A DNA stretch of 64,000 bases from Megasphaera micronuciformis F0359 (GTDB lineage Bacteria > Bacillota > Negativicutes > Veillonellales > Megasphaeraceae), in assembly GCF_000165735.1 (NCBI RefSeq), contig NZ_GL538177.1:1-64000 (forward strand), given 5' to 3'. The notes beneath the pieces were generated by a model. That model was not told where the DNA came from. It saw only the letters and a program-made list of their open reading frames with translations, and did not search any database. Positions 1-64,000 of the stretch are shown here, piece by piece. Every line of letters starts with the position of its first letter. Positions within the stretch are counted from its first letter, which is position 1. The translations under genes were made by a program, and so were the position numbers.

Positions 1-50
1 ATTCACCTTCTCTTGTCAACCTCTTTTTATCTGTTTTTCCGTTTTATACA

Positions 51-91
51 TAAAAAGTACGGAGTATACAAGATTTTGTATACCCCGTACT
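51..91 (-). terminator. Intrinsic terminator of the FAD-linked oxidase gene
   Basis: Arms at 56-69 and 78-91 pair almost perfectly around an 8-nt loop. On the minus strand the hairpin is followed by a T-run (51-55), just downstream of the oxidase stop at 102. Confidence 0.8.
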
Positions 92-101
92 CTATGCTCC
101 T

Positions 102-1511
102 CTATTCGTCGATATCTACAATCTTCGACGGATTCATAATATTGTTCGGATCGAGGGCTTTTTTAATAGCTTTAATAATATTGCGTTCCCCTTCCGGCGT
201 ATGACGTTTGAATTCTTTCAATTTCTTATACCCTACGCCGTGTTCACCCGACATCTTACCGCCCAAAGCATAGACTTCCTTAAAGAGATCGGCATGGAAG
301 GATTCCATCTTTTCCATCCACCCTTCAGGCGACAAGCCGTCCTTATTCAAGGGCAATACGTGAATATTGCCGTCACCGATATGGGCAACCGTAACAGTGT
401 AAAGACCGTGTTTTTCTTTTAAGGCCGGCAGCTTGGATGTAATTTCGGCAATCTTGTCCAAGGGTACAACAAAGTCTTCGGCAACAAACATAATATCGAT
501 GTCTCTCGCCGCTTCGGCAAATTGGCGGCGGCAACCCCAAATGCGTTCATCCGCCGCAATAACATCGACGGCACCGCATGCTTCACAAACATCGCCGGCC
601 TTTTCCATCTTTCTGTCCAACTCATCTTCATCAAAAGTTTCTACCGTTACGATAACATAGCAGACCCCTTCATCTACATGGGGCAATGTAATATCGCAAT
701 AGTTTGACGAAATTTTCAATGCTTCATTATCCATGTATTCAATGCTGGTCGGTTCAATCCCCGCTTTGAGCAACTTGTTCGGCAAGGTAAAGGCTTCGTC
801 ATCAGTCTTAAAAATAGATACCAGGTCAAACTTATAGGGCGGTAAAGGACGAAGTTTCAACGTGACTTCCGTAATAATCCCCAAGGTGCCTTCAGAGCCG
901 CAGAAAAGCTGTTCCAGACAGTAGCCGGTCGAACATTTTTGTAAGCGGCCGCCGATATCTACAATATCCCCTGTCGGGGTAACCACCTTCATGCCGTAAA
1001 TTTGATTTCTCGTCGTACCGTATTTAACAGCCTTATTGCCGCCCGCATTGGTTGCCACATTACCGCCGATTTGACAGCTGTCGGCACTACACGGATCTCC
1101 GGCATATAAAAGCCCCCGTTGACGACACTGTTCCTGTATTTCACTGGTCCGAACGCCCGTCTGAACAACGGCGTACAAATTATCTTCATCCAGTTCCAGA
1201 ATCTTATTCATTCTGTCGAGTTCCATAACCAACCCGTGGTGAATGGGAATAGCTCCACAGGCAACGCCCGATCCGGCGGCACGCGGCGTAATCGGAACTA
1301 GGTGTTCATTGGCAAGTTTCACAACGGCCGCTACTTGTTCCGTCGTTTCCGGGAAAACGACCACTTCCGGTGTACGGAACCAGTAGGAGTTCCCTTCTTC
1401 ATCCGTTTGGAAGGTCAGAAGTTTTTCCGGGTCCGTCGTAACTCCCTTTTCTCCTAAAATACTACGCAATTTTTCAACAAATTCCGGTGTAACCTTATTG
1501 AATTTAGACAT
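102..1511 (-). CDS. FAD-binding 2-hydroxyacid oxidase (GlcD / D-lactate dehydrogenase family)
   Basis: A 469-residue flavoprotein of the GlcD/D-lactate dehydrogenase family, which oxidises 2-hydroxyacids such as glycolate or D-lactate to 2-oxoacids. The N-terminal FAD-binding-4 domain spans about residues 45-210, with the PRAAGSG region near 77-82 and GGNVATNAGG at 149-158. The C-terminal FAD-oxidase domain carries HIGDGNIH and GEHGVG, the usual substrate and metal motifs. A good GGAGGG ribosome site precedes the ATG. It lies 38 bp downstream of a BASS-type transporter on the same strand, so the two are probably co-transcribed and may handle one organic acid. The partner Fe-S subunit (GlcF type) is not adjacent. 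The exact substrate cannot be read from the sequence. Confidence 0.9.
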   Translation of the reverse strand: MSKFNKVTPEFVEKLRSILGEKGVTTDPEKLLTFQTDEEGNSYWFRTPEVVVFPETTEQVAAVVKLANEHLVPITPRAAGSGVACGAIPIHHGLVMELDRMNKILELDEDNLYAVVQTGVRTSEIQEQCRQRGLLYAGDPCSADSCQIGGNVATNAGGNKAVKYGTTRNQIYGMKVVTPTGDIVDIGGRLQKCSTGYCLEQLFCGSEGTLGIITEVTLKLRPLPPYKFDLVSIFKTDDEAFTLPNKLLKAGIEPTSIEYMDNEALKISSNYCDITLPHVDEGVCYVIVTVETFDEDELDRKMEKAGDVCEACGAVDVIAADERIWGCRRQFAEAARDIDIMFVAEDFVVPLDKIAEITSKLPALKEKHGLYTVTVAHIGDGNIHVLPLNKDGLSPEGWMEKMESFHADLFKEVYALGGKMSGEHGVGYKKLKEFKRHTPEGERNIIKAIKKALDPNNIMNPSKIVDIDE

Positions 1512-1549
1512 GATTTCATTCCCTCCGTTTACATTAAGCCGTTTTAATC

Positions 1550-2497
1550 TTACTGTCCCATGCCGCCCGCTTTAGTATCGCGACCGGCCCACACAGAAGC
1601 TATAAACGAACAACAAATAGTAGTCCATACGACACCGATGGCCCCCGGCAAGGCTGCCACGGGATCGAAGTACTGTACGGCCAGTGCTACGGCTAAGGCC
1701 GTATTCTGAACGCCGACAACAAAGGTCATGGCTTTACCCTTTTCAGCCGGCATACGCAAAAGTTTGGATACGAAAAAACCGAGTGCCAAACCGCAGAAAG
1801 TATACAATACCAGTGCCACAGCCGCTTCCAGTGCTACTGCCTGTAACAACTTGACGTTTAAGGCCACGACAACCAGCGTTACCGTAACGATGGCAAAAAT
1901 AGTTGTCGCCGGCACGAGTGCCAAGATAGTATCCATATACTTCGCTGCCGCCTTACGAATGACCAGTCCGAGTACCACCGGTACAATGACAATTTTAATA
2001 ATGCTCATAAACAACGCCATTCCGTCAACATTCATATACGTTCCGGCATAAAACATCAACAAGGTCGGCATGACAAGAGGTGCCAACATAGTGCTGATAC
2101 TGGAAATAGTAACGGATAACGCCTTATCCCCTTTTGCCAAAAAGGTCATGACATTCGACGTCGTTCCCGTCGGCGAACAGCCCAACAGTATAAGTCCCAC
2201 TGCAAGCATGGGAGACAATCCCAAAATCTTACCTAAGCCGATCCCGACCAAGGGCATACATATATATACAGTAAGAATACCGATAATAACATCCTTCGGT
2301 CGTAATATAATCAGCTTAAAGTCCTGTGGGGTCATCGAAAGTCCCATGCCGAGCATAATTAAACTCAGACAGGGAGAAATCACCACCTTGTAATCGCGAA
2401 ACATGTGCGGCCACATGTAAGCGATAGCGGCCGATATGATAACCCATAAAGGTACATATTTAGCCATGAAGGCAATACACTTTTTCCAATCACCCAT
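1550..2497 (-). CDS. BASS-family (bile acid:Na+ symporter-like) membrane transporter
   Basis: A 315-residue, almost entirely hydrophobic protein with about nine or ten membrane helices. It carries the family signature around GLILLGCSPTGTTSNV (near residues 100-116), which contains the conserved GCSPGG-like crossover region. BASS proteins move organic anions (bile acids, pyruvate, pantothenate, other 2-oxoacids) with Na+. The start is supported by AGGAGG eight bases before the ATG. It sits directly upstream of the 2-hydroxyacid oxidase, so a 2-oxo or 2-hydroxy acid is a reasonable guess for the substrate; this is inference from context only. Confidence 0.85.
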   Translation of the reverse strand: MGDWKKCIAFMAKYVPLWVIISAAIAYMWPHMFRDYKVVISPCLSLIMLGMGLSMTPQDFKLIILRPKDVIIGILTVYICMPLVGIGLGKILGLSPMLAVGLILLGCSPTGTTSNVMTFLAKGDKALSVTISSISTMLAPLVMPTLLMFYAGTYMNVDGMALFMSIIKIVIVPVVLGLVIRKAAAKYMDTILALVPATTIFAIVTVTLVVVALNVKLLQAVALEAAVALVLYTFCGLALGFFVSKLLRMPAEKGKAMTFVVGVQNTALAVALAVQYFDPVAALPGAIGVVWTTICCSFIASVWAGRDTKAGGMGQ

Positions 2498-2653
2498 AGC
2501 ATCCCCTCCTAATATATATTTATAAGTACATAATAATTATATCAAAGAGGCGTCCTAGTATAAATAGGAATAAACGGCTTATTTGTCATTTATATAACGA
2601 TTACTTTCTTCTTGCCGTTTATGCAAAATACGCTTAAACGTTTATCTTTATAC

Positions 2654-2691
2654 AAAAAAGGCATTTTTGCCGTAAAGCAAAAATGCCTTTT
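2654..2691 (-). terminator. Terminator of gyrA (could act on both strands)
   Basis: Two 15-base arms (AAAAGGCATTTTTGC and its complement) flank a 6-nt loop, with T-runs on both sides. It lies 9 bp beyond the gyrA stop. Confidence 0.85.
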
Positions 2692-2699
2692 CTTACATT

Positions 2700-5165
2700 C
2701 TACATCAGCGTATCTTGGACCGGTTCGTCGCTTCCTTCAACAGAAATCGTATCGAGAGCGGCCACTTTATCGTTTTCTTCAAGTCGCTGAATCTTGACTC
2801 CCGACGTATTGCGTCCCTTCTTAACACCGATACTTTCAATATCCGTGCGAATGACGATGCCGTTTGAAGTAATGAGTATGAGCTCTTGCGTATTCCGAAC
2901 AACTTCAACACCCACAATGACCCCGGTCTTCGGCGTAATCTTAAAGTTTTTTACGCCCTTACCGCCACGACGCTGGACCTTATAGGCATCTACGTTATTG
3001 CGCTTGCCGAAGCCTTCTTCACTGACTGTAAGCACTTGTGAATCATCGGCCAGGATGTCGGCACCGATAACCATATCGTCTTCAGCAAGAGTGATGCCGC
3101 GAACGCCGCGCGTATTTCTGCCCATGGGCCGTACATCCGTTTCTTTGAAGCAAATAGCCATGCCCTGCTTTGTGGCAAGGATGATATTCTGATCACCCTT
3201 GGTCATGCGAACCTTAGCCAGGTGGTCACCGTCCATAAGAGATATAGCAATGAGACCGTTACGGCGTACATTACTGAATTCCTGTAAGGACGTCTTCTTT
3301 ACAAGGCCCCGTTCCGTCGCCATGAACAAGTTTGCCTGCGGATCGACCTGGTCAACATCAATCAACGCGTTTACTTTTTCCCCTTGTGACAGAGGCAAAA
3401 GGTTAATGGCCGCAATACCCTTGGAGTTTCGGCTGTTTGCTTCGGGAATTTCATAAGACTTCAGGCGATAGACGCGACCGAAGTTGGTAAAGAAAAGCAC
3501 CGTATTATGAGCCGACGTATATAAAAGATGGTTAACCGCATCTTCATCCTTCGTCGCCATTCCCTTTATGCCGCGACCTCCTTTATTTTGTGTATGGTAT
3601 ACATTGGCATTAATACGTTTAATATAGCCGCGTCTGGTCAGGGTCAGCACCATACGTTCATTAGGAATGAGGTCCTCTACATTTAATTCCGACGTATCCG
3701 CTTCAATCTGTGTGCGGCGTTTATCGGCATACTTCTTCTTCGTTTCCAGAAGTTCATCTCTGATAATACCCATGAGTTTGTGTTCATCAGCCAAGACACT
3801 CCGCAAGTAATCGATTGTCTTTTCCAGTTCGGCATATTCTTCCTGAATCTTGTCGCGTTCCAAACCGGTTAAGCGACGTAAACGCATATCCAAAATGGCA
3901 ATGGACTGCTTTTCGCTCAAATCGAATTTACTCATTAAGGCATTCTTGGCAATTTCATCCGTAGCCGATTCACGAATCGTCTTAATGACTTCATCTATGT
4001 GATCGAGGGCAATGAGCAACCCTTCCAAAATGTGCGCCCGCGCTAAGGCCTTATCCAGTTCAAAACGGCAACGTCTGGTAACGACGACCTTGCGATGTTC
4101 CAAATAATAAGCCAATACTTCGCGCAACGTCAGTACCCGCGGATGTCCGTCCACAAGAGCCAACATGATAACGCCGAACGTTTCTTGCAGCTGTGTATGT
4201 TTATATAATTTATTGAGAATAATATCGGGATTTACGTCGGCACGCAATTCAATGACGATCCGCATACCTTTACGGTCCGATTCGTCACGTAATGCCGTAA
4301 TGCCGTCAATATCCTTATTGCGCGACAAATCGGCAATACTTTCGATAACCCGAGCCTTATTGACCTGATAGGGAATCTCCGTAATGACAATGCGATTCTT
4401 CCCTTTGGACATCGGTTCAATTTCGGCGCAAGAGCGCATCTTCACACTACCGCGACCGGTCGAATACGCTTTAAGTATGCCTTCACGACCGAGAATCTTA
4501 GCGCCCGTCGGAAAATCAGGACCCTGAATCTTTGTCATCAACTGATCCAACGTTACATCCGGATCATCAATCATCATGACAAGCCCGTCAATTACTTCCC
4601 CTAAATTATGAGGAGGTATATTTGTCGCCATACCGACGGCAATCCCTGCCGAGCCGTTTACCAGGAGGTTCGGGATTTTAGCGGGAAGTACGGTCGGTTC
4701 CTGTAAGGAGCCGTCATAGTTCGGCATGAAATCGACAGTCTCTTTGTCAATATCCGCCAGCATTTCGCCCGTAATCTTTGCCATACGTACTTCAGTGTAA
4801 CGCATGGCAGCCGCCGAGTCGCCGTCTACGGAACCGAAGTTGCCATGACCGTCTACTAAGGGATAACGCGTCGAAAAATCCTGTGCCAAGCGAACGGTCG
4901 CATCATACACGGAACTGTCCCCGTGCGGATGATACTTACCTAATACTTCACCGACAATACGTGCCGACTTCTTATACGGTTTATTAGGTGTCATACCGGC
5001 TTCGTGCATAGCATACAAAATGCGACGATGAACGGGTTTTAACCCGTCTCGTACATCGGGCAACGCACGCGTAATAATAACACTCATGGCGTAGTCGATA
5101 TACGAATTTTGCATTTCGTGTTCCAAGCACACGGGTAACACTTTATCAAATTGCTGTTCGTCCAC
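2700..5165 (-). CDS. gyrA: DNA gyrase subunit A
   Basis: An 821-residue DNA-cleaving subunit of gyrase, the topoisomerase that introduces negative supercoils. The catalytic tyrosine is Tyr123 in AMRYTEVRM. The quinolone-resistance region reads HPHGDS...YD with Ser84 and Asp88 (Escherichia coli Ser83 and Asp87), so the quinolone-sensitive residues are present. The C-terminal domain contains the GyrA box QRRGGKG, which separates it from ParC. The start is GTG with GAGGTG upstream. No gyrB is in the window. A 9-bp stem-loop (5208-5229) lies in the 5' leader. Confidence 0.97.
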
Positions 5166-5207
5166 AATGTCACCTCAACTAACCAAAACGTTTTCTTAAA
5201 AACAGCA

Positions 5208-5229
5208 GCTCATAACCGCCGTTATGAGC
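5208..5229 (-). other. Stem-loop between ldh and gyrA
   Basis: GCTCATAAC and GTTATGAGC form a perfect 9-bp stem with a 4-nt loop. On the minus strand TGCTGTTTTT follows, so it may be a weak terminator for the upstream dehydrogenase. If gyrA uses the TATAAT at 5241-5246, it instead lies at the very 5' end of the gyrA mRNA and could act as a stabiliser or attenuator. Confidence 0.5.
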
Positions 5230-5240
5230 ATATCCGTTTT

Positions 5241-5267
5241 ATTATAGCAAATACGGTCGATTTTGAA
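5241..5267 (-). promoter_or_regulatory. Candidate gyrA promoter
   Basis: On the minus strand there is a perfect TATAAT (5241-5246) preceded by TGC (extended -10). A weak -35-like TTCAAA sits 15 bp further upstream (5262-5267). Confidence 0.45.
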
Positions 5268-5288
5268 CAGGTTTACGTAGCTCGTCAT

Positions 5289-6242
5289 TTACAAAGACTC
5301 GGCTCTGTCAAGGAAGGACCGTATAATTTCGCAAGAAGCGTGGAATTTTTCCGCTTCTTCGGGTAATAAAGGAACCTCGATGATTTCTTCAATGCCGTTT
5401 TTTCCTAAGACACAAGGTACGCCGGCTACGACATCTTTTTCCCCGTACTGACCCGTAAGAACGGTCGAACACGGCCAAATCAACTTTTGATCATGAAAAA
5501 CCGCACGAATCAACATGAGCGCCGCATTGGCGATGCCAAACTCCGTACAACCCTTAAAGTCCACCTCTATATCGCCAGCCCGTTTAACGCGAGTCTGCAA
5601 CTCATCCAAATCCGTATCAGCTAATTCCGGCTTGCTCTTAATTACATCCGTAAAGGGACGGCCGTTAATACGTACCGTCGACCAGGCGATAAATCCCGAA
5701 TTACCGTGTTCTCCGAGACAAAACCCCTGTATGGAACGGCGGGCATACCCGGTAAGATTGCCGATAACACGAATAAGTCTGTATGTTTCCAAGCTCGTTC
5801 CCGTGCAGAAACAACGACTTGCTTCCCACTTCATAGCCCGACGAATATATTCGCAAATAATATCTGCCGGGTTGGAAATATTAATCATAATACCTTTGAA
5901 ATCCACTGTCTTTAACCGGCTTACCACTTCATCAGCCATACGAATGGAATCGTCAAACATATCCAATCGAGTTTCTCCGGGTTTGCGGCTACGGCCGAAG
6001 GCCGTAACCAGTATATCCGCATCGTTCAACTCTTCATATCCGCCGGCACGAATAACCGTATCGCGACCGCAAGCCGCTCCGGTTACGGCATCGTCCAGAT
6101 CGAAGGCCTGACCGACAGCCTTGTCTTTATCTATATCGATAAGGACGATGTCATCCGCTTCACCCGACTGAATTAATGCCAGTGCTACATGTGAACCTAC
6201 GTGCCCTGCTCCTACAATAACGACTTTCCGAGTATCATACAT
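5289..6242 (-). CDS. L-lactate/malate dehydrogenase family protein
   Basis: A 317-residue NAD-dependent 2-hydroxyacid dehydrogenase of the LDH/MDH family, with the GAGHVGS Rossmann motif at residues 11-17 and the catalytic histidine in GEHGNS. Overall it is LDH-like (KPGETRLDM active-site loop, IGVP-like GVPCVLGKNGI). Two key positions are unusual. The substrate-specificity position 102 (Bacillus LDH numbering, the residue before KPGETR) is Arg, as in malate dehydrogenases, not Gln. The position of Asp168, which pairs with the catalytic His, is Glu (GTSLETYR, with Arg171 kept). Malate/oxaloacetate specificity is therefore as likely as lactate/pyruvate. It lies between purL and gyrA, with about 120 bp to gyrA. 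Confidence 0.85.
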   Translation of the reverse strand: MYDTRKVVIVGAGHVGSHVALALIQSGEADDIVLIDIDKDKAVGQAFDLDDAVTGAACGRDTVIRAGGYEELNDADILVTAFGRSRKPGETRLDMFDDSIRMADEVVSRLKTVDFKGIMINISNPADIICEYIRRAMKWEASRCFCTGTSLETYRLIRVIGNLTGYARRSIQGFCLGEHGNSGFIAWSTVRINGRPFTDVIKSKPELADTDLDELQTRVKRAGDIEVDFKGCTEFGIANAALMLIRAVFHDQKLIWPCSTVLTGQYGEKDVVAGVPCVLGKNGIEEIIEVPLLPEEAEKFHASCEIIRSFLDRAESL

Positions 6243-6266
6243 CTTTTACGTCCCTCCGGTTTTATA

Positions 6267-9200
6267 TTATTTGAAATATTCCGTACCTGCTGCAAAGATG
6301 GGTTGTACCTTATTACCGTCAATGTTTCTGAACATCGTTTCACCTGTATATCGTTCCGTATGTGCCATCTTTCCGAGAACACGACCATCGGGACTGGTAA
6401 TACCTTCAACGGCAAATACCGATTGATTCGGATTAAACGTACTGTCATAAGTAGCCTTACCGTTCAAATCTACATACTGAGTAGCAATCTGGCCCTTAGC
6501 CGCCAGTTGACGAATCTGTTCGGGCGATGCGACAAAACGACCTTCACCGTGAGAGATCGCCACCGTATGTATATCACCGGCCCTTACATTGGAAAACCAC
6601 GGCGACATGACGGATACTACCTTCGTATCGACCATGCGCGACAAGTGGCGACCAATGGTATTATACGTAAGCGTCGGACTGTCGGCCTTTAGAGGCTGAA
6701 TATGTCCGTACGGTAACAGGCCAAGTTTAATTAAGGCCTGGAAGCCGTTGCAAACACCGAGAACCAAGCCGTCCCGCTTATACAGCAAGGACTCCAAGGC
6801 TTCCGCTAAGGCCGGGTTACGGAATAAGGTAGCAATAAACTTGCCCGACCCTTCCGGTTCGTCACCGGCACTGAAACCGCCGGGGAACATAATAATCTGC
6901 GCTTGCCCAATGCGCTTTCTCATTTCTTCAATAGAGTCTTCTAAGGCCTGCGGCGTTTCATTGCGAATAATAAAGGTATCCGTCACGGCCCCGGCCGCTT
7001 CAAAGGCATCTGCCGAATCGTATTCGCAGTTCGTTCCCGGGCAAACGGGAATAAAGACGCGAGGCTTGCCGAATGATTCGCTCCGTTTCGGGCCGTACGT
7101 TGTATAAAGAGGTAATTCGGCACTTCCATCCGCCGATTGGCTCTGCAAGGGGAAAATACGCGATAAAGTTTTTTCCCAAGCAGTCTGCAATTCTGATAAG
7201 GAAATACGCACGTCTCCTGCAACGGCTGCGGGCTCTTCAATCGTCTGAGCCACGACGGCAACGGCATTGAGCTGACTAGCCCATTGAGCCCCTTTTTCAG
7301 CATCCGTTTCCACTACAATCGCTCCATACCGAAGGGCGAACAGGTCTTCAGAGCTTACGTCCGAAGAGACTGTAAAGCCGATCCCGTTGCCGAAAGCCAT
7401 TTCCGCAAGCGTGGCTGCCAACCCGCCCTTACCGACGGCACGTGCACTGTAAATATCTCCTGATACCATGTGTTCATGAATAAAGTCGCAGTGCTGACGG
7501 AATACGTCCCAATCCAAAACAGCATCTTCGCCGCGGCGAACATCAAAGAGAACAATTGCATGTCCGGCCTTTTTAAATTCGGGTGAAACAATGTGTTTTG
7601 CATTTTCCGTCGTTACGGCAAAGGATACCAGCGTCGGCGGAACCGTCAGCTGTTCAAAGGTACCGCTCATGCTGTCTTTACCGCCGATAGCCGCAATTTG
7701 CAGTTCCTTCTGAGCCGTATACGCCCCCAACAGAGCTGCCACGGGCTCACCCCAAGCACGAGCATCCGTACCGAGGCTTCTGAAAAATTCCTGCAGCGTT
7801 AAATATGCTTTTGTACGGTCGCCCCCTAAGGCCACTAACTTCGCTACAGACTGAACGACAGCATATAAAGCGCCATGGAAGGGGCTCCATGATGCCAACT
7901 CGGGATCATATCCGTGGGTGAAAACACTGGCTGTTTCCGTCTTTTGTCCCACACCTACGGGAATACGTGCAACCATACCTTCAACCGGAGTCTTTTGGTA
8001 TTTTCCGCCGAAGGGCATGAGAACGGTACGGGCACCGATAGTGCTGTCAAAGCATTCCGCAAGGCCCTGTTCAGACGCTATATTCAATGAGCCCATGGTG
8101 CTTAGCCATGTGTCCTTAACATCTGTTACGACAGGTGCCGTAAAGAAATCTTCCTCTTTCGGATTTTGTACGACAGCCTGACGGTGCTGCATGACACCGT
8201 TTGTATTCAGGAATCGGCGAGATAAGTCTACGACATCCTTGTTTCGCCATTTCATAACCAGACGATTCGTACCCGTGACAGTAGCGACTACTGTTGCTTC
8301 CAAATTCTCTTCCGTCGCATAAGCCATAAACTTTTCTGCATCTTTAGCCGCAACGACAACGGCCATACGTTCCTGCGATTCGGAAATAGCCAATTCTGTT
8401 CCGTCGAGCCCCTCATACTTCTTAGGTACCGCATCCAGACAAATGTCGAGGCCGTCCGTCAACTCGCCGATAGCCACGGAAACACCGCCGGCACCGAAAT
8501 CATTGCACCTTTTAATAAGAGTTGTGACTTCCCCGCGTCTGAATAAGCGCTGAATCTTTCGTTCTGTAAGAGCATTACCCTTTTGTACTTCCGCCCCGCT
8601 CGTTTCCAAGGACGTAAGCGTATGCTTCTTAGAAGAGCCCGTAGCTCCGCCCATGCCGTCACGACCGGTCTTACCGCCCAAAAGAATAACTACATCGCCG
8701 GGTTGCGGTTCTTCACGAACTACATTGGCACGCGGTGCCGCCCCTAAAACAGCCCCGATTTCCATGCGTTTGGCTACAAAACCGGGATGATAATATTCCT
8801 TAACTTCTCCCGTCGCCAACCCGATCTGATTGCCGTATGAACTGTATCCTTTGGCTGCACCCGTCGTAATCGTTCTCTGCGGCAACTTTCCGGGAATCGT
8901 ATCTTTTACGGCTTGCCTGGGGTCCCCCGCACCGGTTACACGCATAGCCTGGTATACATACGCACGTCCGCTTAAAGGATCACGAATACACCCGCCCAGG
9001 CACGTAGCTGCACCGCCGAAGGGCTCAATTTCTGTCGGATGGTTGTGCGTTTCGTTCTTAAAGAGGAGGAGCCACTCTTCCTGCCTACCGTCTACATCGA
9101 CAGGGACGATAATAGTGCAGGCGTTAATTTCATCCGATTCATCCAAATCCTGCAACTTTCCTGCCGCTTTCAGTTCCTTAACGGCAATGGTCGCCATATC

Positions 9201-10016
9201 CATTAAAGTCTGCGGTTTTTTACGTTTTAAAGCTTCTCGTGTCGTCTTATATGTTTCATAAGCACGACGAACAGGCGCCGTAAAGGTTCCGTTTTCGAAA
9301 ACAATATCCGTGAGTTCCGTCATAAAGGTCGTATGGCGACAATGATCGGACCAATATGTATCGATAACACGAATTTCCGTCATTGTCGGATTACGTTTTT
9401 CTTCATTACGGAAATAGTCGCGGCAAAACAGCAAGTCTTCATAGCTCATCGCCAGGGACAAGCTGTTTCTGAGTTCCTTAAGCTCTTCATCGGACATAGT
9501 GATAAAACCGTCTATTACAGGTACGTCCGCCGGTTCTTCCCAAGCCGTTTCCAAGGTTTTCACTTCTGCTAAAGAGGCCTCTCTTGCTTCAACGGGGTTG
9601 ATGCAATATTGTTTGATTATTTTCTTATCTTCATCCGTCAGGTCCCCGGTAAACACAAAAACTCGGGCTGTCCGTACAACAGCGTCGTTTTTCATAGTCA
9701 ACATTTGCAAACATTGCATAGCCGAGTCGGCCCGCTGGTCATACTGCCCGGGCAAATATTCGATGGGTAGCACAAAAGCCCCGTCGGTTACGGGCAGGGT
9801 ATCGTACACCGCATCCACAGGGGGTTCGGAAAAAATCATATCCTTGGCTGCCGCAAAAGCCGCATCGTCAAGACCGCTCAAATCGTAGCGATTGTACAAA
9901 TGAACGTCTTTAAGTCCGTCAATCAGCAGGTTTTCTTTCAAGTCCGCATACATGCGTCTTGCTTCATGTGCGAATGCATCTTTTTTAGCAACGTATAAAC
10001 GACGAATGGATTGCAT
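6267..10016 (-). CDS. purL: Phosphoribosylformylglycinamidine synthase, single-chain form
   Basis: A 1249-residue FGAM synthase catalysing the ATP- and glutamine-dependent fourth step of purine synthesis. The synthetase part carries WSDHCRHTTF near residue 228 and ETHNHPTEIEPFGGAATC near 320-340. The C-terminal class-I glutamine amidotransferase has CPGTNCEYDSA, the nucleophile Cys in LGVCNGFQ, and the SHGEGRF histidine region. Its length matches the fused single-chain form found in Clostridia and Negativicutes rather than the split PurLQS complex. No other pur genes are nearby. A strong GAGGAGG site precedes the ATG. The 150-bp upstream gap shows no purine-riboswitch signature. Confidence 0.96.
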   Translation of the reverse strand: MQSIRRLYVAKKDAFAHEARRMYADLKENLLIDGLKDVHLYNRYDLSGLDDAAFAAAKDMIFSEPPVDAVYDTLPVTDGAFVLPIEYLPGQYDQRADSAMQCLQMLTMKNDAVVRTARVFVFTGDLTDEDKKIIKQYCINPVEAREASLAEVKTLETAWEEPADVPVIDGFITMSDEELKELRNSLSLAMSYEDLLFCRDYFRNEEKRNPTMTEIRVIDTYWSDHCRHTTFMTELTDIVFENGTFTAPVRRAYETYKTTREALKRKKPQTLMDMATIAVKELKAAGKLQDLDESDEINACTIIVPVDVDGRQEEWLLLFKNETHNHPTEIEPFGGAATCLGGCIRDPLSGRAYVYQAMRVTGAGDPRQAVKDTIPGKLPQRTITTGAAKGYSSYGNQIGLATGEVKEYYHPGFVAKRMEIGAVLGAAPRANVVREEPQPGDVVILLGGKTGRDGMGGATGSSKKHTLTSLETSGAEVQKGNALTERKIQRLFRRGEVTTLIKRCNDFGAGGVSVAIGELTDGLDICLDAVPKKYEGLDGTELAISESQERMAVVVAAKDAEKFMAYATEENLEATVVATVTGTNRLVMKWRNKDVVDLSRRFLNTNGVMQHRQAVVQNPKEEDFFTAPVVTDVKDTWLSTMGSLNIASEQGLAECFDSTIGARTVLMPFGGKYQKTPVEGMVARIPVGVGQKTETASVFTHGYDPELASWSPFHGALYAVVQSVAKLVALGGDRTKAYLTLQEFFRSLGTDARAWGEPVAALLGAYTAQKELQIAAIGGKDSMSGTFEQLTVPPTLVSFAVTTENAKHIVSPEFKKAGHAIVLFDVRRGEDAVLDWDVFRQHCDFIHEHMVSGDIYSARAVGKGGLAATLAEMAFGNGIGFTVSSDVSSEDLFALRYGAIVVETDAEKGAQWASQLNAVAVVAQTIEEPAAVAGDVRISLSELQTAWEKTLSRIFPLQSQSADGSAELPLYTTYGPKRSESFGKPRVFIPVCPGTNCEYDSADAFEAAGAVTDTFIIRNETPQALEDSIEEMRKRIGQAQIIMFPGGFSAGDEPEGSGKFIATLFRNPALAEALESLLYKRDGLVLGVCNGFQALIKLGLLPYGHIQPLKADSPTLTYNTIGRHLSRMVDTKVVSVMSPWFSNVRAGDIHTVAISHGEGRFVASPEQIRQLAAKGQIATQYVDLNGKATYDSTFNPNQSVFAVEGITSPDGRVLGKMAHTERYTGETMFRNIDGNKVQPIFAAGTEYFK

Positions 10017-10165
10017 CGAGTGACCTCCTCAAGTCGATAAATAATTTACTCGTATAGATTATTATACGGCTATACGTCTGTTACTGGCAAGGCAAAAGGC
10101 CATTACCTATGGACAAAATACGCCTCTATGTGTAAGATGTGTACCAATGAGAGGAGCTGTTACTA

Positions 10166-10441
10166 TTGAAACGTGAATTACCTAAAGCCAATGAGGTGTG
10201 GCGGCATTTTAAAAATAAATTATATTTGATCGTGTCTATTGCCACCCATTCGGAAACCCGAGAGCCCTATGTCGTCTACAAAGCCTTATACGACGATTAT
10301 GCAGATTATATTCGCCCTCTGGATATGTTTATGAGCGAGACGGACAAGGTCAAGTACCCTCAAGCCGAACAACACTGGCGCTTTGAAAAAGTTGCCGACG
10401 CGGCTGCTACGGACCCGTACCGCCATACGGACAGGAGGTAA
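10166..10441 (+). CDS. DUF1653 family protein
   Basis: A 91-residue protein matching the DUF1653 pattern: a [WY]RHFKNKLY opening, a HSET..P.VVYKALY core and an IRPLDMF segment. Function is unknown; it is a small, mostly beta, soluble domain. The start is TTG, chosen because GAGGAG lies 9 bases upstream and no ATG or GTG in frame gives the family N terminus. It is followed after 3 bp by an unknown gene, so the pair forms an operon divergent from purL. Confidence 0.8.
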   Translation: MKRELPKANEVWRHFKNKLYLIVSIATHSETREPYVVYKALYDDYADYIRPLDMFMSETDKVKYPQAEQHWRFEKVADAAATDPYRHTDRR

Positions 10442-10444
10442 TTT

Positions 10445-11059
10445 ATGCGCTCACAATTCTTTGACGGCTTCAATTTCAATGATAAGAAATATAGCCTTGT
10501 GGCTATTGAAAAGCCGAAAGAGCTTTTCAATATAAAAAGTCTCCCCTTGCGGCCTACGGTTTTTGACGAATCCTGTTTGCGCGGCTACTCGGCGGTTTAT
10601 CGACTGGACGATGAAAAACGGCTTATTCTGTCACAGTTATTTACCAATAACGGCAACGATGAAGCTCCCTCGCTCTTCGGAGTAGAACCCGTTTCTTTCC
10701 ATTCTCCTGCCGGAAACGTACGCTACGACTTGGAAAGACCCGTAATCTATACGGGGTCGTTCCTGATTGCCTACAAGTTTATTCACGAATTCTTTACCCC
10801 TTTCGGTTACCAACTCCCCCATGCCTTCGAAACGGTATACGAGTTAACGTTTGACAATGGCGTGTTCACCCGCGTAGAAGATCGCTCCTCAGCCGCCGCC
10901 CGCTTACGTACGGAATATGAGCCGCCTATAAACACCAAGAAAAAGTTGCAATCGAAGTTCGGCAATATATTCAAAGGAAAATCGGAAGAATTCGGGTTCG
11001 ATGATGATATTATTGCCCAATATATGGATATAAGCTACGATACAAAGTATCTGTTTTAA
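10445..11059 (+). CDS. Protein of unknown function, 204 residues
   Basis: I do not recognise this gene. It is a soluble protein with no signal peptide or membrane helix, rich in aromatic and charged residues. The last 45 residues are lysine- and aspartate-rich (KKKLQSKFGNIFKGKSEEFGF). An AGGAGG site and 3-bp spacing tie it to the DUF1653 gene. A hairpin terminator immediately follows, so the two genes are a complete transcription unit. Confidence 0.7.
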   Translation: MRSQFFDGFNFNDKKYSLVAIEKPKELFNIKSLPLRPTVFDESCLRGYSAVYRLDDEKRLILSQLFTNNGNDEAPSLFGVEPVSFHSPAGNVRYDLERPVIYTGSFLIAYKFIHEFFTPFGYQLPHAFETVYELTFDNGVFTRVEDRSSAAARLRTEYEPPINTKKKLQSKFGNIFKGKSEEFGFDDDIIAQYMDISYDTKYLF

Positions 11060-11060
11060 T

Positions 11061-11090
11061 ATAACGCCTCCTACAGGGAGGCGTTATTTA
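11061..11090 (+). terminator. Terminator of the DUF1653 operon
   Basis: TAACGCCTC and GAGGCGTTA form a perfect 9-bp stem with a 7-nt loop, directly after the stop codon and followed by a T-rich stretch. Confidence 0.75.
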
Positions 11091-11177
11091 CATTTTCGTA
11101 TATCATGCAATTCTCAGTAGCTTATATCCGGCTTCAATGGTATTATGAGAATATCTATACATAAAGGAGAGATTATA

Positions 11178-12371
11178 ATGAGCCATACGATTAAAGACCT
11201 CGTCACCGCTTACGGTAATAAGGTGATAGATGACAGACGCTATTTGCACGCACATCCGGAACTGTCCTTTCAGGAAACCGATACGGCTCACTGGATTCGT
11301 AAACGCTTAGCCGCCGCAGGCATTCCTGTATTAGACGGGATTTCCGGCAACAGTACGGTCGGGTATCTTATCGGGTCTCAACCGGGGCCGTCTATCGGCC
11401 TGCGCGCCGACATCGATGCCTTGGGCCTTACGGAAGAAAGCGATTTCCCCTTTAAAAGCACAAAACCGGGCGTTATGCATGCCTGCGGTCATGATGCTCA
11501 TACAGCAGTGCTCATGGGTGTTGCCGAAATCCTCGCCGCCCATAAAGATCTTATAAAAGGCACTGTATACTTTATTTTTCAACAAGGTGAAGAGTTCCTG
11601 CCCGGCGGCGCCTGCACCCTTGTTGAAGAAGGCATTGCCGACAAGGTGGATGCGTTTTTCGCTATTCACGTCGATGCCGAAAGACCCTTCGGATCTGTTG
11701 ATGTTCTGGAAGGAACTCGCTCTGCCGCCATCGCCACTTTTGAAATTACCGTCACGGGCAAAGGCGGCCACGGCAGCACTCCCCATACAGCCAACAACCC
11801 CCTCTTACCGGCTTCCGATCTGGTAGATGCCATCAGCATGATCCCCGCTATGAAATGTGGCCCCTTAGATAATGCTACAGTCAGTGTTACCTACTTACAC
11901 AGCGGCACTCACGGCGTTGCCAACGTCATTCCCGAAACAGCTGTCTTAGGCGGTGCCGTACGCGTATTGGACACGCAGTTGCGTAGCTTTGTAACAGCGG
12001 AGATAAAACGCTTGGGAGAAACGATTCCCGCGGCCTACGCGTGCAGTTCGGAGGTAACGATAGTCAACGGTTATCCGGCAGTTGTAAATGCGCCGGCTTG
12101 CGTTGCCGTCATGCAGGAATCGGCTCGTGAAATCGGTCTGGAAGTCGCTCACATCGACCCGCGGCTGGGCGGCGAAGACTTTGCTTATTACGGTATGAAA
12201 AAGCCGGCGGCCATCGCCTGGTTCGGCATGGCCGATGCAACGGGAAAGCACGCACCTACACCGCATCACAATCCGAAATTCCGCATTGATGATGAAACGG
12301 GGCTGCCGGCGGCCTTGGAATACATGCTCACCGTATATACCAAGGCTTGCGAGGCCTTCGCCGCTCATTAA
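11178..12371 (+). CDS. M20D amidohydrolase (N-acyl-amino-acid / hippurate hydrolase-like)
   Basis: A 397-residue metallopeptidase-fold amidohydrolase of the M20D group. Members deacylate N-acyl amino acids, hippurate or related amides. Metal-site motifs are visible: MHACGHDAHTA, EEFLPGGA, the FAIHVD region and the C-terminal GGEDFAYY. A dimerisation insert starts at VTGKGGHGSTPH. The ATG at 11178 is chosen over an in-frame ATG at 11145 because AAAGGAGAG lies 8 bases before it and the protein then begins in family register. It is a single gene between two terminators. The substrate is not predictable. Confidence 0.88.
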   Translation: MSHTIKDLVTAYGNKVIDDRRYLHAHPELSFQETDTAHWIRKRLAAAGIPVLDGISGNSTVGYLIGSQPGPSIGLRADIDALGLTEESDFPFKSTKPGVMHACGHDAHTAVLMGVAEILAAHKDLIKGTVYFIFQQGEEFLPGGACTLVEEGIADKVDAFFAIHVDAERPFGSVDVLEGTRSAAIATFEITVTGKGGHGSTPHTANNPLLPASDLVDAISMIPAMKCGPLDNATVSVTYLHSGTHGVANVIPETAVLGGAVRVLDTQLRSFVTAEIKRLGETIPAAYACSSEVTIVNGYPAVVNAPACVAVMQESAREIGLEVAHIDPRLGGEDFAYYGMKKPAAIAWFGMADATGKHAPTPHHNPKFRIDDETGLPAALEYMLTVYTKACEAFAAH

Positions 12372-12390
12372 TGAATGCTCAAAGACAGGC

Positions 12391-12424
12391 AAAACGCCGA
12401 CGACACATGTCGTCGGCGTTTTAT
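12391..12424. terminator. Bidirectional terminator between the M20 gene and PFOR
   Basis: ACGCCGACGAC and GTCGTCGGCGT form an 11-bp GC-rich stem with a 4-nt loop, with A- and T-runs on either side. It serves two convergent genes. Confidence 0.85.
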
Positions 12425-12432
12425 ATTCAGCC

Positions 12433-15400
12433 TTATTGGGGAGGCATAAACCCTCTTTCCATAGCCAAATAGGATTCATATCTTTCTTTTGCATCTTGTT
12501 CCGTCTTTTCAAACAGAGCTTCTGCCGAATCGGGGAAGGTCCGCAAGAGGGATGCGAATCGAGTTTCACCCATGAGGAAGTCGCGGAAGCTTTCCTTAGG
12601 CGGCTTCGAGTCGAGAATGAACGGATTCTTGCCTTCCTTCTTAAGAAGCGGGTTGTAACGCCATAAGTGCCAGTATCCGGCTTCTACAGCGCGTTTTTGT
12701 TCCAACTGGCTCTGTCCCTGGCCGATTTTCAGACCGTGGTTGATGCACGGTGCATAACCGATAATGAGGGACGGGCCGGGGTAAGCTTCCGCTTCCTGCA
12801 AGGCCTTCATAAACTGATTCTTATCGGCACCCATAGCGACCTGAGCTACATATACATAACCGTATGTCGCTTCCATGAGACCGAGATCTTTTTTCTTCGT
12901 CTTCTTGCCCGATGCTGCGAACTGTGCTACAGCTGCCGTCGGCGTTGCCTTAGAAGCCTGACCGCCCGTATTGGAATATACTTCCGTATCGAAGACAAGG
13001 ACGTTAATATCTTCGTTCATAGCCAAGACATGGTCAAGACCGCCGTAACCGATATCGTAAGCCCAACCGTCTCCGCCGAAGAGCCACTGACTGCGTTTTA
13101 CAAGGAACTGCTTCATCTTATAAACACGTTCCAATTCAATATGGCCGTCTTTTTCAGCTTCCAAAAGTGCCGTAACCTTTTCAGCCCGTTCGCGAGTGCC
13201 TTCGCTTACAGCCATCTTTTCTTTCCATTCAAGGAGAGCGTCTTTCAAGGCCGTACTTGCAGCTGCGGATTTCAAAGCTTCTTCTACATAAGAAGCAAGG
13301 AGTTTGCGTTCCGCTTTTTCAGCAACCAACATACCGAAACCGTATTCGGCATTGTCTTCGAAAAGGGATGTTGCCCAAGCCGGACCGTGGCCCTTTTCGT
13401 TCTTCGTATAACCGCATGTCGGTGCACTGCCGCCCCATACGGACGAACAACCGTGTGCATTGGCAATCATCATACGATCACCGTATAACTGCGTAATAAC
13501 CTTACAATACGGAGTTTCGGCACAACCTGCACAAGCACCCGTAAACTCGAGCAAAGGCTGTTCAAACTGGCTGCCGATAACCGTTCCTTTATTAGCCGGA
13601 TTGGGCTTATTCGGCACCTTAATAACATAATCCCAAATAACGGACTTGGGTTGTTCTTCATCGAAGGGTTTCATGGTCAGGGCCTGTTTCGGGCAAACAT
13701 GCGTACAGCTGCCGCAACCGAGGCAGTCCATGACGGAAACTACAATGCTGTATTTGTAATCGCCGGCCGTCTTAATAACCTTGTTCGTATAGCCTTCCGG
13801 AGCTTTAGCCGCTTCTTCATCCGTTAACAAGAAGGGGCGAATAGCTGCATGAGGACATACAAAGGAGCACTGATTACAACCGATACATTTTTCATTATCC
13901 CAACTGGGAACGAACATAGCCACGCCGCGTTTTTCTTCGGCACATGTGCCTGTCGGCCAGTGTCCGTCTTCAAAGCCGTCGAAAATACTTACAGGCAGGT
14001 CGTCACCTTCAAGACGATTTGTCGGCAACGCAAATTTCTTATAAAATTCGGAGTGGCCGGACATATCGATTTCTTCATCAACAGCATCGGCCCAAGATGC
14101 GGGAACGTCGATTTTAACAATATTCTTAAGGCCTTCATCAATAGCCGCATAGTTCTTGTTAACGACTTCCTGTCCTTTTTTACCGTACGATTTTACGACC
14201 GCTTCTTTCAATTTTTCGATAGCTAAATCTACGGGAATAACTTCAGACAGCTTGAAGAACGCCGACTGCATAATCATGTTAATGCGCCCGCCTAACCCGA
14301 TAGACTGAGCAATACCTACGCCGTCAAGGATATAGAACTGAACCTCGTTTTTGGCGATAGAGCGTTTCATAGCTGCCGGCAATTTTTCTTCCAGTTCTTC
14401 CGGTTTCCAAACTGTATTGAGAAGGAAGGTGCCGCCCTTTTTAATGCCTCTGAGCAAGTCATAGTTATATACATACGACTGTCTGTGACAAGCGATGAAG
14501 TCGGCACTGTTTACCAAATAAGGCATATTGATGGGGCTGGAGCCGAAGCGTAAGTGAGATACGGTTACACCGCCGGATTTCTTCGAATCATACGCAAAGT
14601 ATGCCTGTGCATACATATCCGTGTTATCGCCGATGATCTTGATAGCACTCTTATTTGCACCGACCGTTCCGTCAGAACCGAAGCCCCAGAACTTACAAGC
14701 TTTCAACCCTTTAGCCGCCAAATTGACTTCTTCTTTACGCGGTAAGGATTTAAAGGTTACGTCGTCGACAATGCTGAGCGTAAAGTCGGTCTTCGGCTCA
14801 GCTTCTTTCAGATTATCGAATACGGCAATAACGTCTGCCGGCAAGAATTCTTTGGAAGCAATACCGTAACGACCATTGTAAATCTTCGGACGAATATCTG
14901 CACGTGCAAAGGATGCGGCTACGCTGTGATACATAGGTTCGCCGTTGGCACCCGTTTCTTTTGTACGTTCAAGAACGGCGATTTTTTTAACAGTCTTCGG
15001 CAAGGCTGCCAAGAAATGTTTTTCCGACCAGGGACGGAACATATGAACATTGATACAGCCCACTTTTTCGCCCTTTTCATTCAAATAGCGAACCGTTTCT
15101 TCAATGGTCTGAGCACCGGAACCGATAGCGATAATAACGTATTCCGCATCGGGTGCTCCCGTATAATTAAAGAGATGGTATTCACGACCGGTTATTTCGT
15201 GAATCATCTGCATATATTTTTCAGCTGTTTCGGGAACCTTGTCATAGAAACGGTTCAACGATTCTTTATGTTGCATATAAACTTCCGCCGGTTCACAGAA
15301 AGCTACCGCTTCGGGATTATCCGGATTCATCGCATGCTTGCGAAAAGCTTCAACTGCTTCCATATCGAGCATGGGGCGCAAGTCTTCATAATCAATAACT

Positions 15401-15966
15401 TCGATTTTCTGTAATTCATGGGATGTACGGAAACCGTCGAAGAAATTGATAATAGGTACACGACAGGAGATGGCCGTTGCATGTACGACAGCTGACAAGT
15501 CCATAACTTCCTGTACGCTCGATTCGGCCATCATACAGATACCCGTACCGCGCATAGCCATAACATCGTCATGACCGGCGAAAATGGTATAGCCGTTAGA
15601 AGCAATAGTTCTGGATGCTGCGTGGAATACGGCAGGCAGTAATTCCCCCGCCACCTTGAACATGTTGGAAAGCATGATCATCATGCCCTGAGACGACGTA
15701 AAAGTCGTCGTTAAAGCACCGGCATTTAAGGCACCGTGCAAGGTACCGGCCGCACCTTTTTCAGACTGCATTTCCTGTACGAGAACCGGTACTCCGAAGA
15801 GGTTCTTACGACCATGGGCCGCCCATTCGTCAACGTGTTCAGCCATAGGCGAAGACGGCGTAATCGGAAATATAGGTGCTACTTCCGTGAAGGCATAGGC
15901 AATGTGAGCGGCCGCCTCATTGCCGTCCATTGTCTTAAATACTTTTTCCCGACTCATTTCTTTCAC
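12433..15966 (-). CDS. nifJ: Pyruvate:ferredoxin (flavodoxin) oxidoreductase
   Basis: A 1177-residue homodimer-type PFOR that converts pyruvate and CoA to acetyl-CoA, CO2 and reduced ferredoxin, the central low-potential electron source of an anaerobe. Domains run in the usual order: pyrimidine-binding/TPP domain (N-terminal PITPSSPMAE motif), transketolase-C-like domain, the gamma domain, a two-[4Fe-4S] ferredoxin domain (CIGCNQCSFVCP and CLGCGSCTHVCP, about residues 695-765) and the C-terminal TPP-binding part with the proximal-cluster ACAGCAETPYC. It is full length. Its reduced ferredoxin is the obvious electron donor for a hydrogenase or for the NifH-like proteins encoded further along. 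Confidence 0.96.
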   Translation of the reverse strand: MKEMSREKVFKTMDGNEAAAHIAYAFTEVAPIFPITPSSPMAEHVDEWAAHGRKNLFGVPVLVQEMQSEKGAAGTLHGALNAGALTTTFTSSQGMMIMLSNMFKVAGELLPAVFHAASRTIASNGYTIFAGHDDVMAMRGTGICMMAESSVQEVMDLSAVVHATAISCRVPIINFFDGFRTSHELQKIEVIDYEDLRPMLDMEAVEAFRKHAMNPDNPEAVAFCEPAEVYMQHKESLNRFYDKVPETAEKYMQMIHEITGREYHLFNYTGAPDAEYVIIAIGSGAQTIEETVRYLNEKGEKVGCINVHMFRPWSEKHFLAALPKTVKKIAVLERTKETGANGEPMYHSVAASFARADIRPKIYNGRYGIASKEFLPADVIAVFDNLKEAEPKTDFTLSIVDDVTFKSLPRKEEVNLAAKGLKACKFWGFGSDGTVGANKSAIKIIGDNTDMYAQAYFAYDSKKSGGVTVSHLRFGSSPINMPYLVNSADFIACHRQSYVYNYDLLRGIKKGGTFLLNTVWKPEELEEKLPAAMKRSIAKNEVQFYILDGVGIAQSIGLGGRINMIMQSAFFKLSEVIPVDLAIEKLKEAVVKSYGKKGQEVVNKNYAAIDEGLKNIVKIDVPASWADAVDEEIDMSGHSEFYKKFALPTNRLEGDDLPVSIFDGFEDGHWPTGTCAEEKRGVAMFVPSWDNEKCIGCNQCSFVCPHAAIRPFLLTDEEAAKAPEGYTNKVIKTAGDYKYSIVVSVMDCLGCGSCTHVCPKQALTMKPFDEEQPKSVIWDYVIKVPNKPNPANKGTVIGSQFEQPLLEFTGACAGCAETPYCKVITQLYGDRMMIANAHGCSSVWGGSAPTCGYTKNEKGHGPAWATSLFEDNAEYGFGMLVAEKAERKLLASYVEEALKSAAASTALKDALLEWKEKMAVSEGTRERAEKVTALLEAEKDGHIELERVYKMKQFLVKRSQWLFGGDGWAYDIGYGGLDHVLAMNEDINVLVFDTEVYSNTGGQASKATPTAAVAQFAASGKKTKKKDLGLMEATYGYVYVAQVAMGADKNQFMKALQEAEAYPGPSLIIGYAPCINHGLKIGQGQSQLEQKRAVEAGYWHLWRYNPLLKKEGKNPFILDSKPPKESFRDFLMGETRFASLLRTFPDSAEALFEKTEQDAKERYESYLAMERGFMPPQ

Positions 15967-16055
15967 TCCTTTTTTAATTTTCCGTCTATCTTTCTTTTAA
16001 AGCATAGCTACTATGCTTTATCTTGATATTATTGTAGTCTAAAACGTTTATCTTC

Positions 16056-16096
16056 TCAACAAAAAGCCGCCACCTTCCGGAGCGGCCGGTTTTTGA
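16056..16096 (-). terminator. Second (distal) hairpin downstream of pepD
   Basis: GCCGC and GCGGC arms sit in a compact GC-rich hairpin, with a run of T on the minus strand (AAAAA at 16060 on plus). It is in tandem with the stronger hairpin at 16107-16150. Confidence 0.55.
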
Positions 16097-16106
16097 ATAA
16101 AAACTC

Positions 16107-16150
16107 AAAAAGAGAGAAAATGCGATAACAAAGGCATTTTCTCTCTTTTT
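16107..16150 (-). terminator. Terminator of pepD
   Basis: A 17-bp perfect stem (AAAAAGAGAGAAAATGC and its complement) surrounds a 10-nt loop about 50 bp past the pepD stop. T-runs on both sides let it act in either direction. Confidence 0.85.
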
Positions 16151-16203
16151 ATTCGCTGGTACTAAAAAAAGTACCACATAATCTTAAGTTGTCGGTTCCC
16201 GCT

Positions 16204-17652
16204 TTATTTTGTCAGTCTTTCCAATGTACCGGCTATAACTTGGACAAGTTGGGCTACCGTGTCGAGTTCCACTCGTTCGTCCGCACTATGAATATCGTGA
16301 GTTTCGGGACCGACCGAAACGATGTCCAAGTCAGGATTCATAGCATAGAGGAAACCCGTTTCCAAACCGCCGTGCATAGCTTCCATTCGCGGTTCTTTAC
16401 CCATTACTTCCTTATATGCATCTGCCATGAGGGCCTGCAACTTACTATTTTTACTTTCTGTCCAAGCGGGGAAGGGCTTTTCTATATGCACTTTCGTTCC
16501 CGTAGATTTTGCCATAATAGGCATGACGCGAACCAAAGCCTGCAAACGAGCGTCAGACGACGAACGGGGGAAGTACTGGAAGGCCAATACATCTTCTCGA
16601 GTCTCAATAGTACCGAGGCTGGCTGAAAGAGCCGGCAAACGCGGCAGGCGGCGATCCATTGCAAAGACGCCGCAATGGAGCAAGTTGATAACATCGACAA
16701 TCGATGTCGTATCTTCTGCAGAAAGAACCGATTTCGGAAGGTCTGCCGGCGTAACTTCGAATACGGCATTCGGATCCGTTTCTCCGTAAACAAGATGAAA
16801 ATCTTTTTCCGCTGCGGCCACCGTCGCCTTCACACGGTCAACGTCCTTTGCCGCTACTACTATGACTGCCAAAGCATCGGACGGAATGGCATTAGCCGCA
16901 ACGCCGCCCTTATAATCGGCCAAAGCATATTTCACACCGCCTTCAGACAAGCGATACAAAATATCGGCTACAGCCTTAATGGCATTGCCGCGACCCTCGT
17001 TAATAACTTCGCCCGAATGACCGCCGGCCAAAGCGTGGGCGCGAACAGTCAAAGCCGTATCGCCCGTCAAAGCACAACGGTGCAAGTCACGCATAAACTC
17101 CATGTGACAACTTCCGGCCGATGCGACACAAATAACATGAATCGATTCGGAGTCACAGTTAATAACATATTTAGCGTCTTTTACGTGGTCTGCCGAAAGA
17201 GATAAAGCACCGGTCATGTTCGTTTCTTCGTCGACTGTAAAGATAAGACGCAACGGGCCGTGTTGAATTTTCTGTTGTATAAGATAAAGCGAAATTGCTA
17301 CGGCAATCCCGTCGTCTGCGCCGAGACTCGTCCCGTCGGCACGCAAAATATTTCCTTCACGAACCAACTTAATCGGATCTTTTTGCGGATCAAAGGCTAC
17401 TCCCGGCTTAGCTACGCAAACCATATCCATATGGCCTTGTAAAATAGTCAAAGGAACGTTTTCATAACCCGGCGTTGCCGGAACATCGGCAATAATATTA
17501 TATATTTCGTCTTGTCGAGCCTTTACACCCAATTCGGCAAGACGGGCAACAATATAGTCACTTACTTCTTTTTCATGATGAGACGGGCGGGGATGTTTGG
17601 CAAGTCCTTCAAACTCCTTCAACACGCCCGAAATAATTTCTTGTTCTGTCAT
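16204..17652 (-). CDS. pepD: Aminoacyl-histidine dipeptidase (M20C peptidase)
   Basis: A 482-residue Zn-dependent dipeptidase of the PepD/carnosinase type, hydrolysing Xaa-His and other dipeptides in the cytoplasm. Visible motifs: LQGHMDMVC (first metal-binding His), LGADDGIAVA (bridging Asp), FTVDEETNMTGA (catalytic Glu and metal Glu), and GGHSGEVINEGRGNA in the lid region. Length agrees with the family. It is divergent from the OPT peptide transporter across 230 bp, which fits a peptide uptake and breakdown pair. Confidence 0.9.
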   Translation of the reverse strand: MTEQEIISGVLKEFEGLAKHPRPSHHEKEVSDYIVARLAELGVKARQDEIYNIIADVPATPGYENVPLTILQGHMDMVCVAKPGVAFDPQKDPIKLVREGNILRADGTSLGADDGIAVAISLYLIQQKIQHGPLRLIFTVDEETNMTGALSLSADHVKDAKYVINCDSESIHVICVASAGSCHMEFMRDLHRCALTGDTALTVRAHALAGGHSGEVINEGRGNAIKAVADILYRLSEGGVKYALADYKGGVAANAIPSDALAVIVVAAKDVDRVKATVAAAEKDFHLVYGETDPNAVFEVTPADLPKSVLSAEDTTSIVDVINLLHCGVFAMDRRLPRLPALSASLGTIETREDVLAFQYFPRSSSDARLQALVRVMPIMAKSTGTKVHIEKPFPAWTESKNSKLQALMADAYKEVMGKEPRMEAMHGGLETGFLYAMNPDLDIVSVGPETHDIHSADERVELDTVAQLVQVIAGTLERLTK

Positions 17653-17803
17653 AACAGTAACCTCCTTCGCTATGGGTCAAAACTTGTATAAACCTATACT
17701 GTAATCGTCAATATTATAACATACCCATACCTTCCCGTCTTGTACTTAAACGCAACTACGGGTCTTATTACTGACTTTTTCGGCATTATTCCGTCACTGT
17801 TTC

Positions 17804-17833
17804 GTGACAATAAGTATTCTTCTATAGTATACT
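17804..17833 (+). promoter_or_regulatory. Promoter of the OPT transporter gene
   Basis: GTGACA (17804-17809) and TATACT (17828-17833) are 18 bp apart. A small inverted repeat GTCAC/GTGAC overlaps the -35 element and could be an operator. Confidence 0.55.
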
Positions 17834-17885
17834 ATTTAGAACCGAATTGGATTTTTATCATATTTTAATTAAGGAGGTAGAGTAT

Positions 17886-19952
17886 ATGAACTCTCAAAAA
17901 GATGTAACCGTATACCCGACCCTACCGGAACTTACCTTCCGAGGTATGTTCCTGGGTATGCTCATTACGGTTATCTTCACGGCGTCCAATGTTTACTTGG
18001 GCTTAAAAGTAGGCTTGACGTTCTCATCATCCATTCCGGCCGCCGTCATTTCTATGGCTATTCTGCGCATGTTTAAAGATTCCAATATTTTGGAAAACAA
18101 CATGGTCCAGACCCAAGCTTCTGCTGCCGGTACGCTGTCAGCCATCATCTTCATTCTTCCCGGCCTTTTAATGCTGGGATACTGGCAGGGCTTCCCCTTC
18201 TGGCAAACCATGGTTCTTTGTGCTTGCGGCGGCTCGTTAGGGGTCTTATTTACCATCCCTTTACGTCGTGCCATGGTTGTAAACAGTGACCTTCCCTATC
18301 CTGAAGGCCTGGCTGCTGCGGAAATCCTGAAAATAGGCTCCGCTTCTCATGACGAAGACAAAAAAGCATCCAAAGACACGGGCATGAAAGATATCGTTAA
18401 GGGCACGTCATTAGCAGGCTTAATCAGCCTATGCGCCAACGGCTTCCATGTTCTGTCTTCCGAATTCAGCTACTGGATGTCCTTCGGCAAGGTGACGACA
18501 CAGATTCCCTTGGGCTTCTCCATGGCCCTTCTCGGTGCCGGTTACTTAATCGGCATTGCCAGCGGTATCGCCATCTTGGTCGGCACTCTCCTGGCTTGGG
18601 GTGTCTTCGTTCCCTATTTAACTTCCACATTATCGCCGGCTGAAGGCCAGACGGCTGCCGCTTTTGCTAAGGCCGTATGGGCCCAAAAGGTCCGCTTTAT
18701 CGGCGCCGGCACTATCGGTATTGCCGCCATCTGGACACTGATAAAACTGCTGGGGCCCGTTATCGACGGCATTAAAATGTCCATTAACGCGATTCGCGCC
18801 AACGATACGGCTGAAAAACAGGCTTTACACCATACGGATATCGATATGAGTCCCAAAGCGGTAGGTCTGGTTTTCCTGGCCATCCTGGCCGGCCTCTTCT
18901 TCACCTTCTACACCTTTGTCGCTGATGCGGCTCTGCCGGCAAGCGTAAGCATTACGTATATTGTCGTCGGTATTTTAATCGCCATTCTCATGGGCTTCTT
19001 CGTTGCCGCCGCCTGCGGTTACATGGCGGGCCTCATCGGTACCTCTGCAAGCCCCATTTCGGGCATCGGCATTCTCGGCATCATCGTTTCTTCTCTGGCC
19101 GTCCTTGCCTTAGGCAATGCTTTCAATATATTCGCTACGGCGGAAGGCGCAAAATTCGCAACGGCCCTGGCCATTTTTATTACCAGTGTCATTGTCAGCA
19201 TCGCCTCTATCTCAAACGATAATCTTCAAGACTTAAAGACGGGCTATATCGTCGGCGCTACGCCCTGGAAACAACAGGTAGCCTTAATTCTCGGTTCCGT
19301 AGTCGGCGCCATCGCTATTGCGCCGGTTCTGAATCTGCTCTATCAGGCTTACGGCTTTACGGGAGCTCTGCCTCGTGAAACCATGGATCCGTCACAGGCA
19401 CTCGCCGCTCCGCAGGCAGTCCTCATGACGACCATCGCACAAGGCATTTTCAGTTCCGATTTAGACTGGAACTTCATCCTCTTCGGTATCGGCGTAGGCG
19501 TCGTTGCAATTATTGTCGACATGCTTTTGCGTAAGAGCACCAAATCTCTCGCTCTCCCGCCCCTGGCTATCGGCATGGGCATTTACTTGCCTCCTACCTT
19601 GGAAGTTCCCCTGGTCATCGGTGCCGTTATCGGCTATTTCATTCACAAGCACTTGCGTAATCGCGCTCAACAACGTAACCCCGAACACGTAGAGGAAGAT
19701 GTAGACGCTTGCCATCAGAGAGGCGTACTCTTCGCCTCGGGACTTATTGTCGGCGAATCTCTCATGGGCGTTATTATCGCTATGATTATCGTCTTCTCCA
19801 TTACAACCGGCGGCAGTGAAGACCCGCTGGCTCTCGTAGGCAAGGATTTCGCTAATACGGCCGACTTCCTCGGATTGGGCGTATTCGTTCTTTCCATCAT
19901 TTATTTCATCTATCACATCTTGTCGACGAAATTTACGCCGTCTGACAAATAA
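17886..19952 (+). CDS. OPT-family oligopeptide transporter
   Basis: A 688-residue integral membrane protein of the OPT family with about 14-16 helices, a proton-coupled importer of small peptides or metal chelates. Family features are the N-terminal ELTFRGMFLGMLITVIF segment, SSIPAAVISMAILR, the NNMVQTQASAAGT signature (residues about 60-72) and DLKTGYIVGATPWKQQ near 450. The ATG at 17886 has AAGGAGG at ideal spacing and is preferred over an in-frame start at 17847. It is a single-gene unit with its own promoter and terminator, divergent from pepD. Confidence 0.92.
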   Translation: MNSQKDVTVYPTLPELTFRGMFLGMLITVIFTASNVYLGLKVGLTFSSSIPAAVISMAILRMFKDSNILENNMVQTQASAAGTLSAIIFILPGLLMLGYWQGFPFWQTMVLCACGGSLGVLFTIPLRRAMVVNSDLPYPEGLAAAEILKIGSASHDEDKKASKDTGMKDIVKGTSLAGLISLCANGFHVLSSEFSYWMSFGKVTTQIPLGFSMALLGAGYLIGIASGIAILVGTLLAWGVFVPYLTSTLSPAEGQTAAAFAKAVWAQKVRFIGAGTIGIAAIWTLIKLLGPVIDGIKMSINAIRANDTAEKQALHHTDIDMSPKAVGLVFLAILAGLFFTFYTFVADAALPASVSITYIVVGILIAILMGFFVAAACGYMAGLIGTSASPISGIGILGIIVSSLAVLALGNAFNIFATAEGAKFATALAIFITSVIVSIASISNDNLQDLKTGYIVGATPWKQQVALILGSVVGAIAIAPVLNLLYQAYGFTGALPRETMDPSQALAAPQAVLMTTIAQGIFSSDLDWNFILFGIGVGVVAIIVDMLLRKSTKSLALPPLAIGMGIYLPPTLEVPLVIGAVIGYFIHKHLRNRAQQRNPEHVEEDVDACHQRGVLFASGLIVGESLMGVIIAMIIVFSITTGGSEDPLALVGKDFANTADFLGLGVFVLSIIYFIYHILSTKFTPSDK

Positions 19953-19965
19953 TAGAAACGAATTA

Positions 19966-19995
19966 AAGCCGTATGGCCGAAAGGCTATACGGCTT
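19966..19995 (+). terminator. Terminator of the OPT gene
   Basis: AAGCCGTATGGCC and GGCTATACGGCTT form a 13-bp stem (one mismatch) with a GAAA tetraloop, 14 bp past the stop codon. Confidence 0.85.
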
Positions 19996-20062
19996 CTCTC
20001 TGTTCTCACCTTCCGCCATATGATAAAATACACATGTAGATTCATATATTGAGGTGATTTCA

Positions 20063-21328
20063 ATGCAAGGTCTGGCATTGTCTTTACAACAAAAACAAAA
20101 AACAACCCAGTTCCAGAAGCTTGCCACAACATTGCTAACCCTTCAAGGTCAAGACCTGGATGAATATATACGACAGCAAAGTGATGAAAACCCGCTGATT
20201 GAAGTGGCTTACCCTTCTCGCCGTCCCGATGCGGACCTGCCTATAGCCAAACTGTCGGAAACGCCGCAAGAAAAGCTGAAAAATCAGCTTTCTTTACTTT
20301 CATTACCCGTAACGATTCGAAAAATTGCCGAATTCATCATTGATTCCTTGGATGAAAAGGGGTTCTTTAAAGACGAAGACTTGCGGACGGCCGCCAGGCT
20401 CCCCTTTAGCCGTTGGGATATCGGGCGCGCAGCCATAGCCGTTCGCTCCCTCGATCCGCCGGGCGTCGGGGCGCGTTCGCTTTGCGACTCACTCATTATC
20501 CAAGCACGCCGCAAAAAAAACTGTCCGCCCCATACATTACAGCTTTTAAAAAATCACTATGACAATTTTCTGAACGGTCGCTGGCAAGTTCTTCGCAAGG
20601 AATCAGGCATAACTAACGATGAATTATCAAAGGTTATCGCTTTTTTACGTACTCTGTCGCTGGTTCCCTTGGAGCAAACGCCTCCGACGGCATTGTGGAT
20701 TCGACCTGAAGGGGAACTGGTCATCGACACGGACACTGCATCCGTTCGCCCCGTATTGTTTCAGGCCTGTCCGTCCGTACGCTTCCGTTCCGACTTGTAT
20801 GCGAGTTATCACAATACGGGGGATAAGCCGACACAACTCTTTTTGAGTCATGCCAAGCGTTCATATGCAACCTTACGTTCCGCCTTGGCTTATCGTTCCG
20901 ATTCCATTCGACGAGTTTTGGAAGTTATTGCCACCGAGCAGCAGGAAGCCTTGCTGGCAGGTGTTCCGTTACAACCGTTAACACAGCGCGATATTGCCTT
21001 ACGGACGGGACTGAGTGAAACAACGGTAAGCCGAGTCTGTAAAAATCGATACATACTTTTTCGAAACCGTACATACAAGATCCAGCATTTTCTTTCTCGT
21101 GCTTACGAAAAAGAGGTAGGTTCCAGTATTTCAGATGACGAGGTAAAACGAAAACTGCTTGCCCTGATTGATACGGAAGACCGCACCAAGCCCTATTCGG
21201 ATAATGCTTTAACAAAGCTTCTTGTTGCCCAAAATATCCCCATCGCCCGTAGAACGATAACTAAACTGCGATTGCAACTGGGTATCCCCAACAGCACTAT
21301 TCGAAAGGCCCATAATTCTAATTCTTAA
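20063..21328 (+). CDS. rpoN: RNA polymerase sigma-54 factor
   Basis: A 421-residue sigma-54. Region I is the Gln/Leu-rich N terminus (LSLQQKQK...LLTLQGQDL), which contacts enhancer-binding activators. It is followed by the core-binding domain (residues about 75-240), a helix-turn-helix (TQRDIALRTGLSETTVSR, near 305) and the RpoN box ARRTITKLR near residue 400, which reads the -24 element. The ATG at 20063 is used because GAGGTG at 20051-20056 is correctly spaced; the GTG at 20054 lies inside that site. No activator gene is in the window, so its targets are unknown. It is followed by DUF488 and eno on the same strand. Confidence 0.94.
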   Translation: MQGLALSLQQKQKTTQFQKLATTLLTLQGQDLDEYIRQQSDENPLIEVAYPSRRPDADLPIAKLSETPQEKLKNQLSLLSLPVTIRKIAEFIIDSLDEKGFFKDEDLRTAARLPFSRWDIGRAAIAVRSLDPPGVGARSLCDSLIIQARRKKNCPPHTLQLLKNHYDNFLNGRWQVLRKESGITNDELSKVIAFLRTLSLVPLEQTPPTALWIRPEGELVIDTDTASVRPVLFQACPSVRFRSDLYASYHNTGDKPTQLFLSHAKRSYATLRSALAYRSDSIRRVLEVIATEQQEALLAGVPLQPLTQRDIALRTGLSETTVSRVCKNRYILFRNRTYKIQHFLSRAYEKEVGSSISDDEVKRKLLALIDTEDRTKPYSDNALTKLLVAQNIPIARRTITKLRLQLGIPNSTIRKAHNSNS

Positions 21329-21409
21329 TTGCTAAAAATCTACTGTAGAAGTATAATTCAAATGTTGCAAGAATATAGTTATTATACGTAATTAACGGAG
21401 GATGATTTC

Positions 21410-21781
21410 GTGGGTAAATTACAGTGGAAGCGAGTTTACGACGCACCGGAAGAAAGCGACGGATACCGTATTCTTATTGATAGACTTTGGCCGAGAGGCA
21501 TGAAAAAGGAAGCGGCCGAACTCTCCGACTGGGCCAAAGACATTGCTCCGTCAACGGACTTGCGCAAAAAGTACCATCACGGGGAGATTTCCTACGAAGA
21601 TTTTGCCGCCGCTTACGACAAGGAATTATCCGATAATGCAAATTTACCGACCTTTGCTAAAGAAATCAAAGATCACCTTCGTGACGGTAATGTAACACTC
21701 CTTTACGCCGGGAAAGATCCGGATAAAAGTCAGATTCCTACCTTAAAAAACCATATTAATAAGCATGAACATATTAGCTGA
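21410..21781 (+). CDS. DUF488 family protein
   Basis: A 123-residue protein of the DUF488 family, recognised from the near-N-terminal RVYD...DGYRILIDRLWPRG block and the C-terminal LLYAGKDPDKSQ block. The function is not established. The GTG start has ACGGAGG 9 bases upstream. It ends 18 bp before the enolase ATG and is likely transcribed with it. Confidence 0.85.
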   Translation: MGKLQWKRVYDAPEESDGYRILIDRLWPRGMKKEAAELSDWAKDIAPSTDLRKKYHHGEISYEDFAAAYDKELSDNANLPTFAKEIKDHLRDGNVTLLYAGKDPDKSQIPTLKNHINKHEHIS

Positions 21782-23095
<1,314 letters not shown>

Positions 23096-23104
23096 TATAA
23101 AAGT

Positions 23105-23134
23105 AAAGACGTATGGCTTAAGCCATACGTCTTT
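23105..23134. terminator. Bidirectional terminator between eno and the hydrogenase-type operon
   Basis: AAAGACGTATGGCTT and AAGCCATACGTCTTT form a perfect palindrome with T-runs on both strands, ending two convergent transcription units. Confidence 0.9.
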
Positions 23135-23174
23135 TTATTTGTCTGACAGTTTTTTTATCATTCTCTTGTATAAA

Positions 23175-23810
23175 TCAACTGTTCATACGATTGAAATATT
23201 CAATGGCCTTCGGACTGAATTCAATAAACGTATTGCCGTATGAGAAGGGACCCAGTTCATACGGCTGGTATACGAGATTGATATATCCCTTGCCGCTTAA
23301 GAAGTAATTGTCCGATGCATAGTCTACATGCCATCCCTGTGGCAAGTATGTCCTTTTCCGAGTGCTCGTATAAAAGGAGAGGACCCCGTCCCGCACAGCA
23401 GTATCCAGTTGTTTGGCACTTGCAATTTTGACGTAGTTATATAAAGGAACCCGTTGGCCTGTTCTCTTATCATACACCATGCCTCTGGTTCTGTAGGATC
23501 CGTGCGCCGCCCCGGCACGATAATAGTACGTTGTCAACAAGAGAGAAACTACGTCCTTATCTTCATACGTCACTTTATAGCTTTGCGATACTTGGTAAAC
23601 GTGACGATTATAGTAGGCGTCCTTGGCTTCACCTACATAAGCGGCAATATCCGTATTGATAGCAGTCTGAGCTATCGCATTTTCCGTATAAACGAGTGGA
23701 TACTTCAAATCCATATTCATATCCGTTTGGCTGCCCGTCACGACTTTGGCATACGCCGGGACTGCCAAGGTGCTTAAAAGTGCTATCATACCGAGTTTCT
23801 TCCAATTCAT
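23175..23810 (-). CDS. Secreted DUF3298/DUF4163-type protein
   Basis: A 211-residue exported protein. Residues 1-21 are a signal peptide (KK, hydrophobic LGMIALLSTLAVP, cleavage near AYA). The mature part resembles the DUF4163/DUF3298 pair: a beta-rich domain with a SYKVTYEDKDVVSLLLTTYYYRAGAAHG block, a segment typical of RsiV-like and other cell-surface Firmicute proteins, and a C-terminal FYTSTRKRTYLPQGWHVD...FLSGKGYINLVYQPYELGPFSYG. Function is unknown. It is the last gene of the operon, 33 bp after PAP2, and may be only loosely connected to the upstream functions. Confidence 0.8.
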   Translation of the reverse strand: MNWKKLGMIALLSTLAVPAYAKVVTGSQTDMNMDLKYPLVYTENAIAQTAINTDIAAYVGEAKDAYYNRHVYQVSQSYKVTYEDKDVVSLLLTTYYYRAGAAHGSYRTRGMVYDKRTGQRVPLYNYVKIASAKQLDTAVRDGVLSFYTSTRKRTYLPQGWHVDYASDNYFLSGKGYINLVYQPYELGPFSYGNTFIEFSPKAIEYFNRMNS

Positions 23811-23843
23811 TATCTCATCACTCCTTCTCTTTAGCCGGAACCT

Positions 23844-24410
23844 TTATTTCTGTCTCAGTATATCTTCCGCTTCTGTACAAACATAAGCCAACTGTCGAGA
23901 TAATTTTCGCAATCTTTGTGATGAATGCACCCATACGGCGCAACCGGCTGCCAGTACGGCACTGCCGATAATATCACTCATGTAATGTACACCCGCGAAG
24001 ACTCTGGACAGGCCTTGTAACAAGGCCCACCCCAAAAGACGGTTACCTCCGCTTTGCCGGCTAAGGATAAGCGAAAAGGCTGCGGCTACGGCATTTAGCG
24101 TGTGATTACTCGGAAAGGAAGCATTATCTCCGTGAGTAATACGTGCTGTTTTACCCCGAGTAAACGGCCTCGGTCTGCGCCAGATACGCCGAATGAGAAA
24201 TGACACTGACGAGGCCGCAAGAACGGAAAAAATTGCCTCCACGAGGGCCTCCCGTTTTCGTATCCGTTCCTTACGAGATGCCACAAACCACGAAACAATT
24301 CCGTACAAAGGATAAATAAGAAACCCGAAACGAGCCACCCAAACAAGAAGTCTTTCATATCCCCGTACTACTACGAAAGTTATATAAATAAAGCGTAAAA
24401 TACGTGACAT
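23844..24410 (-). CDS. PAP2-superfamily membrane phosphatase
   Basis: A 188-residue membrane phosphatase of the PAP2 family, with motifs of the undecaprenyl-pyrophosphate or phosphatidic-acid phosphatase type. Motif 1 is reduced to KTARITHGD, motif 2 is the FPSNHT block (catalytic His) and motif 3 is SRVFAGVHYMSDI (second His and Asp). Four or five hydrophobic helices are visible. It would act at the outer face of the inner membrane. It lies 14 bp after the racemase homologue. Confidence 0.85.
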   Translation of the reverse strand: MSRILRFIYITFVVVRGYERLLVWVARFGFLIYPLYGIVSWFVASRKERIRKREALVEAIFSVLAASSVSFLIRRIWRRPRPFTRGKTARITHGDNASFPSNHTLNAVAAAFSLILSRQSGGNRLLGWALLQGLSRVFAGVHYMSDIIGSAVLAAGCAVWVHSSQRLRKLSRQLAYVCTEAEDILRQK

Positions 24411-24424
24411 TTTCTATACCCCGA

Positions 24425-25111
24425 TTATTCCGTCACGGCCTTGATCAAAGCTTCTACATGCACGTCCGTTACATCTACAACAGGCACAGATATATTCATC
24501 GTCTTGAAAAGAATCGGCAATTCCGTACATCCTAATATAAGCGTATCTATATGATGACTGCCAATCATTTCTTCAACAAGGTTCGAGAAATATTTTTGTG
24601 CCGTCTCCGTTATGCTTCCCGCTTCCAATTCTTTTTCTATAAATTTATGAACCTTCAACTGATCGGCTTCTTCAGGAACAATCGCTTCAATGCCCTTATC
24701 TCTAAAAGCCTTTTTGAAAAAGTCTTCTCTCATGGTAAACAAGGTACCTAACAACAAAGGCCTCTTAAGCCCTTGTTCTGCCACATAATGAGCTGTCACG
24801 GCTACACTGCTGACCAAGGGAACATGTGATTTTTCAGACAACTTGTCAAAGACGATATGCGGCGTATTGCCCGTCATAGCGACGACTTGTGCACCGCCTG
24901 CCACCAGATTGGTAATGCCCTTGTCCAAATACGCCGTAAGACCTGCATAATCCTTTTGGCCACAATAAGACAACACTCGATGAACATCTAGGCTCTCTAT
25001 AAGAAGTGGCGGAAACAGATTTTCCCGCTTATAAACTCTCTCGGTTATCTTTTTATAGTATAACAGCGTAGATTCGGGGCCGATACCGCCGATTAACCCT
25101 AATTTTTTCAT
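24425..25111 (-). CDS. Aspartate/glutamate racemase-family protein lacking the first catalytic residue
   Basis: A 228-residue protein of the Asp/Glu racemase superfamily, with GLIGGIGPEST at residues 5-15 and the second catalytic Cys in ILGCTELP (Cys195). The first acid/base residue, normally Cys or Thr in [CT]NT.H, is Gly81 here (MTGNTPH). A classical two-base racemisation is therefore doubtful; one-sided chemistry or another role is possible. Its start codon overlaps the hydF stop (ATGA), so it is translated with hydF. Whether it belongs to cofactor assembly or is a passenger cannot be told from sequence. Confidence 0.8.
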   Translation of the reverse strand: MKKLGLIGGIGPESTLLYYKKITERVYKRENLFPPLLIESLDVHRVLSYCGQKDYAGLTAYLDKGITNLVAGGAQVVAMTGNTPHIVFDKLSEKSHVPLVSSVAVTAHYVAEQGLKRPLLLGTLFTMREDFFKKAFRDKGIEAIVPEEADQLKVHKFIEKELEAGSITETAQKYFSNLVEEMIGSHHIDTLILGCTELPILFKTMNISVPVVDVTDVHVEALIKAVTE

Positions 25112-26316
25112 AACTTCTCCTTCAAAAAAGCCAATTCCGGAACAGCCTCTGCCGACCGTTCCAGAATACCGTTCATGTAGGCAATTAAAATGCCGTAGTT
25201 AACAATCGGCCTAAGTTGACGCTTAGCTTCTTTCGCTCTATATTTCATTTCTTTTTCGTTCAGCATACACCCGCCGCAATGAATGACCAAAGAATAGGGA
25301 CTCAAATCTTGCGGGAAAGTCATGCCGCTTGATGTTTCAATATGAATGTCTTTTCTCGTAAAGGTTTTAAGCCAACGCGGAATTTTCACCGTGCCGATAT
25401 CTTCACATTGTCGGTGGTGTGTACATCCTTCGGCAATAAGCACCGTATCCCCGTCGGCCAATCGTTTTACGGCATTAATGCCGGTTGTAAGAGCAGGCAA
25501 GATCCCCTTGTGACGAGCCATTAACACAGAAAAAGATGTCAATTTCAAATGCTTCGGGGCAATGGCGGCCACTTCTTTAAAAACCTGACTGTCCGTAATG
25601 ATAAAAACCGGTTCTTTGTTCAAAAGAGAAAGCGTTTCACCCAATCGTTTTTCATCCGTAACTACGGCTACGGCTCGAGCCTCTAAAATTTCGCGAATCG
25701 TTTGTTGTTGCGGCAAAATAAGGCGCCCCTTCGGCGCCGCCTTATCAATAGGCACGACAAGAACAACCGCATCGCCTTCATGAAGCAGATCTGAAATAAT
25801 AGGTGTCTCAATATCCCTTACCCCAACCAGACTGATCAGTCGTTCCTTAAGCTTATCAATACCGGTCTTTGCGACGGTGCTGACAAAGATTTCACGGCCT
25901 GTCTCTTCCTTGTCGCAATTCAACAAATCCGCCTTGTTTCTCACAATACAATACGGGATTTTTCTCTCTTTTACAAGGGCAATCAGCTCCTTATCCGATG
26001 GCGTAAGTGGCAGGGTACCGTCCGTTACGATAACGGCTATGTCCGTCTTACGTAATACCTCTTTAGTTTTTTCTATGCGTAAGAGGCCCACCTTACCCGC
26101 ATCGTCCAATCCCGGGGTATCTATTAATACGACAGGACCTAAGGGCAAAAGTTCCATAGCCTTATACACAGGATCCGTCGTCGTTCCCTTCACATCCGAC
26201 ACAATGGCCGTATACTGCCCCGTAACGGCATTGACCAAGCTAGATTTTCCCGCATTTCGATTACCGAAAAAACCGATGTGGATTCGCTCTCCTCTCGGCG
26301 TTTCATTCAGTCCCAT
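25108..26316 (-). CDS. hydF: [FeFe]-hydrogenase H-cluster maturation GTPase
   Basis: A 402-residue HydF, the scaffold that carries the diiron precursor and delivers it to [FeFe] hydrogenase. The N-terminal GTPase domain has P-loop GNRNAGKSS (18-26), switch GTTTDP, DTPG and NKADL. The C-terminal cluster-binding domain has the diagnostic CxH...HCxxC set: Cys298, His300, His346-Cys347 and Cys350 (EGCTHH and IHCGGC). Length and ligands are complete, so it is probably functional. Its usual partners HydE and HydG are not in the window; instead it is co-transcribed with HypCDEF and two NifH-like systems. It lies 11 bp after NifH-like 2. Confidence 0.96.
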   Translation of the reverse strand: MGLNETPRGERIHIGFFGNRNAGKSSLVNAVTGQYTAIVSDVKGTTTDPVYKAMELLPLGPVVLIDTPGLDDAGKVGLLRIEKTKEVLRKTDIAVIVTDGTLPLTPSDKELIALVKERKIPYCIVRNKADLLNCDKEETGREIFVSTVAKTGIDKLKERLISLVGVRDIETPIISDLLHEGDAVVLVVPIDKAAPKGRLILPQQQTIREILEARAVAVVTDEKRLGETLSLLNKEPVFIITDSQVFKEVAAIAPKHLKLTSFSVLMARHKGILPALTTGINAVKRLADGDTVLIAEGCTHHRQCEDIGTVKIPRWLKTFTRKDIHIETSSGMTFPQDLSPYSLVIHCGGCMLNEKEMKYRAKEAKRQLRPIVNYGILIAYMNGILERSAEAVPELAFLKEKL

Positions 26317-26327
26317 AGCCGTTTCTC

Positions 26328-27077
26328 CTATTCATTTCCGAGCAGGCGTTGCGCCAATTGTCTATATACGATACTTATATCGGAATCCGGTTCGCCTTCT
26401 ATAACCGTCATGCCTCGGTCTTCCCAAACTTGAATTTCTTTGCTTCTGGGAATATCCGCCAAAATAGGCAGATCTCTTTCGTCCGCAAAGGCTTTAACCC
26501 GCTCATACTCGTCTTCTACATTACGACGATTCAAAATAAGTCCTTTCACGCTCGCATAGCCGCGGTTTTGGAAGTTCTGTACAGCCTTATAAATATTATG
26601 AGCGGCATAAAGGGACATTTTTTCTCCCGATGTAACGATACAAACTTCTTCGGCATATCCGTCACGAATAGGGGCGGAAAAGCCGCCGCATACAACGTCT
26701 CCCAGGACATCGTACAAAACAATTTCGGGATTTATCTTTTCAAATACTTCCAATTCATCTATCAAATCGAAGGTGGCGATAATACCGCGTCCGGCGCAAC
26801 CGAGCCCCGGCGTGGGACCTCCCGTTTCCATACAAAAAACATGACCGAATCCGTAGGCTCCGATGTGTTTAAAATCGGGGGCTTCCGTATACTTGCGATA
26901 ATAGTCCATAACAGGCATGAGCGGCTTACCGCCCAATAAATTCATAGTCGAGTCGGCCTTCGGATCACACCCGATTTGAATAACTCTTTTTCCCATTCGA
27001 GCAAAGGCGGCAGCCAAGTTTGACGTAGTCGTCGATTTGCCGATACCGCCCTTACCGTATATAGCCAATTTTTTCAT
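26328..27077 (-). CDS. NifH-like Fe-protein ATPase, copy 2
   Basis: A 249-residue Fe protein of the NifH/BchL/CfbC superfamily, which uses ATP hydrolysis to pass electrons from a [4Fe-4S] cluster bridging two subunits. It has Walker [10 protein letters not shown] (8-16), GCDPKADST, cluster ligands Cys94 (GLGCAGRG) and Cys130 (GDVVCGGF), and NRR near residue 185. The ATG at 27077 has GGGAG upstream and starts directly at the P-loop strand. It is about 65% similar by eye to copy 1 at 36557-37312, but clearly a separate paralogue. It closes module 2 (C-D-H2) next to hydF. The partners are presumably component-1-like C and D. It is not evidence of nitrogen fixation. Confidence 0.9.
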
Positions 27078-27091
27078 AATATACTCCCGAA

Positions 27092-28327
27092 TTATAAATT
27101 CTTCGCCCATTCTTCAATAAATCCGCCAATAAAAAGCGGCATTTCATCCCTGTACCGACGGCCGGAATAGGCTTCATGAGGAAAAGATACGAACCGTTTC
27201 GCCTCTTTCGGTAACAGATGTGCGTAAATAGGGTCGGCTATAATTTTCTTTGCAGTCTTACAAACCTGCCGCAATTCATCTTCTACACTGATAATATCCA
27301 TATCTTTCAAAAGTAAATTCGGTGCATCCGCCAAGGGACAAATAAGACGAATATTTTCTATGCCTTTTTCAACTTCTAAATAACGACGCAAAGATAAAAT
27401 TCTCACAGGCTCGCCGATAAGCAGTATATCACAAGGCTCTTCGCTTTGTCGGCTCTCATTTTTCCATGCGTTGAGATCAGCCATGGCGAACTGTACCTTA
27501 CGTAATGACTCTTCTCCCGTAAGTCCCGTTAAATATGTCGAGTCACCGCTCTCCAAAGCCTTTAACCACGGCTCTACGGCAGCACGTCCTGCGGGAATTC
27601 CCACTACATAAGGAATATCATACTTTTCCTTCAGGTACTGGGCTGCATAAAAACCCGTAGAAGACACGACGGCATTAACATCCCCTTCGGCGGCAAGGGA
27701 CATATTTTCGAGAGAATCACCCATAGACCAGGATGAATGCACCTGAAGTCCCGCTTCTTCAATCAGCTTTTTCAGTTCCGTCGCATTACCGACAACGGAA
27801 AAATCCAGCGGTGTCAAGCCGAGTATATTGACTTTTACTGCCGGTTTTTGCGGCTTTACTCGCGGCGACTTTACAAATTCTTTTGCCAGCCGTAAGTAAG
27901 CTTCGCCGGCTCCGGGCAAATAACTGTGAATACCGTCTGTCCTGAAGGATAAAACGGGAAGGCCTGTACGTTGCCTCAAGATCCGTTCAATAGCCCGAAA
28001 ATCCGTACCTATAGCATTCGGCATGGGGCTACCGCCGACGGCAATAAAGACCGGACAAGTTTCTTCGGCAGCGGCCGCCACTTCGTCAATAAGACGCATA
28101 TCATTGCCCTGAATCGTGTCGATCTCACAAAGTCCCGAAATATATACCATAGACGGCGTGTCATACCAACGCGGTTCATCATGTGTACTGTACGTAGAAT
28201 TACATCCCGATGCGTCATGCATAACTACAAGACCGCCCAGTTCATATAAAGCTGACGCGATGCCGAACATATCAACCGCATAAGTAGACAATATTTGTTG
28301 TGCCTGTTTCACGCCCGACACCCCCAA
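27092..28327 (-). CDS. Nitrogenase component-1-like protein D (beta-type)
   Basis: A 411-residue protein of the nitrogenase component 1 / oxidoreductase fold. Candidate cluster ligands are Cys42 (DASGCNS), Cys67 (SGLCEID) and Cys91 ([12 protein letters not shown]), at spacings that recall the three P-cluster-type Cys of NifD/NifK. A DEPRWY motif follows at 50-55. Protein B (34228-35265) shares the DA.GC....DEPRW block, so B and D are paralogues. FeMo-cofactor ligands of NifD are not recognisable. It overlaps the gene for C by 19 bp, suggesting an obligate pair, and is followed by NifH-like 2. Confidence 0.82.
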
Positions 28328-29658
28328 GCCTTGATTTGAATAAGGGACTGTACGTCCTGCTCCGTCCCTGCACCGAGTATCATCATATCCATGAGCTTCA
28401 AAAGCCCCGTATATCCGTACAAGCCGCTGTTCTCAATAAGATTTACAAAATGTTTGGTCCCCGTAAAATAGGCTGCTTTTTGCCCGACAGCCAAGACGGG
28501 ACCGTGACGTTGTACCTCGTCTCTCGGTAAAAGGCGACGTTTATAATGCATAGTCGAACGTAATGACAGGCGGGGATAATGTTCTTTAAGAAAATAAAAA
28601 TCGGCCTCGTCGGCCCTATCGACCGCATCCAAATAAACGGCAAAGACATCTATATCATGAGTCAGCAAAAACCGTGCCAACGACAAGGGCCGCGGCGTGG
28701 CCGAGCAGTCAACGGCTACCCCCATTCCTTTTAAAGCGTCCTTAAGCTGCCTTGCCTTATTTGCAATTTTCTTTTCATACATATCGCAATCGGGCAAAGT
28801 CGCCCCGAAACGCTTCGCTGCCGTTTCTAAAAGTGAGCGTATCTCAAAAATATCATAAGAATAGGGCAGATATACAGCGTCTCTTTCCAATCTTCGAGCC
28901 GTATCTTCCGCTGCCGGACGAGAATTTTCCAAGAAAAAAATCTCCGCCTGCGCCGCCCCCAAATCCTTATAGTCGGCATAGGTTTTACAGTCTGCAAAAT
29001 CCCCGATTTCCCACCCGGCATCAACAAGCATTCGCACCAATTCCGATTCCTTGTCTACAGGATAATAGTTAACTATAAAGTTGACCTTTTTCCGTACGGG
29101 TAAAGCCGTAACGGCTCGCATCAGCTGGCGTCGACCCAACACATCGGGTGAATAGCGCCTTTGTAGCGTAGGAATCATATAACCGTCTATAAAATCGATG
29201 TCCGGAAACCTTTTTCGCAACTGTGCGTATACTAAATGTATATCAATATGCAAAAAATGTTGAATGCAACTTGTAAATCCTTCAACACACCTGGGTCGTT
29301 CGGGAAGATGTTCGACAATATGCGCAATCCCGTCTATCATCATTTCTTCCAAATTGCCTTTTATAATATTCTCGTTCGTCACCGTAACCGTTGAAAACCG
29401 TTCGGCTCCGCCTTCTATCTCATGAGCCGACAACACCACTCCGTGCAAACAACAAGCACAACAAACATAAACCTGATGGCATTGGGGAATCAAAAAAGGA
29501 GAATGGGCAATTGTCCAATGTCCGCGAGCTGGCGATGCATATTGAAGCCCTATATGAAAAGGCTTCGGATACGAAGCTTCGCCTATATCGATCTCCGCCC
29601 CGTCAGGTGCCACTCTTATAGTCGGTACCCTCGGTCTTATTTCATTTTCGTAAATCAT
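28309..29658 (-). CDS. Nitrogenase component-1-like protein C (alpha-type)
   Basis: A 449-residue component-1-like protein. It has an unusual Cys cluster VCCACC (Cys66, 67, 69, 70, with Cys60 just before) and a second site Cys124/Cys131 (CVEGFTSCIQ). These align by position with GPGCCG and MTC of protein A, so A and C are paralogues. The C terminus (YGYTGLLKLMDMMI) resembles A ([13 protein letters not shown]) and the equivalent NifD/K end helix. It lies 15 bp after hypE and overlaps D. The Cys-rich motif could bind a second or larger Fe-S cluster. The substrate is unknown. Confidence 0.78.
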   Translation of the reverse strand: MIYENEIRPRVPTIRVAPDGAEIDIGEASYPKPFHIGLQYASPARGHWTIAHSPFLIPQCHQVYVCCACCLHGVVLSAHEIEGGAERFSTVTVTNENIIKGNLEEMMIDGIAHIVEHLPERPRCVEGFTSCIQHFLHIDIHLVYAQLRKRFPDIDFIDGYMIPTLQRRYSPDVLGRRQLMRAVTALPVRKKVNFIVNYYPVDKESELVRMLVDAGWEIGDFADCKTYADYKDLGAAQAEIFFLENSRPAAEDTARRLERDAVYLPYSYDIFEIRSLLETAAKRFGATLPDCDMYEKKIANKARQLKDALKGMGVAVDCSATPRPLSLARFLLTHDIDVFAVYLDAVDRADEADFYFLKEHYPRLSLRSTMHYKRRLLPRDEVQRHGPVLAVGQKAAYFTGTKHFVNLIENSGLYGYTGLLKLMDMMILGAGTEQDVQSLIQIKAWGCRA

Positions 29659-29673
29659 AAAACCGACGCTCCT

Positions 29674-30678
29674 TTAACAAATACGGGGCAATAACTCTCC
29701 GCTCGGCGGCGGTAATATCGTTTCCGTTCCTATTTCCGTCGTCACGGTTACCGTACCGCTACGCCCATCCGTAACTTCCCCGATAATGGCGGCATCAACA
29801 GAATACGGCTGAGTATGTAACACGGCTACTGCCTGTTCTGCCGCTTCCGCCGGTACGACAAAGACCAACCGGCCTTCACAGGCAAGATATAAGGGTTCCA
29901 AGCCCAGCATGCCGCAAACCCCCTTAACGGCCGGTCGGACAGGTATGTCCTGTGCCGTCAGATGCATGCCCGTACCGCTTTGTGCCGCAATCTCATATAA
30001 CACGGTGCCGACACCTCCGCGCGTAGCGTCGCGTATGACATGTATGTTTTCTGTTTGCGCCAAAACGGCGGCGACAGTCCGATTCAGGGGAGCACAATCA
30101 CTGGTTATATCAGCTTCTATACCGAATGTATCTCGGGCCAATAAAATAGCACATCCGTGACGACCTATATCGCCGCTTACAATGATTTTATCGCCCGGTT
30201 GTGCCGCTGCCCCGGACAGACAAAGACCGTCACGAATCTCACCGATCCCCGTCGTCGTTATGAAGAGTTTATCTACCTGGCCCCTTCCGGCAACCTTAGT
30301 ATCACCGGCTACAATATGAACGCCTGCCTCAGCTGCCGTTATCGCCATGGCTGCCACATATCGTTCCAAGTCATCAAAGGGTAATCCTTCTTCAATAACA
30401 AAGGCGCACGTAAGGTACTTCGGCACGGCACCCAGGCAAGCCAAGTCGTTAACAGTACCGCAAATGCTCAACTTACCGATATTTCCGCCGGGAAAGTCCG
30501 GCGGTGACACGATAAATCCGTCCGTCGAGACAGCCAATCTATTCGTACTAGACGGTAATACGGCCGCATCATCGGCAGTAAACAGAGGATTCCCCAAATA
30601 TTTTTTAAAAATACGCTCAATCAACTCGGACGTCTTCGCACCGCCCGAACCGTGGGCCATTGTAATTGTTTCGCTCAT
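29674..30678 (-). CDS. hypE: Carbamoyl dehydratase HypE
   Basis: A 334-residue HypE, which dehydrates the carbamoyl group placed on its C-terminal Cys by HypF to thiocyanate, the source of the CN ligands. The AIRS/PurM-like fold begins with MAHGSGGAKTSELI, followed by the D.AAV metal/ATP region. It ends exactly with PRIC, so the essential terminal Cys334 is intact. The gene starts one base from the hypD stop with GGAGG. It is part of a complete hypFCDE set without hypA or hypB. Confidence 0.96.
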   Translation of the reverse strand: MSETITMAHGSGGAKTSELIERIFKKYLGNPLFTADDAAVLPSSTNRLAVSTDGFIVSPPDFPGGNIGKLSICGTVNDLACLGAVPKYLTCAFVIEEGLPFDDLERYVAAMAITAAEAGVHIVAGDTKVAGRGQVDKLFITTTGIGEIRDGLCLSGAAAQPGDKIIVSGDIGRHGCAILLARDTFGIEADITSDCAPLNRTVAAVLAQTENIHVIRDATRGGVGTVLYEIAAQSGTGMHLTAQDIPVRPAVKGVCGMLGLEPLYLACEGRLVFVVPAEAAEQAVAVLHTQPYSVDAAIIGEVTDGRSGTVTVTTEIGTETILPPPSGELLPRIC

Positions 30679-31722
30679 TTATATACCTCCGTACCTGTAA
30701 AAGGCAGAACATGTACCTTCTCCCGACACCATACACGCTCCTACGGGATGTTCAGGTGTACACCCTTTACCGAATACGGGACACTCGGTAGGCATACACT
30801 TGCCTTGCAACACGTCGCCGCAACGGCAAGCCGGGTTTTCCTTGCCTGCAATATGAGGCATCGAATATTTTATACGACTGTCAAAGTCGATAAAAGACTT
30901 TTTTAATTTCATGCCCGATTGTGCAATAATACCGAGGCCTCTCCATTGCGAATCACAAGGTTCCATAAACCTATCTACAACGGCACGTCCGTTAGGGCTC
31001 CCTTCCGGTCGCACAATGCGGGGATAGCAATTAACAAAGTAAGGTCTGCCTTCTTGCGTTTTCTTGACTATAAAAGCCAAGGCCGTAATCAACTCGGCAG
31101 CCGTAAAACCGGCAACTACCCCCGACGTACCGCGCCGAGCCAAGTCTTCACAAACGGCGGTCCCGCTGACGGCATGGACGTGTCCGGGGTACAAAAAGGC
31201 GTCACAACTTCCGCGCATAGCTTCATATGCTTGAGGCATCGTTTTATTAGCCGTCAATAGAGAAAAATTCGTCAGCCCCTCCGATGCCGCCGCTGCTACG
31301 GCAATACAAGCCCCGGGTGTCGTCGTTTCAAAGCCGACAGCCAAAAAGACTACTTCCTTATCCTTGTTCGCCGCCGCATACTCATAGGCATCATAAGGTG
31401 AATAAACGACTCGTACATCGGCACCCCGAGCCCTGGCATCGCTCAACGTCTCGCTTGACCCGGGAACTCGCAATAAATCCCCGAAGGTACAGACCGTAAC
31501 CCCTCTTTCTCGGGCCAACCACAAGGCCTCGTCAATAAAAGCTACGGGGGTTACGCATACGGGACAACCGGGGCCGGAGACCAGCTCCATATGAGGGGAG
31601 AGTAATTTCCGTATACCCAGCCTGAAGATTTCGTGCGTATGCGTTCCGCATACTTCCATAATACGAATCTTCGGCCCCTTATATGACATAACGAGCCGTT
31701 TGGCTCCTTCCAAATCCGCCAT
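30679..31722 (-). CDS. hypD: Fe-CN/CO assembly protein HypD
   Basis: A 347-residue HypD, the Fe-S protein that with HypC assembles the Fe(CN)2CO unit. Conserved features are CGTHTHEI (Cys25), GPGCPVC (Cys53, Cys56), GFETTTP and a Cys-rich C terminus (CRCGDVLQGKC...CPVFGKGC) that holds the [4Fe-4S] cluster. The start codon overlaps the hypC stop (TAATG), which makes HypC and HypD translationally coupled as expected for complex partners. Confidence 0.96.
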   Translation of the reverse strand: MADLEGAKRLVMSYKGPKIRIMEVCGTHTHEIFRLGIRKLLSPHMELVSGPGCPVCVTPVAFIDEALWLARERGVTVCTFGDLLRVPGSSETLSDARARGADVRVVYSPYDAYEYAAANKDKEVVFLAVGFETTTPGACIAVAAAASEGLTNFSLLTANKTMPQAYEAMRGSCDAFLYPGHVHAVSGTAVCEDLARRGTSGVVAGFTAAELITALAFIVKKTQEGRPYFVNCYPRIVRPEGSPNGRAVVDRFMEPCDSQWRGLGIIAQSGMKLKKSFIDFDSRIKYSMPHIAGKENPACRCGDVLQGKCMPTECPVFGKGCTPEHPVGACMVSGEGTCSAFYRYGGI

Positions 31723-31928
31723 TATAAATCCTCCAGCAATTCCGTTGTTTCTTCAATGTCATCGGAGCTGATTTTAGCAATAGCCGTCCCGGCGTGAACC
31801 ATAACATAATCGCCCGGATCAAGATTTTCAATGAGTTCCGCCGATACTTGTCGCCGGGCTCCCGCCGCGTCGACCAGTGCTATATTCCCCTTCACCTTCA
31901 CGACTTTCGCCGCCAATCCTACACACAT
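31722..31928 (-). CDS. hypC: HypC/HupF-family chaperone
   Basis: A 68-residue HypC with the N-terminal MCVG whose Cys2 (exposed after Met removal) carries the Fe(CN)2CO intermediate together with HypD. The short beta-barrel sequence (GDYVMVHAGTAIAKI) and acidic C terminus are typical. It overlaps hypF by 10 bp and hypD by 1 bp. In [NiFe] systems HypC delivers to the large subunit; no large subunit is encoded here, so its client may differ. Confidence 0.95.
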   Translation of the reverse strand: MCVGLAAKVVKVKGNIALVDAAGARRQVSAELIENLDPGDYVMVHAGTAIAKISSDDIEETTELLEDL

Positions 31929-34231
31929 GTTCTTTCTCCTTTTTGTAACTTAATCATAGCTGCCAAGGCCTGTCCCAAAGCAATTCCGCCGTCATTCGTC
32001 GGTACGAGACGGTGCGTATATACTGTAAATCCTGCCGTTTCCAAATAGGCGCGACTTAATCGTAAAAGCAGGGTGTTTTGAAAAACACCGCCACTCAGAC
32101 ATACTTTTGAAAGTCCTGTTTGTTTGCGAACAGCTTCAGCTCCCTTGCACAAAAGACCTGCCGTTCCCTTATGAAATAAGTAAGCACAATAATTAACACT
32201 TGCTCCCTTATCAAATAGTTCTGTCACTTGTTTTACCAAGTCCAACAGATCCAATATAAGCCGTCCGTCTCTTTTTTCAACAAAAAGATTCAAGGGCGCC
32301 TCTTCACCCGCCTTACCTTGTTCATAGGCTTCCGCCGCAAATTGGAGCTTCATAGCACCTTCGCCTTCAAAGGTTGAAGCCCGACACACTCCCAATAAGG
32401 CGCTCATACCGTCAAAGAAACGACCGACTGATGTGGAAATACAGGTATTGACACCTTGAGTCAGCATAAACAATTGCACTGCAGCCTCTTGCGGAGTACA
32501 CAACGAGAGGTCGCTCGCCAGATGACGAACGGCATCTTTCCCGTACAGTGCATACAAAAACGATAAGGCTGATCGCCATCCGTCTCGCACAGCTGCATCA
32601 CCGCCGGCATGAAGAAAGGGACTGACAGAGCCTACGCGTGTAAATCCGTCATACGAGACTTGTAATAATTCGCCGCCCCAAATCGTTCCGTCCGTACCGT
32701 ACCCGGTCCCATCCAAAGCTATGCCGATAACTTCATCAGAGCAGCCGTTTTCCGCCATACACGAGAGAATATGTGCATAATGATGTTGTACGGAAATGAC
32801 GGGGATTTGGGCCTGTTTAACCAACTGCGACGACTCATAGGCCGGATGTATATCCGTAGCACCGCATTGCGGAGTAATCTCCAATAAGTCCCGCAACCGT
32901 ACGGCACATTCATGTTGTGCCGTTTCCGTCCGCACACAACCTACATCCCCGATATGCGGTGAAAGATAAAAAAGATTATCCTTCGCCAAGCAAACCGTAT
33001 TCTTTAATTCTCCCCCGGCCGAAAGCACGGTGCCGTGAAAATCGCCGTTCACATGAATCGGTAAAGGGGCATAGCCGCGCGAACGACGAATCATATACGG
33101 CTCATCTGCACTGACTGTAACAACCGAATCGTCTACACGTAATAAAATATCCCTGTCATGAGATAAGATGAGGTCGCATAAGCCCGGTAAGTCCGTACGG
33201 ACTTCTTCATCAGTCCGACAAATAGGCATACCGCTTCGATTGGCACTGGTCATAACCAATAAATCGGGCATATGTAAACCGTCATTATAAGAAAACAGGA
33301 GAAGCTGTAAGGGGGCATACGGAAGCATAACTCCCATATACGGATTGTCGGGTGCCACAGATGCAGCAGCCTTACCGCCAATCCGTCGTTTCATGAGAAC
33401 AATCGGTCTTTCATAGCTCGTCAGTAATTCTTCGGCGGCACGAGTGACTACACACTCTCGCTTCGCCGTCTCAAGATCAGCAGCCATAACGGCAAAAGGC
33501 TTAACCGGACGCGGTTTCAGGCGTCTTAGTCGACTGACAACCGCTTCGTTCGTGCCGTCGCAACAAAGATGAAATCCTCCGATACCTTTGACCGCAATAA
33601 TCTTCCCTTGACGGATTGCTTCCCGTGCCGCCCTAATCGCCTGATGTCCGTAAATTTCCGTGCCGACCACATATACTTGCGGGCCGCATTCGTTGCAGCA
33701 TACGGGTTGGGCATCATAGCGACGTGAATTGGGATCCGTATACTCTTTTTCACAAGACGGACACATGGGAAAGTTATTCATACACGTTCGTTCCCTATCA
33801 TAGGGCATAGCCTTCATGACGGTCAGTCGCGGCCCGCAAGCCGTACAGTTAATGAAAGGATGTAAATAGCGACGGTCCGACGGATCAAAGAGCTCCCTTT
33901 TACATTCATCACAAATGCCGATATCGGGCGATACAAAAATATGTCCCTTATCAGGGGTGCTCTCAATAATGGAAAAGCCGCTTAACAAATCGGCCTTGTC
34001 TATATAATCCGTTTCCATACCCATAATTTGAGAACGCGGCGGAGCTTCATCTCGCAAAGCATGTAAGAAAAAGTACTCTTCTTTTGCCGGCACGGCCATG
34101 ATAACTTCCACATAGGAGCCGCGATTACTCACGGTTCCTACAATACCGCAACGTTTTGCCAAACGACTGACAAAAGGTCTGAATCCCACGCCCTGTACAA
34201 TGCCGAAAATACGAATTCTCAAAGCCTTCAC
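31919..34231 (-). CDS. hypF: Carbamoyltransferase HypF
   Basis: A 770-residue HypF that activates carbamoyl phosphate with ATP and transfers the carbamoyl group to HypE. Domain order: acylphosphatase-like (GIVQGVGFRPF at about 10-20), two zinc fingers (CDEC...CTAC and CPSC...CNEC, about 108-190), YrdC/Sua5-like (about 200-385) and a Kae1-like C-terminal domain with the HHYAH metal site near residue 482. It is full length. It overlaps the preceding component-1-like gene B by 4 bp, tying cyanide synthesis to the NifH-like module. Confidence 0.96.
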   Translation of the reverse strand: MKALRIRIFGIVQGVGFRPFVSRLAKRCGIVGTVSNRGSYVEVIMAVPAKEEYFFLHALRDEAPPRSQIMGMETDYIDKADLLSGFSIIESTPDKGHIFVSPDIGICDECKRELFDPSDRRYLHPFINCTACGPRLTVMKAMPYDRERTCMNNFPMCPSCEKEYTDPNSRRYDAQPVCCNECGPQVYVVGTEIYGHQAIRAAREAIRQGKIIAVKGIGGFHLCCDGTNEAVVSRLRRLKPRPVKPFAVMAADLETAKRECVVTRAAEELLTSYERPIVLMKRRIGGKAAASVAPDNPYMGVMLPYAPLQLLLFSYNDGLHMPDLLVMTSANRSGMPICRTDEEVRTDLPGLCDLILSHDRDILLRVDDSVVTVSADEPYMIRRSRGYAPLPIHVNGDFHGTVLSAGGELKNTVCLAKDNLFYLSPHIGDVGCVRTETAQHECAVRLRDLLEITPQCGATDIHPAYESSQLVKQAQIPVISVQHHYAHILSCMAENGCSDEVIGIALDGTGYGTDGTIWGGELLQVSYDGFTRVGSVSPFLHAGGDAAVRDGWRSALSFLYALYGKDAVRHLASDLSLCTPQEAAVQLFMLTQGVNTCISTSVGRFFDGMSALLGVCRASTFEGEGAMKLQFAAEAYEQGKAGEEAPLNLFVEKRDGRLILDLLDLVKQVTELFDKGASVNYCAYLFHKGTAGLLCKGAEAVRKQTGLSKVCLSGGVFQNTLLLRLSRAYLETAGFTVYTHRLVPTNDGGIALGQALAAMIKLQKGERTCV

Positions 34232-35265
34232 AACGAAGTCCTCCCCGATACGGCAAAGTGCGGAAAATCAACAAAGAGGCCTTTAAACTTTCCGGTTGCC
34301 CGCTTTAAAAAGATATCGGCAAAGATGACCTGGAAGGAATTTTCTTCTATTAGACGTAAAAAATCGTCTTCTTCCGCCAAATGCACATCCTTTTCCTTCA
34401 TCAGTTCACGCGGTGCCGAAAACCAGGTCGCCGTCATTACGTCCGCCCCTCTTTCAGCCAACTCGTCTGCTAATTGTCTGGCCGCCACCTGTTGATGTAC
34501 GACTAGAACACGTTTACCCTTCCAATCGTCAAGCACCTTAGTCTCATGGCCCTGCAAAGGGTATATACATTCATACGGGGTACCGAACTTTTTACAAGCA
34601 TAAACCGCCGCCTCGAGCCCAGACGGTGATAAAACCAGATTTAACGTGTTTTCACAAGCTCTTTGCAACGGCTCCAAGCCTTCTTCTCCGTAAATATGAA
34701 CCTCATCCCAGCCTTTATGCAAAAGTTGCTCTTTAATGCGTTCTCTATCTTGAGGAAATACGCAGTCCAAGGGAGTCGCTCCGAAAATACCGACACTGTT
34801 GTCTTGCCTTTTCCCCGTTTCTTTTGCAAAAGTTTTTAAAAGCTCTTTATAGGCTAAGGCTTCTCCTTTATCATAGTATTCCGTTCCCGTCGTTTCTACG
34901 GTTATAATCGGTTTTTGAATACGCTTTTCCGCCAATCTGCGTAGGCCTCTATAATCCGTGGCAATAACGGCCGGTACAGGAGTCCCTATAATAGCGGCAA
35001 AATCCGCATCTATATCCTCGGCCACAGATGCCAATTTATCCACCAAGCGGTCGTCCCGCCCCAAAATAGCGTCCATATCACGCAAACCGGCACTGAACAC
35101 GGCACTCCTTTGTGAAAACCAACGCGGTTCATCAAACCCGCAAATATTTCCGGCACAACCGCCGGCATCACAGACAACTATGATGCCGCCCAGCCCGTAT
35201 AAGACTGCCCCGGCACCGGATTGATCGGGTGCAAAGGGGGATATGTATTTCCACAAACCCTTCAT
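34228..35265 (-). CDS. Nitrogenase component-1-like protein B (beta-type, short)
   Basis: A 345-residue component-1-like protein, paralogue of D, sharing the DA.GC and DEPRW blocks. Candidate ligands are Cys32, Cys37 and Cys42 (VCDAGGCAGNICG). The position of the third ligand in D (Cys91) is Ala here (DIDADFAAIIGT), and Cys67 of D is also absent, so its cluster must be bound differently from D's. It is shorter than D, mainly at the C terminus. ATGA overlaps on both sides (with A and hypF) indicate tight coupling. It is presumably the partner of A and NifH-like 1. Confidence 0.78.
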   Translation of the reverse strand: MKGLWKYISPFAPDQSGAGAVLYGLGGIIVVCDAGGCAGNICGFDEPRWFSQRSAVFSAGLRDMDAILGRDDRLVDKLASVAEDIDADFAAIIGTPVPAVIATDYRGLRRLAEKRIQKPIITVETTGTEYYDKGEALAYKELLKTFAKETGKRQDNSVGIFGATPLDCVFPQDRERIKEQLLHKGWDEVHIYGEEGLEPLQRACENTLNLVLSPSGLEAAVYACKKFGTPYECIYPLQGHETKVLDDWKGKRVLVVHQQVAARQLADELAERGADVMTATWFSAPRELMKEKDVHLAEEDDFLRLIEENSFQVIFADIFLKRATGKFKGLFVDFPHFAVSGRTSL

Positions 35266-36560
35266 ATCCTATGCCCCTCCATGGCTCTTGTCATTTCATG
35301 AAACAGGGTTGTCACCCCTCTATGTCCGAAAGGTTGAATCTCCTGATTCCAAAAAACATGTGCCGCCTTCGGGTGATAATATGCTGCATCCTTTCCGATT
35401 GCCAGGTCAATACTCTCATCGTCTTTATAGTGCAGCATCGTCGGAGACAGGTTGGAGTACACCTTAATACTTCCGTTTGTCTCTGCAAGTTGGCGCAGAC
35501 GCACAAAAGATTCCGCTGTTACAGTTCCGTAAATCTCCCGTACGTCCAATCCGTACTTACTCAAAGCGGCGGCCATATCAAAGGCATCTCCGTTCATCAT
35601 TTCTCCTATGGCTACTCGTACCGGCCCGTATTTTTTAAGAAATTCTTCAGCAGTTGCTTCCGCCTCATCCTTATACGGTCTGTCATCAAGAGATACCCCT
35701 ATAACCTTAGAAAAAATGCCGTACTGCTTATGTATTTTCTCCGTATCATACATGCGGGTCAATTCTATACTCGGTATTTGTAAACGTTCTTCCATATCCT
35801 GTGCCGCCAACCGTGATTCAGGGTGAAGGACGAGATTAAAATTGGCCTCACTCATGGCAAGATATTCATCAAAATCGTCGCAACGAGAAATCTCCCGAAT
35901 ATGCTTTACTCCGGCTTGCTTTAACAGGTCATATAGCTCGCAGTCATCCTGTAATGGTGAAAAATACCCGAGAAGATTTACAGCATCACCGCGACGTTTT
36001 CGTGACTTCAAGAGCGAATAAACAGCTTGCCGTACGGCTACCATCGGCGGTTTTCGACCTTCTCTAGTTAAGGCATACATATAGCAAGGAACGACAGGAA
36101 TCCCTGCTTCATTTGCCGCCTTTCGACAGACGCGCTCCATATCCGTTCCTAAGAGAGCATCAACGCAGGTCATACAGACCATGACGACTGACGGTGCTTT
36201 TTCCGAGCTCTCGCAAATTTCTCTAATGGCCTGAGGAATTTTCTGCAAATGACGACTCGTAATAATATCCGTTTCGTCCATTGTATAGAAGAAAAAACGG
36301 TCACTATAGCCGCTCATTTCACTTAAAATCGTCGTATTCCGACCGCAACATCCAGGTCCCACGAGAAGCATAATCGAGCCGGGAATGGCCAGCCCCGCTC
36401 TTTTTACTCCGAATCCTTCCGCCCCCGGCGAATTAAAGACCAAGGAGGCAGGCGAATTGTAGATTACATGCTCAGTCGAAATAAGTTCGGCAGGAATACG
36501 TTCCGGTCCTGCCGCCGCTAACTCAGCTACGGTTTTGTAAAAAGCCGCTTTCTGCATCAT
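35262..36560 (-). CDS. Nitrogenase component-1-like protein A (alpha-type)
   Basis: A 432-residue component-1-like protein, paralogue of C. It has [10 protein letters not shown] (Cys71, Cys72), like the GP.GC P-cluster motif, and [14 protein letters not shown] (Cys129, Cys132), which matches the third P-cluster position of NifD/NifK (TC....GDD). The C terminus [13 protein letters not shown] resembles the corresponding helix in C and NifD/K. It overlaps NifH-like 1 and B by 4 bp each. I infer an A/B heteromer served by NifH-like 1. The reduced substrate is unknown. Confidence 0.8.
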
Positions 36561-37312
36561 ACTTTTTCTCCTATCAAGGCTTCGGCTATGGATAAGAAGT
36601 TACGGCTGATAGGCAGGGTTCTATCCCCTTCAATAACGGTACAACCTTCTTCTTCAAAGCGAGAAATGTCATCATTGCGCGGAATATCACCGATAATCGA
36701 CAAACTCCGTTCGCTTGCAAAAGCCTTAACCTTATCCTCTTCACCGGGAATGTTCCGACGATTAAAAATAATGCCTCTCATACGAGCATAACTGCGATCC
36801 TCAAAATTCTGCACAGCCCTGTAAATATTATCGGCAGCATAGAGTGACATCTTTTCACCCGATGTAACGATAATAACGTCTTTGGCATAACCCTCACGAA
36901 TGGGTGCCGCAAATCCGCCGCAAACGACATCACCCAAAACGTCGTACAAGACGACGTCGGGCTTATATATATCAAAGAGACCTAAATCTTCTAAAAGGGC
37001 AAAAGTAGCTACAATGCCGCGGCCGGCACACCCCAGCCCGGGCGTAGGTCCACCTGTTTCAATGCACAAGACCCCGCCGAAACCGATTTCGGAAATGTCT
37101 TCAATCGATTCCGGCTCTTCGCCCTTCTCGCTCATATAGTTCATAACAGGCTGCAACAAATGGCCGCCCAAAAGATTCAGTGTCGAATCGGCCTTCGGGT
37201 CACAGCCGATTTGAATAACCTTTTTGCCTAAACAGGCAAAAGCCGCCGCCAAATTGGATGTCACCGTCGATTTACCAATGCCGCCCTTACCGTAAATTGC
37301 AATCTTTAACAT
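36557..37312 (-). CDS. NifH-like Fe-protein ATPase, copy 1
   Basis: A 251-residue Fe protein with Walker [10 protein letters not shown] (8-16), GCDPKADST, cluster ligands Cys95 (GLGCAGRG) and Cys131 (GDVVCGGF), and the switch region YDVLGD. All residues needed for ATP-gated electron transfer are present. It lies 10 bp after the TM1266-type gene and overlaps component-1-like A, forming module 1 (H1-A-B). It is the mirror-position paralogue of copy 2. Its redox donor is probably ferredoxin or flavodoxin, reduced for example by PFOR (inference). Confidence 0.9.
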
Positions 37313-37322
37313 AAACCTACCC

Positions 37323-37577
37323 CTATTCCGGTAACCTTGCGTAAATGGTTTTTGAACTTACGTGCTTTATCATACCCAACTTACCGGCAACGGCACTGAT
37401 TACGGACTGGGGGGCATCCATAGTAATACTGATAATAGATATCCCTCGTTCTTTATAAGGTAATCCCATACGCCCGATAATATATTCTCTGTAATCGTGA
37501 AAAACGGCATTGATCTTTTCCGCCGCCCCGTCGTCGCTGACAATAATACCGATAAGAGCTACTCTAGTTTCATCCAT
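37323..37577 (-). CDS. TM1266-family iron-only hydrogenase system putative regulator
   Basis: An 84-residue ACT-like/NikR-C-like small protein. It opens with [12 protein letters not shown], followed by [19 protein letters not shown] and [11 protein letters not shown]. This matches the TM1266 family that occurs next to [FeFe]-hydrogenase maturation genes and is annotated as a putative regulator. It has no DNA-binding domain. It is the first gene of the operon, with ATAAGGAG upstream of the ATG, and its presence is independent support for a link to [FeFe] hydrogenase. Confidence 0.88.
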
Positions 37578-37592
37578 AGCTACTCCTTATAC

Positions 37593-37620
37593 AAAAAATC
37601 CCTGCGCAAATCGCAGGGAT
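37593..37620 (-). terminator. Leader terminator (attenuator) of the hydrogenase-type operon
   Basis: ATCCCTGCG and CGCAGGGAT form a perfect 9-bp stem with a 5-nt loop and then six T on the minus strand. It ends only about 16 bp before the first ATG, so it must be bypassed for the operon to be expressed. This is typical of riboswitch or attenuator control. Confidence 0.8.
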
Positions 37621-37738
37621 AGAGTCATCACATAGAAGACGAACCTTATTTACATGAGCTTATCATTGTAAACGAGGCCATACGGATATAGTTGTCCATG
37701 CGGTTTGCCGTCAGGCCGTTCCTTTCGACTCACCTATT
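37593..37738 (-). promoter_or_regulatory. Structured 5' leader, candidate riboswitch of unrecognised class
   Basis: From the expected start (about 37738) the minus-strand RNA can fold as follows. A closing helix GAGUC/GACUC, extended by AUA/UAU, ends right before the terminator. Inside are GGCC/GGCC enclosing CGG-CAAA-CCG and AUGGA/UCC(GU)AU arms (a three-way junction) and a 9-bp hairpin UUUAC.AUGA/UCAUGUAAA. I cannot match it to a class I know (TPP, FMN, cobalamin, SAM, c-di-GMP, Moco, glycine, THF and ZTP do not fit by eye). The ligand is unknown. Confidence 0.55.
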
Positions 37739-37744
37739 GCCTAC

Positions 37745-37773
37745 AGTATATCATTTGCCGGAATCACTGACAA
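37745..37773 (-). promoter_or_regulatory. Promoter of the hydrogenase-type operon
   Basis: On the minus strand TTGTCA (37768-37773) and TATACT (37745-37750) are exactly 17 bp apart, giving a strong sigma-A promoter upstream of the structured leader. No -12/-24 sigma-54 site is seen here. Confidence 0.7.
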
Positions 37774-37858
37774 TTACTACATAATCCTTGCTTTTTTTAT
37801 CCTTCTCGACATGCTATGATTAATAAAACATATAAAAAGCCTTTACGGAGATGATAAA

Positions 37859-38062
37859 ATGATTTGTAAAACCTGCGGTGTCGAATTAAGAGACGGCGTT
37901 CGCATGTGTCCCATTTGCGGCACACAACAAGTGGAAGTACCGCCTAAACCGCGTCAAACACAACCGGCTAAGCTGGTCTTAACCAAGCAGAGAATCATCA
38001 GTCTGCTATTTGTTTTATTGTTCATTACCGTCGCCCTTTGGCACATAATAGTCCCGCAATAA
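37859..38062 (+). CDS. Small zinc-ribbon membrane protein
   Basis: A 67-residue protein. A double CxxC zinc ribbon (CKTC...CPIC, residues 3-20) is followed by a Pro/Gln-rich linker and one C-terminal membrane helix (about residues 44-64). Such zinc-ribbon plus single-TM proteins are common in Firmicutes and have no assigned role. TACGGAG lies 7 bases before the ATG. It is a one-gene unit, divergent from the hydrogenase-type operon. Confidence 0.75.
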   Translation: MICKTCGVELRDGVRMCPICGTQQVEVPPKPRQTQPAKLVLTKQRIISLLFVLLFITVALWHIIVPQ

Positions 38063-38070
38063 CACCGGGA

Positions 38071-38110
38071 AAAAAGTATCCCGTCGAAAATAATCGACGG
38101 GATACTTTTT
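38071..38110. terminator. Bidirectional terminator (zinc-ribbon gene / crotonase)
   Basis: A perfect 17-bp stem (AAAAAGTATCCCGTCGA and its complement) with a 6-nt loop lies between two convergent genes. Confidence 0.9.
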
Positions 38111-38151
38111 ATTTACAGTTCATATTATAGTAATTTCTTAATATGAACGAA

Positions 38152-38937
38152 TTATTTGCCCTGGAAATTCTTTTCTTTTCTCTTTTCCATGAAGGCAGCC
38201 ATACCTTCCGTCTGGTCTTCTGTGGAGAAGCACAGGCCGAATACTTCGTCTTCATAAGCAATACCCGTAACGATATCGCACTGCATTCCGCGATTAATAG
38301 CTGCTTTGGAAAGTTGTACGGCAATAGGAGCATTAGCCGCAATCTTCTTAGCCACTTTCATAACCGTCGGCATCAATTCTTCCTGGGGAACGACTTTATT
38401 AACAAGGCCGATACGATACGCTTCATCGGCTTTAATATTAGCAGCTGTGAAAATCAATTCTTTACCGTAACCGCGACCTACGACACGGGGCAGACGTTGC
38501 GTACCGCCAAAACCGGGCGTAATGCCAAGACCGACTTCAGGTTGGCCGAAGAGTGCATTTTCAGAAGCATATCTGAAGTCGCAAGCACAAGCCAATTCAC
38601 AACCGCCGCCGAGAGCAAAGCCATTAACAGCTGCAATAACCGGCTGAGGAAGGTTTTCAATGCGGGTAAAGACATCCTGCCCGATTTTACCGAAGTTACG
38701 GCCGTCTACAGCGTTTTTCGTGGACATTTCCTTAATATCCGCGCCGGCAACAAAGGATTTATCTCCACCGCCGGTAATAACTACTACTTTAACGTCTTTA
38801 TCCGTTTCAAGTTTGCCTACCAAATCATTTAATTCCAACAGCGTTTCGGAATTCAACGCATTCAGTGCCTTCGGGCGATCAATCGTCAAAACACCGATTC
38901 CGTCCTGGTTTTCAAATTTAATGTTGTTATAAGCCAT
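38152..38937 (-). CDS. Enoyl-CoA hydratase/isomerase (crotonase) family
   Basis: A 261-residue crotonase, most like short-chain 3-hydroxybutyryl-CoA dehydratase (Crt) of butyrate-type fermenters. Oxyanion-hole loops are AGADIKEM (about 64-71) and ALGGGCELA (about 107-115); the catalytic Glu pair is CELAC and GQPEVGLG. It sits alone, without bcd-etf, hbd or thl neighbours, so use in butyrate/caproate formation or in fatty- or amino-acid breakdown is open. GGAGG precedes the ATG. Confidence 0.88.
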   Translation of the reverse strand: MAYNNIKFENQDGIGVLTIDRPKALNALNSETLLELNDLVGKLETDKDVKVVVITGGGDKSFVAGADIKEMSTKNAVDGRNFGKIGQDVFTRIENLPQPVIAAVNGFALGGGCELACACDFRYASENALFGQPEVGLGITPGFGGTQRLPRVVGRGYGKELIFTAANIKADEAYRIGLVNKVVPQEELMPTVMKVAKKIAANAPIAVQLSKAAINRGMQCDIVTGIAYEDEVFGLCFSTEDQTEGMAAFMEKRKEKNFQGK

Positions 38938-39184
38938 TGTAATAACCTCCTTTAAATGTGCAAAACCGGATTTATCTCGCTTGTAATGGGCTATTCACAA
39001 GATAAATTCTTTATATTCATAGTATACCACGTTCCATTTGTAACAATAAGTATTTTATCTTCTTTTTCTATTCCTTTTATCGTTCGATAGCTTTTTATCT
39101 ATGTTTTTTCGTAATACCTATTGTAATAATATACTTCTTTTATTTTATTTTTACTTTTTATATAAACTCTTTCAGCCTTCATTA

Positions 39185-39198
39185 GTGATTTAAATCAC
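39185..39198. promoter_or_regulatory. Crp/FNR-type palindrome
   Basis: GTGATTTAAATCAC is a perfect 14-bp palindrome, close to the consensus TGTGA-N6-TCACA. It lies in the 310-bp gap upstream of the crotonase gene and beyond the adhesin terminator, roughly 160 bp upstream of the likely crotonase promoter. Confidence 0.35.
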
Positions 39199-39210
39199 AT
39201 TTATTCCGTA

Positions 39211-39242
39211 AAAGAGGAGCCTTCATCAGAAAGCTCCTCTTT
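39211..39242 (-). terminator. Terminator of the YadA-like adhesin gene
   Basis: AAAGAGGAGC and GCTCCTCTTT form a 10-bp stem with a 12-nt loop, just after the adhesin stop. Confidence 0.8.
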
Positions 39243-39247
39243 AATAA

Positions 39248-40270
39248 CTATTTTTGTAACTGTGCTACTTTAGCCTGTAGTTCTTTATTTTCTTCACGAA
39301 GTTGACGCATTTCCCGTTCCATAGCATCCATTCTTTCCGCCAAATCGGAATCCTGCCGAACGGAAGGTTCCCCTTCTTTTCCGACTCGGAAGGTAGCTCC
39401 TATATTGGCCGACAATTTGTGGCTGTCACCGAAATTCGATGCCGCTCCGAAGGAAAGCATCAAGTCACGGGACGCATTGTAAAATCCGCCCATAGCTACG
39501 GCTTTTTTCCCGTCATAGGAACCTAAGGCTGCCGCAATCTGGAATTTCGATTCACTTCCCGTGTAATCTAAAGGATGTAGTCCTGCCAGAGCTGCCGAGG
39601 CGGCACCGACATTTTTAATTTCTTTACTCAAGCCACCGGTCATATTTGCCCCGTATTGATACAGCTGATTACCTGTTACAGCATCATGAGATCCTGCAGC
39701 AATACGTCCATCCGCTACGTTAACAATCCGTCGTTGTGTCGTATCGTTGCCGACAGACACAACATTGGTTTCTGCCGCCGTACTGCCGCCGCCGATAGCA
39801 ATACTCCCGTTACCGGTGACGGAAGCATTATGCCCCATAGCCAGCCCTTCTACGGCATTAACATTGGCACCGTTACCGATAGCTGCCGCATAATCTTTCT
39901 TAGCTACCGCATTAGCCCCGAAGGCTGTACCGTTTCTACCCGTATTCGTATTTAAACCAAAGTTCGTCCGTTCGCCGCGAATGACAACACGTGCCGTATC
40001 GGGTGCACCGTTACCTAAGTTATCGGGTACATGACGTCCGCCATGTACAGGATATGAATCAGGTGCATAATTCGAATCGGGTGTCAAAAGAACACTGGCT
40101 CCTGTCGTCGCATCAACACGAGTTCTGCCGGCTGTCGCCTGACCCGGCGTCGCCTGACCGATCAAAACACTGGCTGCCGAATCTATTTGCGGCGCCGCCG
40201 CACAAACTACCCCTCCAATTACGGCACAAGCCGTAAGGGTCGCACAAATACGCATACTCTTATTTCTCAT
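39248..40270 (-). CDS. YadA-like trimeric autotransporter adhesin with C-terminal coiled coil
   Basis: A 340-residue outer-membrane protein. A signal peptide covers residues 1-25 (hydrophobic, AAA end). A conserved N-terminal region (GRTRVDATTGAS...VVIRGERTNFGLNTNT) precedes YadA head repeats (AIGNGANVNAVEGLAMGHNASVTGNGSIAIGGG), the neck NVVSVGNDTTQRRIVNVADG and the YadA anchor barrel (about 215-290, LHPLDYTGSESKFQIAAALGSY...SANIGATFRVG). Unlike classical TAAs, the barrel is not the C terminus: about 50 residues follow, ending in a strong heptad coiled coil (MDAMEREMRQLREENKELQ). Upstream there is a promoter with a Fur-box-like palindrome. A paralogue without the barrel lies next door. Confidence 0.87.
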   Translation of the reverse strand: MRNKSMRICATLTACAVIGGVVCAAAPQIDSAASVLIGQATPGQATAGRTRVDATTGASVLLTPDSNYAPDSYPVHGGRHVPDNLGNGAPDTARVVIRGERTNFGLNTNTGRNGTAFGANAVAKKDYAAAIGNGANVNAVEGLAMGHNASVTGNGSIAIGGGSTAAETNVVSVGNDTTQRRIVNVADGRIAAGSHDAVTGNQLYQYGANMTGGLSKEIKNVGAASAALAGLHPLDYTGSESKFQIAAALGSYDGKKAVAMGGFYNASRDLMLSFGAASNFGDSHKLSANIGATFRVGKEGEPSVRQDSDLAERMDAMEREMRQLREENKELQAKVAQLQK

Positions 40271-40319
40271 TACTACCCAGTCCCCTCTACTATTTGATAA
40301 GTATATACGTTATGTTTTT

Positions 40320-40347
40320 ATTTTAATACTATGATATTCATTGTCAA
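40320..40347 (-). promoter_or_regulatory. Promoter of the YadA-like adhesin
   Basis: On the minus strand TTGACA (40342-40347) and TAAAAT (40320-40325) are 16 bp apart. This gives a 5' leader of about 40 nt. Confidence 0.6.
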
Positions 40348-40351
40348 TATC
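40333..40351. promoter_or_regulatory. Candidate Fur box overlapping the adhesin -35
   Basis: GATATTCATTGTCAATATC is a 6-7-6 palindrome and agrees with the 19-bp Fur consensus GATAATGATAATCATTATC at 14 positions. It overlaps the -35 hexamer, where repressor binding would block transcription. No fur gene is in the window. Confidence 0.4.
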
Positions 40352-40366
40352 TATTTTTAGAAAAAT

Positions 40367-40391
40367 ATTTCATTCTTACTAAGAATGAAAT
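40367..40391. repeat. Inverted repeat upstream of the adhesin promoter
   Basis: ATTTCATTCTT and AAGAATGAAAT are perfect 11-bp arms around 3 nt, about 20 bp upstream of the -35. The loop is too small for a good terminator; an operator is more likely. Confidence 0.45.
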
Positions 40392-40531
40392 CGTTAATAT
40401 CTCCTCTTTATCGGCTCTTAATCGGTATCTTTTTAATTTGTTTTATTTATAACAATAATAACAGTTATCTAATTTGTTTTCATTTGAATATATTTTATAC
40501 ACATAAAATACATCTTTTGCGGCTATAAAAT

Positions 40532-40561
40532 AAAACAGCCCCCTTTTTAAGGAGGCTGTTT
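40532..40561. terminator. Orphan terminator-like hairpin
   Basis: AAAACAGCC plus CCCTT pairs with AAGG and GGCTGTTT, with T-rich flanks on both sides. No annotated gene ends here. Confidence 0.5.
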
Positions 40562-40842
40562 CTTTACCTGTACTTATATTATACCCGTCACCATACAATA
40601 TAAAATAGATGAGCTTTTGACAATTTATGAGCGCATTAAGCCTCTCATTGAACGAACGTTATGCATAAAATAATCTCTTGCATTACTTTTTACTTGTTGC
40701 ATAATCTATTTTTTCTAAATGACGAAGATATACTATGTACCTTTATTATACGTAGTCGGAAAAGGAATTATAGACAAGTCATTGGACTCATTTTGACTAA
40801 AAAAATTCAAATAGTTCAAAAAATTTGATAAACGCTTTTATG

Positions 40843-40887
40843 GAAAAAATACCCTCCCAATCGCTTATCCGATAAAGAGGGTATTTC
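40843..40887 (-). terminator. Terminator of the barrel-less YadA-like gene
   Basis: AAATACCCTC and GAGGGTATTT form a 10-bp stem with a 20-nt loop and a six-T run on the minus strand, 14 bp past the stop. Confidence 0.75.
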
Positions 40888-40900
40888 TCTTATATGAAGT

Positions 40901-41596
40901 TTACTTTCCGTTTTTTAAAGCTTCAAGAGCTTGTCTTAATGCTTCATTTTCTTTACGCAATTCCGTAACTTGCTGTGTCAACGCATACAATTGGTTGCCC
41001 GTTACGACATCATTCGAGCCGAAAGCCACGGTCCCGTCGGCAACATGGGTTATCTTACGAACTCCCTTGTCACTGCCGACGGATACGGTATTAACCGTAT
41101 CGGCAATACTACCTGCTCCGAGTGCCACACTGTTATCCGCCGTAACGGAAGCTCCATGCCCCAAAGATAATCCGTCTTCCGCCTTAACAGCCGCCTTATT
41201 GCCGAATGCCGCTGCATAGTTACCCTTAGCTTTAGCTCCCGCCCCTACAGCCGTACCGTTTTTAGACGTGTTCGTATTCAAGCCGAAGTCTGTCCGTTCA
41301 CCACGAATGACAACACGAGCCGTCGCAGGTGAATCGGGTTTCAAATTATCGGGTACTCGTCTACCGTCTCTTTCAGGATAAGAAAGAGGCCCGTAATTTT
41401 GATCAGGCGTAATCATAATACTGGCCCCTGCCGTCGCATCTACACGAACCCGTCCGGCCGCTTCCGTTCCGGTAGCCCCACCGATACTGATAACCGCACT
41501 CGGGTCGGCAAATTGAGTTCCCGCAGCCAATCCCGTAATAGCCGAAAAACAAAGACCTGCAATTAAGCCGACCGACGTTACCTTACGTAGTTTCAT
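40901..41596 (-). CDS. YadA-head-like secreted protein lacking the membrane anchor
   Basis: A 231-residue paralogue of the adjacent adhesin: signal peptide, the same RVDATAGAS...ARVVIRGERTDFGLNTNTS block, YadA head repeats and neck (NTVSVGSDKGVRKITHVADG). After VTGNQLY, where the paralogue continues into its beta-barrel anchor, it has only a short coiled coil (VTELRKENEALRQALEALK) and stops. The ATG at 41596 follows GGAGGGTG and gives a regular signal peptide; the in-frame ATG at 41623 lacks a site. It may trimerise but cannot insert by itself, so it is either released, periplasmic or held by a partner. Confidence 0.82.
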   Translation of the reverse strand: MKLRKVTSVGLIAGLCFSAITGLAAGTQFADPSAVISIGGATGTEAAGRVRVDATAGASIMITPDQNYGPLSYPERDGRRVPDNLKPDSPATARVVIRGERTDFGLNTNTSKNGTAVGAGAKAKGNYAAAFGNKAAVKAEDGLSLGHGASVTADNSVALGAGSIADTVNTVSVGSDKGVRKITHVADGTVAFGSNDVVTGNQLYALTQQVTELRKENEALRQALEALKNGK

Positions 41597-41693
41597 AACA
41601 ATCACCCTCCACTCGCTATTCATTAATTATTCTCAAGTAATTATAGCAAGTTCAGACAGCTAAATAAAGTCTGACCGGGAAAATCCGGCAAAC

Positions 41694-41739
41694 AAAAAAC
41701 CCGATGGGGCAAAGGATTCTACTTTGTCCCATCGGGTTA
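41694..41739 (-). terminator. Terminator of the CC/Se-motif gene
   Basis: AACCCGATGGG and CCCATCGGGTT, extended by inner GCAAAG/CTTTGT pairing, form a long stem. Six T follow on the minus strand, 3 bp past the TAA at 41742. Confidence 0.85.
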
Positions 41740-41741
41740 TT

Positions 41742-42101
41742 TTACGCACCCATGTCATGTATGCTAGGATTGAGTCCGCCCGGCTTGGAGTTCAGAACCA
41801 AAGCATCCTCCAATTCCAGTCGTTTAATCCAAAAAAGGGATTTAACACAGATCGTCACGACATCTTTACCAGCTACGGGACGAAGAGTCGGCGGGTACCA
41901 GACGGTAATACCGCCAAAGTCTTCATGCGGGCAATCGGGTTTTAATGAGCGGTCAACCAATTGCAGTACGGGAATATATCTACCCCCTAAGGCATCACCA
42001 ACTCAACAGTTCCCCGTATTTGATTGATAGTCGAAGCGAATAAGAATATTTTTTCCTTTTTTATTTATATAGCGCATAGCGCCGTCAGTTACGTGTATCA
42101 T
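41742..42101 (-). CDS. Putative selenoprotein, HesB-like / CC-Se motif family (in-frame UGA = Sec33)
   Basis: The reading frame opens at ATG 42101 (AAAGGAAG upstream) and runs to TAA at 41742, 119 residues, broken only by TGA at 42003-42005. The TGA directly follows a Cys codon, giving Cys32-Sec33 (NTGNC-U-VGDALGG). The N terminus (MIHVTDGAMRYINKKGKNILIRFDY) is like HesB/IscA-type and CC/Se-motif (seleno)proteins, which carry CC or CU at this point. Sequence on both sides of the TGA stays protein-like, with no frameshift. A hairpin 13 nt after the TGA is a candidate SECIS. If so, standard gene callers will report only a 72-residue fragment. The alternative is a nonsense-mutated pseudogene. 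The function of the family is unknown, perhaps redox or metal related. Confidence 0.72.
41967..41989 (-). promoter_or_regulatory. Candidate bacterial SECIS element
   Basis: UAGGG and CCC(G)UA form a 5-bp stem with a bulged G and a loop opening with GGU. It lies 13 nt downstream of the UGA at 42003-42005, the usual place for a bacterial SECIS. The stem is short, so this is tentative. Confidence 0.4.
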
Positions 42102-42114
42102 AAATGAACTTCCT

Positions 42115-42837
42115 TTAGAGAGGCTTTATTTGTTCCGCATAGTCGCGTACAAAATAGTGTTTTTTCGCCTTTACGGGAACAACTTTTGCCTTATCGTTAA
42201 GATAAACAACCAGCATGTGTTCACGTGAATCGGCGGCTACAGCGGTCAAGGGTATTTTTTCTATTTCATCCGGTGAAGAGTAGTCTCTCGCCAAGACGGT
42301 TTTTTCCGAACTCATACGTCCTACAGCCCCGTCTTTCGGGTTATAAATGTAGGCAACCGGCTTTGTTTCAAATACTTTAAGAGCTTCTTTTTTACGAATC
42401 AAAAGGGCTTCCGAGGTAGCTATAAAAACCTTGCCGGACGGCAATTCCTGTTTTACAGCAGAGTTTTCGTCAATTGCCCGTACATAAGAAAGAGGATACC
42501 CCTGTTGAACCGTAGACGGAGCCTTGGCAACTCGACCGCTAAGGGGAATGAGTTTACTACCGGGTTGCTTTGTCATATTCGCAAAAAGGGAGCTGAGCGT
42601 CGTATCACTATTGGTACCTGTAAGCACCATATCCATATAATCAGCATCGTTACTTGTAATTTTTTCCGAATCTTTAACAGATAAAGGTAATGTATCTTCA
42701 GTTCCCGACACGGTCGCCGTCATTCGGACTTGCGTCGCCGTCGTATCTGCCGCCTGAGTTTCATCGTATGTGCAAACGCCCCCGTTACAAGACGCTACTA
42801 CTACCGCTATAATCATAAATTTCGTTACCGATTTCAT
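42115..42837 (-). CDS. Secreted protein of unknown function, 240 residues
   Basis: I do not recognise a family. Residues 1-29 look like a signal peptide (KFMIIAVVVASC, with a possible lipoprotein-like VASC at 14-17). A Thr/Asp-rich low-complexity stretch (about 30-90) precedes a compact C-terminal domain (about 115-240) with FIATSEALLIRKKEALKVFETKPVAYIYNPKDGAVG and a basic end. It ends 13 bp before the selenoprotein start and has GAGGAG before its ATG, so the two are probably one transcript. Confidence 0.65.
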   Translation of the reverse strand: MKSVTKFMIIAVVVASCNGGVCTYDETQAADTTATQVRMTATVSGTEDTLPLSVKDSEKITSNDADYMDMVLTGTNSDTTLSSLFANMTKQPGSKLIPLSGRVAKAPSTVQQGYPLSYVRAIDENSAVKQELPSGKVFIATSEALLIRKKEALKVFETKPVAYIYNPKDGAVGRMSSEKTVLARDYSSPDEIEKIPLTAVAADSREHMLVVYLNDKAKVVPVKAKKHYFVRDYAEQIKPL

Positions 42838-42877
42838 ACTTAATCTCCTCTAATATTGCCGGCTATAGCCGACAACC

Positions 42878-44041
42878 TTAATACCATTCATTAATATATG
42901 TTTCCGTTCTGGGGAAAAGGCGGTCCAAGAAATCCATGTCTTCCTCTCTCGCCGTTAATTTATTATAAACGGCCAAAGACTTCGCATCAAGTGTACCGAA
43001 AACCAGAAGAGCTAACGCGCCGATAGTCATCCGTATCGTTGCCACTTCTTTTACCGATTCTACGACGGCCTGACCGTCTTTCACAGTTAAGGAAAAGGTC
43101 CCCGTATTCCAGTCGGCCAAAGGATCTTCTACAGAAAATACCGCATGTCCTTGAATTTTTTTATCGTATGATAACTTTTCCAAAGCACCTTTGACATCGA
43201 CAATACGGCCCGTCATGAAGGGTATTGTTTCATGGCCCTTTTTACCGTCCGGATAGAACCGATATGACTGGTCTTTCATTCCTTCATTCCACTGCAATTG
43301 TTCGCCTTGCGAGCGATGATTATAGAAGTACTCGAGGAGTCCTCTTTTGCCCTTATAATCGGAATATACGAATTCTCCGCATTGAATTGTCGACTCTCCC
43401 AGTTGGTAAAAAGCATAAGCAACAGGGTCCTCCCCGTCAAAAACAACACAAATATTTCCTTCCGCCAACTGTGCTTCTATATGACGACGCCACGAAGCTT
43501 CATCGCGATAGGCATAGCCGGAAAGTCCCGATGTATATGCCCGATAAACCTTATCCAAGTAAGGCCATCGATCGGCTGAATCGACAAAGGCAAAACGAAC
43601 CGTTCGATCCGTTAAGGGTCTCAAGGAGTCAAGGGGCATCGTTTCACGCCATTGATGACAATACAGCTCATAACCGTATTGTTGATAAAAACCGGCCTTA
43701 GACGGCATAAGGATATGCACAACCTGACCGCGCCGCCGCATTTCCTTCAAGGATGCGGTTAACAGCTTTCCTCCCAAACCGCTGCGGCGAGCAGCCGGAT
43801 GAGTAGCCAAGCCGACAATATAGGAAACAGGAAAACGAATACCTCGAATATTCAATTCATATTGATTCAAATGCGTCAAACATACGACAGCATCGTCCTG
43901 AATCCCCAAAAGTACGTTTTCGGGCTCATACATATTAGCAAAATACCAACGAAAGAACGGGTGTTCCTTCGGTTCGAAACAATATGCCCACAAGTCTTCC
44001 ACCACATTTCGGTCCTGCGGACCGGCCAAGCGAAATTCCAT
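42878..44041 (-). CDS. Eis-like GNAT N-acetyltransferase
   Basis: A 387-residue enzyme of the Eis type. Two GNAT folds come first (acetyl-CoA loop in GLATHPAARRSGLGGKLL, about residues 74-92) and an SCP2-like domain lies at the C terminus (about 285-385). The family acetylates amines, including aminoglycosides in mycobacteria, but most Firmicute members are uncharacterised. It lies 12 bp after the DUF2156 gene and is probably co-transcribed. The C terminus ETYINEWY is typical in ending with an aromatic residue near the active site. Confidence 0.85.
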   Translation of the reverse strand: MEFRLAGPQDRNVVEDLWAYCFEPKEHPFFRWYFANMYEPENVLLGIQDDAVVCLTHLNQYELNIRGIRFPVSYIVGLATHPAARRSGLGGKLLTASLKEMRRRGQVVHILMPSKAGFYQQYGYELYCHQWRETMPLDSLRPLTDRTVRFAFVDSADRWPYLDKVYRAYTSGLSGYAYRDEASWRRHIEAQLAEGNICVVFDGEDPVAYAFYQLGESTIQCGEFVYSDYKGKRGLLEYFYNHRSQGEQLQWNEGMKDQSYRFYPDGKKGHETIPFMTGRIVDVKGALEKLSYDKKIQGHAVFSVEDPLADWNTGTFSLTVKDGQAVVESVKEVATIRMTIGALALLVFGTLDAKSLAVYNKLTAREEDMDFLDRLFPRTETYINEWY

Positions 44042-44053
44042 ATGCGCCTCTTT

Positions 44054-44965
44054 CTATTTAGCCAACGTAACACTGAATTTTTCTACATAATGGTCGGGAT
44101 TGTATGATTCCTTTGACTGACGCAGCCCCGGAATACCCATATCCTCTTCTCTATTAATATACGTCGTATGACTCCATGCATGTACAACGAATTCATGATT
44201 AATTGCCTGATAAAGACCTCGGATATTAGGATCGCTTTTTTCAAAATGAATAATAGCCGTATCATCGTTGAGCATTTCTCCTATAGAAAAGGCGGCTATT
44301 TTATTAAAAATGCGAATGGCTCCACCCTTTGCACCTAAGGCATCCCAGTTATCAAAGATGGTTTTAATAGCTTGGCGTTCGCCTTTCATTTCATCCTCAT
44401 CTTCCGTATCGCGATCGATACGATTTTCCATCCACCGTTTGTCCGCATCCAGGCATTCTTCAAAAATATCTTCCGTAATGGGAAGATATTCATATCCCAT
44501 ATACTGGTTACGGAAATGATTCAAGTTGTTCTTTTTCTGCCGGAATTTTTTACCCGACAAGTTAATCAAATCTTGTGTCAAATAAACGTATTCATAGTTA
44601 TCACGGTCAGGCACAATCGTGTAGCAGTCAGGACACAGCATATTCAACTTGTCGACTACCGGTTGTGTAACCCCCTTCATCAAAAAAGGGTGATTATGTG
44701 CCGTAAACCATTCTTTCATTCGTTCCAAACCGGCAACGAGTCCACCATCTTTGCGCGAAAAAGGGGGCAACCAGAATTGCTGATTGCCGCGTCCCGAACG
44801 AATATACAAGACCTGATCTTCTTCAGCCCACTGGATGTCGTACGGGTATTGCCAAGCCAACAATGTCATAAAGGTAGCATCGGCCTGTTCGTACCGTTTT
44901 TCATGAAAATATGAATCCAATACGGGCTTATCGTTAATAGTAAATTCTCTAAACTGAATGATAAT
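44054..44965 (-). CDS. DUF2156 protein (phosphatidylglycerol lysyltransferase C-terminal-like)
   Basis: A roughly 303-residue cytoplasmic GNAT-fold protein of the DUF2156 family, related to the aminoacyl-transferring domain of MprF. Motifs include LSGKKFRQKKNNLNHFRN (about 150-167), AFSIGEML and HFEKSD..IRGLYQAINHEF. Only a TTG at 44920 offers a normal start, but it lacks a ribosome site and cuts off the family N terminus (FREFTINDKPVLDSYF). The frame continues upstream to AAGGAG (44971-44976), followed by ATT-ATT-ATC-ATT. The true start is therefore probably ATT at 44965 or ATC at 44962. It forms an operon with the Eis-like gene. Confidence 0.75.
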   Translation of the reverse strand: MIIQFREFTINDKPVLDSYFHEKRYEQADATFMTLLAWQYPYDIQWAEEDQVLYIRSGRGNQQFWLPPFSRKDGGLVAGLERMKEWFTAHNHPFLMKGVTQPVVDKLNMLCPDCYTIVPDRDNYEYVYLTQDLINLSGKKFRQKKNNLNHFRNQYMGYEYLPITEDIFEECLDADKRWMENRIDRDTEDEDEMKGERQAIKTIFDNWDALGAKGGAIRIFNKIAAFSIGEMLNDDTAIIHFEKSDPNIRGLYQAINHEFVVHAWSHTTYINREEDMGIPGLRQSKESYNPDHYVEKFSVTLAK

Positions 44966-45088
44966 AATCTCTCCTTGCTAAAGTGCCTGACATATAATCG
45001 ACAGGCTAAAACCGTTTGTATCGTTTCATTATAACAATCTCAGCAATTATCTGATATTCACTGTACATCAACTTCACATAATACGTTT

Positions 45089-45853
45089 CTATTTTTTCTT
45101 ACGACAACCTAAGGCATAGGATATTTCAGATGCATACTGACTCATAGTAAAAAGCATTTTTTGGCGAATAGAATCATAAAATCTCATAGACGGACCGGCT
45201 ACCGTCAACGAAGCGACCACTTGTTCTTCAAAGTTAAAAACGGGAACGGCTAAGGCAAACAGACCGTGTTCACTCTCATCTTGTGTAACTGCATATCCGT
45301 TATGCCGAATCATGGACAGTTCGCTTTCCGACAAACCGCCGTGCTTTTCACTGATGCGTTTTTGTTCGTCCTTATTAGCCCATGCAACCAACACCTTGCC
45401 TGCCGCCCCCTTATATACAGGCAACGACTCTCCCAAAGGGATGACACGGCGCAACGAATGGGTACTTTCCACGTGATCCAAACAGATACGACTGTCCCCT
45501 TCAGCAACATAAATACTGGCCGTTTCATTAAACTCTTGCTGCAATCTACGCAGATACGGTTTGGCTAAAGTCACGATATTTTCCGTCCAGTGTGAGGAAT
45601 AGCCGAGGGCTAAGGCCTTGGGTCCTAAACGATACTGCTTCGAATCTTCATTTCGAGTTAAATACTGTCGACGCTCCAACGTGTTGACAATGCGAAAGGC
45701 CGTAGAGGTATTGAGCTTCGTCATACCGGCAATCTCTTTCAAAGTCATGCCCGTATTACACTCTACAAACAAATCCAATACATCCAGACTTTTTTCCAAC
45801 GATTTTAAAAGGCTGTTTTCCCGATTCGCTTCGTAATGTCCTGTATCCTTCAT
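45089..45853 (-). CDS. IclR-family transcriptional regulator
   Basis: A 254-residue regulator. An N-terminal winged helix-turn-helix (LDLFVECNTGMTLKEIAGMTKLNTSTAFRIVNTLE, about 23-60) is followed by the IclR effector domain with KGAAGKVLVAW near 150 and VSLTVAG-like ASLTVAGPS near 220. IclR proteins usually control catabolism of an organic acid or sugar whose genes are adjacent; here the neighbour is an efflux adaptor, so the target is unclear. The ATG at 45853 is preferred to 45859 because GGAAGG is then correctly spaced. Confidence 0.9.
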   Translation of the reverse strand: MKDTGHYEANRENSLLKSLEKSLDVLDLFVECNTGMTLKEIAGMTKLNTSTAFRIVNTLERRQYLTRNEDSKQYRLGPKALALGYSSHWTENIVTLAKPYLRRLQQEFNETASIYVAEGDSRICLDHVESTHSLRRVIPLGESLPVYKGAAGKVLVAWANKDEQKRISEKHGGLSESELSMIRHNGYAVTQDESEHGLFALAVPVFNFEEQVVASLTVAGPSMRFYDSIRQKMLFTMSQYASEISYALGCRKKK

Positions 45854-45875
45854 ATACATTCCTTCCGACTGGCTC

Positions 45876-46982
45876 TTATGATGATACTTTCATTCCTATT
45901 TCCAAAGAATCCGGCGGGTCGGATACAATCGTATCCCCCTCTTTAAGGCCGCTGAGAACGATCACTCGTCCGCCTTCTTCATCTCCCGTTAAAACGGCTC
46001 TGGCATCAACGACTCCGTCACTGTTTACAACATATACGAAATCTCCGCTGTCTTTGGTTTTAACCGCCTCTTTAGGCACCGTAATCTGATTGATTTCCTG
46101 AGGTGTAGAAAGGCGAATATGGTAAAACTCTCCGGGAACGAAGAGATTTTTATTATTGTTAAACGTAATTTTTGCCAAATAGGCATTGGTAGCTCCGTCA
46201 ACTTCCGTCGACAAGAAGGTAAGTTCCCCCGCTTCTGTTTCACCTCCCGGCGTCAAGACCTGTACTTTCAAGGTCCCGGCCGTCCGTGCAGCTTGAACCG
46301 CATCGATATAGTCCTGCGGTACGGCGAAAGTGGCCACCAGTGGCGTCAACTGCTGAACTGTCGCCAACACATTTCCCGCAACGGCTACAGACGAATTTTC
46401 CGCAACAGCGGTAACCCGACCGTCGATGGGTGAATAAATAGTGGCATTACTCAGCATTTCTCTCGCTGTTTGAATCGTCTGTTGCAACTGGGCTAATTTC
46501 TCCGTATCCACAGCCGGTGTCGCCCTATACGTACCGCCACCATTTGCCCGCGACTGCATTTGATTATATTCAACACGTGAAATGGCACCCATCTGATACC
46601 ATACATCAAGCTTTGCCCGCTCTCCCGTATCGACGGCCGGAGCTTCGTATACCGGTGCCGATGATGCCGATGCCGACATAAGCTCCGCTTCAGCACTGCT
46701 TAAACTTTGTTGATACGGCGTCGGGTCGACTTGAGCTATTACTTCTCCGGCTTTAATATCTTGACCGACAACCGGGGGGGCCGACACCAATTTTCCCGAT
46801 ACTTTCGGCATAATTTCCGCCGAATGTAAGGCCGTAATATTCGCATCTAAAGTCAAAGCCACCGGATGTGGCGACTTAGTCACCTTTTCCGTCTTAGCGG
46901 AAATAGTGTTGCCGCAACCGGTTAACAAACTTACGGAAAGCAGAAAAGCTCCCAACAATCCGAATGCATGCTTCACATTCAT
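45876..46982 (-). CDS. Periplasmic adaptor (MFP/HlyD-type) lipoprotein of an efflux system
   Basis: A 368-residue membrane-fusion protein of the AcrA/MexA type. The lipobox is LLTGC (Cys23). Beta-barrel and lipoyl halves (SGKLVSAPPVVGQDIKAGEVIAQVD and IYSPIDGRVTAVAENSSVAVAGNVLATVQQ) flank a short alpha-hairpin (about 75-165), and a C-terminal beta domain ends near GLKEGDTIVSDPP. It normally bridges an RND or ABC pump to an outer-membrane channel, but no pump or TolC gene is adjacent in this window. It is followed after 22 bp by the IclR gene, which might regulate it. Confidence 0.87.
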   Translation of the reverse strand: MNVKHAFGLLGAFLLSVSLLTGCGNTISAKTEKVTKSPHPVALTLDANITALHSAEIMPKVSGKLVSAPPVVGQDIKAGEVIAQVDPTPYQQSLSSAEAELMSASASSAPVYEAPAVDTGERAKLDVWYQMGAISRVEYNQMQSRANGGGTYRATPAVDTEKLAQLQQTIQTAREMLSNATIYSPIDGRVTAVAENSSVAVAGNVLATVQQLTPLVATFAVPQDYIDAVQAARTAGTLKVQVLTPGGETEAGELTFLSTEVDGATNAYLAKITFNNNKNLFVPGEFYHIRLSTPQEINQITVPKEAVKTKDSGDFVYVVNSDGVVDARAVLTGDEEGGRVIVLSGLKEGDTIVSDPPDSLEIGMKVSS

Positions 46983-46994
46983 CCTATCGCATCC

Positions 46995-47240
46995 TTAAAT
47001 AACCAAATAAAATAACGTTACCGCCACCACTCCGGGTACGCCGAAAAAACCTACAATAAGTCCCGTAAGGGGCGTAACATTAACGTGGTGCAAGCCCGCC
47101 AGAGATCCGTACGTATTGACCAGGTGAAGCAAAAAAAGCCCCATCATTGTATTAATAGCCAATCTACGAATAGGTGCTAAAATAAAACGATTTATAATAA
47201 GCAGCAGAACAATACCTGCACCGATATATAGGTATTCCAC
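46995..47240 (-). CDS. BofA-family protein (pro-sigma-K processing inhibitor-like)
   Basis: An 81-residue protein with two or three membrane helices, matching the BofA family (LLLIINRFILAPIRR...TYGSLAGLHHVNVTPLTGLIVGFFGVPGVV). In Bacillus, BofA restrains SpoIVFB during sporulation. Here it persists beside recR, the same neighbour as in Firmicutes, although nothing else in the window is sporulation-related. The GTG start overlaps the GAGGAA region at the end of recR. Confidence 0.85.
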   Translation of the reverse strand: MEYLYIGAGIVLLLIINRFILAPIRRLAINTMMGLFLLHLVNTYGSLAGLHHVNVTPLTGLIVGFFGVPGVVAVTLFYLVI

Positions 47241-47250
47241 ACGAAGTTCC

Positions 47251-47841
47251 TCACATTTCCCGGCGATTGGCTACGGCCCCGGCTAAAGTCGCTTCGTCGG
47301 CAAATTCAATATCGCCACCCATGGGAAGTCCTCTGGCAATTCTTGTCACCTTAACCCCTGCCGTTTTCAACAATCGTGCCAAATACAAGGCCGTCGCTTC
47401 ACCTTCTACATCAGGATCTGTAGCAATAATGACTTCTTGAACCCGGGTGTCGCCCAAACGCTGCAATAATTCCTTGATATGCAAATCTTCCGGTCCGATT
47501 CCGTCGAGAGGAGATAGGGCACCGTGCAACACGTGATATAACCCGTGATAATCCTTTGACCGTTCAATAGCCGCCACGTCTTGAGGTGTTTCCACTACCA
47601 TAATGACCGAATGATCTCTGTGTGCATCCGTACAATAAGTACACGGATCGGTAGATGATAAATTAAAACATACGGAGCAAAAATGCATCTGTTCTTTCGC
47701 TTTCCGAACCGCATCGATAAAGGCTTCCGTTTTCTCATCCGGTTGCTGTATCATGTAATACGCTAATTTACGAGCCGTTTTAATGCCGATACCGGGCAAG
47801 CGTCGAAATTGTTCCGCCAAATGTTCCAAAGGCGTATCCAT
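47251..47841 (-). CDS. recR: Recombination protein RecR
   Basis: A 196-residue RecR, which with RecO/RecF helps load RecA at gaps. It has an N-terminal HhH motif (FRRLPGIGIKTARKLAYYM), a C4 zinc finger (CSVC...CTYC, about 55-72), a Toprim domain with VVETPQDVAAIE and ATDPDVEGEATALYLA, and a C-terminal ARGLPMGGDIEFAD Walker-B-like end. The start overlaps the ybaB stop (TAATG). Confidence 0.96.
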   Translation of the reverse strand: MDTPLEHLAEQFRRLPGIGIKTARKLAYYMIQQPDEKTEAFIDAVRKAKEQMHFCSVCFNLSSTDPCTYCTDAHRDHSVIMVVETPQDVAAIERSKDYHGLYHVLHGALSPLDGIGPEDLHIKELLQRLGDTRVQEVIIATDPDVEGEATALYLARLLKTAGVKVTRIARGLPMGGDIEFADEATLAGAVANRREM

Positions 47842-48161
47842 TAGAACATACCCGGCAAATTCATACCACCCGTGATTTTGCTCATTTCCTGAGCCATCAT
47901 GTCATCAACCTTCTTGCCGGCTTCATTAACAGCCGCTACAATCAAATCTTCCAACATTTCCTTATCTTCCGGATCAATCACGGACGGATCGATAGTAACA
48001 CTTTCCACCGTTTTTTCGCCATTCATGACAATAGTTAACGTACCGCCGCCGACAGTCGCTTCAACAGTACGTACCTTTAATTCGTCTTGCATCTTCTTCA
48101 TATCTTTTTGCATTTTCTGCACTTTTTTCATCATACCTTGCATATTGCCGCCACCGAACAT
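47841..48161 (-). CDS. YbaB/EbfC nucleoid-associated protein
   Basis: A 106-residue DNA-binding protein of the YbaB/EbfC family. The N-terminal Met/Gly/Lys-rich helix (MFGGGNMQGMMKKVQKMQKDM) is followed by the conserved beta sheet (VEATVGGGTLTIVMNGEKTVESVTIDP) and the C-terminal helix ending in TGGMNLPGMF. The dimer bends DNA. The dnaX-ybaB-recR order is conserved across bacteria. Confidence 0.94.
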   Translation of the reverse strand: MFGGGNMQGMMKKVQKMQKDMKKMQDELKVRTVEATVGGGTLTIVMNGEKTVESVTIDPSVIDPEDKEMLEDLIVAAVNEAGKKVDDMMAQEMSKITGGMNLPGMF

Positions 48162-48353
48162 AATAGTTCCTCCTTATAGTAAGCGAATATATTTTACACC
48201 CTATTTCGGTCATTCCAATTAGGAACGATTCCTTTTAAAACTTTACAATCCTTTATATTATACTATATTTTCACCGCTTCTGTCATAAAAACAAAGAATA
48301 TATGCGGCCTCTTCCACTTACTTTCTTTATGAAAACGACACCCGGATAACGTA

Positions 48354-48383
48354 AGAGCACTCGCCGGTGTGAGCGAGTGCTCT
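48354..48383 (-). terminator. Terminator-like hairpin after dnaX
   Basis: AGAGCACTCG and CGAGTGCTCT form a perfect 10-bp stem with a 10-nt loop, overlapping the region of the dnaX stop. The T-run is weak. Confidence 0.6.
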
Positions 48384-48384
48384 G

Positions 48385-50268
48385 TTATGTATCTTTATAT
48401 TCTACGAAAATACGACAATCTCCTACCGAATCAAGCACGGCCGCCAAGGCTTCTCGTTCTCCCTGCGGTATATCTTGCCGTTCAATAGCCACCGGTTCGT
48501 GTGAGCCTTCAACTTGTTCAATCAGCACCGGTTCCTTCTCCATGTCTTTTGTAGGGGTGAGATCCGACTTTATATCCGAATCAGTCTTTTTTTTTTCATA
48601 TGCCGACAATTCGCTGTCCCCTTCAAGGTAACTGCGCATATGGTATCCCTTACCGAGAACTTGAGCCAAGGCTTCATCTACACAAGTATAATAGTCCTCT
48701 CGATTGGCTCGCTTAACCATAAATTCTGTCGGCAAGGCAAGGATAAACTCCGTCTCTCCGATATAAACAACTCGCCCGTTTCGTATACACGACAAAACAG
48801 CTTTCTTTTTAGCCCTGTCCAAGACAGCACAAACGCTACTCCAGATTCGATTATATTCAGCATCGTTAACCGGCACTTGCCGTCCTTTCGATGACATATC
48901 AACTGCCGAACCCTTCGATTTTTCCCCTTCAGCCTTCGGTTTGGGCTCTCCCACAGACGGTTTTACGGCTCCTATCGCTTCGGGCACCGTCACCGCTTCC
49001 GTAAGTTGTAATTTAGGCTCTTGTCTATGGACCTGTGTTTTTACCGAAGTCCGAGGTATACAAATCTCGGATTTCGTCCCAATGCCCTGCTCTAATCGCA
49101 CAAGGCGATCCATAACATCCTGAGGAACAGCATACGCCCGTTTTTCCAAAGCCGTGACCCTTACCGCCAAGTCACCGCTCCCCGATTCGTTTTGAGCAGC
49201 CATCAGCAAACCCGTTTCTACGGCAATGCGAGGAAAAGGGGAGGTCTTAACCCGCAATAAAGATTCTTGCAAAATATTCAAGACCGCAAATATCCGTGCC
49301 GGTTCTATGGACTCGGCTTGCGCAGCCAATTCTTTTTCTACGTCCGCATAAGCCGCCAAGGTCTCAGACTTGGGAGCCGCTTGATACAGCATAAGAGCCC
49401 TTAAATGCATGACCATATCGGCTAATACATTTTGTACTTCTTTCCCTGCCTGTACAACTTCATCAATACCTTCAATAAGAGTTTCTCCACGACCGCTAAA
49501 AAGGGCCGCCGTCATAGAGAATAACCAATCTTTGCCGACAAGTCCCAACAAGTCCCGTACAATCTCTTCATCGACACACCGCCCACCGTTACCTACACAC
49601 TGGTCAAGAAGGCTCAAGGCATCGCGCATACCGCCGTCGGCTCGAACGGCAATCATCCGAGCTGCGTCGGGCTTCAAATCTATTTCTTCCTTGTCGGCAA
49701 TATAGGCCAACCGTTTCTGTATGTCGTCTGCCGTAATACGCCGAAAATCATATCTCTGACAACGAGAAAGAATGGTCATAGGTATTCGTTCCGGTTCTGT
49801 CGTCGCCAAGATAAAGACCACATGTTCCGGCGGTTCTTCCAACGTCTTCAGCAAGGCATTGAACGCTTCTGTCGTAAGCATATGCACTTCGTCGATAATG
49901 TATATCTTTTTATGCCCTTCCGTAGGCATAAACTTTACAGTCTCTCGCAACTGGCGAATATCTTCAATACTTCGGTTCGATGCCGCATCGATTTCCACCA
50001 CATCAAGAGATTCACCACTCGTAATGTGTTTACATACATCACACTCATTACAAGGATGCGATGTCGGTCCGTGTACGCAATTAAGAGCTTTCGCAAAAAT
50101 TTTAGCCGTACTGGTTTTTCCGGTTCCGCGCGGGCCGGAAAAAAGATAGGCGTGAGCCACTTTATCATTTTCCACGGCCTGTTGCAGAGTCTTCATAATT
50201 CGACCCTGACCGACAACGTCTTCAAATGTCTTCGGTCGCCATTTGCGATACAATGCAATGTAGGACAT
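48385..50268 (-). CDS. dnaX: DNA polymerase III subunits gamma and tau
   Basis: A 627-residue clamp-loader ATPase. Walker A is GPRGTGKTS (about 45-53), the zinc module is CVHG....CNECDVC, Walker B is IIDEVHML, and the sensor region is SRCQRYDF. A linker of low similarity (about 370-480) precedes the C-terminal tau-like domain (about 480-600). Near codon 558-561 there is an A10 run (GAA AAA AAA AAG, 48587-48596). Slippage by one base in either direction brings a stop within a few codons, yielding a protein about 60 residues shorter. The gene lies downstream of the SRP RNA. Confidence 0.95.
   Translation of the reverse strand: MSYIALYRKWRPKTFEDVVGQGRIMKTLQQAVENDKVAHAYLFSGPRGTGKTSTAKIFAKALNCVHGPTSHPCNECDVCKHITSGESLDVVEIDAASNRSIEDIRQLRETVKFMPTEGHKKIYIIDEVHMLTTEAFNALLKTLEEPPEHVVFILATTEPERIPMTILSRCQRYDFRRITADDIQKRLAYIADKEEIDLKPDAARMIAVRADGGMRDALSLLDQCVGNGGRCVDEEIVRDLLGLVGKDWLFSMTAALFSGRGETLIEGIDEVVQAGKEVQNVLADMVMHLRALMLYQAAPKSETLAAYADVEKELAAQAESIEPARIFAVLNILQESLLRVKTSPFPRIAVETGLLMAAQNESGSGDLAVRVTALEKRAYAVPQDVMDRLVRLEQGIGTKSEICIPRTSVKTQVHRQEPKLQLTEAVTVPEAIGAVKPSVGEPKPKAEGEKSKGSAVDMSSKGRQVPVNDAEYNRIWSSVCAVLDRAKKKAVLSCIRNGRVVYIGETEFILALPTEFMVKRANREDYYTCVDEALAQVLGKGYHMRSYLEGDSELSAYEKKKTDSDIKSDLTPTKDMEKEPVLIEQVEGSHEPVAIERQDIPQGEREALAAVLDSVGDCRIFVEYKDT
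48587..48596 (-). other. A10 slippage-prone run in dnaX
   Basis: Ten consecutive A on the coding strand. Adding one A gives GAC-TGA immediately after the Lys codons; losing one A gives a TAA after five more codons (RLIRI). Both alternative frames end at once, as at the known gamma/tau slippage site of Thermus dnaX. Confidence 0.5.
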
Positions 50269-50286
50269 AGTCGTTCCCCTTATATG

Positions 50287-50307
50287 AAAAAAAGCGGCTT
50301 CGCCGCT
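50287..50307 (-). terminator. Terminator after the SRP RNA
   Basis: AGCGGC-TTC-GCCGCT hairpin followed by six T on the minus strand. Confidence 0.8.
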
Positions 50308-50334
50308 GCTTTACCGCCTTCTCGTAAAAGCACT

Positions 50335-50462
50335 CGTGTGTAACAGCTTGCCGGGTTACCTCGTGGCACACGAAGATGACTACTTATCGCTGCTTCCTCT
50401 CGGACCTGACGAGGTTCATAGGTCTCCATTGCACAAGCCCCGACAGGCTGTCACGCACCAAT
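50335..50462 (-). ncRNA. ffs: Signal recognition particle RNA (small bacterial type)
   Basis: The minus strand contains the SRP domain IV signature: CGTCAGGTCCGAGAGGAAGCAGCG, here split as the GGTCCG tetraloop arm and the AGGAAGCAGC loop, at about 50384-50412. Flanking arms (GACAGC with GCTGTT, and others) close a rod-like structure. A TATAAT (50479-50484) with TTGTCT at 17-bp spacing lies upstream and a terminator lies downstream. The position upstream of dnaX is common in Firmicutes. Ends are approximate. Confidence 0.88.
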
Positions 50463-50478
50463 ACTTTTATGCTAGAAT

Positions 50479-50507
50479 ATTATACCTTATTCATAGTCGT
50501 AAGACAA
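50479..50507 (-). promoter_or_regulatory. Promoter of the SRP RNA
   Basis: TTGTCT (50502-50507, minus strand) and TATAAT (50479-50484) are 17 bp apart, about 15 bp upstream of the RNA. Confidence 0.7.
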
Positions 50508-50521
50508 GGCGACACAGTAAC

Positions 50522-50555
50522 AAAAACAGGGAATCGATTATGCCGATTCCCTGTT
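50522..50555 (-). terminator. Terminator of the OmpA-like gene
   Basis: AACAGGGAATCG and CGATTCCCTGTT form a perfect 12-bp stem with a 7-nt loop and a T-run on the minus strand, 27 bp past the stop. Confidence 0.85.
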
Positions 50556-50581
50556 ATGGCCCTTGCGGGTAAATTCTTTAT

Positions 50582-51697
50582 TTATCTGTGATGCCAAATA
50601 TCTACACGACGATTGTCTGCACGGCCCTGATCGGTGGCATTCGTTGCAACGGGATCGTTCTTTCCTTCATAAGAAAGTTCGAGTTGTTCCGGATTTACAC
50701 CGTGATCGACAGCGTATCTAGCTACATTTACAACACGACGTTTGGAGAGATCGTCATTGTAAGCATCCGTACCGCGAGCATCCGTATTACCTACGAGTTT
50801 GAACATATCATGCGGATATTCTTTCGCTACGGCTACAAAATGATCGAGCTTGCCCTGATCGTAGGCAATAGGCGTATCTACATCAAAGGCGAAGTGAACA
50901 CTTTCGAGATAGTAGTCATTATATACGTGGCCGGGTTGTTCCTGCACAACCTGACGACGCGGCTGTTCTGCCACAACCGGTGCGGGAGCTGCTTTCTTAT
51001 GACCGCCGAAACGATAAGATAAGGTTACGAAGGGTCCTTTATAGGCAATATTGGCATCACTCGTCGCTACTGCCGGGTTCGTAACGCTTGACGTATTCGT
51101 GAAGCCGAGAGCTGTCTGGCCTTTTTCGGCAAGACGCGTATTTACATAACGATAGCCTGCCGTTAAGTCGAAATCTTTGCCTATCGTATAACCGAGACCC
51201 GCTTCCCAAATAGTCGTATGCTTTGTACCTACGGCTGCCTTACCGTAAATGTCGAAATTTTTAGCCAAAGGAGCTTTGGCAATCAGACCGAGCTGAGCGA
51301 TATTATTGGTTCTACTGAAAGAATCTTTAGAGTTTTTAATGCGATTCCAACCGCCATATACGGCAAAGTTTTTATTGAGAGAGTAAACCAGATTTACTTC
51401 ATGTTCATCTCCGTCCGTACCCTTAATACCATCTTTTTTGGTATTTAAGTCATGGTACGCATATTCAAGACCCCATTTGTCGCTAAGACCGTAAGACAAA
51501 CCGCCCGTAAAATTCCATTTGGAATCACTCGTCTTCGTACCCGTATATGCCGTTCCTGCCCCGGTAGCCGGCATCGTCGTTGCATCAAAATTGCTCATAT
51601 CAACGGAAGATTTTACATTCCATGCACCGAGGTCCATCTGGAATTGACCCTTTTGAATACGGTTTTGATATGTATAGATCCATTTTTGCATTCTTTG
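50582..51697 (-). CDS. OmpA-family outer-membrane protein, apparently truncated at the 5' end
   Basis: An OmpA-type protein. An N-terminal eight-strand barrel (QMDLGAWNVKSS...FVTLSYRFGGHKK) is followed by a Pro/Ala hinge and a C-terminal OmpA/Pal peptidoglycan-binding domain (VHFAFDVDTPIA, GNTDARGTDAYN..LSKRR). No signal peptide can be found. The plausible start, ATG at about 51697, gives MQRMQKWIYTYQNRIQKGQFQMDL, so the mature barrel begins almost at once. Only some 25 bp separate it from the gtrA terminator, with no promoter or good ribosome site. The open frame extends back to 51889, but only as the antiframe of gtrA. I infer loss or replacement of the 5' end by recombination. Confidence 0.78.
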   Translation of the reverse strand, partial: QRMQKWIYTYQNRIQKGQFQMDLGAWNVKSSVDMSNFDATTMPATGAGTAYTGTKTSDSKWNFTGGLSYGLSDKWGLEYAYHDLNTKKDGIKGTDGDEHEVNLVYSLNKNFAVYGGWNRIKNSKDSFSRTNNIAQLGLIAKAPLAKNFDIYGKAAVGTKHTTIWEAGLGYTIGKDFDLTAGYRYVNTRLAEKGQTALGFTNTSSVTNPAVATSDANIAYKGPFVTLSYRFGGHKKAAPAPVVAEQPRRQVVQEQPGHVYNDYYLESVHFAFDVDTPIAYDQGKLDHFVAVAKEYPHDMFKLVGNTDARGTDAYNDDLSKRRVVNVARYAVDHGVNPEQLELSYEGKNDPVATNATDQGRADNRRVDIWHHR

Positions 51698-51724
51698 CAT
51701 ATATGATGCTTTTCCGACACTTAT

Positions 51725-51760
51725 AAAAAATCCCGCCAACAAAACGTTGAGCGAGATTTC
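51725..51760 (-). terminator. Terminator of gtrA
   Basis: AAATCCCGCCAAC and GTTGAGCGAGATTT pair with one mismatch around a 5-nt loop, followed by six T on the minus strand, immediately after the gtrA stop. Confidence 0.75.
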
Positions 51761-51762
51761 TT

Positions 51763-52197
51763 TTAAAATATCCATTTTTTTCGCGACAGATAGTTCCACA
51801 CGGTTACGACGGCACTGGCTATAATCTTTGCCGGCACGGGCTCTATGGAAAGTCCCGATGTAAATATCCACATGAGAAGTAAATTCCACAATAGCCCGAT
51901 AATACTGACAACAAAAACGAGGGTCAGCTCTTTCTTTCGCTCATAACGACGACCGCTTTCAAAAACAAAGATGTTCCCCAAGATATAGTGATATACAGTA
52001 GCCAACGAAAATGCGGTAGCTGTTGAAACGGAAATTCTCAAAGCTGAATTATCGAAAAAGGATGTATAAAACCCGTCAAAGAAGTAAAACATAAGCCATT
52101 CTGCTATAGCTGCCGATCCGCCTATGCATAAATAAAAAAAGATTTTTGCATACTCGTTTGTGCTGTAATCTTTTCCGAAAATAACTTTCTTACTCAT
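51763..52197 (-). CDS. GtrA-family membrane protein
   Basis: A 144-residue protein with four membrane helices typical of GtrA (flippase-like proteins linked to polyprenyl-phosphate sugars): FFYLCIGGSAAIAEWLMFYFF, the central SVSTATAFSLATVYHYILGNIFVF block and a C-terminal VVTVWNYLSRKKWIF. The ATG at 52197 overlaps the rarA stop (TAATG), with AAGGGAAG upstream. No glycosyltransferase partner is adjacent. Confidence 0.87.
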   Translation of the reverse strand: MSKKVIFGKDYSTNEYAKIFFYLCIGGSAAIAEWLMFYFFDGFYTSFFDNSALRISVSTATAFSLATVYHYILGNIFVFESGRRYERKKELTLVFVVSIIGLLWNLLLMWIFTSGLSIEPVPAKIIASAVVTVWNYLSRKKWIF

Positions 52198-53528
52198 TAT
52201 TTCTTCCCTTTGCCGTATCTTTTTTTCCATGCCTTTATTTCTTCAAACCGTGCCTTGAAACGTCCCTCCAATCCATGCTCCGTCGGGCGATAATACGTGC
52301 GCCCCCGCAACGAGTCGGGTAAACATTCCATGGCTGTCAATCCTTCAGGATGATTATGTGCATAGTCGTATCCTTTGCCATATTCCAAGTCCTTCATCAA
52401 CTTAGTCGGTGCATTTCTAATCTGTAACGGAACCGGTTCGGCAATTTGTTCCAACGCATCCTTACGCGCCGATAAATAGGCCGTCTCCATGGCATTCGAC
52501 TTGGGTGCTAACGATAAGTAGACAACGGCTTCCGTAAGATGAACCGAACATTCAGGCATGCCGATAAAATGGCATGCCTGATATGCTGCTACGGCTATTT
52601 CCATAGCCCTCGGATCGGCCAGTCCCACATCTTCAGCTGCAAATCGAACAACACGTCTGGCCACATAAAGAGGATCTTCGCCGGCCTCCAACATTCGGGC
52701 CAACCAGTATACGGATGCATCGGCATCGGAGTTTCGCATTGATTTATGTAGGGCCGAAATAAGATTGTAATGTTCTTCTCCCTTTTTATCATATAAAAGA
52801 GATTTTTTCGATATACACTGTTCGAGAGAATCTTTCGTAACTACCAAGGCATCGCCTTCAATTTCACCGTTTAAAACAGCCATTTCCAAGGTAGACAAGG
52901 CACTACGTCCGTCTCCGTTAGCAAAAAGAGCAATCGCCCCCAATAAATCATCGTCTATACGAATCTCTCGGGTACCGAAACCTTCGGGTTCTGCCAACGC
53001 CCGTTTTAATAACTCTTTAATATCATCTGCCGTTAAAGCATGTAAAACGAAAACCTTACAGCGGGATAATAAAGCCCCGTTAATCTCAAAGGACGGATTT
53101 TCTGTCGTAGCTCCGATGAGGACAATGCTTCCTTTTTCCACAAAGGGTAAAAATGCATCTTGTTGTGCTTTATTGAAGCGGTGTATTTCATCTACAAAAA
53201 GAATTGTCTTTTCACCGTAGCGTGTATTTTCGTCAGCCTTCTGCATAATTTGGCGAATTTCTTTAATGCCGCCCGTCACAGCCGAAAAATCTACAAAAGC
53301 AGCCTTCGTATGTCCGGCAATTACGCGAGCCAACGTCGTTTTGCCGACACCCGGAGGCCCCCAAAAAATCATAGACGGTACCGTATCATTTTCAATGAAA
53401 CGGCGCAAAATACGCCCCTCTCCCAAAAGATGGCCTTGGCCTATAATATCATCAATTGTCTTCGGCCGTATGCGTGCCGCTAAGGGCTGATTGGCCGTGT
53501 CGGTGTTAAAAAGAGACGTTTCTTCCAT
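52197..53528 (-). CDS. rarA: Replication-associated recombination protein A (AAA ATPase)
   Basis: A 443-residue RarA/MgsA clamp-loader-like ATPase acting at stalled forks. It opens with PLAARIRPKTIDDIIGQGHLLG, then Walker A GPPGVGKTT (about 58-66), Walker B LFVDEIHRFNKAQQDAFLP, a sensor region GATTENPSFE, and the C-terminal tetramerisation domain with EGLTAMECLPDSLRGRTYY. Full length. It is translationally coupled to gtrA. Confidence 0.94.
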   Translation of the reverse strand: MEETSLFNTDTANQPLAARIRPKTIDDIIGQGHLLGEGRILRRFIENDTVPSMIFWGPPGVGKTTLARVIAGHTKAAFVDFSAVTGGIKEIRQIMQKADENTRYGEKTILFVDEIHRFNKAQQDAFLPFVEKGSIVLIGATTENPSFEINGALLSRCKVFVLHALTADDIKELLKRALAEPEGFGTREIRIDDDLLGAIALFANGDGRSALSTLEMAVLNGEIEGDALVVTKDSLEQCISKKSLLYDKKGEEHYNLISALHKSMRNSDADASVYWLARMLEAGEDPLYVARRVVRFAAEDVGLADPRAMEIAVAAYQACHFIGMPECSVHLTEAVVYLSLAPKSNAMETAYLSARKDALEQIAEPVPLQIRNAPTKLMKDLEYGKGYDYAHNHPEGLTAMECLPDSLRGRTYYRPTEHGLEGRFKARFEEIKAWKKRYGKGKK

Positions 53529-53551
53529 GGCGACTCCTTTGCCGAAAAATT

Positions 53552-54139
53552 CTATGCTTCCTGTCCCGTCAATTCGGTATACTCTTTATGAATGTCGTCT
53601 TCACACGAACGCATGGCGAGAATCGTTTTTTCCATTAAATCCGTCAACTCCCAGCCGAGTAACTCGGCTCCTTGCGTAATGATATCACGAGAGCAACCGG
53701 CGGCAAAACGTTTATCCTTAAACTTCTTCTTCAAACTTTTTACTTCCATATCTTTAGTGCTCTTTGATGGCCTCATAATGGCTGCCGCCCCCATCAGGCC
53801 GGTCAACTCATCAGCCGCAAAGAGAACCTTTTCCATCTGTACTTCCGGCTTTATATCTACACAAATACCGAAGCCGTGACTGCAGACGGAACGTATAAAT
53901 TCCGGCGTTGCCCCGATTTCAGACAACAATTCAGGAGCCTTCTTGCAATGCTCTTGTGGATATTGTTCAAAATCCACGTCATGAAGCAACCCCACTAATC
54001 CCCAATAATCAGCTTCATCGCCATATCCTAATTCATTAGCATACCATTTCATAACGCCTTCTACCGTAAGTGCATGCAAAATATGGAAGGGTTCATGATT
54101 ATATTTTTGTAACAAAGCCAAGGCATCTTTTCTATCCAT
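53552..54139 (-). CDS. HD-domain hydrolase-like protein
   Basis: A 195-residue HD-type protein with an N-terminal HILHALTVEGVMKW (first His), GLLHDVDFEQYP (the HD pair) and a later CSHGFG. The product resembles small HDIG phosphohydrolases of unknown substrate. The ATG at 54139 has AGGGAGAG at the proper distance and is preferred to 54160, which lies inside the preceding gene. It follows sfsA-DUF123 closely. Confidence 0.8.
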   Translation of the reverse strand: MDRKDALALLQKYNHEPFHILHALTVEGVMKWYANELGYGDEADYWGLVGLLHDVDFEQYPQEHCKKAPELLSEIGATPEFIRSVCSHGFGICVDIKPEVQMEKVLFAADELTGLMGAAAIMRPSKSTKDMEVKSLKKKFKDKRFAAGCSRDIITQGAELLGWELTDLMEKTILAMRSCEDDIHKEYTELTGQEA

Positions 54140-54149
54140 TATTCTCTCC

Positions 54150-55286
54150 CTAAAAATCAAACAGTGTTTCCAAACGATTCATGCGAATATCCTCAAGAGC
54201 TTCTATAAACGGCTTATAATGCACCGGGTTTTCCTTAAAATAAAAAAGACAAGGTTTTCCGTCATCCCCGGTAATTGCCGGGACAAAACCGTCACTGACG
54301 TTACCTACACAAGATGCAAACTCCGCTTCCACGGTATCGGACGTACGCACGGCCGCCACAGACGATACTGTCATAAATAAACGAAGATAATCCGTAATTT
54401 GCACCGGCTTTTTACGCACTCGTCGAAGTCCGGATAGGCGGGCTTTCAAATTTTCTTCAACCGCCCCGATATATACATAATACCCTGCCTTAAAATCATG
54501 CTTTTTGCCCGCCTTAACAAACTCACAGCGGTCTTCTTCTAAACAATAAATGACGGCATAAGTTCCTCGATCTCTGTTTTCCCGCTCCAAAACAGCCTGC
54601 GGATACATAAGTTCACACCCGGGTGTAGGTTCGGAAAAATCGTCATTCCATTCAACCGTAAAAGCCTTCCAGTCAAGTTTATCCGCACAGGTTTCAAATG
54701 TTTCGGCAAAATCGGGATCTGTATGATAATCGGGCAAAAACCAGCGAGCCCGATTCCATTGAACCAAAAACAGAATACCTGCACGAATCCCTTTATCTCG
54801 CAAAGATGATAAATGGAGAAGGTGCCTCCTCCCCCGTTCCGTGACGGCGTCGGGAAACATAGCTCCGTTTTTACTGAATAAGGTACAAGACTTCACTTCT
54901 AAAAAGAAAAGGTCGTCTCCTCTATGTAATAAAAGGTCGAACCGACTGCCTTCTATGGCAACTTCTCGCCGCAAAACATCCCAGTCCTCCCAACCCGGTA
55001 TCCGTTTCTCCCGAATTAAAGCCTCAGCCACGTCATTATTATATTGAGTATCCAGTAAAACAGGAATTCCATCCCTCTCAATACCGATAACATCATAAGG
55101 TGTCTTTCGCCCCGGCGTTAAAACCTTACGAACCCACACCGTCGTCCCGACATACAAAAGTTCCCATAGTCTGCCGGGATTCGGTAAATGACAAGTCACC
55201 GTTTCATCATCTATTTCGACATGAACAATAAACCGATTGGGTCGATCTATAAACCGGCCTTTAAATAGTTTTTCGTGTCTAATCAT
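54150..55286 (-). CDS. SfsA / DUF123 (GIY-YIG-like) fusion protein
   Basis: A 378-residue two-domain protein. Residues about 1-230 are SfsA (sugar fermentation stimulation protein), a nuclease-like fold, with HLPNPGRLWELL, RFDLLLHRGDDLFFLEVKSCTL and the PDAVTERGRRHLLHL block. Residues about 240-365 are a DUF123 domain (GTYAVIYCLEE and the GIY-YIG-like GYYVYIGAVEENLKARLSGL). The two are usually separate genes; fused they suggest joint action on nucleic acid. It lies 11 bp after dapF. Confidence 0.86.
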   Translation of the reverse strand: MIRHEKLFKGRFIDRPNRFIVHVEIDDETVTCHLPNPGRLWELLYVGTTVWVRKVLTPGRKTPYDVIGIERDGIPVLLDTQYNNDVAEALIREKRIPGWEDWDVLRREVAIEGSRFDLLLHRGDDLFFLEVKSCTLFSKNGAMFPDAVTERGRRHLLHLSSLRDKGIRAGILFLVQWNRARWFLPDYHTDPDFAETFETCADKLDWKAFTVEWNDDFSEPTPGCELMYPQAVLERENRDRGTYAVIYCLEEDRCEFVKAGKKHDFKAGYYVYIGAVEENLKARLSGLRRVRKKPVQITDYLRLFMTVSSVAAVRTSDTVEAEFASCVGNVSDGFVPAITGDDGKPCLFYFKENPVHYKPFIEALEDIRMNRLETLFDF

Positions 55287-55297
55287 AATAATAAATA

Positions 55298-56140
55298 CTA
55301 CGTTTCGTCAGGCCAAGTCCCCGTAAAGGATACTGCGGCCGGCCCCGTCATATATACATTGCCGTCTTCTTCCCTATATTCAATGTGCAAAGTTCCCAAG
55401 GGAAGTTGAATATCTACTTCTCTTCCCGTACGCCCGTTTAAAAAGGATGCGACGGCAACAGAACAGGAGCCGGTCCCGCATGCCAGCGTAGCACCTGCAC
55501 CGCGTTCCCACGTACGAACCTTGACAGTCCGGTCATCCATTTGTTGTGCAAAGTTAATATTTGTATGCTTCGGAAACGCCTCGTGCTTTTCAAATAAAGG
55601 CCCGATTTTTTCAATATCGACAGTATCCACATCGTCCACATACGTTACTGTATGCGGCACACCCATGAGAAGAGACGTGACTTTCCAATTTTCGCCGTCT
55701 ACACACAAGTCTTCATTCAAGACTCGACCATCGGCTCCCTCCATGGGAATTTCACTTCTATTAAACGAAGGTCTCCCCATGTTGATGGTAATCAGTTTCG
55801 CCTTGTTATCTGCCCCGACTGTAATTTCCGGTTCCATAATTCCTGCCGGCGTCTCTACGGTAAACTGTTTTTTTTCAATAATGCCGCTGTCATACACATA
55901 CTTGGCAAAGCAACGAATGCCGTTTCCGCACATTTCCGCTTCGCTGCCGTCAGAATTGATGATACGCATACGCACATCCGCAACGCGGCTGTCTACAATG
56001 ACAATAAGCCCGTCCGCACCGATTCCTGTATGTCGATTACACATGGCACGAGCCAGCGCGGTATAATCCTTGTCTTGACCCGTCTTATCTTCAATAAAGA
56101 CAAAATCATTGCCCAGTCCGTGCATTTTTACAAAATCCAT
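55298..56140 (-). CDS. dapF: Diaminopimelate epimerase
   Basis: A 280-residue DapF that converts LL- to meso-diaminopimelate for lysine and peptidoglycan synthesis. The two catalytic Cys are present in MCGNGIRC and ACGTGSCS. The N terminus MHGLGNDFVFIE and the GVPHTVTYVDD block are also typical. The order is sfsA-dapF-aconitase on the minus strand; the gap to the aconitase-like gene is about 20 bp, so the three may share a transcript. Confidence 0.96.
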   Translation of the reverse strand: MDFVKMHGLGNDFVFIEDKTGQDKDYTALARAMCNRHTGIGADGLIVIVDSRVADVRMRIINSDGSEAEMCGNGIRCFAKYVYDSGIIEKKQFTVETPAGIMEPEITVGADNKAKLITINMGRPSFNRSEIPMEGADGRVLNEDLCVDGENWKVTSLLMGVPHTVTYVDDVDTVDIEKIGPLFEKHEAFPKHTNINFAQQMDDRTVKVRTWERGAGATLACGTGSCSVAVASFLNGRTGREVDIQLPLGTLHIEYREEDGNVYMTGPAAVSFTGTWPDET

Positions 56141-56160
56141 ATGTTCCCCCGAAAGTGTTC

Positions 56161-58437
56161 TTACTTCTTATTCCGATTATAGTTAATGAGACAGCCGGCT
56201 CGAATAATTTCTCGTTCTTCCGACGTCAAGTCTGCGATATAAAGAGTTACTTCCTCTATACTGTTCTTTCGTACTAAATAAGCCTTGATGTTATTCATAT
56301 CCCCTTCTAAGATCTTACGGATATGCGGTACATATACGTAGTCACCAACAGCAAATTCCGTCTCTTTCCGTACCTGAAAGGGTAACATCCCCCAATTGAT
56401 AACATTGGATCTATATCGTTTCGTTGCATATTCCTTACAAATATTGGCTAACCCGCCCAAAACGCGCTGACAACTGGCAGCCTGCTCGCGAGCCGATCCG
56501 TCTCCGGGTTTAGTGCAGTAAATAACGCTACCTATCTCCGTTTTATTTCGCTCTACATTTCCCAAATGCTTTTCCAATAAACTATAGACAGCTGCAACTT
56601 CCGCATCCATTTCACCGTTAAGTCGTAACTCTTCCTTTTGCTTAACTTCCTTGGCTCGTCCGACGTAGTCGGGATCTCTTCTGGACAAGGTAAATTCGGC
56701 CAATCCCAAAGGATTTGACCGATAGGAAGACGTTTCCCCCGACGGAATCAATTCATCCGTAGTCGTAACGGGGTCTGTAATGACAGAACACATTTTCAAC
56801 AACACGTCTTCAGCCAAAGCTTCCTGTTCCGGCCAATCCTTAATATTCGGTCCGTAAACCAGCTTTTCTTCCCCTTTGCCACGGTTAAATCCGTAATATA
56901 CACGACTTGCGTACGGTCCGTCGTCATACGTATACGGGCGTTCCTTATAATTGTCAAAGTATCCGTCAGCCGACGTAAGAAGTCCGCCATTTACGGCCGT
57001 TGCCGCAATAGAACGAGCATCCATCAGTGCAACCGCCGAAAATTGACCGTCACCGGGTTTGCTTCCCTCACGATTGGGGAAGTTACGTGTCGTATGACGA
57101 ATACTGAACGCATTATTAGCCGGCGTATCTCCGGCACCGAAACAAGGACCGCAAAAAGCCGTCTTCCATACGGCACCGATAGCCGTTAAATCTGCAACCG
57201 TTCCATTCCTTAAAAGGTCAAGTCCGACAGGCTGTGACGACGGGTAGACGTCAAGAGTAAACACGTCGTTCGACAAACTGTGATGTTTAAGCACATGAGC
57301 CGCCGCCTCTATATTCGTATAGTTACCTCCTGCACAACCGGCAATAACACCTTGTTGAACACGCAGTCGATTTCCTTCCAATTTATCCGTCAAAGAAAAT
57401 TCAATGGACTTATTAGCCAACCGCTCTTTGATAATCTCTTCCGTTTCTCTTAAAATATCCGGGCCGTTTGCAATAACATCATCAATTGTAAAGGCTCTGC
57501 TAGGATGCATAGGCATAGCAATCATGGGCTTGATTTTCGATAAATCTACATAAATCATACCGTCATAATATGCAACAGCCGAAGGATTCAGTTCCTTATA
57601 TGCATCTTTACGGCCGTGCATAGTCAAATAAGCCTTCGTATCCTCATCGGTTCTCCATACGGACGAAAGACAGGTTGTTTCCGTTGTCATGACATCAACA
57701 CTGTTTCTGTAATCCGTATTCATAGATGCCACTCCGGGACCTATAAATTCCATGACCTTATTTTTAACATAACCATTCTTAAATACGGCTCCGACCAAGG
57801 CAATGGCAATGTCATGAGGCCCTACGGCCGGATTGGGCTTTCCGTCCAAATACACACCGACAATATCGGGATAGGCGATATCATAGGTATCTTCCAATAA
57901 TTGTTTTACCAGCTCACCGCCACCTTCACCCATAGCCATAGTTCCAAGAGCTCCGTAACGAGTATGACTGTCTGAACCTAAAATCATGCTGCCGCAGGCA
58001 GCCATTTTTTCACGCATATATTGATGAATAACGGCTAAATGAGGCGGCACGAAAATACCGCCGTATTTTTTAGCTGCCGACAGACCGAAAACGTGATCAT
58101 CTTCATTAATCGTACCACCGACAGCACACAAAGAATTGTGACAGTTAGTCAACACATAAGGTAAAGGAAACCGCTCCATTCCCGAAGCGCGTGCCGTTTG
58201 AATAATACCTACATACGTAATATCATGGGAAGCCATAGCGTCAAAGCGAATTTTTAAATGTTCTTGCGAATTCGCCGTATTATGGTTCATCAAAATAGAG
58301 TAGGCAATGGTTCCCTTTCGTCCTTCTTCAGGTGTTACACAACAGCCGCAAGCTGCTTTCAATTCATTTTCATTACTGGCTTCTACAATTTGCATACCGT
58401 TAATTAAGTACGCTCCGTTTTTATACAGTTTAATCAC
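56161..58437 (-). CDS. Aconitase-superfamily hydratase (YbhJ-like)
   Basis: A 758-residue protein of the aconitase superfamily. [4Fe-4S] ligands are Cys368 (AGCAGGNYT), Cys429 and Cys432 ([10 protein letters not shown]). [17 protein letters not shown] lies at 154-170, and a C-terminal swivel-like part holds [14 protein letters not shown]. It resembles the YbhJ-type hydratases more than AcnA or AcnB. Because it is divergent from citrate synthase and isocitrate dehydrogenase, it most likely serves as the aconitase joining them. The start is GTG with GGAGGAGG. Confidence 0.86.
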
Positions 58438-58593
58438 AGCGTCCTCCTCCGTTATTCCTAAATTAATTCCTTATTTCGAAAATTATGTAATCGAATTTCA
58501 TATTGTAAAATAATAAACTCATATAGCTTATATTATATCATATTTATTCTACTACAAACATCCGACAATCCATTCGCTACCATTTAATTTTAT

Positions 58594-58621
58594 TTTACAG
58601 AGCGTGTTTTTATGCTATAAT
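58594..58621 (+). promoter_or_regulatory. Promoter of gltA-icd
   Basis: TTTACA (58594-58599) and TATAAT (58616-58621) are 16 bp apart, with TGC before the -10 (extended -10). Confidence 0.65.
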
Positions 58622-58726
58622 TACAAGTGTATTATTCGTAGTTCGTAACGTTTCTTCTTGTTTGGATATTTATAAAATCAAAGGAATATTTACCAATACC
58701 CAGCCCCTAGGAAAGGAGCCTACGGC

Positions 58727-60067
58727 ATGACTCAAAATATTCAATTAGCCCAATTCTACGGAAAGTCTCAAAACTATACTCAAATTCCCAGAGAACTTTA
58801 CAGTCAATACGGTGTTAAGCGAGGTCTTCGTAATGAAGACCATACCGGGGTTCTTGTCGGATTGACTCGTATTGCCGATGTTGTCGGATACAAACGCGAC
58901 ACGGATGGTAATAAGGTTAATAGCGACGGTATCTTGTATTACAGAGGCATAAACATTAACGATATTGTAAATAAGGATACTTATAGCGGTTATTTGTACG
59001 AAGAAGCCTGTTTTCTACTTCTTTTCGGCTATTTACCGAATAGGGCTGAACTGAGGGAGTTCTGTAAGACCTTATCCGACTCTTACCAACTTCCCGATGA
59101 TTTTCTGGAAATGAATCTGCTCCGTATGCCCGGAAAAAATTTGATGAACAAACTCCAACATGCTTTGTTAACCTTATATAACTACGATCCCGATCCGGAT
59201 AATACGGACGTGTATCAAATGCTGGGTAAGGGGCTGGACATTATGGCTAAGTTACCCTCTATTGCTTGCTATGCCTATATGTCCAAAGTCCATTATTACG
59301 ACCGACACAGCTTGATTATACACTATCCGCGCAAAGATTACTCGACAGCTCAAAATATTTTGTCACTTTTACGATCCGATGGGGTCTTTTCGGATGCGGA
59401 AGCTAAACTTTTAGATATTCTGCTCTTCCTTCACGCCGATCACGGTGGCGGTACAAACTCGACTTTTACCAATGTCGTCGTCGCTTCGACGGATACGGAT
59501 ATTTATTCCACTATGGCCAGTTCCATCGGGGCCTTAAAGGGCCCCCGTCACGGCGGCGCCAATATTCGTGCCTCTAAGATGATGCATGCTGTTATAGATA
59601 AAATAGGCCTGGATGCATCCAATGAAAAGATGGAAGAAACGGTACGGGAAATTTTAAACAAGACCTTTCCTCAAACAGACGGATTAGTATACGGTTTCGG
59701 ACATGCCGTTTATACTCTCTCAGACCCGCGTGCGGAAATTATGCGTAAGTACTGTGGTGAAATCGCTAAAAAGAAGGGCTTGGAAAAGCAGTTCGACTTT
59801 TATCGCCGCTTTGAAAATGTAGCTAAAAAAATAATCAGTGCCGAAAAGGGTATGGATATTTGCAGTAATGTTGACTACTACAGCGGATTCTGTTATCAAT
59901 TACTCGGTATTCCGCAGGACTTGTATACACCCTTATTTGTCGTCAGCCGTCTCGTCGGTTGGTTAGCCCATAATTTAGAAAACAAATTATACGACGGACG
60001 AATTATGCGTCCTGCTACAAAATTTGTCGGTTCTCTAGAGCCTTACATTGCCAGAAAGGACAGATAA
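58727..60067 (+). CDS. gltA: Citrate synthase
   Basis: A 446-residue citrate synthase. Active-site motifs: HADHGGGTNSTF (His), GPRHGGAN (His) and FGHAVYTLSDPRA (His and Asp region). It starts the oxidative branch from oxaloacetate and acetyl-CoA toward 2-oxoglutarate, which an anaerobe uses for glutamate synthesis. AGGAGCC precedes the ATG. The icd gene begins 1 bp after its stop. Confidence 0.93.
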   Translation: MTQNIQLAQFYGKSQNYTQIPRELYSQYGVKRGLRNEDHTGVLVGLTRIADVVGYKRDTDGNKVNSDGILYYRGININDIVNKDTYSGYLYEEACFLLLFGYLPNRAELREFCKTLSDSYQLPDDFLEMNLLRMPGKNLMNKLQHALLTLYNYDPDPDNTDVYQMLGKGLDIMAKLPSIACYAYMSKVHYYDRHSLIIHYPRKDYSTAQNILSLLRSDGVFSDAEAKLLDILLFLHADHGGGTNSTFTNVVVASTDTDIYSTMASSIGALKGPRHGGANIRASKMMHAVIDKIGLDASNEKMEETVREILNKTFPQTDGLVYGFGHAVYTLSDPRAEIMRKYCGEIAKKKGLEKQFDFYRRFENVAKKIISAEKGMDICSNVDYYSGFCYQLLGIPQDLYTPLFVVSRLVGWLAHNLENKLYDGRIMRPATKFVGSLEPYIARKDR

Positions 60068-60068
60068 A

Positions 60069-61064
60069 ATGAAAACAATCACTGTATTCAAAGGTGACGG
60101 TATCGGCCCGGAAATTACGGATGCCGTTCTTTCCGTATTGAAAGCTGCTCATGCACCTTTAGAATACGATATTTATAATGTAGGTGAGGCAGAGTATGAA
60201 AAAAACGGAGCTCTCATACCTGATGCCGGTTTCGACTCATTTGAACGCACGAAGGTGCTCCTTAAATCACCGATTACAACGCCTATCGGTAAGGGTTTCC
60301 GTTCTCTCAACGTGACCTTGCGCAATAAGTACAACTTATATGCTAACATCCGACCGGCTAAGTCGAATACGGCGGTACATACACCTTTTTCCAACGTAGA
60401 TATCATTACCTTCAGAGAAAATACGGAAGATTTATATGTAGGTGTGGAAGAACAAATCGATGAAAACACGGTTCATGCTATAAAAATCATTACCCGTACT
60501 GCAAGTGAACGAATCATTCGAGATGCTTTTGAATATGCTCGTCAGCACGGTAGACATAAAGTAACCTGCGTGCATAAAGCCAATATCTTAAAGCTTAGTG
60601 ACGGTCTCTTCCTTTCCGTATTTAATCGTATTGCCGAAGAATACAGCGATATTGAGAGTGACGATAAGATTGTTGATAATGTCTGCATGCAGTTGGTTAT
60701 GCGTCCTGAAACCTTCGATATTATAGTAACACCCAACTTATACGGTGATATTATTTCCGATTTGACAAGCGGCCTTATTGGCGGCCTCGGTCTTTTACCG
60801 TCCATGAATGTCGGTACGGATTATGCCATGTTCGAAGCGGTTCACGGCAGTGCTCCCGACATCGCGGGCAAGCATATTGCCAATCCTACGGCACTCTTAT
60901 GGTCGGCTTGTATGATGCTCGAATACTTGAAAGAAGATACGGTCGCCGCAAAGATTAGACAAGCCGTAGACAAGGTTCTGCAAGACGGGCATATTCTGAC
61001 TCCCGACTTAGGAGGTACGGCGAAAACGGAAGAATACACCCAAGCAATCATCGACAACTTATAA
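60069..61064 (+). CDS. icd: Isocitrate dehydrogenase (NAD-type), IDH/IPMDH family
   Basis: A 331-residue beta-decarboxylating dehydrogenase with GDGIGPEIT at the N terminus, FRENTEDLYVG (isocitrate-type phosphate-site loop) and PNLYGDIISDL. The short size and FRENTEDLY favour a homo-oligomeric NAD-dependent isocitrate dehydrogenase over isopropylmalate dehydrogenase, as does its place directly after gltA. The ATG at 60069 is used (AAAGGAC upstream); an in-frame start at 60048 lies within gltA. Confidence 0.88.
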   Translation: MKTITVFKGDGIGPEITDAVLSVLKAAHAPLEYDIYNVGEAEYEKNGALIPDAGFDSFERTKVLLKSPITTPIGKGFRSLNVTLRNKYNLYANIRPAKSNTAVHTPFSNVDIITFRENTEDLYVGVEEQIDENTVHAIKIITRTASERIIRDAFEYARQHGRHKVTCVHKANILKLSDGLFLSVFNRIAEEYSDIESDDKIVDNVCMQLVMRPETFDIIVTPNLYGDIISDLTSGLIGGLGLLPSMNVGTDYAMFEAVHGSAPDIAGKHIANPTALLWSACMMLEYLKEDTVAAKIRQAVDKVLQDGHILTPDLGGTAKTEEYTQAIIDNL

Positions 61065-61065
61065 T

Positions 61066-61093
61066 AAAAAGCTCTCCGAAAGGAGAGCTTTTT
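61066..61093 (+). terminator. Terminator of gltA-icd
   Basis: AAAAAGCTCTCC-GAAA-GGAGAGCTTTTT, a perfect 12-bp stem with a tetraloop, just after the stop. Confidence 0.9.
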
Positions 61094-61151
61094 ATACAGT
61101 GCCCGATTATTGTATAATAAAGCCATAACGACTTATTAAAGGAGACAGTCC

Positions 61152-62111
61152 ATGAATATATCCGTCTTAGGCTGCGGCCGATGGGGAAGCTTTCACGCTT
61201 GGTATGCAAACAGTATCGGTCACAAGGTCACCCTTTGGGGACGTACAGGATCTACGAATTTGGACCGGCTCGTACAAACCGGCCGAAACGACTATCTGAC
61301 ACTGTCTTCCGATATACTTTTAACCGATAACTTGCAACAGGCCGTACAAACGGCCGATATATGCATTGTATCTATCAATGCTCAACAATTTCGTTCTTTA
61401 GCTAAACGTTTAAAAAAAGAAACGGATCTCTCCGAAAAGCCTCTGGTATTATGTATGAAAGGGCTTGAAATCGGTACCGGTAAACGACTTTCGGAAGTGG
61501 CATCCGAAGAGCTGGGAAGTCATGCCCCCGTTGCCGTTTGGGTGGGGCCCGGGCATGTACAAGATTTTGTTCGTCATATGCCTAATTGTATGGTCATTTC
61601 TTCGACTCGCCAGAAGCTCACGGAAAACCTGGTACAGACCCTTACAGGGCCCTTAATTCGATTTTATTACGGCAGAGATCTTCTCGGTACGGAAATAGGG
61701 GCGGCGGCAAAAAATGTAATGGGTATTGCTGCCGGTATGTTAGACGGCCTCAACTATACAAGTCTTAAAGGGGCTCTTATGGCTCGAGGCACTCACGAGT
61801 TGTCCCGACTTATTGCCGCTATGGGCGGACAAGCCATGACAGTTTACGGTCTTTCCCATTTGGGTGACTATGAAGCAACTCTTTTTTCTCCATACAGCAA
61901 TAACAGACGTTTCGGAGAAGAATGGATTAAAGGAAAGCAAACATCCTATCTTGCCGAAGGTTACTATACATCCGAAGCGTTAATGAATCTTTCGGAACAA
62001 TATAAAGTAGAACTTCCCATAAGCCGGACTGTTTATGAAATTACACATAAGGGAATCGATCCTAAAGCCGGTTTGGAAAGCCTCTTTTTACGTTCCTTAA
62101 AAGATGAATAA
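61152..62111 (+). CDS. gpsA: Glycerol-3-phosphate dehydrogenase [NAD(P)+] family
   Basis: A 319-residue GpsA-like enzyme that reduces dihydroxyacetone phosphate for phospholipid synthesis. The Rossmann motif is GCGRWGSF (7-14). The catalytic Lys lies in GTEIGAAAKNVMGIAAGMLDGL, and YEATLFSPYSNNRRFG corresponds to the substrate loop (usual DLxxTCxSxxSRNRxFG). Two places differ from typical GpsA: GPGHVQDF instead of GPSFA.E, and the DYEATLFS loop. It may be a divergent GpsA or a related dehydrogenase. Confidence 0.82.
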   Translation: MNISVLGCGRWGSFHAWYANSIGHKVTLWGRTGSTNLDRLVQTGRNDYLTLSSDILLTDNLQQAVQTADICIVSINAQQFRSLAKRLKKETDLSEKPLVLCMKGLEIGTGKRLSEVASEELGSHAPVAVWVGPGHVQDFVRHMPNCMVISSTRQKLTENLVQTLTGPLIRFYYGRDLLGTEIGAAAKNVMGIAAGMLDGLNYTSLKGALMARGTHELSRLIAAMGGQAMTVYGLSHLGDYEATLFSPYSNNRRFGEEWIKGKQTSYLAEGYYTSEALMNLSEQYKVELPISRTVYEITHKGIDPKAGLESLFLRSLKDE

Positions 62112-62125
62112 ACCGATAATTCTAT

Positions 62126-62167
62126 TAAAAACAGCACTGAAGATTTACTTCAGTGCCGTTTTTTTAT
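62126..62167. terminator. Bidirectional terminator (gpsA / CBS-domain gene)
   Basis: GCACTGAAG and CTTCAGTGC form a 9-bp stem with a 5-nt loop, with A- and T-runs outside, overlapping the stop region of the convergent gene. Confidence 0.85.
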
Positions 62168-63525
62168 GTATTTTCTTCATTCTCTTCTTCAGGAGTATGC
62201 GTAACTAATATTTTATCGACTCGTAAGTTATCCATATCAACAACTTCAAAACGGTAGTTTTTCCACTCATATACATCCGTTTCTCTCGGAATTCTGCCTA
62301 CTCCGTAGACAACCAATCCACCCAAAGTTTTATAAAGATCTTCCTCTTCACCGGGAAGATCCTCATCAATTTTGAAAAAGTCTTTAAACTCCTCAATAGG
62401 AATCAATCCGTCAATCAACCACTCATTGACAGCCCGTTGAACGATTTTATTAGCTTCTTCCGCCTTTTCTTCTTCACCGACAGGCATAATACCTACAAGT
62501 TTTTCCAAAATATCATGAACTGATAAGATACCGCTTAAATTACCGTATTCATCCAAAACGGCTGCTTCATGGATTCCTTTTTCCTGAAACAGGTGAACTA
62601 CCTTCATGATATCCATCGATTCAGGAATATATTCGGGACTACGACTTGTGTGCTCTAAAATAGAACGGATGGATACATTTTTCTTTAACAGAACGGCCCG
62701 ATAGTATTGATTAAATACTTTATTTAAGGAAACAATGCCTACAAACTCATCTATGGAACCGCGGCATACGGGCACATTTATATGGTGAAAAGAGAGGAGA
62801 TCGTTCATGATCTGTCCCTCTTCATCTTCCAAATCAATCCAATCCATCTGTGTCCGGTTTGTCATAATATCGCCTGCATCCATATCGGATAAGCGAAAAA
62901 CACGTTCGACAAGCTTAGGTTCTTCTTTGTCAAAGGCTCCCGATTCAGCCCCTTGTTCCAACAGCAAACGTATTTCATCGGCCGTAACGGGTAATACTTC
63001 CGGATTATCGGCACCGATAATTTTTGTAACAAAGGATGTAGATGCCGATAGGATCCAAACTAAGGGGGTACATATCTTAGAAAAACACAGCATAGGTCTT
63101 GCTAAAAGACAGGCTATTTTTTCAGGACTGTCAATAGCAATACGCTTAGGTACCAATTCACCGAGAATCAAAGTTAAATACGTAATAACAACGACAATGG
63201 TTACCATACTGATTGTATAAGCATAGGGCTCCAATCCGGGTACCATCTTTACATATTGAGACAGGGGTCCGGCCATTTCCGTCCCGCCGTAAACACCTGT
63301 CAATAAACTTACAAGCGTCATACCGAACTGAACGGTCGAAAACATCTTATTCGGGTTTTCTCTTAATTTTAAAACAATTTTCGCCGATTTATTGCCTTCT
63401 TCGGCCATGGATTCCAATCTTGACTGATGGCTGCTGACAATAGACATTTCCAGCATAGAAAAGATACCGTTACCGACAGTCAGTAATAAAATTACCAAAA
63501 ACTGTTTATATAAGGAAATTTCCAA
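62164..63525 (-). CDS. CNNM/CorC (HlyC)-type transporter-associated membrane protein
   Basis: A 453-residue protein of the hemolysin/CorC family (UPF0053). An N-terminal DUF21 membrane domain with about four helices (residues 1-195) is followed by a CBS-domain pair (about 220-345) and a C-terminal CorC_HlyC domain (about 365-445). Family members are implicated in Mg2+ or Co2+ export. The name hemolysin is historical and no haemolytic function is implied. Confidence 0.9.
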   Translation of the reverse strand: MEISLYKQFLVILLLTVGNGIFSMLEMSIVSSHQSRLESMAEEGNKSAKIVLKLRENPNKMFSTVQFGMTLVSLLTGVYGGTEMAGPLSQYVKMVPGLEPYAYTISMVTIVVVITYLTLILGELVPKRIAIDSPEKIACLLARPMLCFSKICTPLVWILSASTSFVTKIIGADNPEVLPVTADEIRLLLEQGAESGAFDKEEPKLVERVFRLSDMDAGDIMTNRTQMDWIDLEDEEGQIMNDLLSFHHINVPVCRGSIDEFVGIVSLNKVFNQYYRAVLLKKNVSIRSILEHTSRSPEYIPESMDIMKVVHLFQEKGIHEAAVLDEYGNLSGILSVHDILEKLVGIMPVGEEEKAEEANKIVQRAVNEWLIDGLIPIEEFKDFFKIDEDLPGEEEDLYKTLGGLVVYGVGRIPRETDVYEWKNYRFEVVDMDNLRVDKILVTHTPEEENEENT

Positions 63526-63546
63526 AAAGAATCACTCTCTCCCATC

Positions 63547-64000
63547 TTACCAATCACCGAATCCGATACCGATACCACTACGAGAATGTCCACCTATCCC
63601 GATGCCTATGCCAATACCGATTCGCCCGTTTCCTGTACCGGTATAAGCCCGAGACGAAACAGTAACTGTCTTTTCAAACTGTCGTTCTTCCTTACCGATT
63701 CGTATGGTTAATAATGCTTTTGTTCTTCCTTCGGAAACAGCTTTAACGGCGTTCTTTTCTCCTATTTTTGCAATAGCTGTATTAATTGTTTCACCCGTAA
63801 GCGTATAGGGAATAAAGGCCGGCAAATTTACATAAAAGGTTCCCGTATCATTCACACCCAATACAGCAGGATACAAATCAATTCTCGTACGTTTCAATAA
63901 ACTTTGAACATTACCGTATATAAGAACGGCCTTTTCTCCCGTATGCAAGATCCAAACATTGCTTTTATCCCTTGCTACGGCATACTCACGAATAAGTTCA
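63547..64000 (-). CDS. Partial gene of unknown function with a Gly-Ile repeat tail
   Basis: The frame continues past the window edge at 64000, so the N terminus is missing; 150 residues are visible and the TTG at 63948 is only an internal codon. The visible part is a soluble-looking beta-rich domain (NVWILHTGEKAVLIYGNVQ...LTIRIGKEERQFEKTVTVSS). It ends in a low-complexity tail of Gly-Ile dipeptides and GIGFGDW. I do not recognise it. It lies 21 bp upstream of the CBS-domain gene and is probably in the same operon. Confidence 0.6.
   Translation of the reverse strand, partial: ELIREYAVARDKSNVWILHTGEKAVLIYGNVQSLLKRTRIDLYPAVLGVNDTGTFYVNLPAFIPYTLTGETINTAIAKIGEKNAVKAVSEGRTKALLTIRIGKEERQFEKTVTVSSRAYTGTGNGRIGIGIGIGIGGHSRSGIGIGFGDW

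Follow-up and report, generated by a model that had tools for sequence, protein, structure and literature searches.

The hydrogenase-maturation and nitrogenase-like genes found together in Megasphaera micronuciformis F0359 form an operon that, with a probability we put at roughly 85%, constitutes a pathway replacing HydG in the synthesis of the [2Fe] part of the H-cluster. The prevailing view is that HydG provides the CO and CN of this cofactor. Many H2-making gut and gas-fermenting anaerobes are without HydG and have in its place the conserved cluster described here, which probably represents a second natural route to the cofactor. The gene content of the cluster, its conservation, its co-occurrence with HydA and HydF, the absence of HydG and of the [NiFe] large subunit, the retention of HydE and the catalytic residues are established directly; replacement is well supported by this co-occurrence, and the function as replacement, each chemical step and the order of steps are inferred. 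The lack of HydG in acetogens was reported in a 2022 paper and left unexplained there.

Organization of the operon and its products

The operon lies at positions 37577-25108 of the window (the whole stretch of 64,000 nucleotides that was analysed), on the minus strand like all features given below, and reads TM1266-NifH1-E1-N1-HypF-HypC-HypD-HypE-K-D-NifH2-HydF. Its genes are tightly packed, with intergenic gaps of -19 to +15 nt, and catalytic residues are intact wherever they were checked. The coordinates and gene assignments proposed in the first-pass annotation proved correct, including the full HypF-C-D-E set, HydF with its cluster ligands, the two Fe proteins, the four component-1-like proteins and the absence of HydE, HydG, HypA and HypB from the cluster itself. 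Upstream lies a conserved, structured leader RNA (37594..37744) with an intrinsic terminator at its end (37620-37598), which makes it a candidate attenuator or riboswitch. Thirteen leaders of the family align, with compensatory changes in 21 of 27 predicted pairs (12 sequences), and no Rfam family was matched. Two Blautia loci contain a CTGACGG motif that was considered as a leader and rejected as an apparent local repeat, present in two copies in L125; the leader RNA model had no match in those two loci.

The first gene (37323..37577) encodes a TM1266-family putative regulator of the iron-only hydrogenase system (TIGR03959, 106.9 bits, cut-off 60.8). It is followed by a first nitrogenase-like module composed of the Fe protein NifH1 (36557..37312; PF00142, 7.7e-84), the NifE-like subunit E1 (35262..36560; PF00148, 2.9e-31) and the NifN-like subunit N1 (34228..35265; PF00148, 7.3e-19), in which GGCAGN is invariant among 13 sequences. 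The second module consists of the component-1-like subunits K (28309..29658) and D (27092..28327; PF00148, 7.1e-28), which share a single reading frame in two relatives, and the Fe protein NifH2 (26328..27110; PF00142, 4.1e-85), whose nearest PDB sequence is the nitrogenase iron protein 1cp2 and whose real start is probably an internal ATG. Both Fe proteins retain the P-loop, the two cluster cysteines and DVVCGGF. Three of the four component-1-like proteins match PF00148; the fourth, K, has no Pfam or NCBIfam match and aligns weakly to the NifE profile (E 2e-6 over the whole sequence, with no single stretch passing), and is assigned by its structure model (pLDDT 84), for which Foldseek matches nitrogenase/NifEN chains at E-values down to 1.6e-16 and TM of about 0.6. 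The E1 model (pLDDT 79) matches nitrogenase/NifEN chains as well, and its nearest PDB sequence is NifE (1e-14), so that a component-1 fold is predicted for both E1 and K. The curated cut-offs for NifH, NifD and NifE are not reached, neither by the Fe proteins (289.1 and 298.6 versus 394.35 bits for NifH) nor by the component-1-like proteins (at most 67.6 versus 505.1 bits for NifE).

Between both modules lie the genes for the carbamoyltransferase HypF (31919..34231; TIGR00143, 754.2 bits), HypC (31722..31928), the scaffold HypD (30679..31722; TIGR00075, 371.7 bits) and HypE (29674..30678; TIGR02124, 415.6 bits). HypF, HypD and HypE exceed their curated cut-offs; HypC, which at 68 aa falls below the 70-aa filter for open reading frames and was found separately, is 32% identical to the E. 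coli protein. Comparison with E. coli K-12 revealed conservation of HypC C2, the C-terminal PRIC of HypE (present in all 23 operon HypE sequences read), the eight zinc-finger cysteines of HypF and HypD C25/53/56/301/309/314/321/338, the CGTH, GPGCPVC and C-terminal cluster cysteines of HypD being present; some other E. coli cysteines are missing, such as HypD C82, C275 and C316. The last gene of the operon encodes the H-cluster maturation GTPase HydF (25108..26316; TIGR03918, 543.6 bits, cut-off 325.55), with a P-loop at residue 18 and the cluster motif C-x-H...C-x2-C at residues 298-350. An Asp/Glu-racemase family gene (24425..25111; TIGR00035, 147.1 bits) overlaps hydF by 4 nt. It has no relative at E 1e-4 among 80 operon loci, many of which end near hydF; it is at most cotranscribed with the operon, and nothing marks it as a member of the system.

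Hydrogenase genes and the distribution of the cluster

The host genome encodes a predicted HydA with the three H-cluster motifs intact, [FeFe] activity being in print only for relatives. It contains neither a HydG over the cut-off nor a [NiFe] large subunit (PF00374). Its one HydG-like gene was rejected as such, since it scores 503.8 bits as ThiH versus 187.5 as HydG (cut-off 312.15), and it adjoins a ThiF gene. A supposed lack of HydE was likewise discarded: the genome carries a HydE outside the operon, with 318.7 bits in one search and 319.6 in another (cut-off 254.6). Among the 17 genomes of the family, E1 of the operon is found in 16, and HydA exceeds its cut-off in the same 16; HydG over the cut-off and the [NiFe] large subunit (PF00374) are found in none. 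HydE passes its cut-off in 14 of the 17, and a fifteenth carries a split HydE gene. One genome (G024, 78% complete) has the operon and HydA but no HydE match over the cut-off, and another (G020) is without the operon, HydA and HydE together. The first-pass annotation had proposed that [FeFe]-hydrogenase is matured by another route, with Hyp and NifH-like proteins acting alongside HydF and without HydE or HydG; the core of this proposal holds, as HydA co-occurs with the operon and HydG and [NiFe] are absent, whereas the part concerning HydE was refuted. The presence of HydE in the family genomes suggests that only the HydG step is replaced. In another family of the same order, HydA, HydE, HydG and [NiFe] are each present in 28 of 28 genomes and E1 in 0 of 28; no Hyp proteins were found in two [NiFe]-bearing regions fetched from that family.

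The cluster is widespread, with 339 E1-encoding stretches in one-per-species genomes. Among the best 80 of these, which were taken for locus analysis, 46 are well flanked. All eight core genes occur in 45 of the 46, and E1-N1-HypF-HypC-HypD-HypE are consecutive in every one, the operon-bearing records being labelled Firmicutes, Coriobacteriaceae and Lentisphaeria. By tblastn, HydF lies within the stretch in 14 of the 46 and HydE in 7, and HydG and HydA in none; these counts replaced clustering-based ones because ORF picking missed genes where loci are GC-rich, a shortcoming that also applies to the clustering of unassigned ORFs from 84 loci, in which no further conserved member was convincing. 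The 10 HydE found across the 80 loci, at 320-577 bits, all pass the cut-off. Queries with HypA and HypB of E. coli matched nothing in 81 stretches (the 80 loci and the window), which is a weak test for HypA, since the E. coli HypC query found just 22 of the 81. HydG over the cut-off was detected in one of the 50 carriers searched (50 of the 80 loci), C. drakei, in which HydG and the operon coexist. The operon is also carried by C. ljungdahlii and C. ragsdalei, which are both listed with HydE, HydF and HypCDEF but without HydG and HypA/HypB in Tables 3 and 4 of PMC9431212. In a class sample of 293 genomes centred on C. ljungdahlii, HydA and HydF are present in each of the 10 carriers and HydG in none; among HydA-positive genomes of this sample, carriage is associated with HydG absence at a Fisher p of 7.5e-6, a value not corrected for relatedness, as the occurrence counts in general are not tree-corrected.

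The same sample contains 70 genomes with HydA and neither HydG nor E1. These are not plain counter-examples, since 63 of them are also without HydF and three of the other seven have H2-K-D, the second module. The remaining four (G250, G349, G352 and G397) combine HydA and HydF with no HydG and no E1-profile match at 1e-8, and the absence of HydG must therefore have at least one other cause. In three genomes H2-K-D occurs without E1 or Hyp genes in the stretches read, so that Hyp may not always be required; further stretches of G304, G236, G397 and G250 contained no Hyp genes. In G304 the module adjoins HydE and HydF, and in G171 it shares a gene string with HydE. Three H2-K-D clusters are accompanied by an ABC permease and ATPase of the iron/B12 type.

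The proposed route and its alternatives

In the proposed pathway, cyanide would be made from carbamoyl phosphate by HypF and HypE, and an Fe(CN)(CO) unit would be built by HypC and HypD. The first module, NifH1 with E1-N1, is joined to hypFCDE and could provide low-potential electrons and/or a scaffold; most likely it would generate the CO ligand(s), CO2 being one conceivable source, or else carry out reduction or editing of the Fe-CN-CO unit. The second module (NifH2, K and D), found in some genomes on its own next to hydE and hydF, may pass the unit on; two units would then be joined by HydE, and the [2Fe] precursor delivered to HydA by HydF. Taken as a whole, this would be a second H-cluster biosynthesis, in which CN comes via HypF/HypE instead of tyrosine and HydG, a NifH-like Fe protein drives the reduction that yields CO on an iron centre, the Fe-CN-CO unit is processed by two NifEN-like scaffolds and HydE/HydF finish the cofactor, joining the assembly lines of [NiFe] Hyp, NifEN and [FeFe] Hyd in hundreds of species, with a new regulatory RNA in some; for the scheme in such detail the odds are about even. 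Counting against the HydG-replacement pathway are C. drakei, the four genomes with HydA and HydF but neither HydG nor E1, G024, and the three H2-K-D genomes without E1 or Hyp genes in the stretches read; in addition, HypCD are known for Fe(CN)2CO, and each iron of the H-cluster has one CN. If HydG is indeed replaced, the operon would also offer a natural setting in which to seek where the CO comes from in the anaerobic Hyp route, a point not known to be settled.

The best-surviving alternative, still improbable, is that the cluster makes another Fe-CN-CO metallocofactor for another enzyme, with HydF, HydE and TM1266 adjacent by chance or shared regulation. Nitrogenase-like enzymes act on diverse substrates, and the ABC transporter genes near H2-K-D would fit such a role; against this, the carriers tested have HydA (16/16 and 10/10) and HydF (10/10) and not HydG, and G020 lacks all three of the operon, HydA and HydE. 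Less probable again is that carriers mature HydA by HydE and HydF alone with free cellular CO and CN, a scenario offered in PMC9431212, and that the operon would only tune the process or handle cyanide. HydF made with HydE and without HydG does activate HydA, to about 1% according to the same source, but so weak a route would hardly preserve a large operon across many lineages, the cyanide-making C-terminus of HypE is conserved in every sequence read, and an active [FeFe]-hydrogenase of Megasphaera elsdenii is cited in PMC12874204. Least credible is the view that the Hyp genes serve, or remain from, a [NiFe] hydrogenase with the nitrogenase-like genes as unrelated passengers, a view already contradicted in this family. 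The intact HypCDEF are the known [NiFe] set and are classed as [NiFe] maturases in PMC9431212; against this, no large subunit occurs in the 17 family genomes, the E. coli HypA and HypB queries matched nothing in the 81 stretches (a weak test for HypA), and the E1-to-HypE order is unbroken in all 46 well-flanked loci, under the record labels named above.

If genes of two other metallocofactor systems can replace HydG, the H-cluster has two biosyntheses. The replacement of HydG, if true, would solve the puzzle of HydG-less acetogens such as C. ljungdahlii and of many gut species, give a role to an orphan nitrogenase-like clade and make available a tyrosine-independent route to active [FeFe]-hydrogenase.

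Comparison with known systems

The claim that no system of such composition had been described stands only in part, as Dos Santos et al. 2012 (PMC3464626) noted NifHEN-like genes beside hydrogenase maturation genes in Coprococcus catus. These very probably belong to the same cluster: two linked NifHEN-like copies accompany hydrogenase maturation proteins, and the cysteine pattern is similar; the relevant passage of that paper is, however, one speculative sentence, in which HydG loss, HydE/HydF and [FeFe]-hydrogenase are unnamed. The NifH-NifEN scaffold of nitrogenase resembles the operon in its Fe protein and two-subunit component-1-like scaffold, E1 being closest to NifE among solved sequences and E1 and N1 carrying conserved cluster-type cysteines. 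The operon differs in falling far under the curated Nif cut-offs, in fold matches at 10-20% identity and in being without NifB or a structural nitrogenase gene. With the HypABCDEF system of [NiFe] hydrogenases it shares HypC, D, E and F with checked catalytic residues, but HypA/HypB were not found near the operon, the family has no [NiFe] large subunit and the Hyp genes are joined to NifH/NifEN-like genes. The HydEFG system is matched in HydF, HydE, TM1266 and HydA, and presumably in the same H-cluster as end product; HydG is absent, and HypCDEF and two nitrogenase-like modules are found in its place.

Gene content and conservation of the operon

Twelve genes run in tight order on the minus strand of the window, from 37577 to 25108, encoding TM1266, NifH1, E1, N1, HypF, HypC, HypD, HypE, K, D, NifH2 and HydF, where NifH1 and NifH2 are NifH-like Fe proteins and E1, N1, K and D component-1-like subunits. 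Adjacent genes are -19 to +15 nt apart, and a racemase-family gene lies 3' of HydF on the same strand, to 24425. The operon with HydF, HypF-C-D-E and two Fe proteins described by the first-pass annotation is thus confirmed. In searches with Pfam and NCBIfam profiles HydF reaches 543.6 bits (cut-off 325.55), HypF 754, HypD 372 and HypE 416 bits; HypC (31722-31928, minus strand) has 68 aa, and both Fe proteins keep the P-loop and the cluster cysteines. The four component-1-like proteins of the same annotation were also recovered: E1, N1 and D match PF00148, and K, with no Pfam or NCBIfam family match, is placed by a weak profile match to NifE (2e-6 over the whole sequence) and by a predicted structure (pLDDT 84.0, pTM 0.84) that resembles nitrogenase and NifEN chains in a fold search. 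E1, whose predicted structure likewise matches nitrogenase and NifEN chains, has NifE as its closest solved sequence (1e-14), and its cysteine in CMTCVDAL aligns with the cysteine of NifE TCVPAL. Across 13 sequences each, CCGRN is invariant in E1 and GGCAGN in N1. Passages of Dos Santos et al. (2012, PMC3464626) give two conserved cysteines for a NifD/E-like partner and one for a NifK/N-like partner, and note that Coprococcus catus and Dorea longicatena have a similar pattern. Upstream of the operon, 39248-40270 and 40901-41623 encode YadA-type trimeric autotransporter adhesin domains.

Compared with their E. coli K-12 counterparts, the Hyp proteins keep Cys2 of HypC, the CGxH, GPGCPVC and C-terminal cluster cysteines of HypD, the C-terminal PRIC of HypE (the ending of all 23 operon HypE proteins read) and the eight zinc-finger cysteines of HypF. 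We take these to be the catalytic residues, and from the sequences the route from carbamoyl phosphate to cyanide looks intact.

The E1 alignment was scanned over GTDB 220 with one genome per species, and 339 stretches were confirmed by tblastn. By record labels, the best 80 of the 339, which supply all locus statistics, include Megasphaera, Anaeroglobus, Blautia, Roseburia, Coprococcus comes, Eubacterium ramulus, Anaerobutyricum and Anaerostipes, further Ruminococcus bicirculans and Clostridium ljungdahlii, ragsdalei, drakei and muellerianum, and MAGs labelled Coriobacteriaceae, Atopobiaceae, Lentisphaeria and Synergistaceae. Among the 46 of these 80 with at least 9 kb either side of E1, the string E1-N1-HypF-HypC-HypD-HypE is consecutive in every one, NifH stands immediately 5' of E1 in 45, and E1, N1, the four Hyp proteins, K and D are all present in 45, the remaining locus (L145) stopping early. 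The same 46 stretches hold TM1266 in 37, HydF in 14, HydE in 7, and HydA or HydG in none; HydE occurs in 10 of the best 80 loci and passes its cut-off in all ten (320-577 bits). NifH2-K-D is found either 3' of HypE or 5' of NifH1. K and D share a single open frame, 842-852 aa long, in two loci (L139:6727-9252, L149:6680-9235), and only one NifH lies in the stretch at five Coriobacteriaceae-labelled loci and at L098.

HydA, HydE and HydG in operon carriers

The hydA gene that the proposal of a hydrogenase maturation operon called for was found in the window's genome (1.76 Mb, 98.3% complete), where it encodes 485 aa with TSCCPAW, TPCTAKKAE and EFMACQGGCINGGGQP. HydF is over its cut-off once. 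The first-pass annotation had noted HydE and HydG as missing from the cluster; genome-wide, the absence of HydG holds, but HydE is present elsewhere, on contig C11, at about 319 bits (318.7 and 319.6). The best HydG-like gene, which adjoins ThiF, was rejected as HydG and is ThiH, with 503.8 bits to ThiH against 187.5 to HydG (cut-off 312.15). With no HydG and no [NiFe] large subunit in the whole-genome search, the rival combination of hydEG and a [NiFe] hydrogenase was not found in this genome. Contig C10 encodes a further [FeFe] hydrogenase protein, group-B-like and 428 aa long (L202:4143-5429; 298.9 bits against a group B cut-off of 450).

The survey also covered 61 genomes of the order. The window's family, f1, has 17 genomes, its own among them; identical match coordinates place the Anaeroglobus geminatus and several Megasphaera records of the E1 scan in it. 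A strong E1 match and HydA over cut-off were found in the same 16 of these, and HydG and the [NiFe] large subunit in none over cut-off. The expected co-occurrence of operon and HydA without HydG is therefore borne out in this family, but not the absence of HydE, which is over cut-off in 14 of 17 and a split gene in a fifteenth (G015). One member (G020) lacks E1, HydA, HydE and HydG; in another (G024, 78% complete) E1 and HydA are present and no HydE match exceeds its cut-off. All 28 genomes of f4 have HydA, HydE, HydG and the [NiFe] large subunit, and none has an E1 match at 1e-3. The 16 genomes of f2 and f3 have none of HydA, HydE and HydG over cut-off; five give weak E1 matches (1e-4 to 1e-6), and three f2 genomes have 70-residue PF00374 matches above the Pfam cut-off.

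Among the genomes of 50 of the best 80 loci, chosen with isolates and long contigs favoured, HydG is over cut-off only in C. drakei. The remaining HydG-family matches at 1e-40 score 169-228 bits, like ThiH of the window's genome, and C. ljungdahlii gives none at this threshold. In a sample of 293 genomes from the class of C. ljungdahlii, which is itself included as the centre, E1 occurs in 10, HydG over cut-off in 190, and HydA in 250 at 1e-90 or better (247 over cut-off); all ten carriers have HydA and none has HydG. The 250 HydA-positive genomes divide into 170 with HydG, 10 with the operon, none with both and 70 with neither (Fisher p 7.5e-6, a value that ignores relatedness and involves no tree-aware statistics). 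HydF is present in 10/10 carriers and in 7 of the 70 genomes with neither. Three of these seven (G171, G236, G304) carry NifH2-K-D without E1. The other four (G250, G349, G352, G397; L222-L225), with HydA and HydF and no HydG, give no match at 1e-8 to the E1 profile, which at that threshold does detect K in the former three; HydE adjoins HydF in G250, G352 and G397, and a further H-cluster route possibly operates in the four. Altogether 17 genomes combine HydA and HydF with the absence of HydG, and 13 of them have one or both nitrogenase-like modules. A HydA-family hydrogenase but no HydG, HydF or operon was found in 63 of the 293 genomes, and these tell little about H-cluster assembly.

E1-N1 accompanies hypFCDE, and NifH2-K-D is able to stand alone. 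The order is HydE-NifH2-K-D-ABC transporter-HydF-TM1266 in G304 (L179), NifH2-K-D-ABC transporter-HydE in G171 (L180), where HydF adjoins a second HydE on a different contig, and TM1266-ABC permease-ATPase-(TM1266)-NifH2-K-D-lipoprotein in G236 (L181). In each of the three genomes the permease and ATPase belong to the iron/B12 type, NifH2-K-D shares a gene string with HydE in two, and E1, N1 and Hyp genes were not found beside it in the stretches read. These arrangements tie K-D to HydE and HydF, and E1-N1 to the Hyp proteins. In another genome (L182; G385 C1:431001-451000) what appears by eye to be a conventional nif cluster (NifB-, NifV- and GlnB-like) adjoins a hydA gene.

A structured leader RNA

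TM1266 is preceded by a structured leader of about 150 nt with a terminator at its end (37594-37744, minus strand). The leader follows a promoter-like site (37773-37745), of a kind no commoner than in shuffles. Thirteen family leaders were aligned, and that of L018, not in the alignment, was later recovered by the covariance model. Compensatory changes at 21 of 27 predicted pairs in 12 leader sequences amount to strong covariation within the family, and a GAAAGCAC strand could pair with the 5' arm of the terminator in 7/12 leaders, the window's not among them. The model, whose E-values are rough, matches other loci of the family beyond its training sequences. In three Clostridia genomes that lack E1, weak matches lie upstream of HydE, TM1266 or NifH genes, at L179:7116-7235 (6.8e-6), L225:12486-12613 (minus strand, 0.0017) and L180:8466-8567 (minus strand, 0.0039). 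The last is not safe, because similarly weak matches near hydA in L055 (0.0044), L054 (0.0092) and L056 (0.013) may be terminators only. The leader, which matches no Rfam family, is a candidate riboswitch for H-cluster maturation genes. The sole Rfam match in the window at gathering threshold is the bacterial small SRP RNA (RF00169, 50346-50445, minus strand).

Proposed route to the H-cluster

The claim that no such system had been described needs qualification. The gene association had been noticed, in a single-sentence hint on Coprococcus catus (PMC3464626, 2012) and in passages of PMC9431212 (2022), but in open-licence PMC papers no published account was found of the cluster replacing HydG in [FeFe] maturation. 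The passages of the latter paper attribute HydE and HydF to each of its eight Clostridium acetogens, report HydG missing in five, and describe five with HypCDEF but without HypA/HypB; they leave both absences unexplained and also suggest an atypical radical-SAM candidate, or that free CO/CN may be used. The operon is carried by C. ljungdahlii and C. ragsdalei, which stand on both of the lists given there. PMC12874204 cites an active [FeFe]-hydrogenase of M. elsdenii, and PMC6288185 describes the isolation of a bifurcating enzyme from C. autoethanogenum, a species credited in PMC9431212 with a HydG of atypical motif.

If the operon replaces HydG, HypF and HypE would make the CN ligands and HypC and HypD would hold the Fe unit. 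To our knowledge, HypCDEF alone, apart from the HydG route, provides Fe that carries CN and CO, and it is not settled where the anaerobic Hyp route obtains its CO. The nitrogenase-like modules would do what Hyp alone cannot, supplying the second CO and/or removing or avoiding the second CN, and may lower the oxidation state of the Fe unit; nitrogenase Fe proteins are able to reduce CO2 to CO. We infer the chemistry throughout, and the sequence of steps is a guess. In the route outlined in parts of PMC12933642 and PMC11736057, HydG produces Fe(CO)2(CN)Cys units, HydE joins two of them into [Fe2(SH)2(CO)4(CN)2] and HydF carries the precursor. Compared with this HydEFG route, operon carriers, where searched, generally retain HydE and HydF and are without HydG only.
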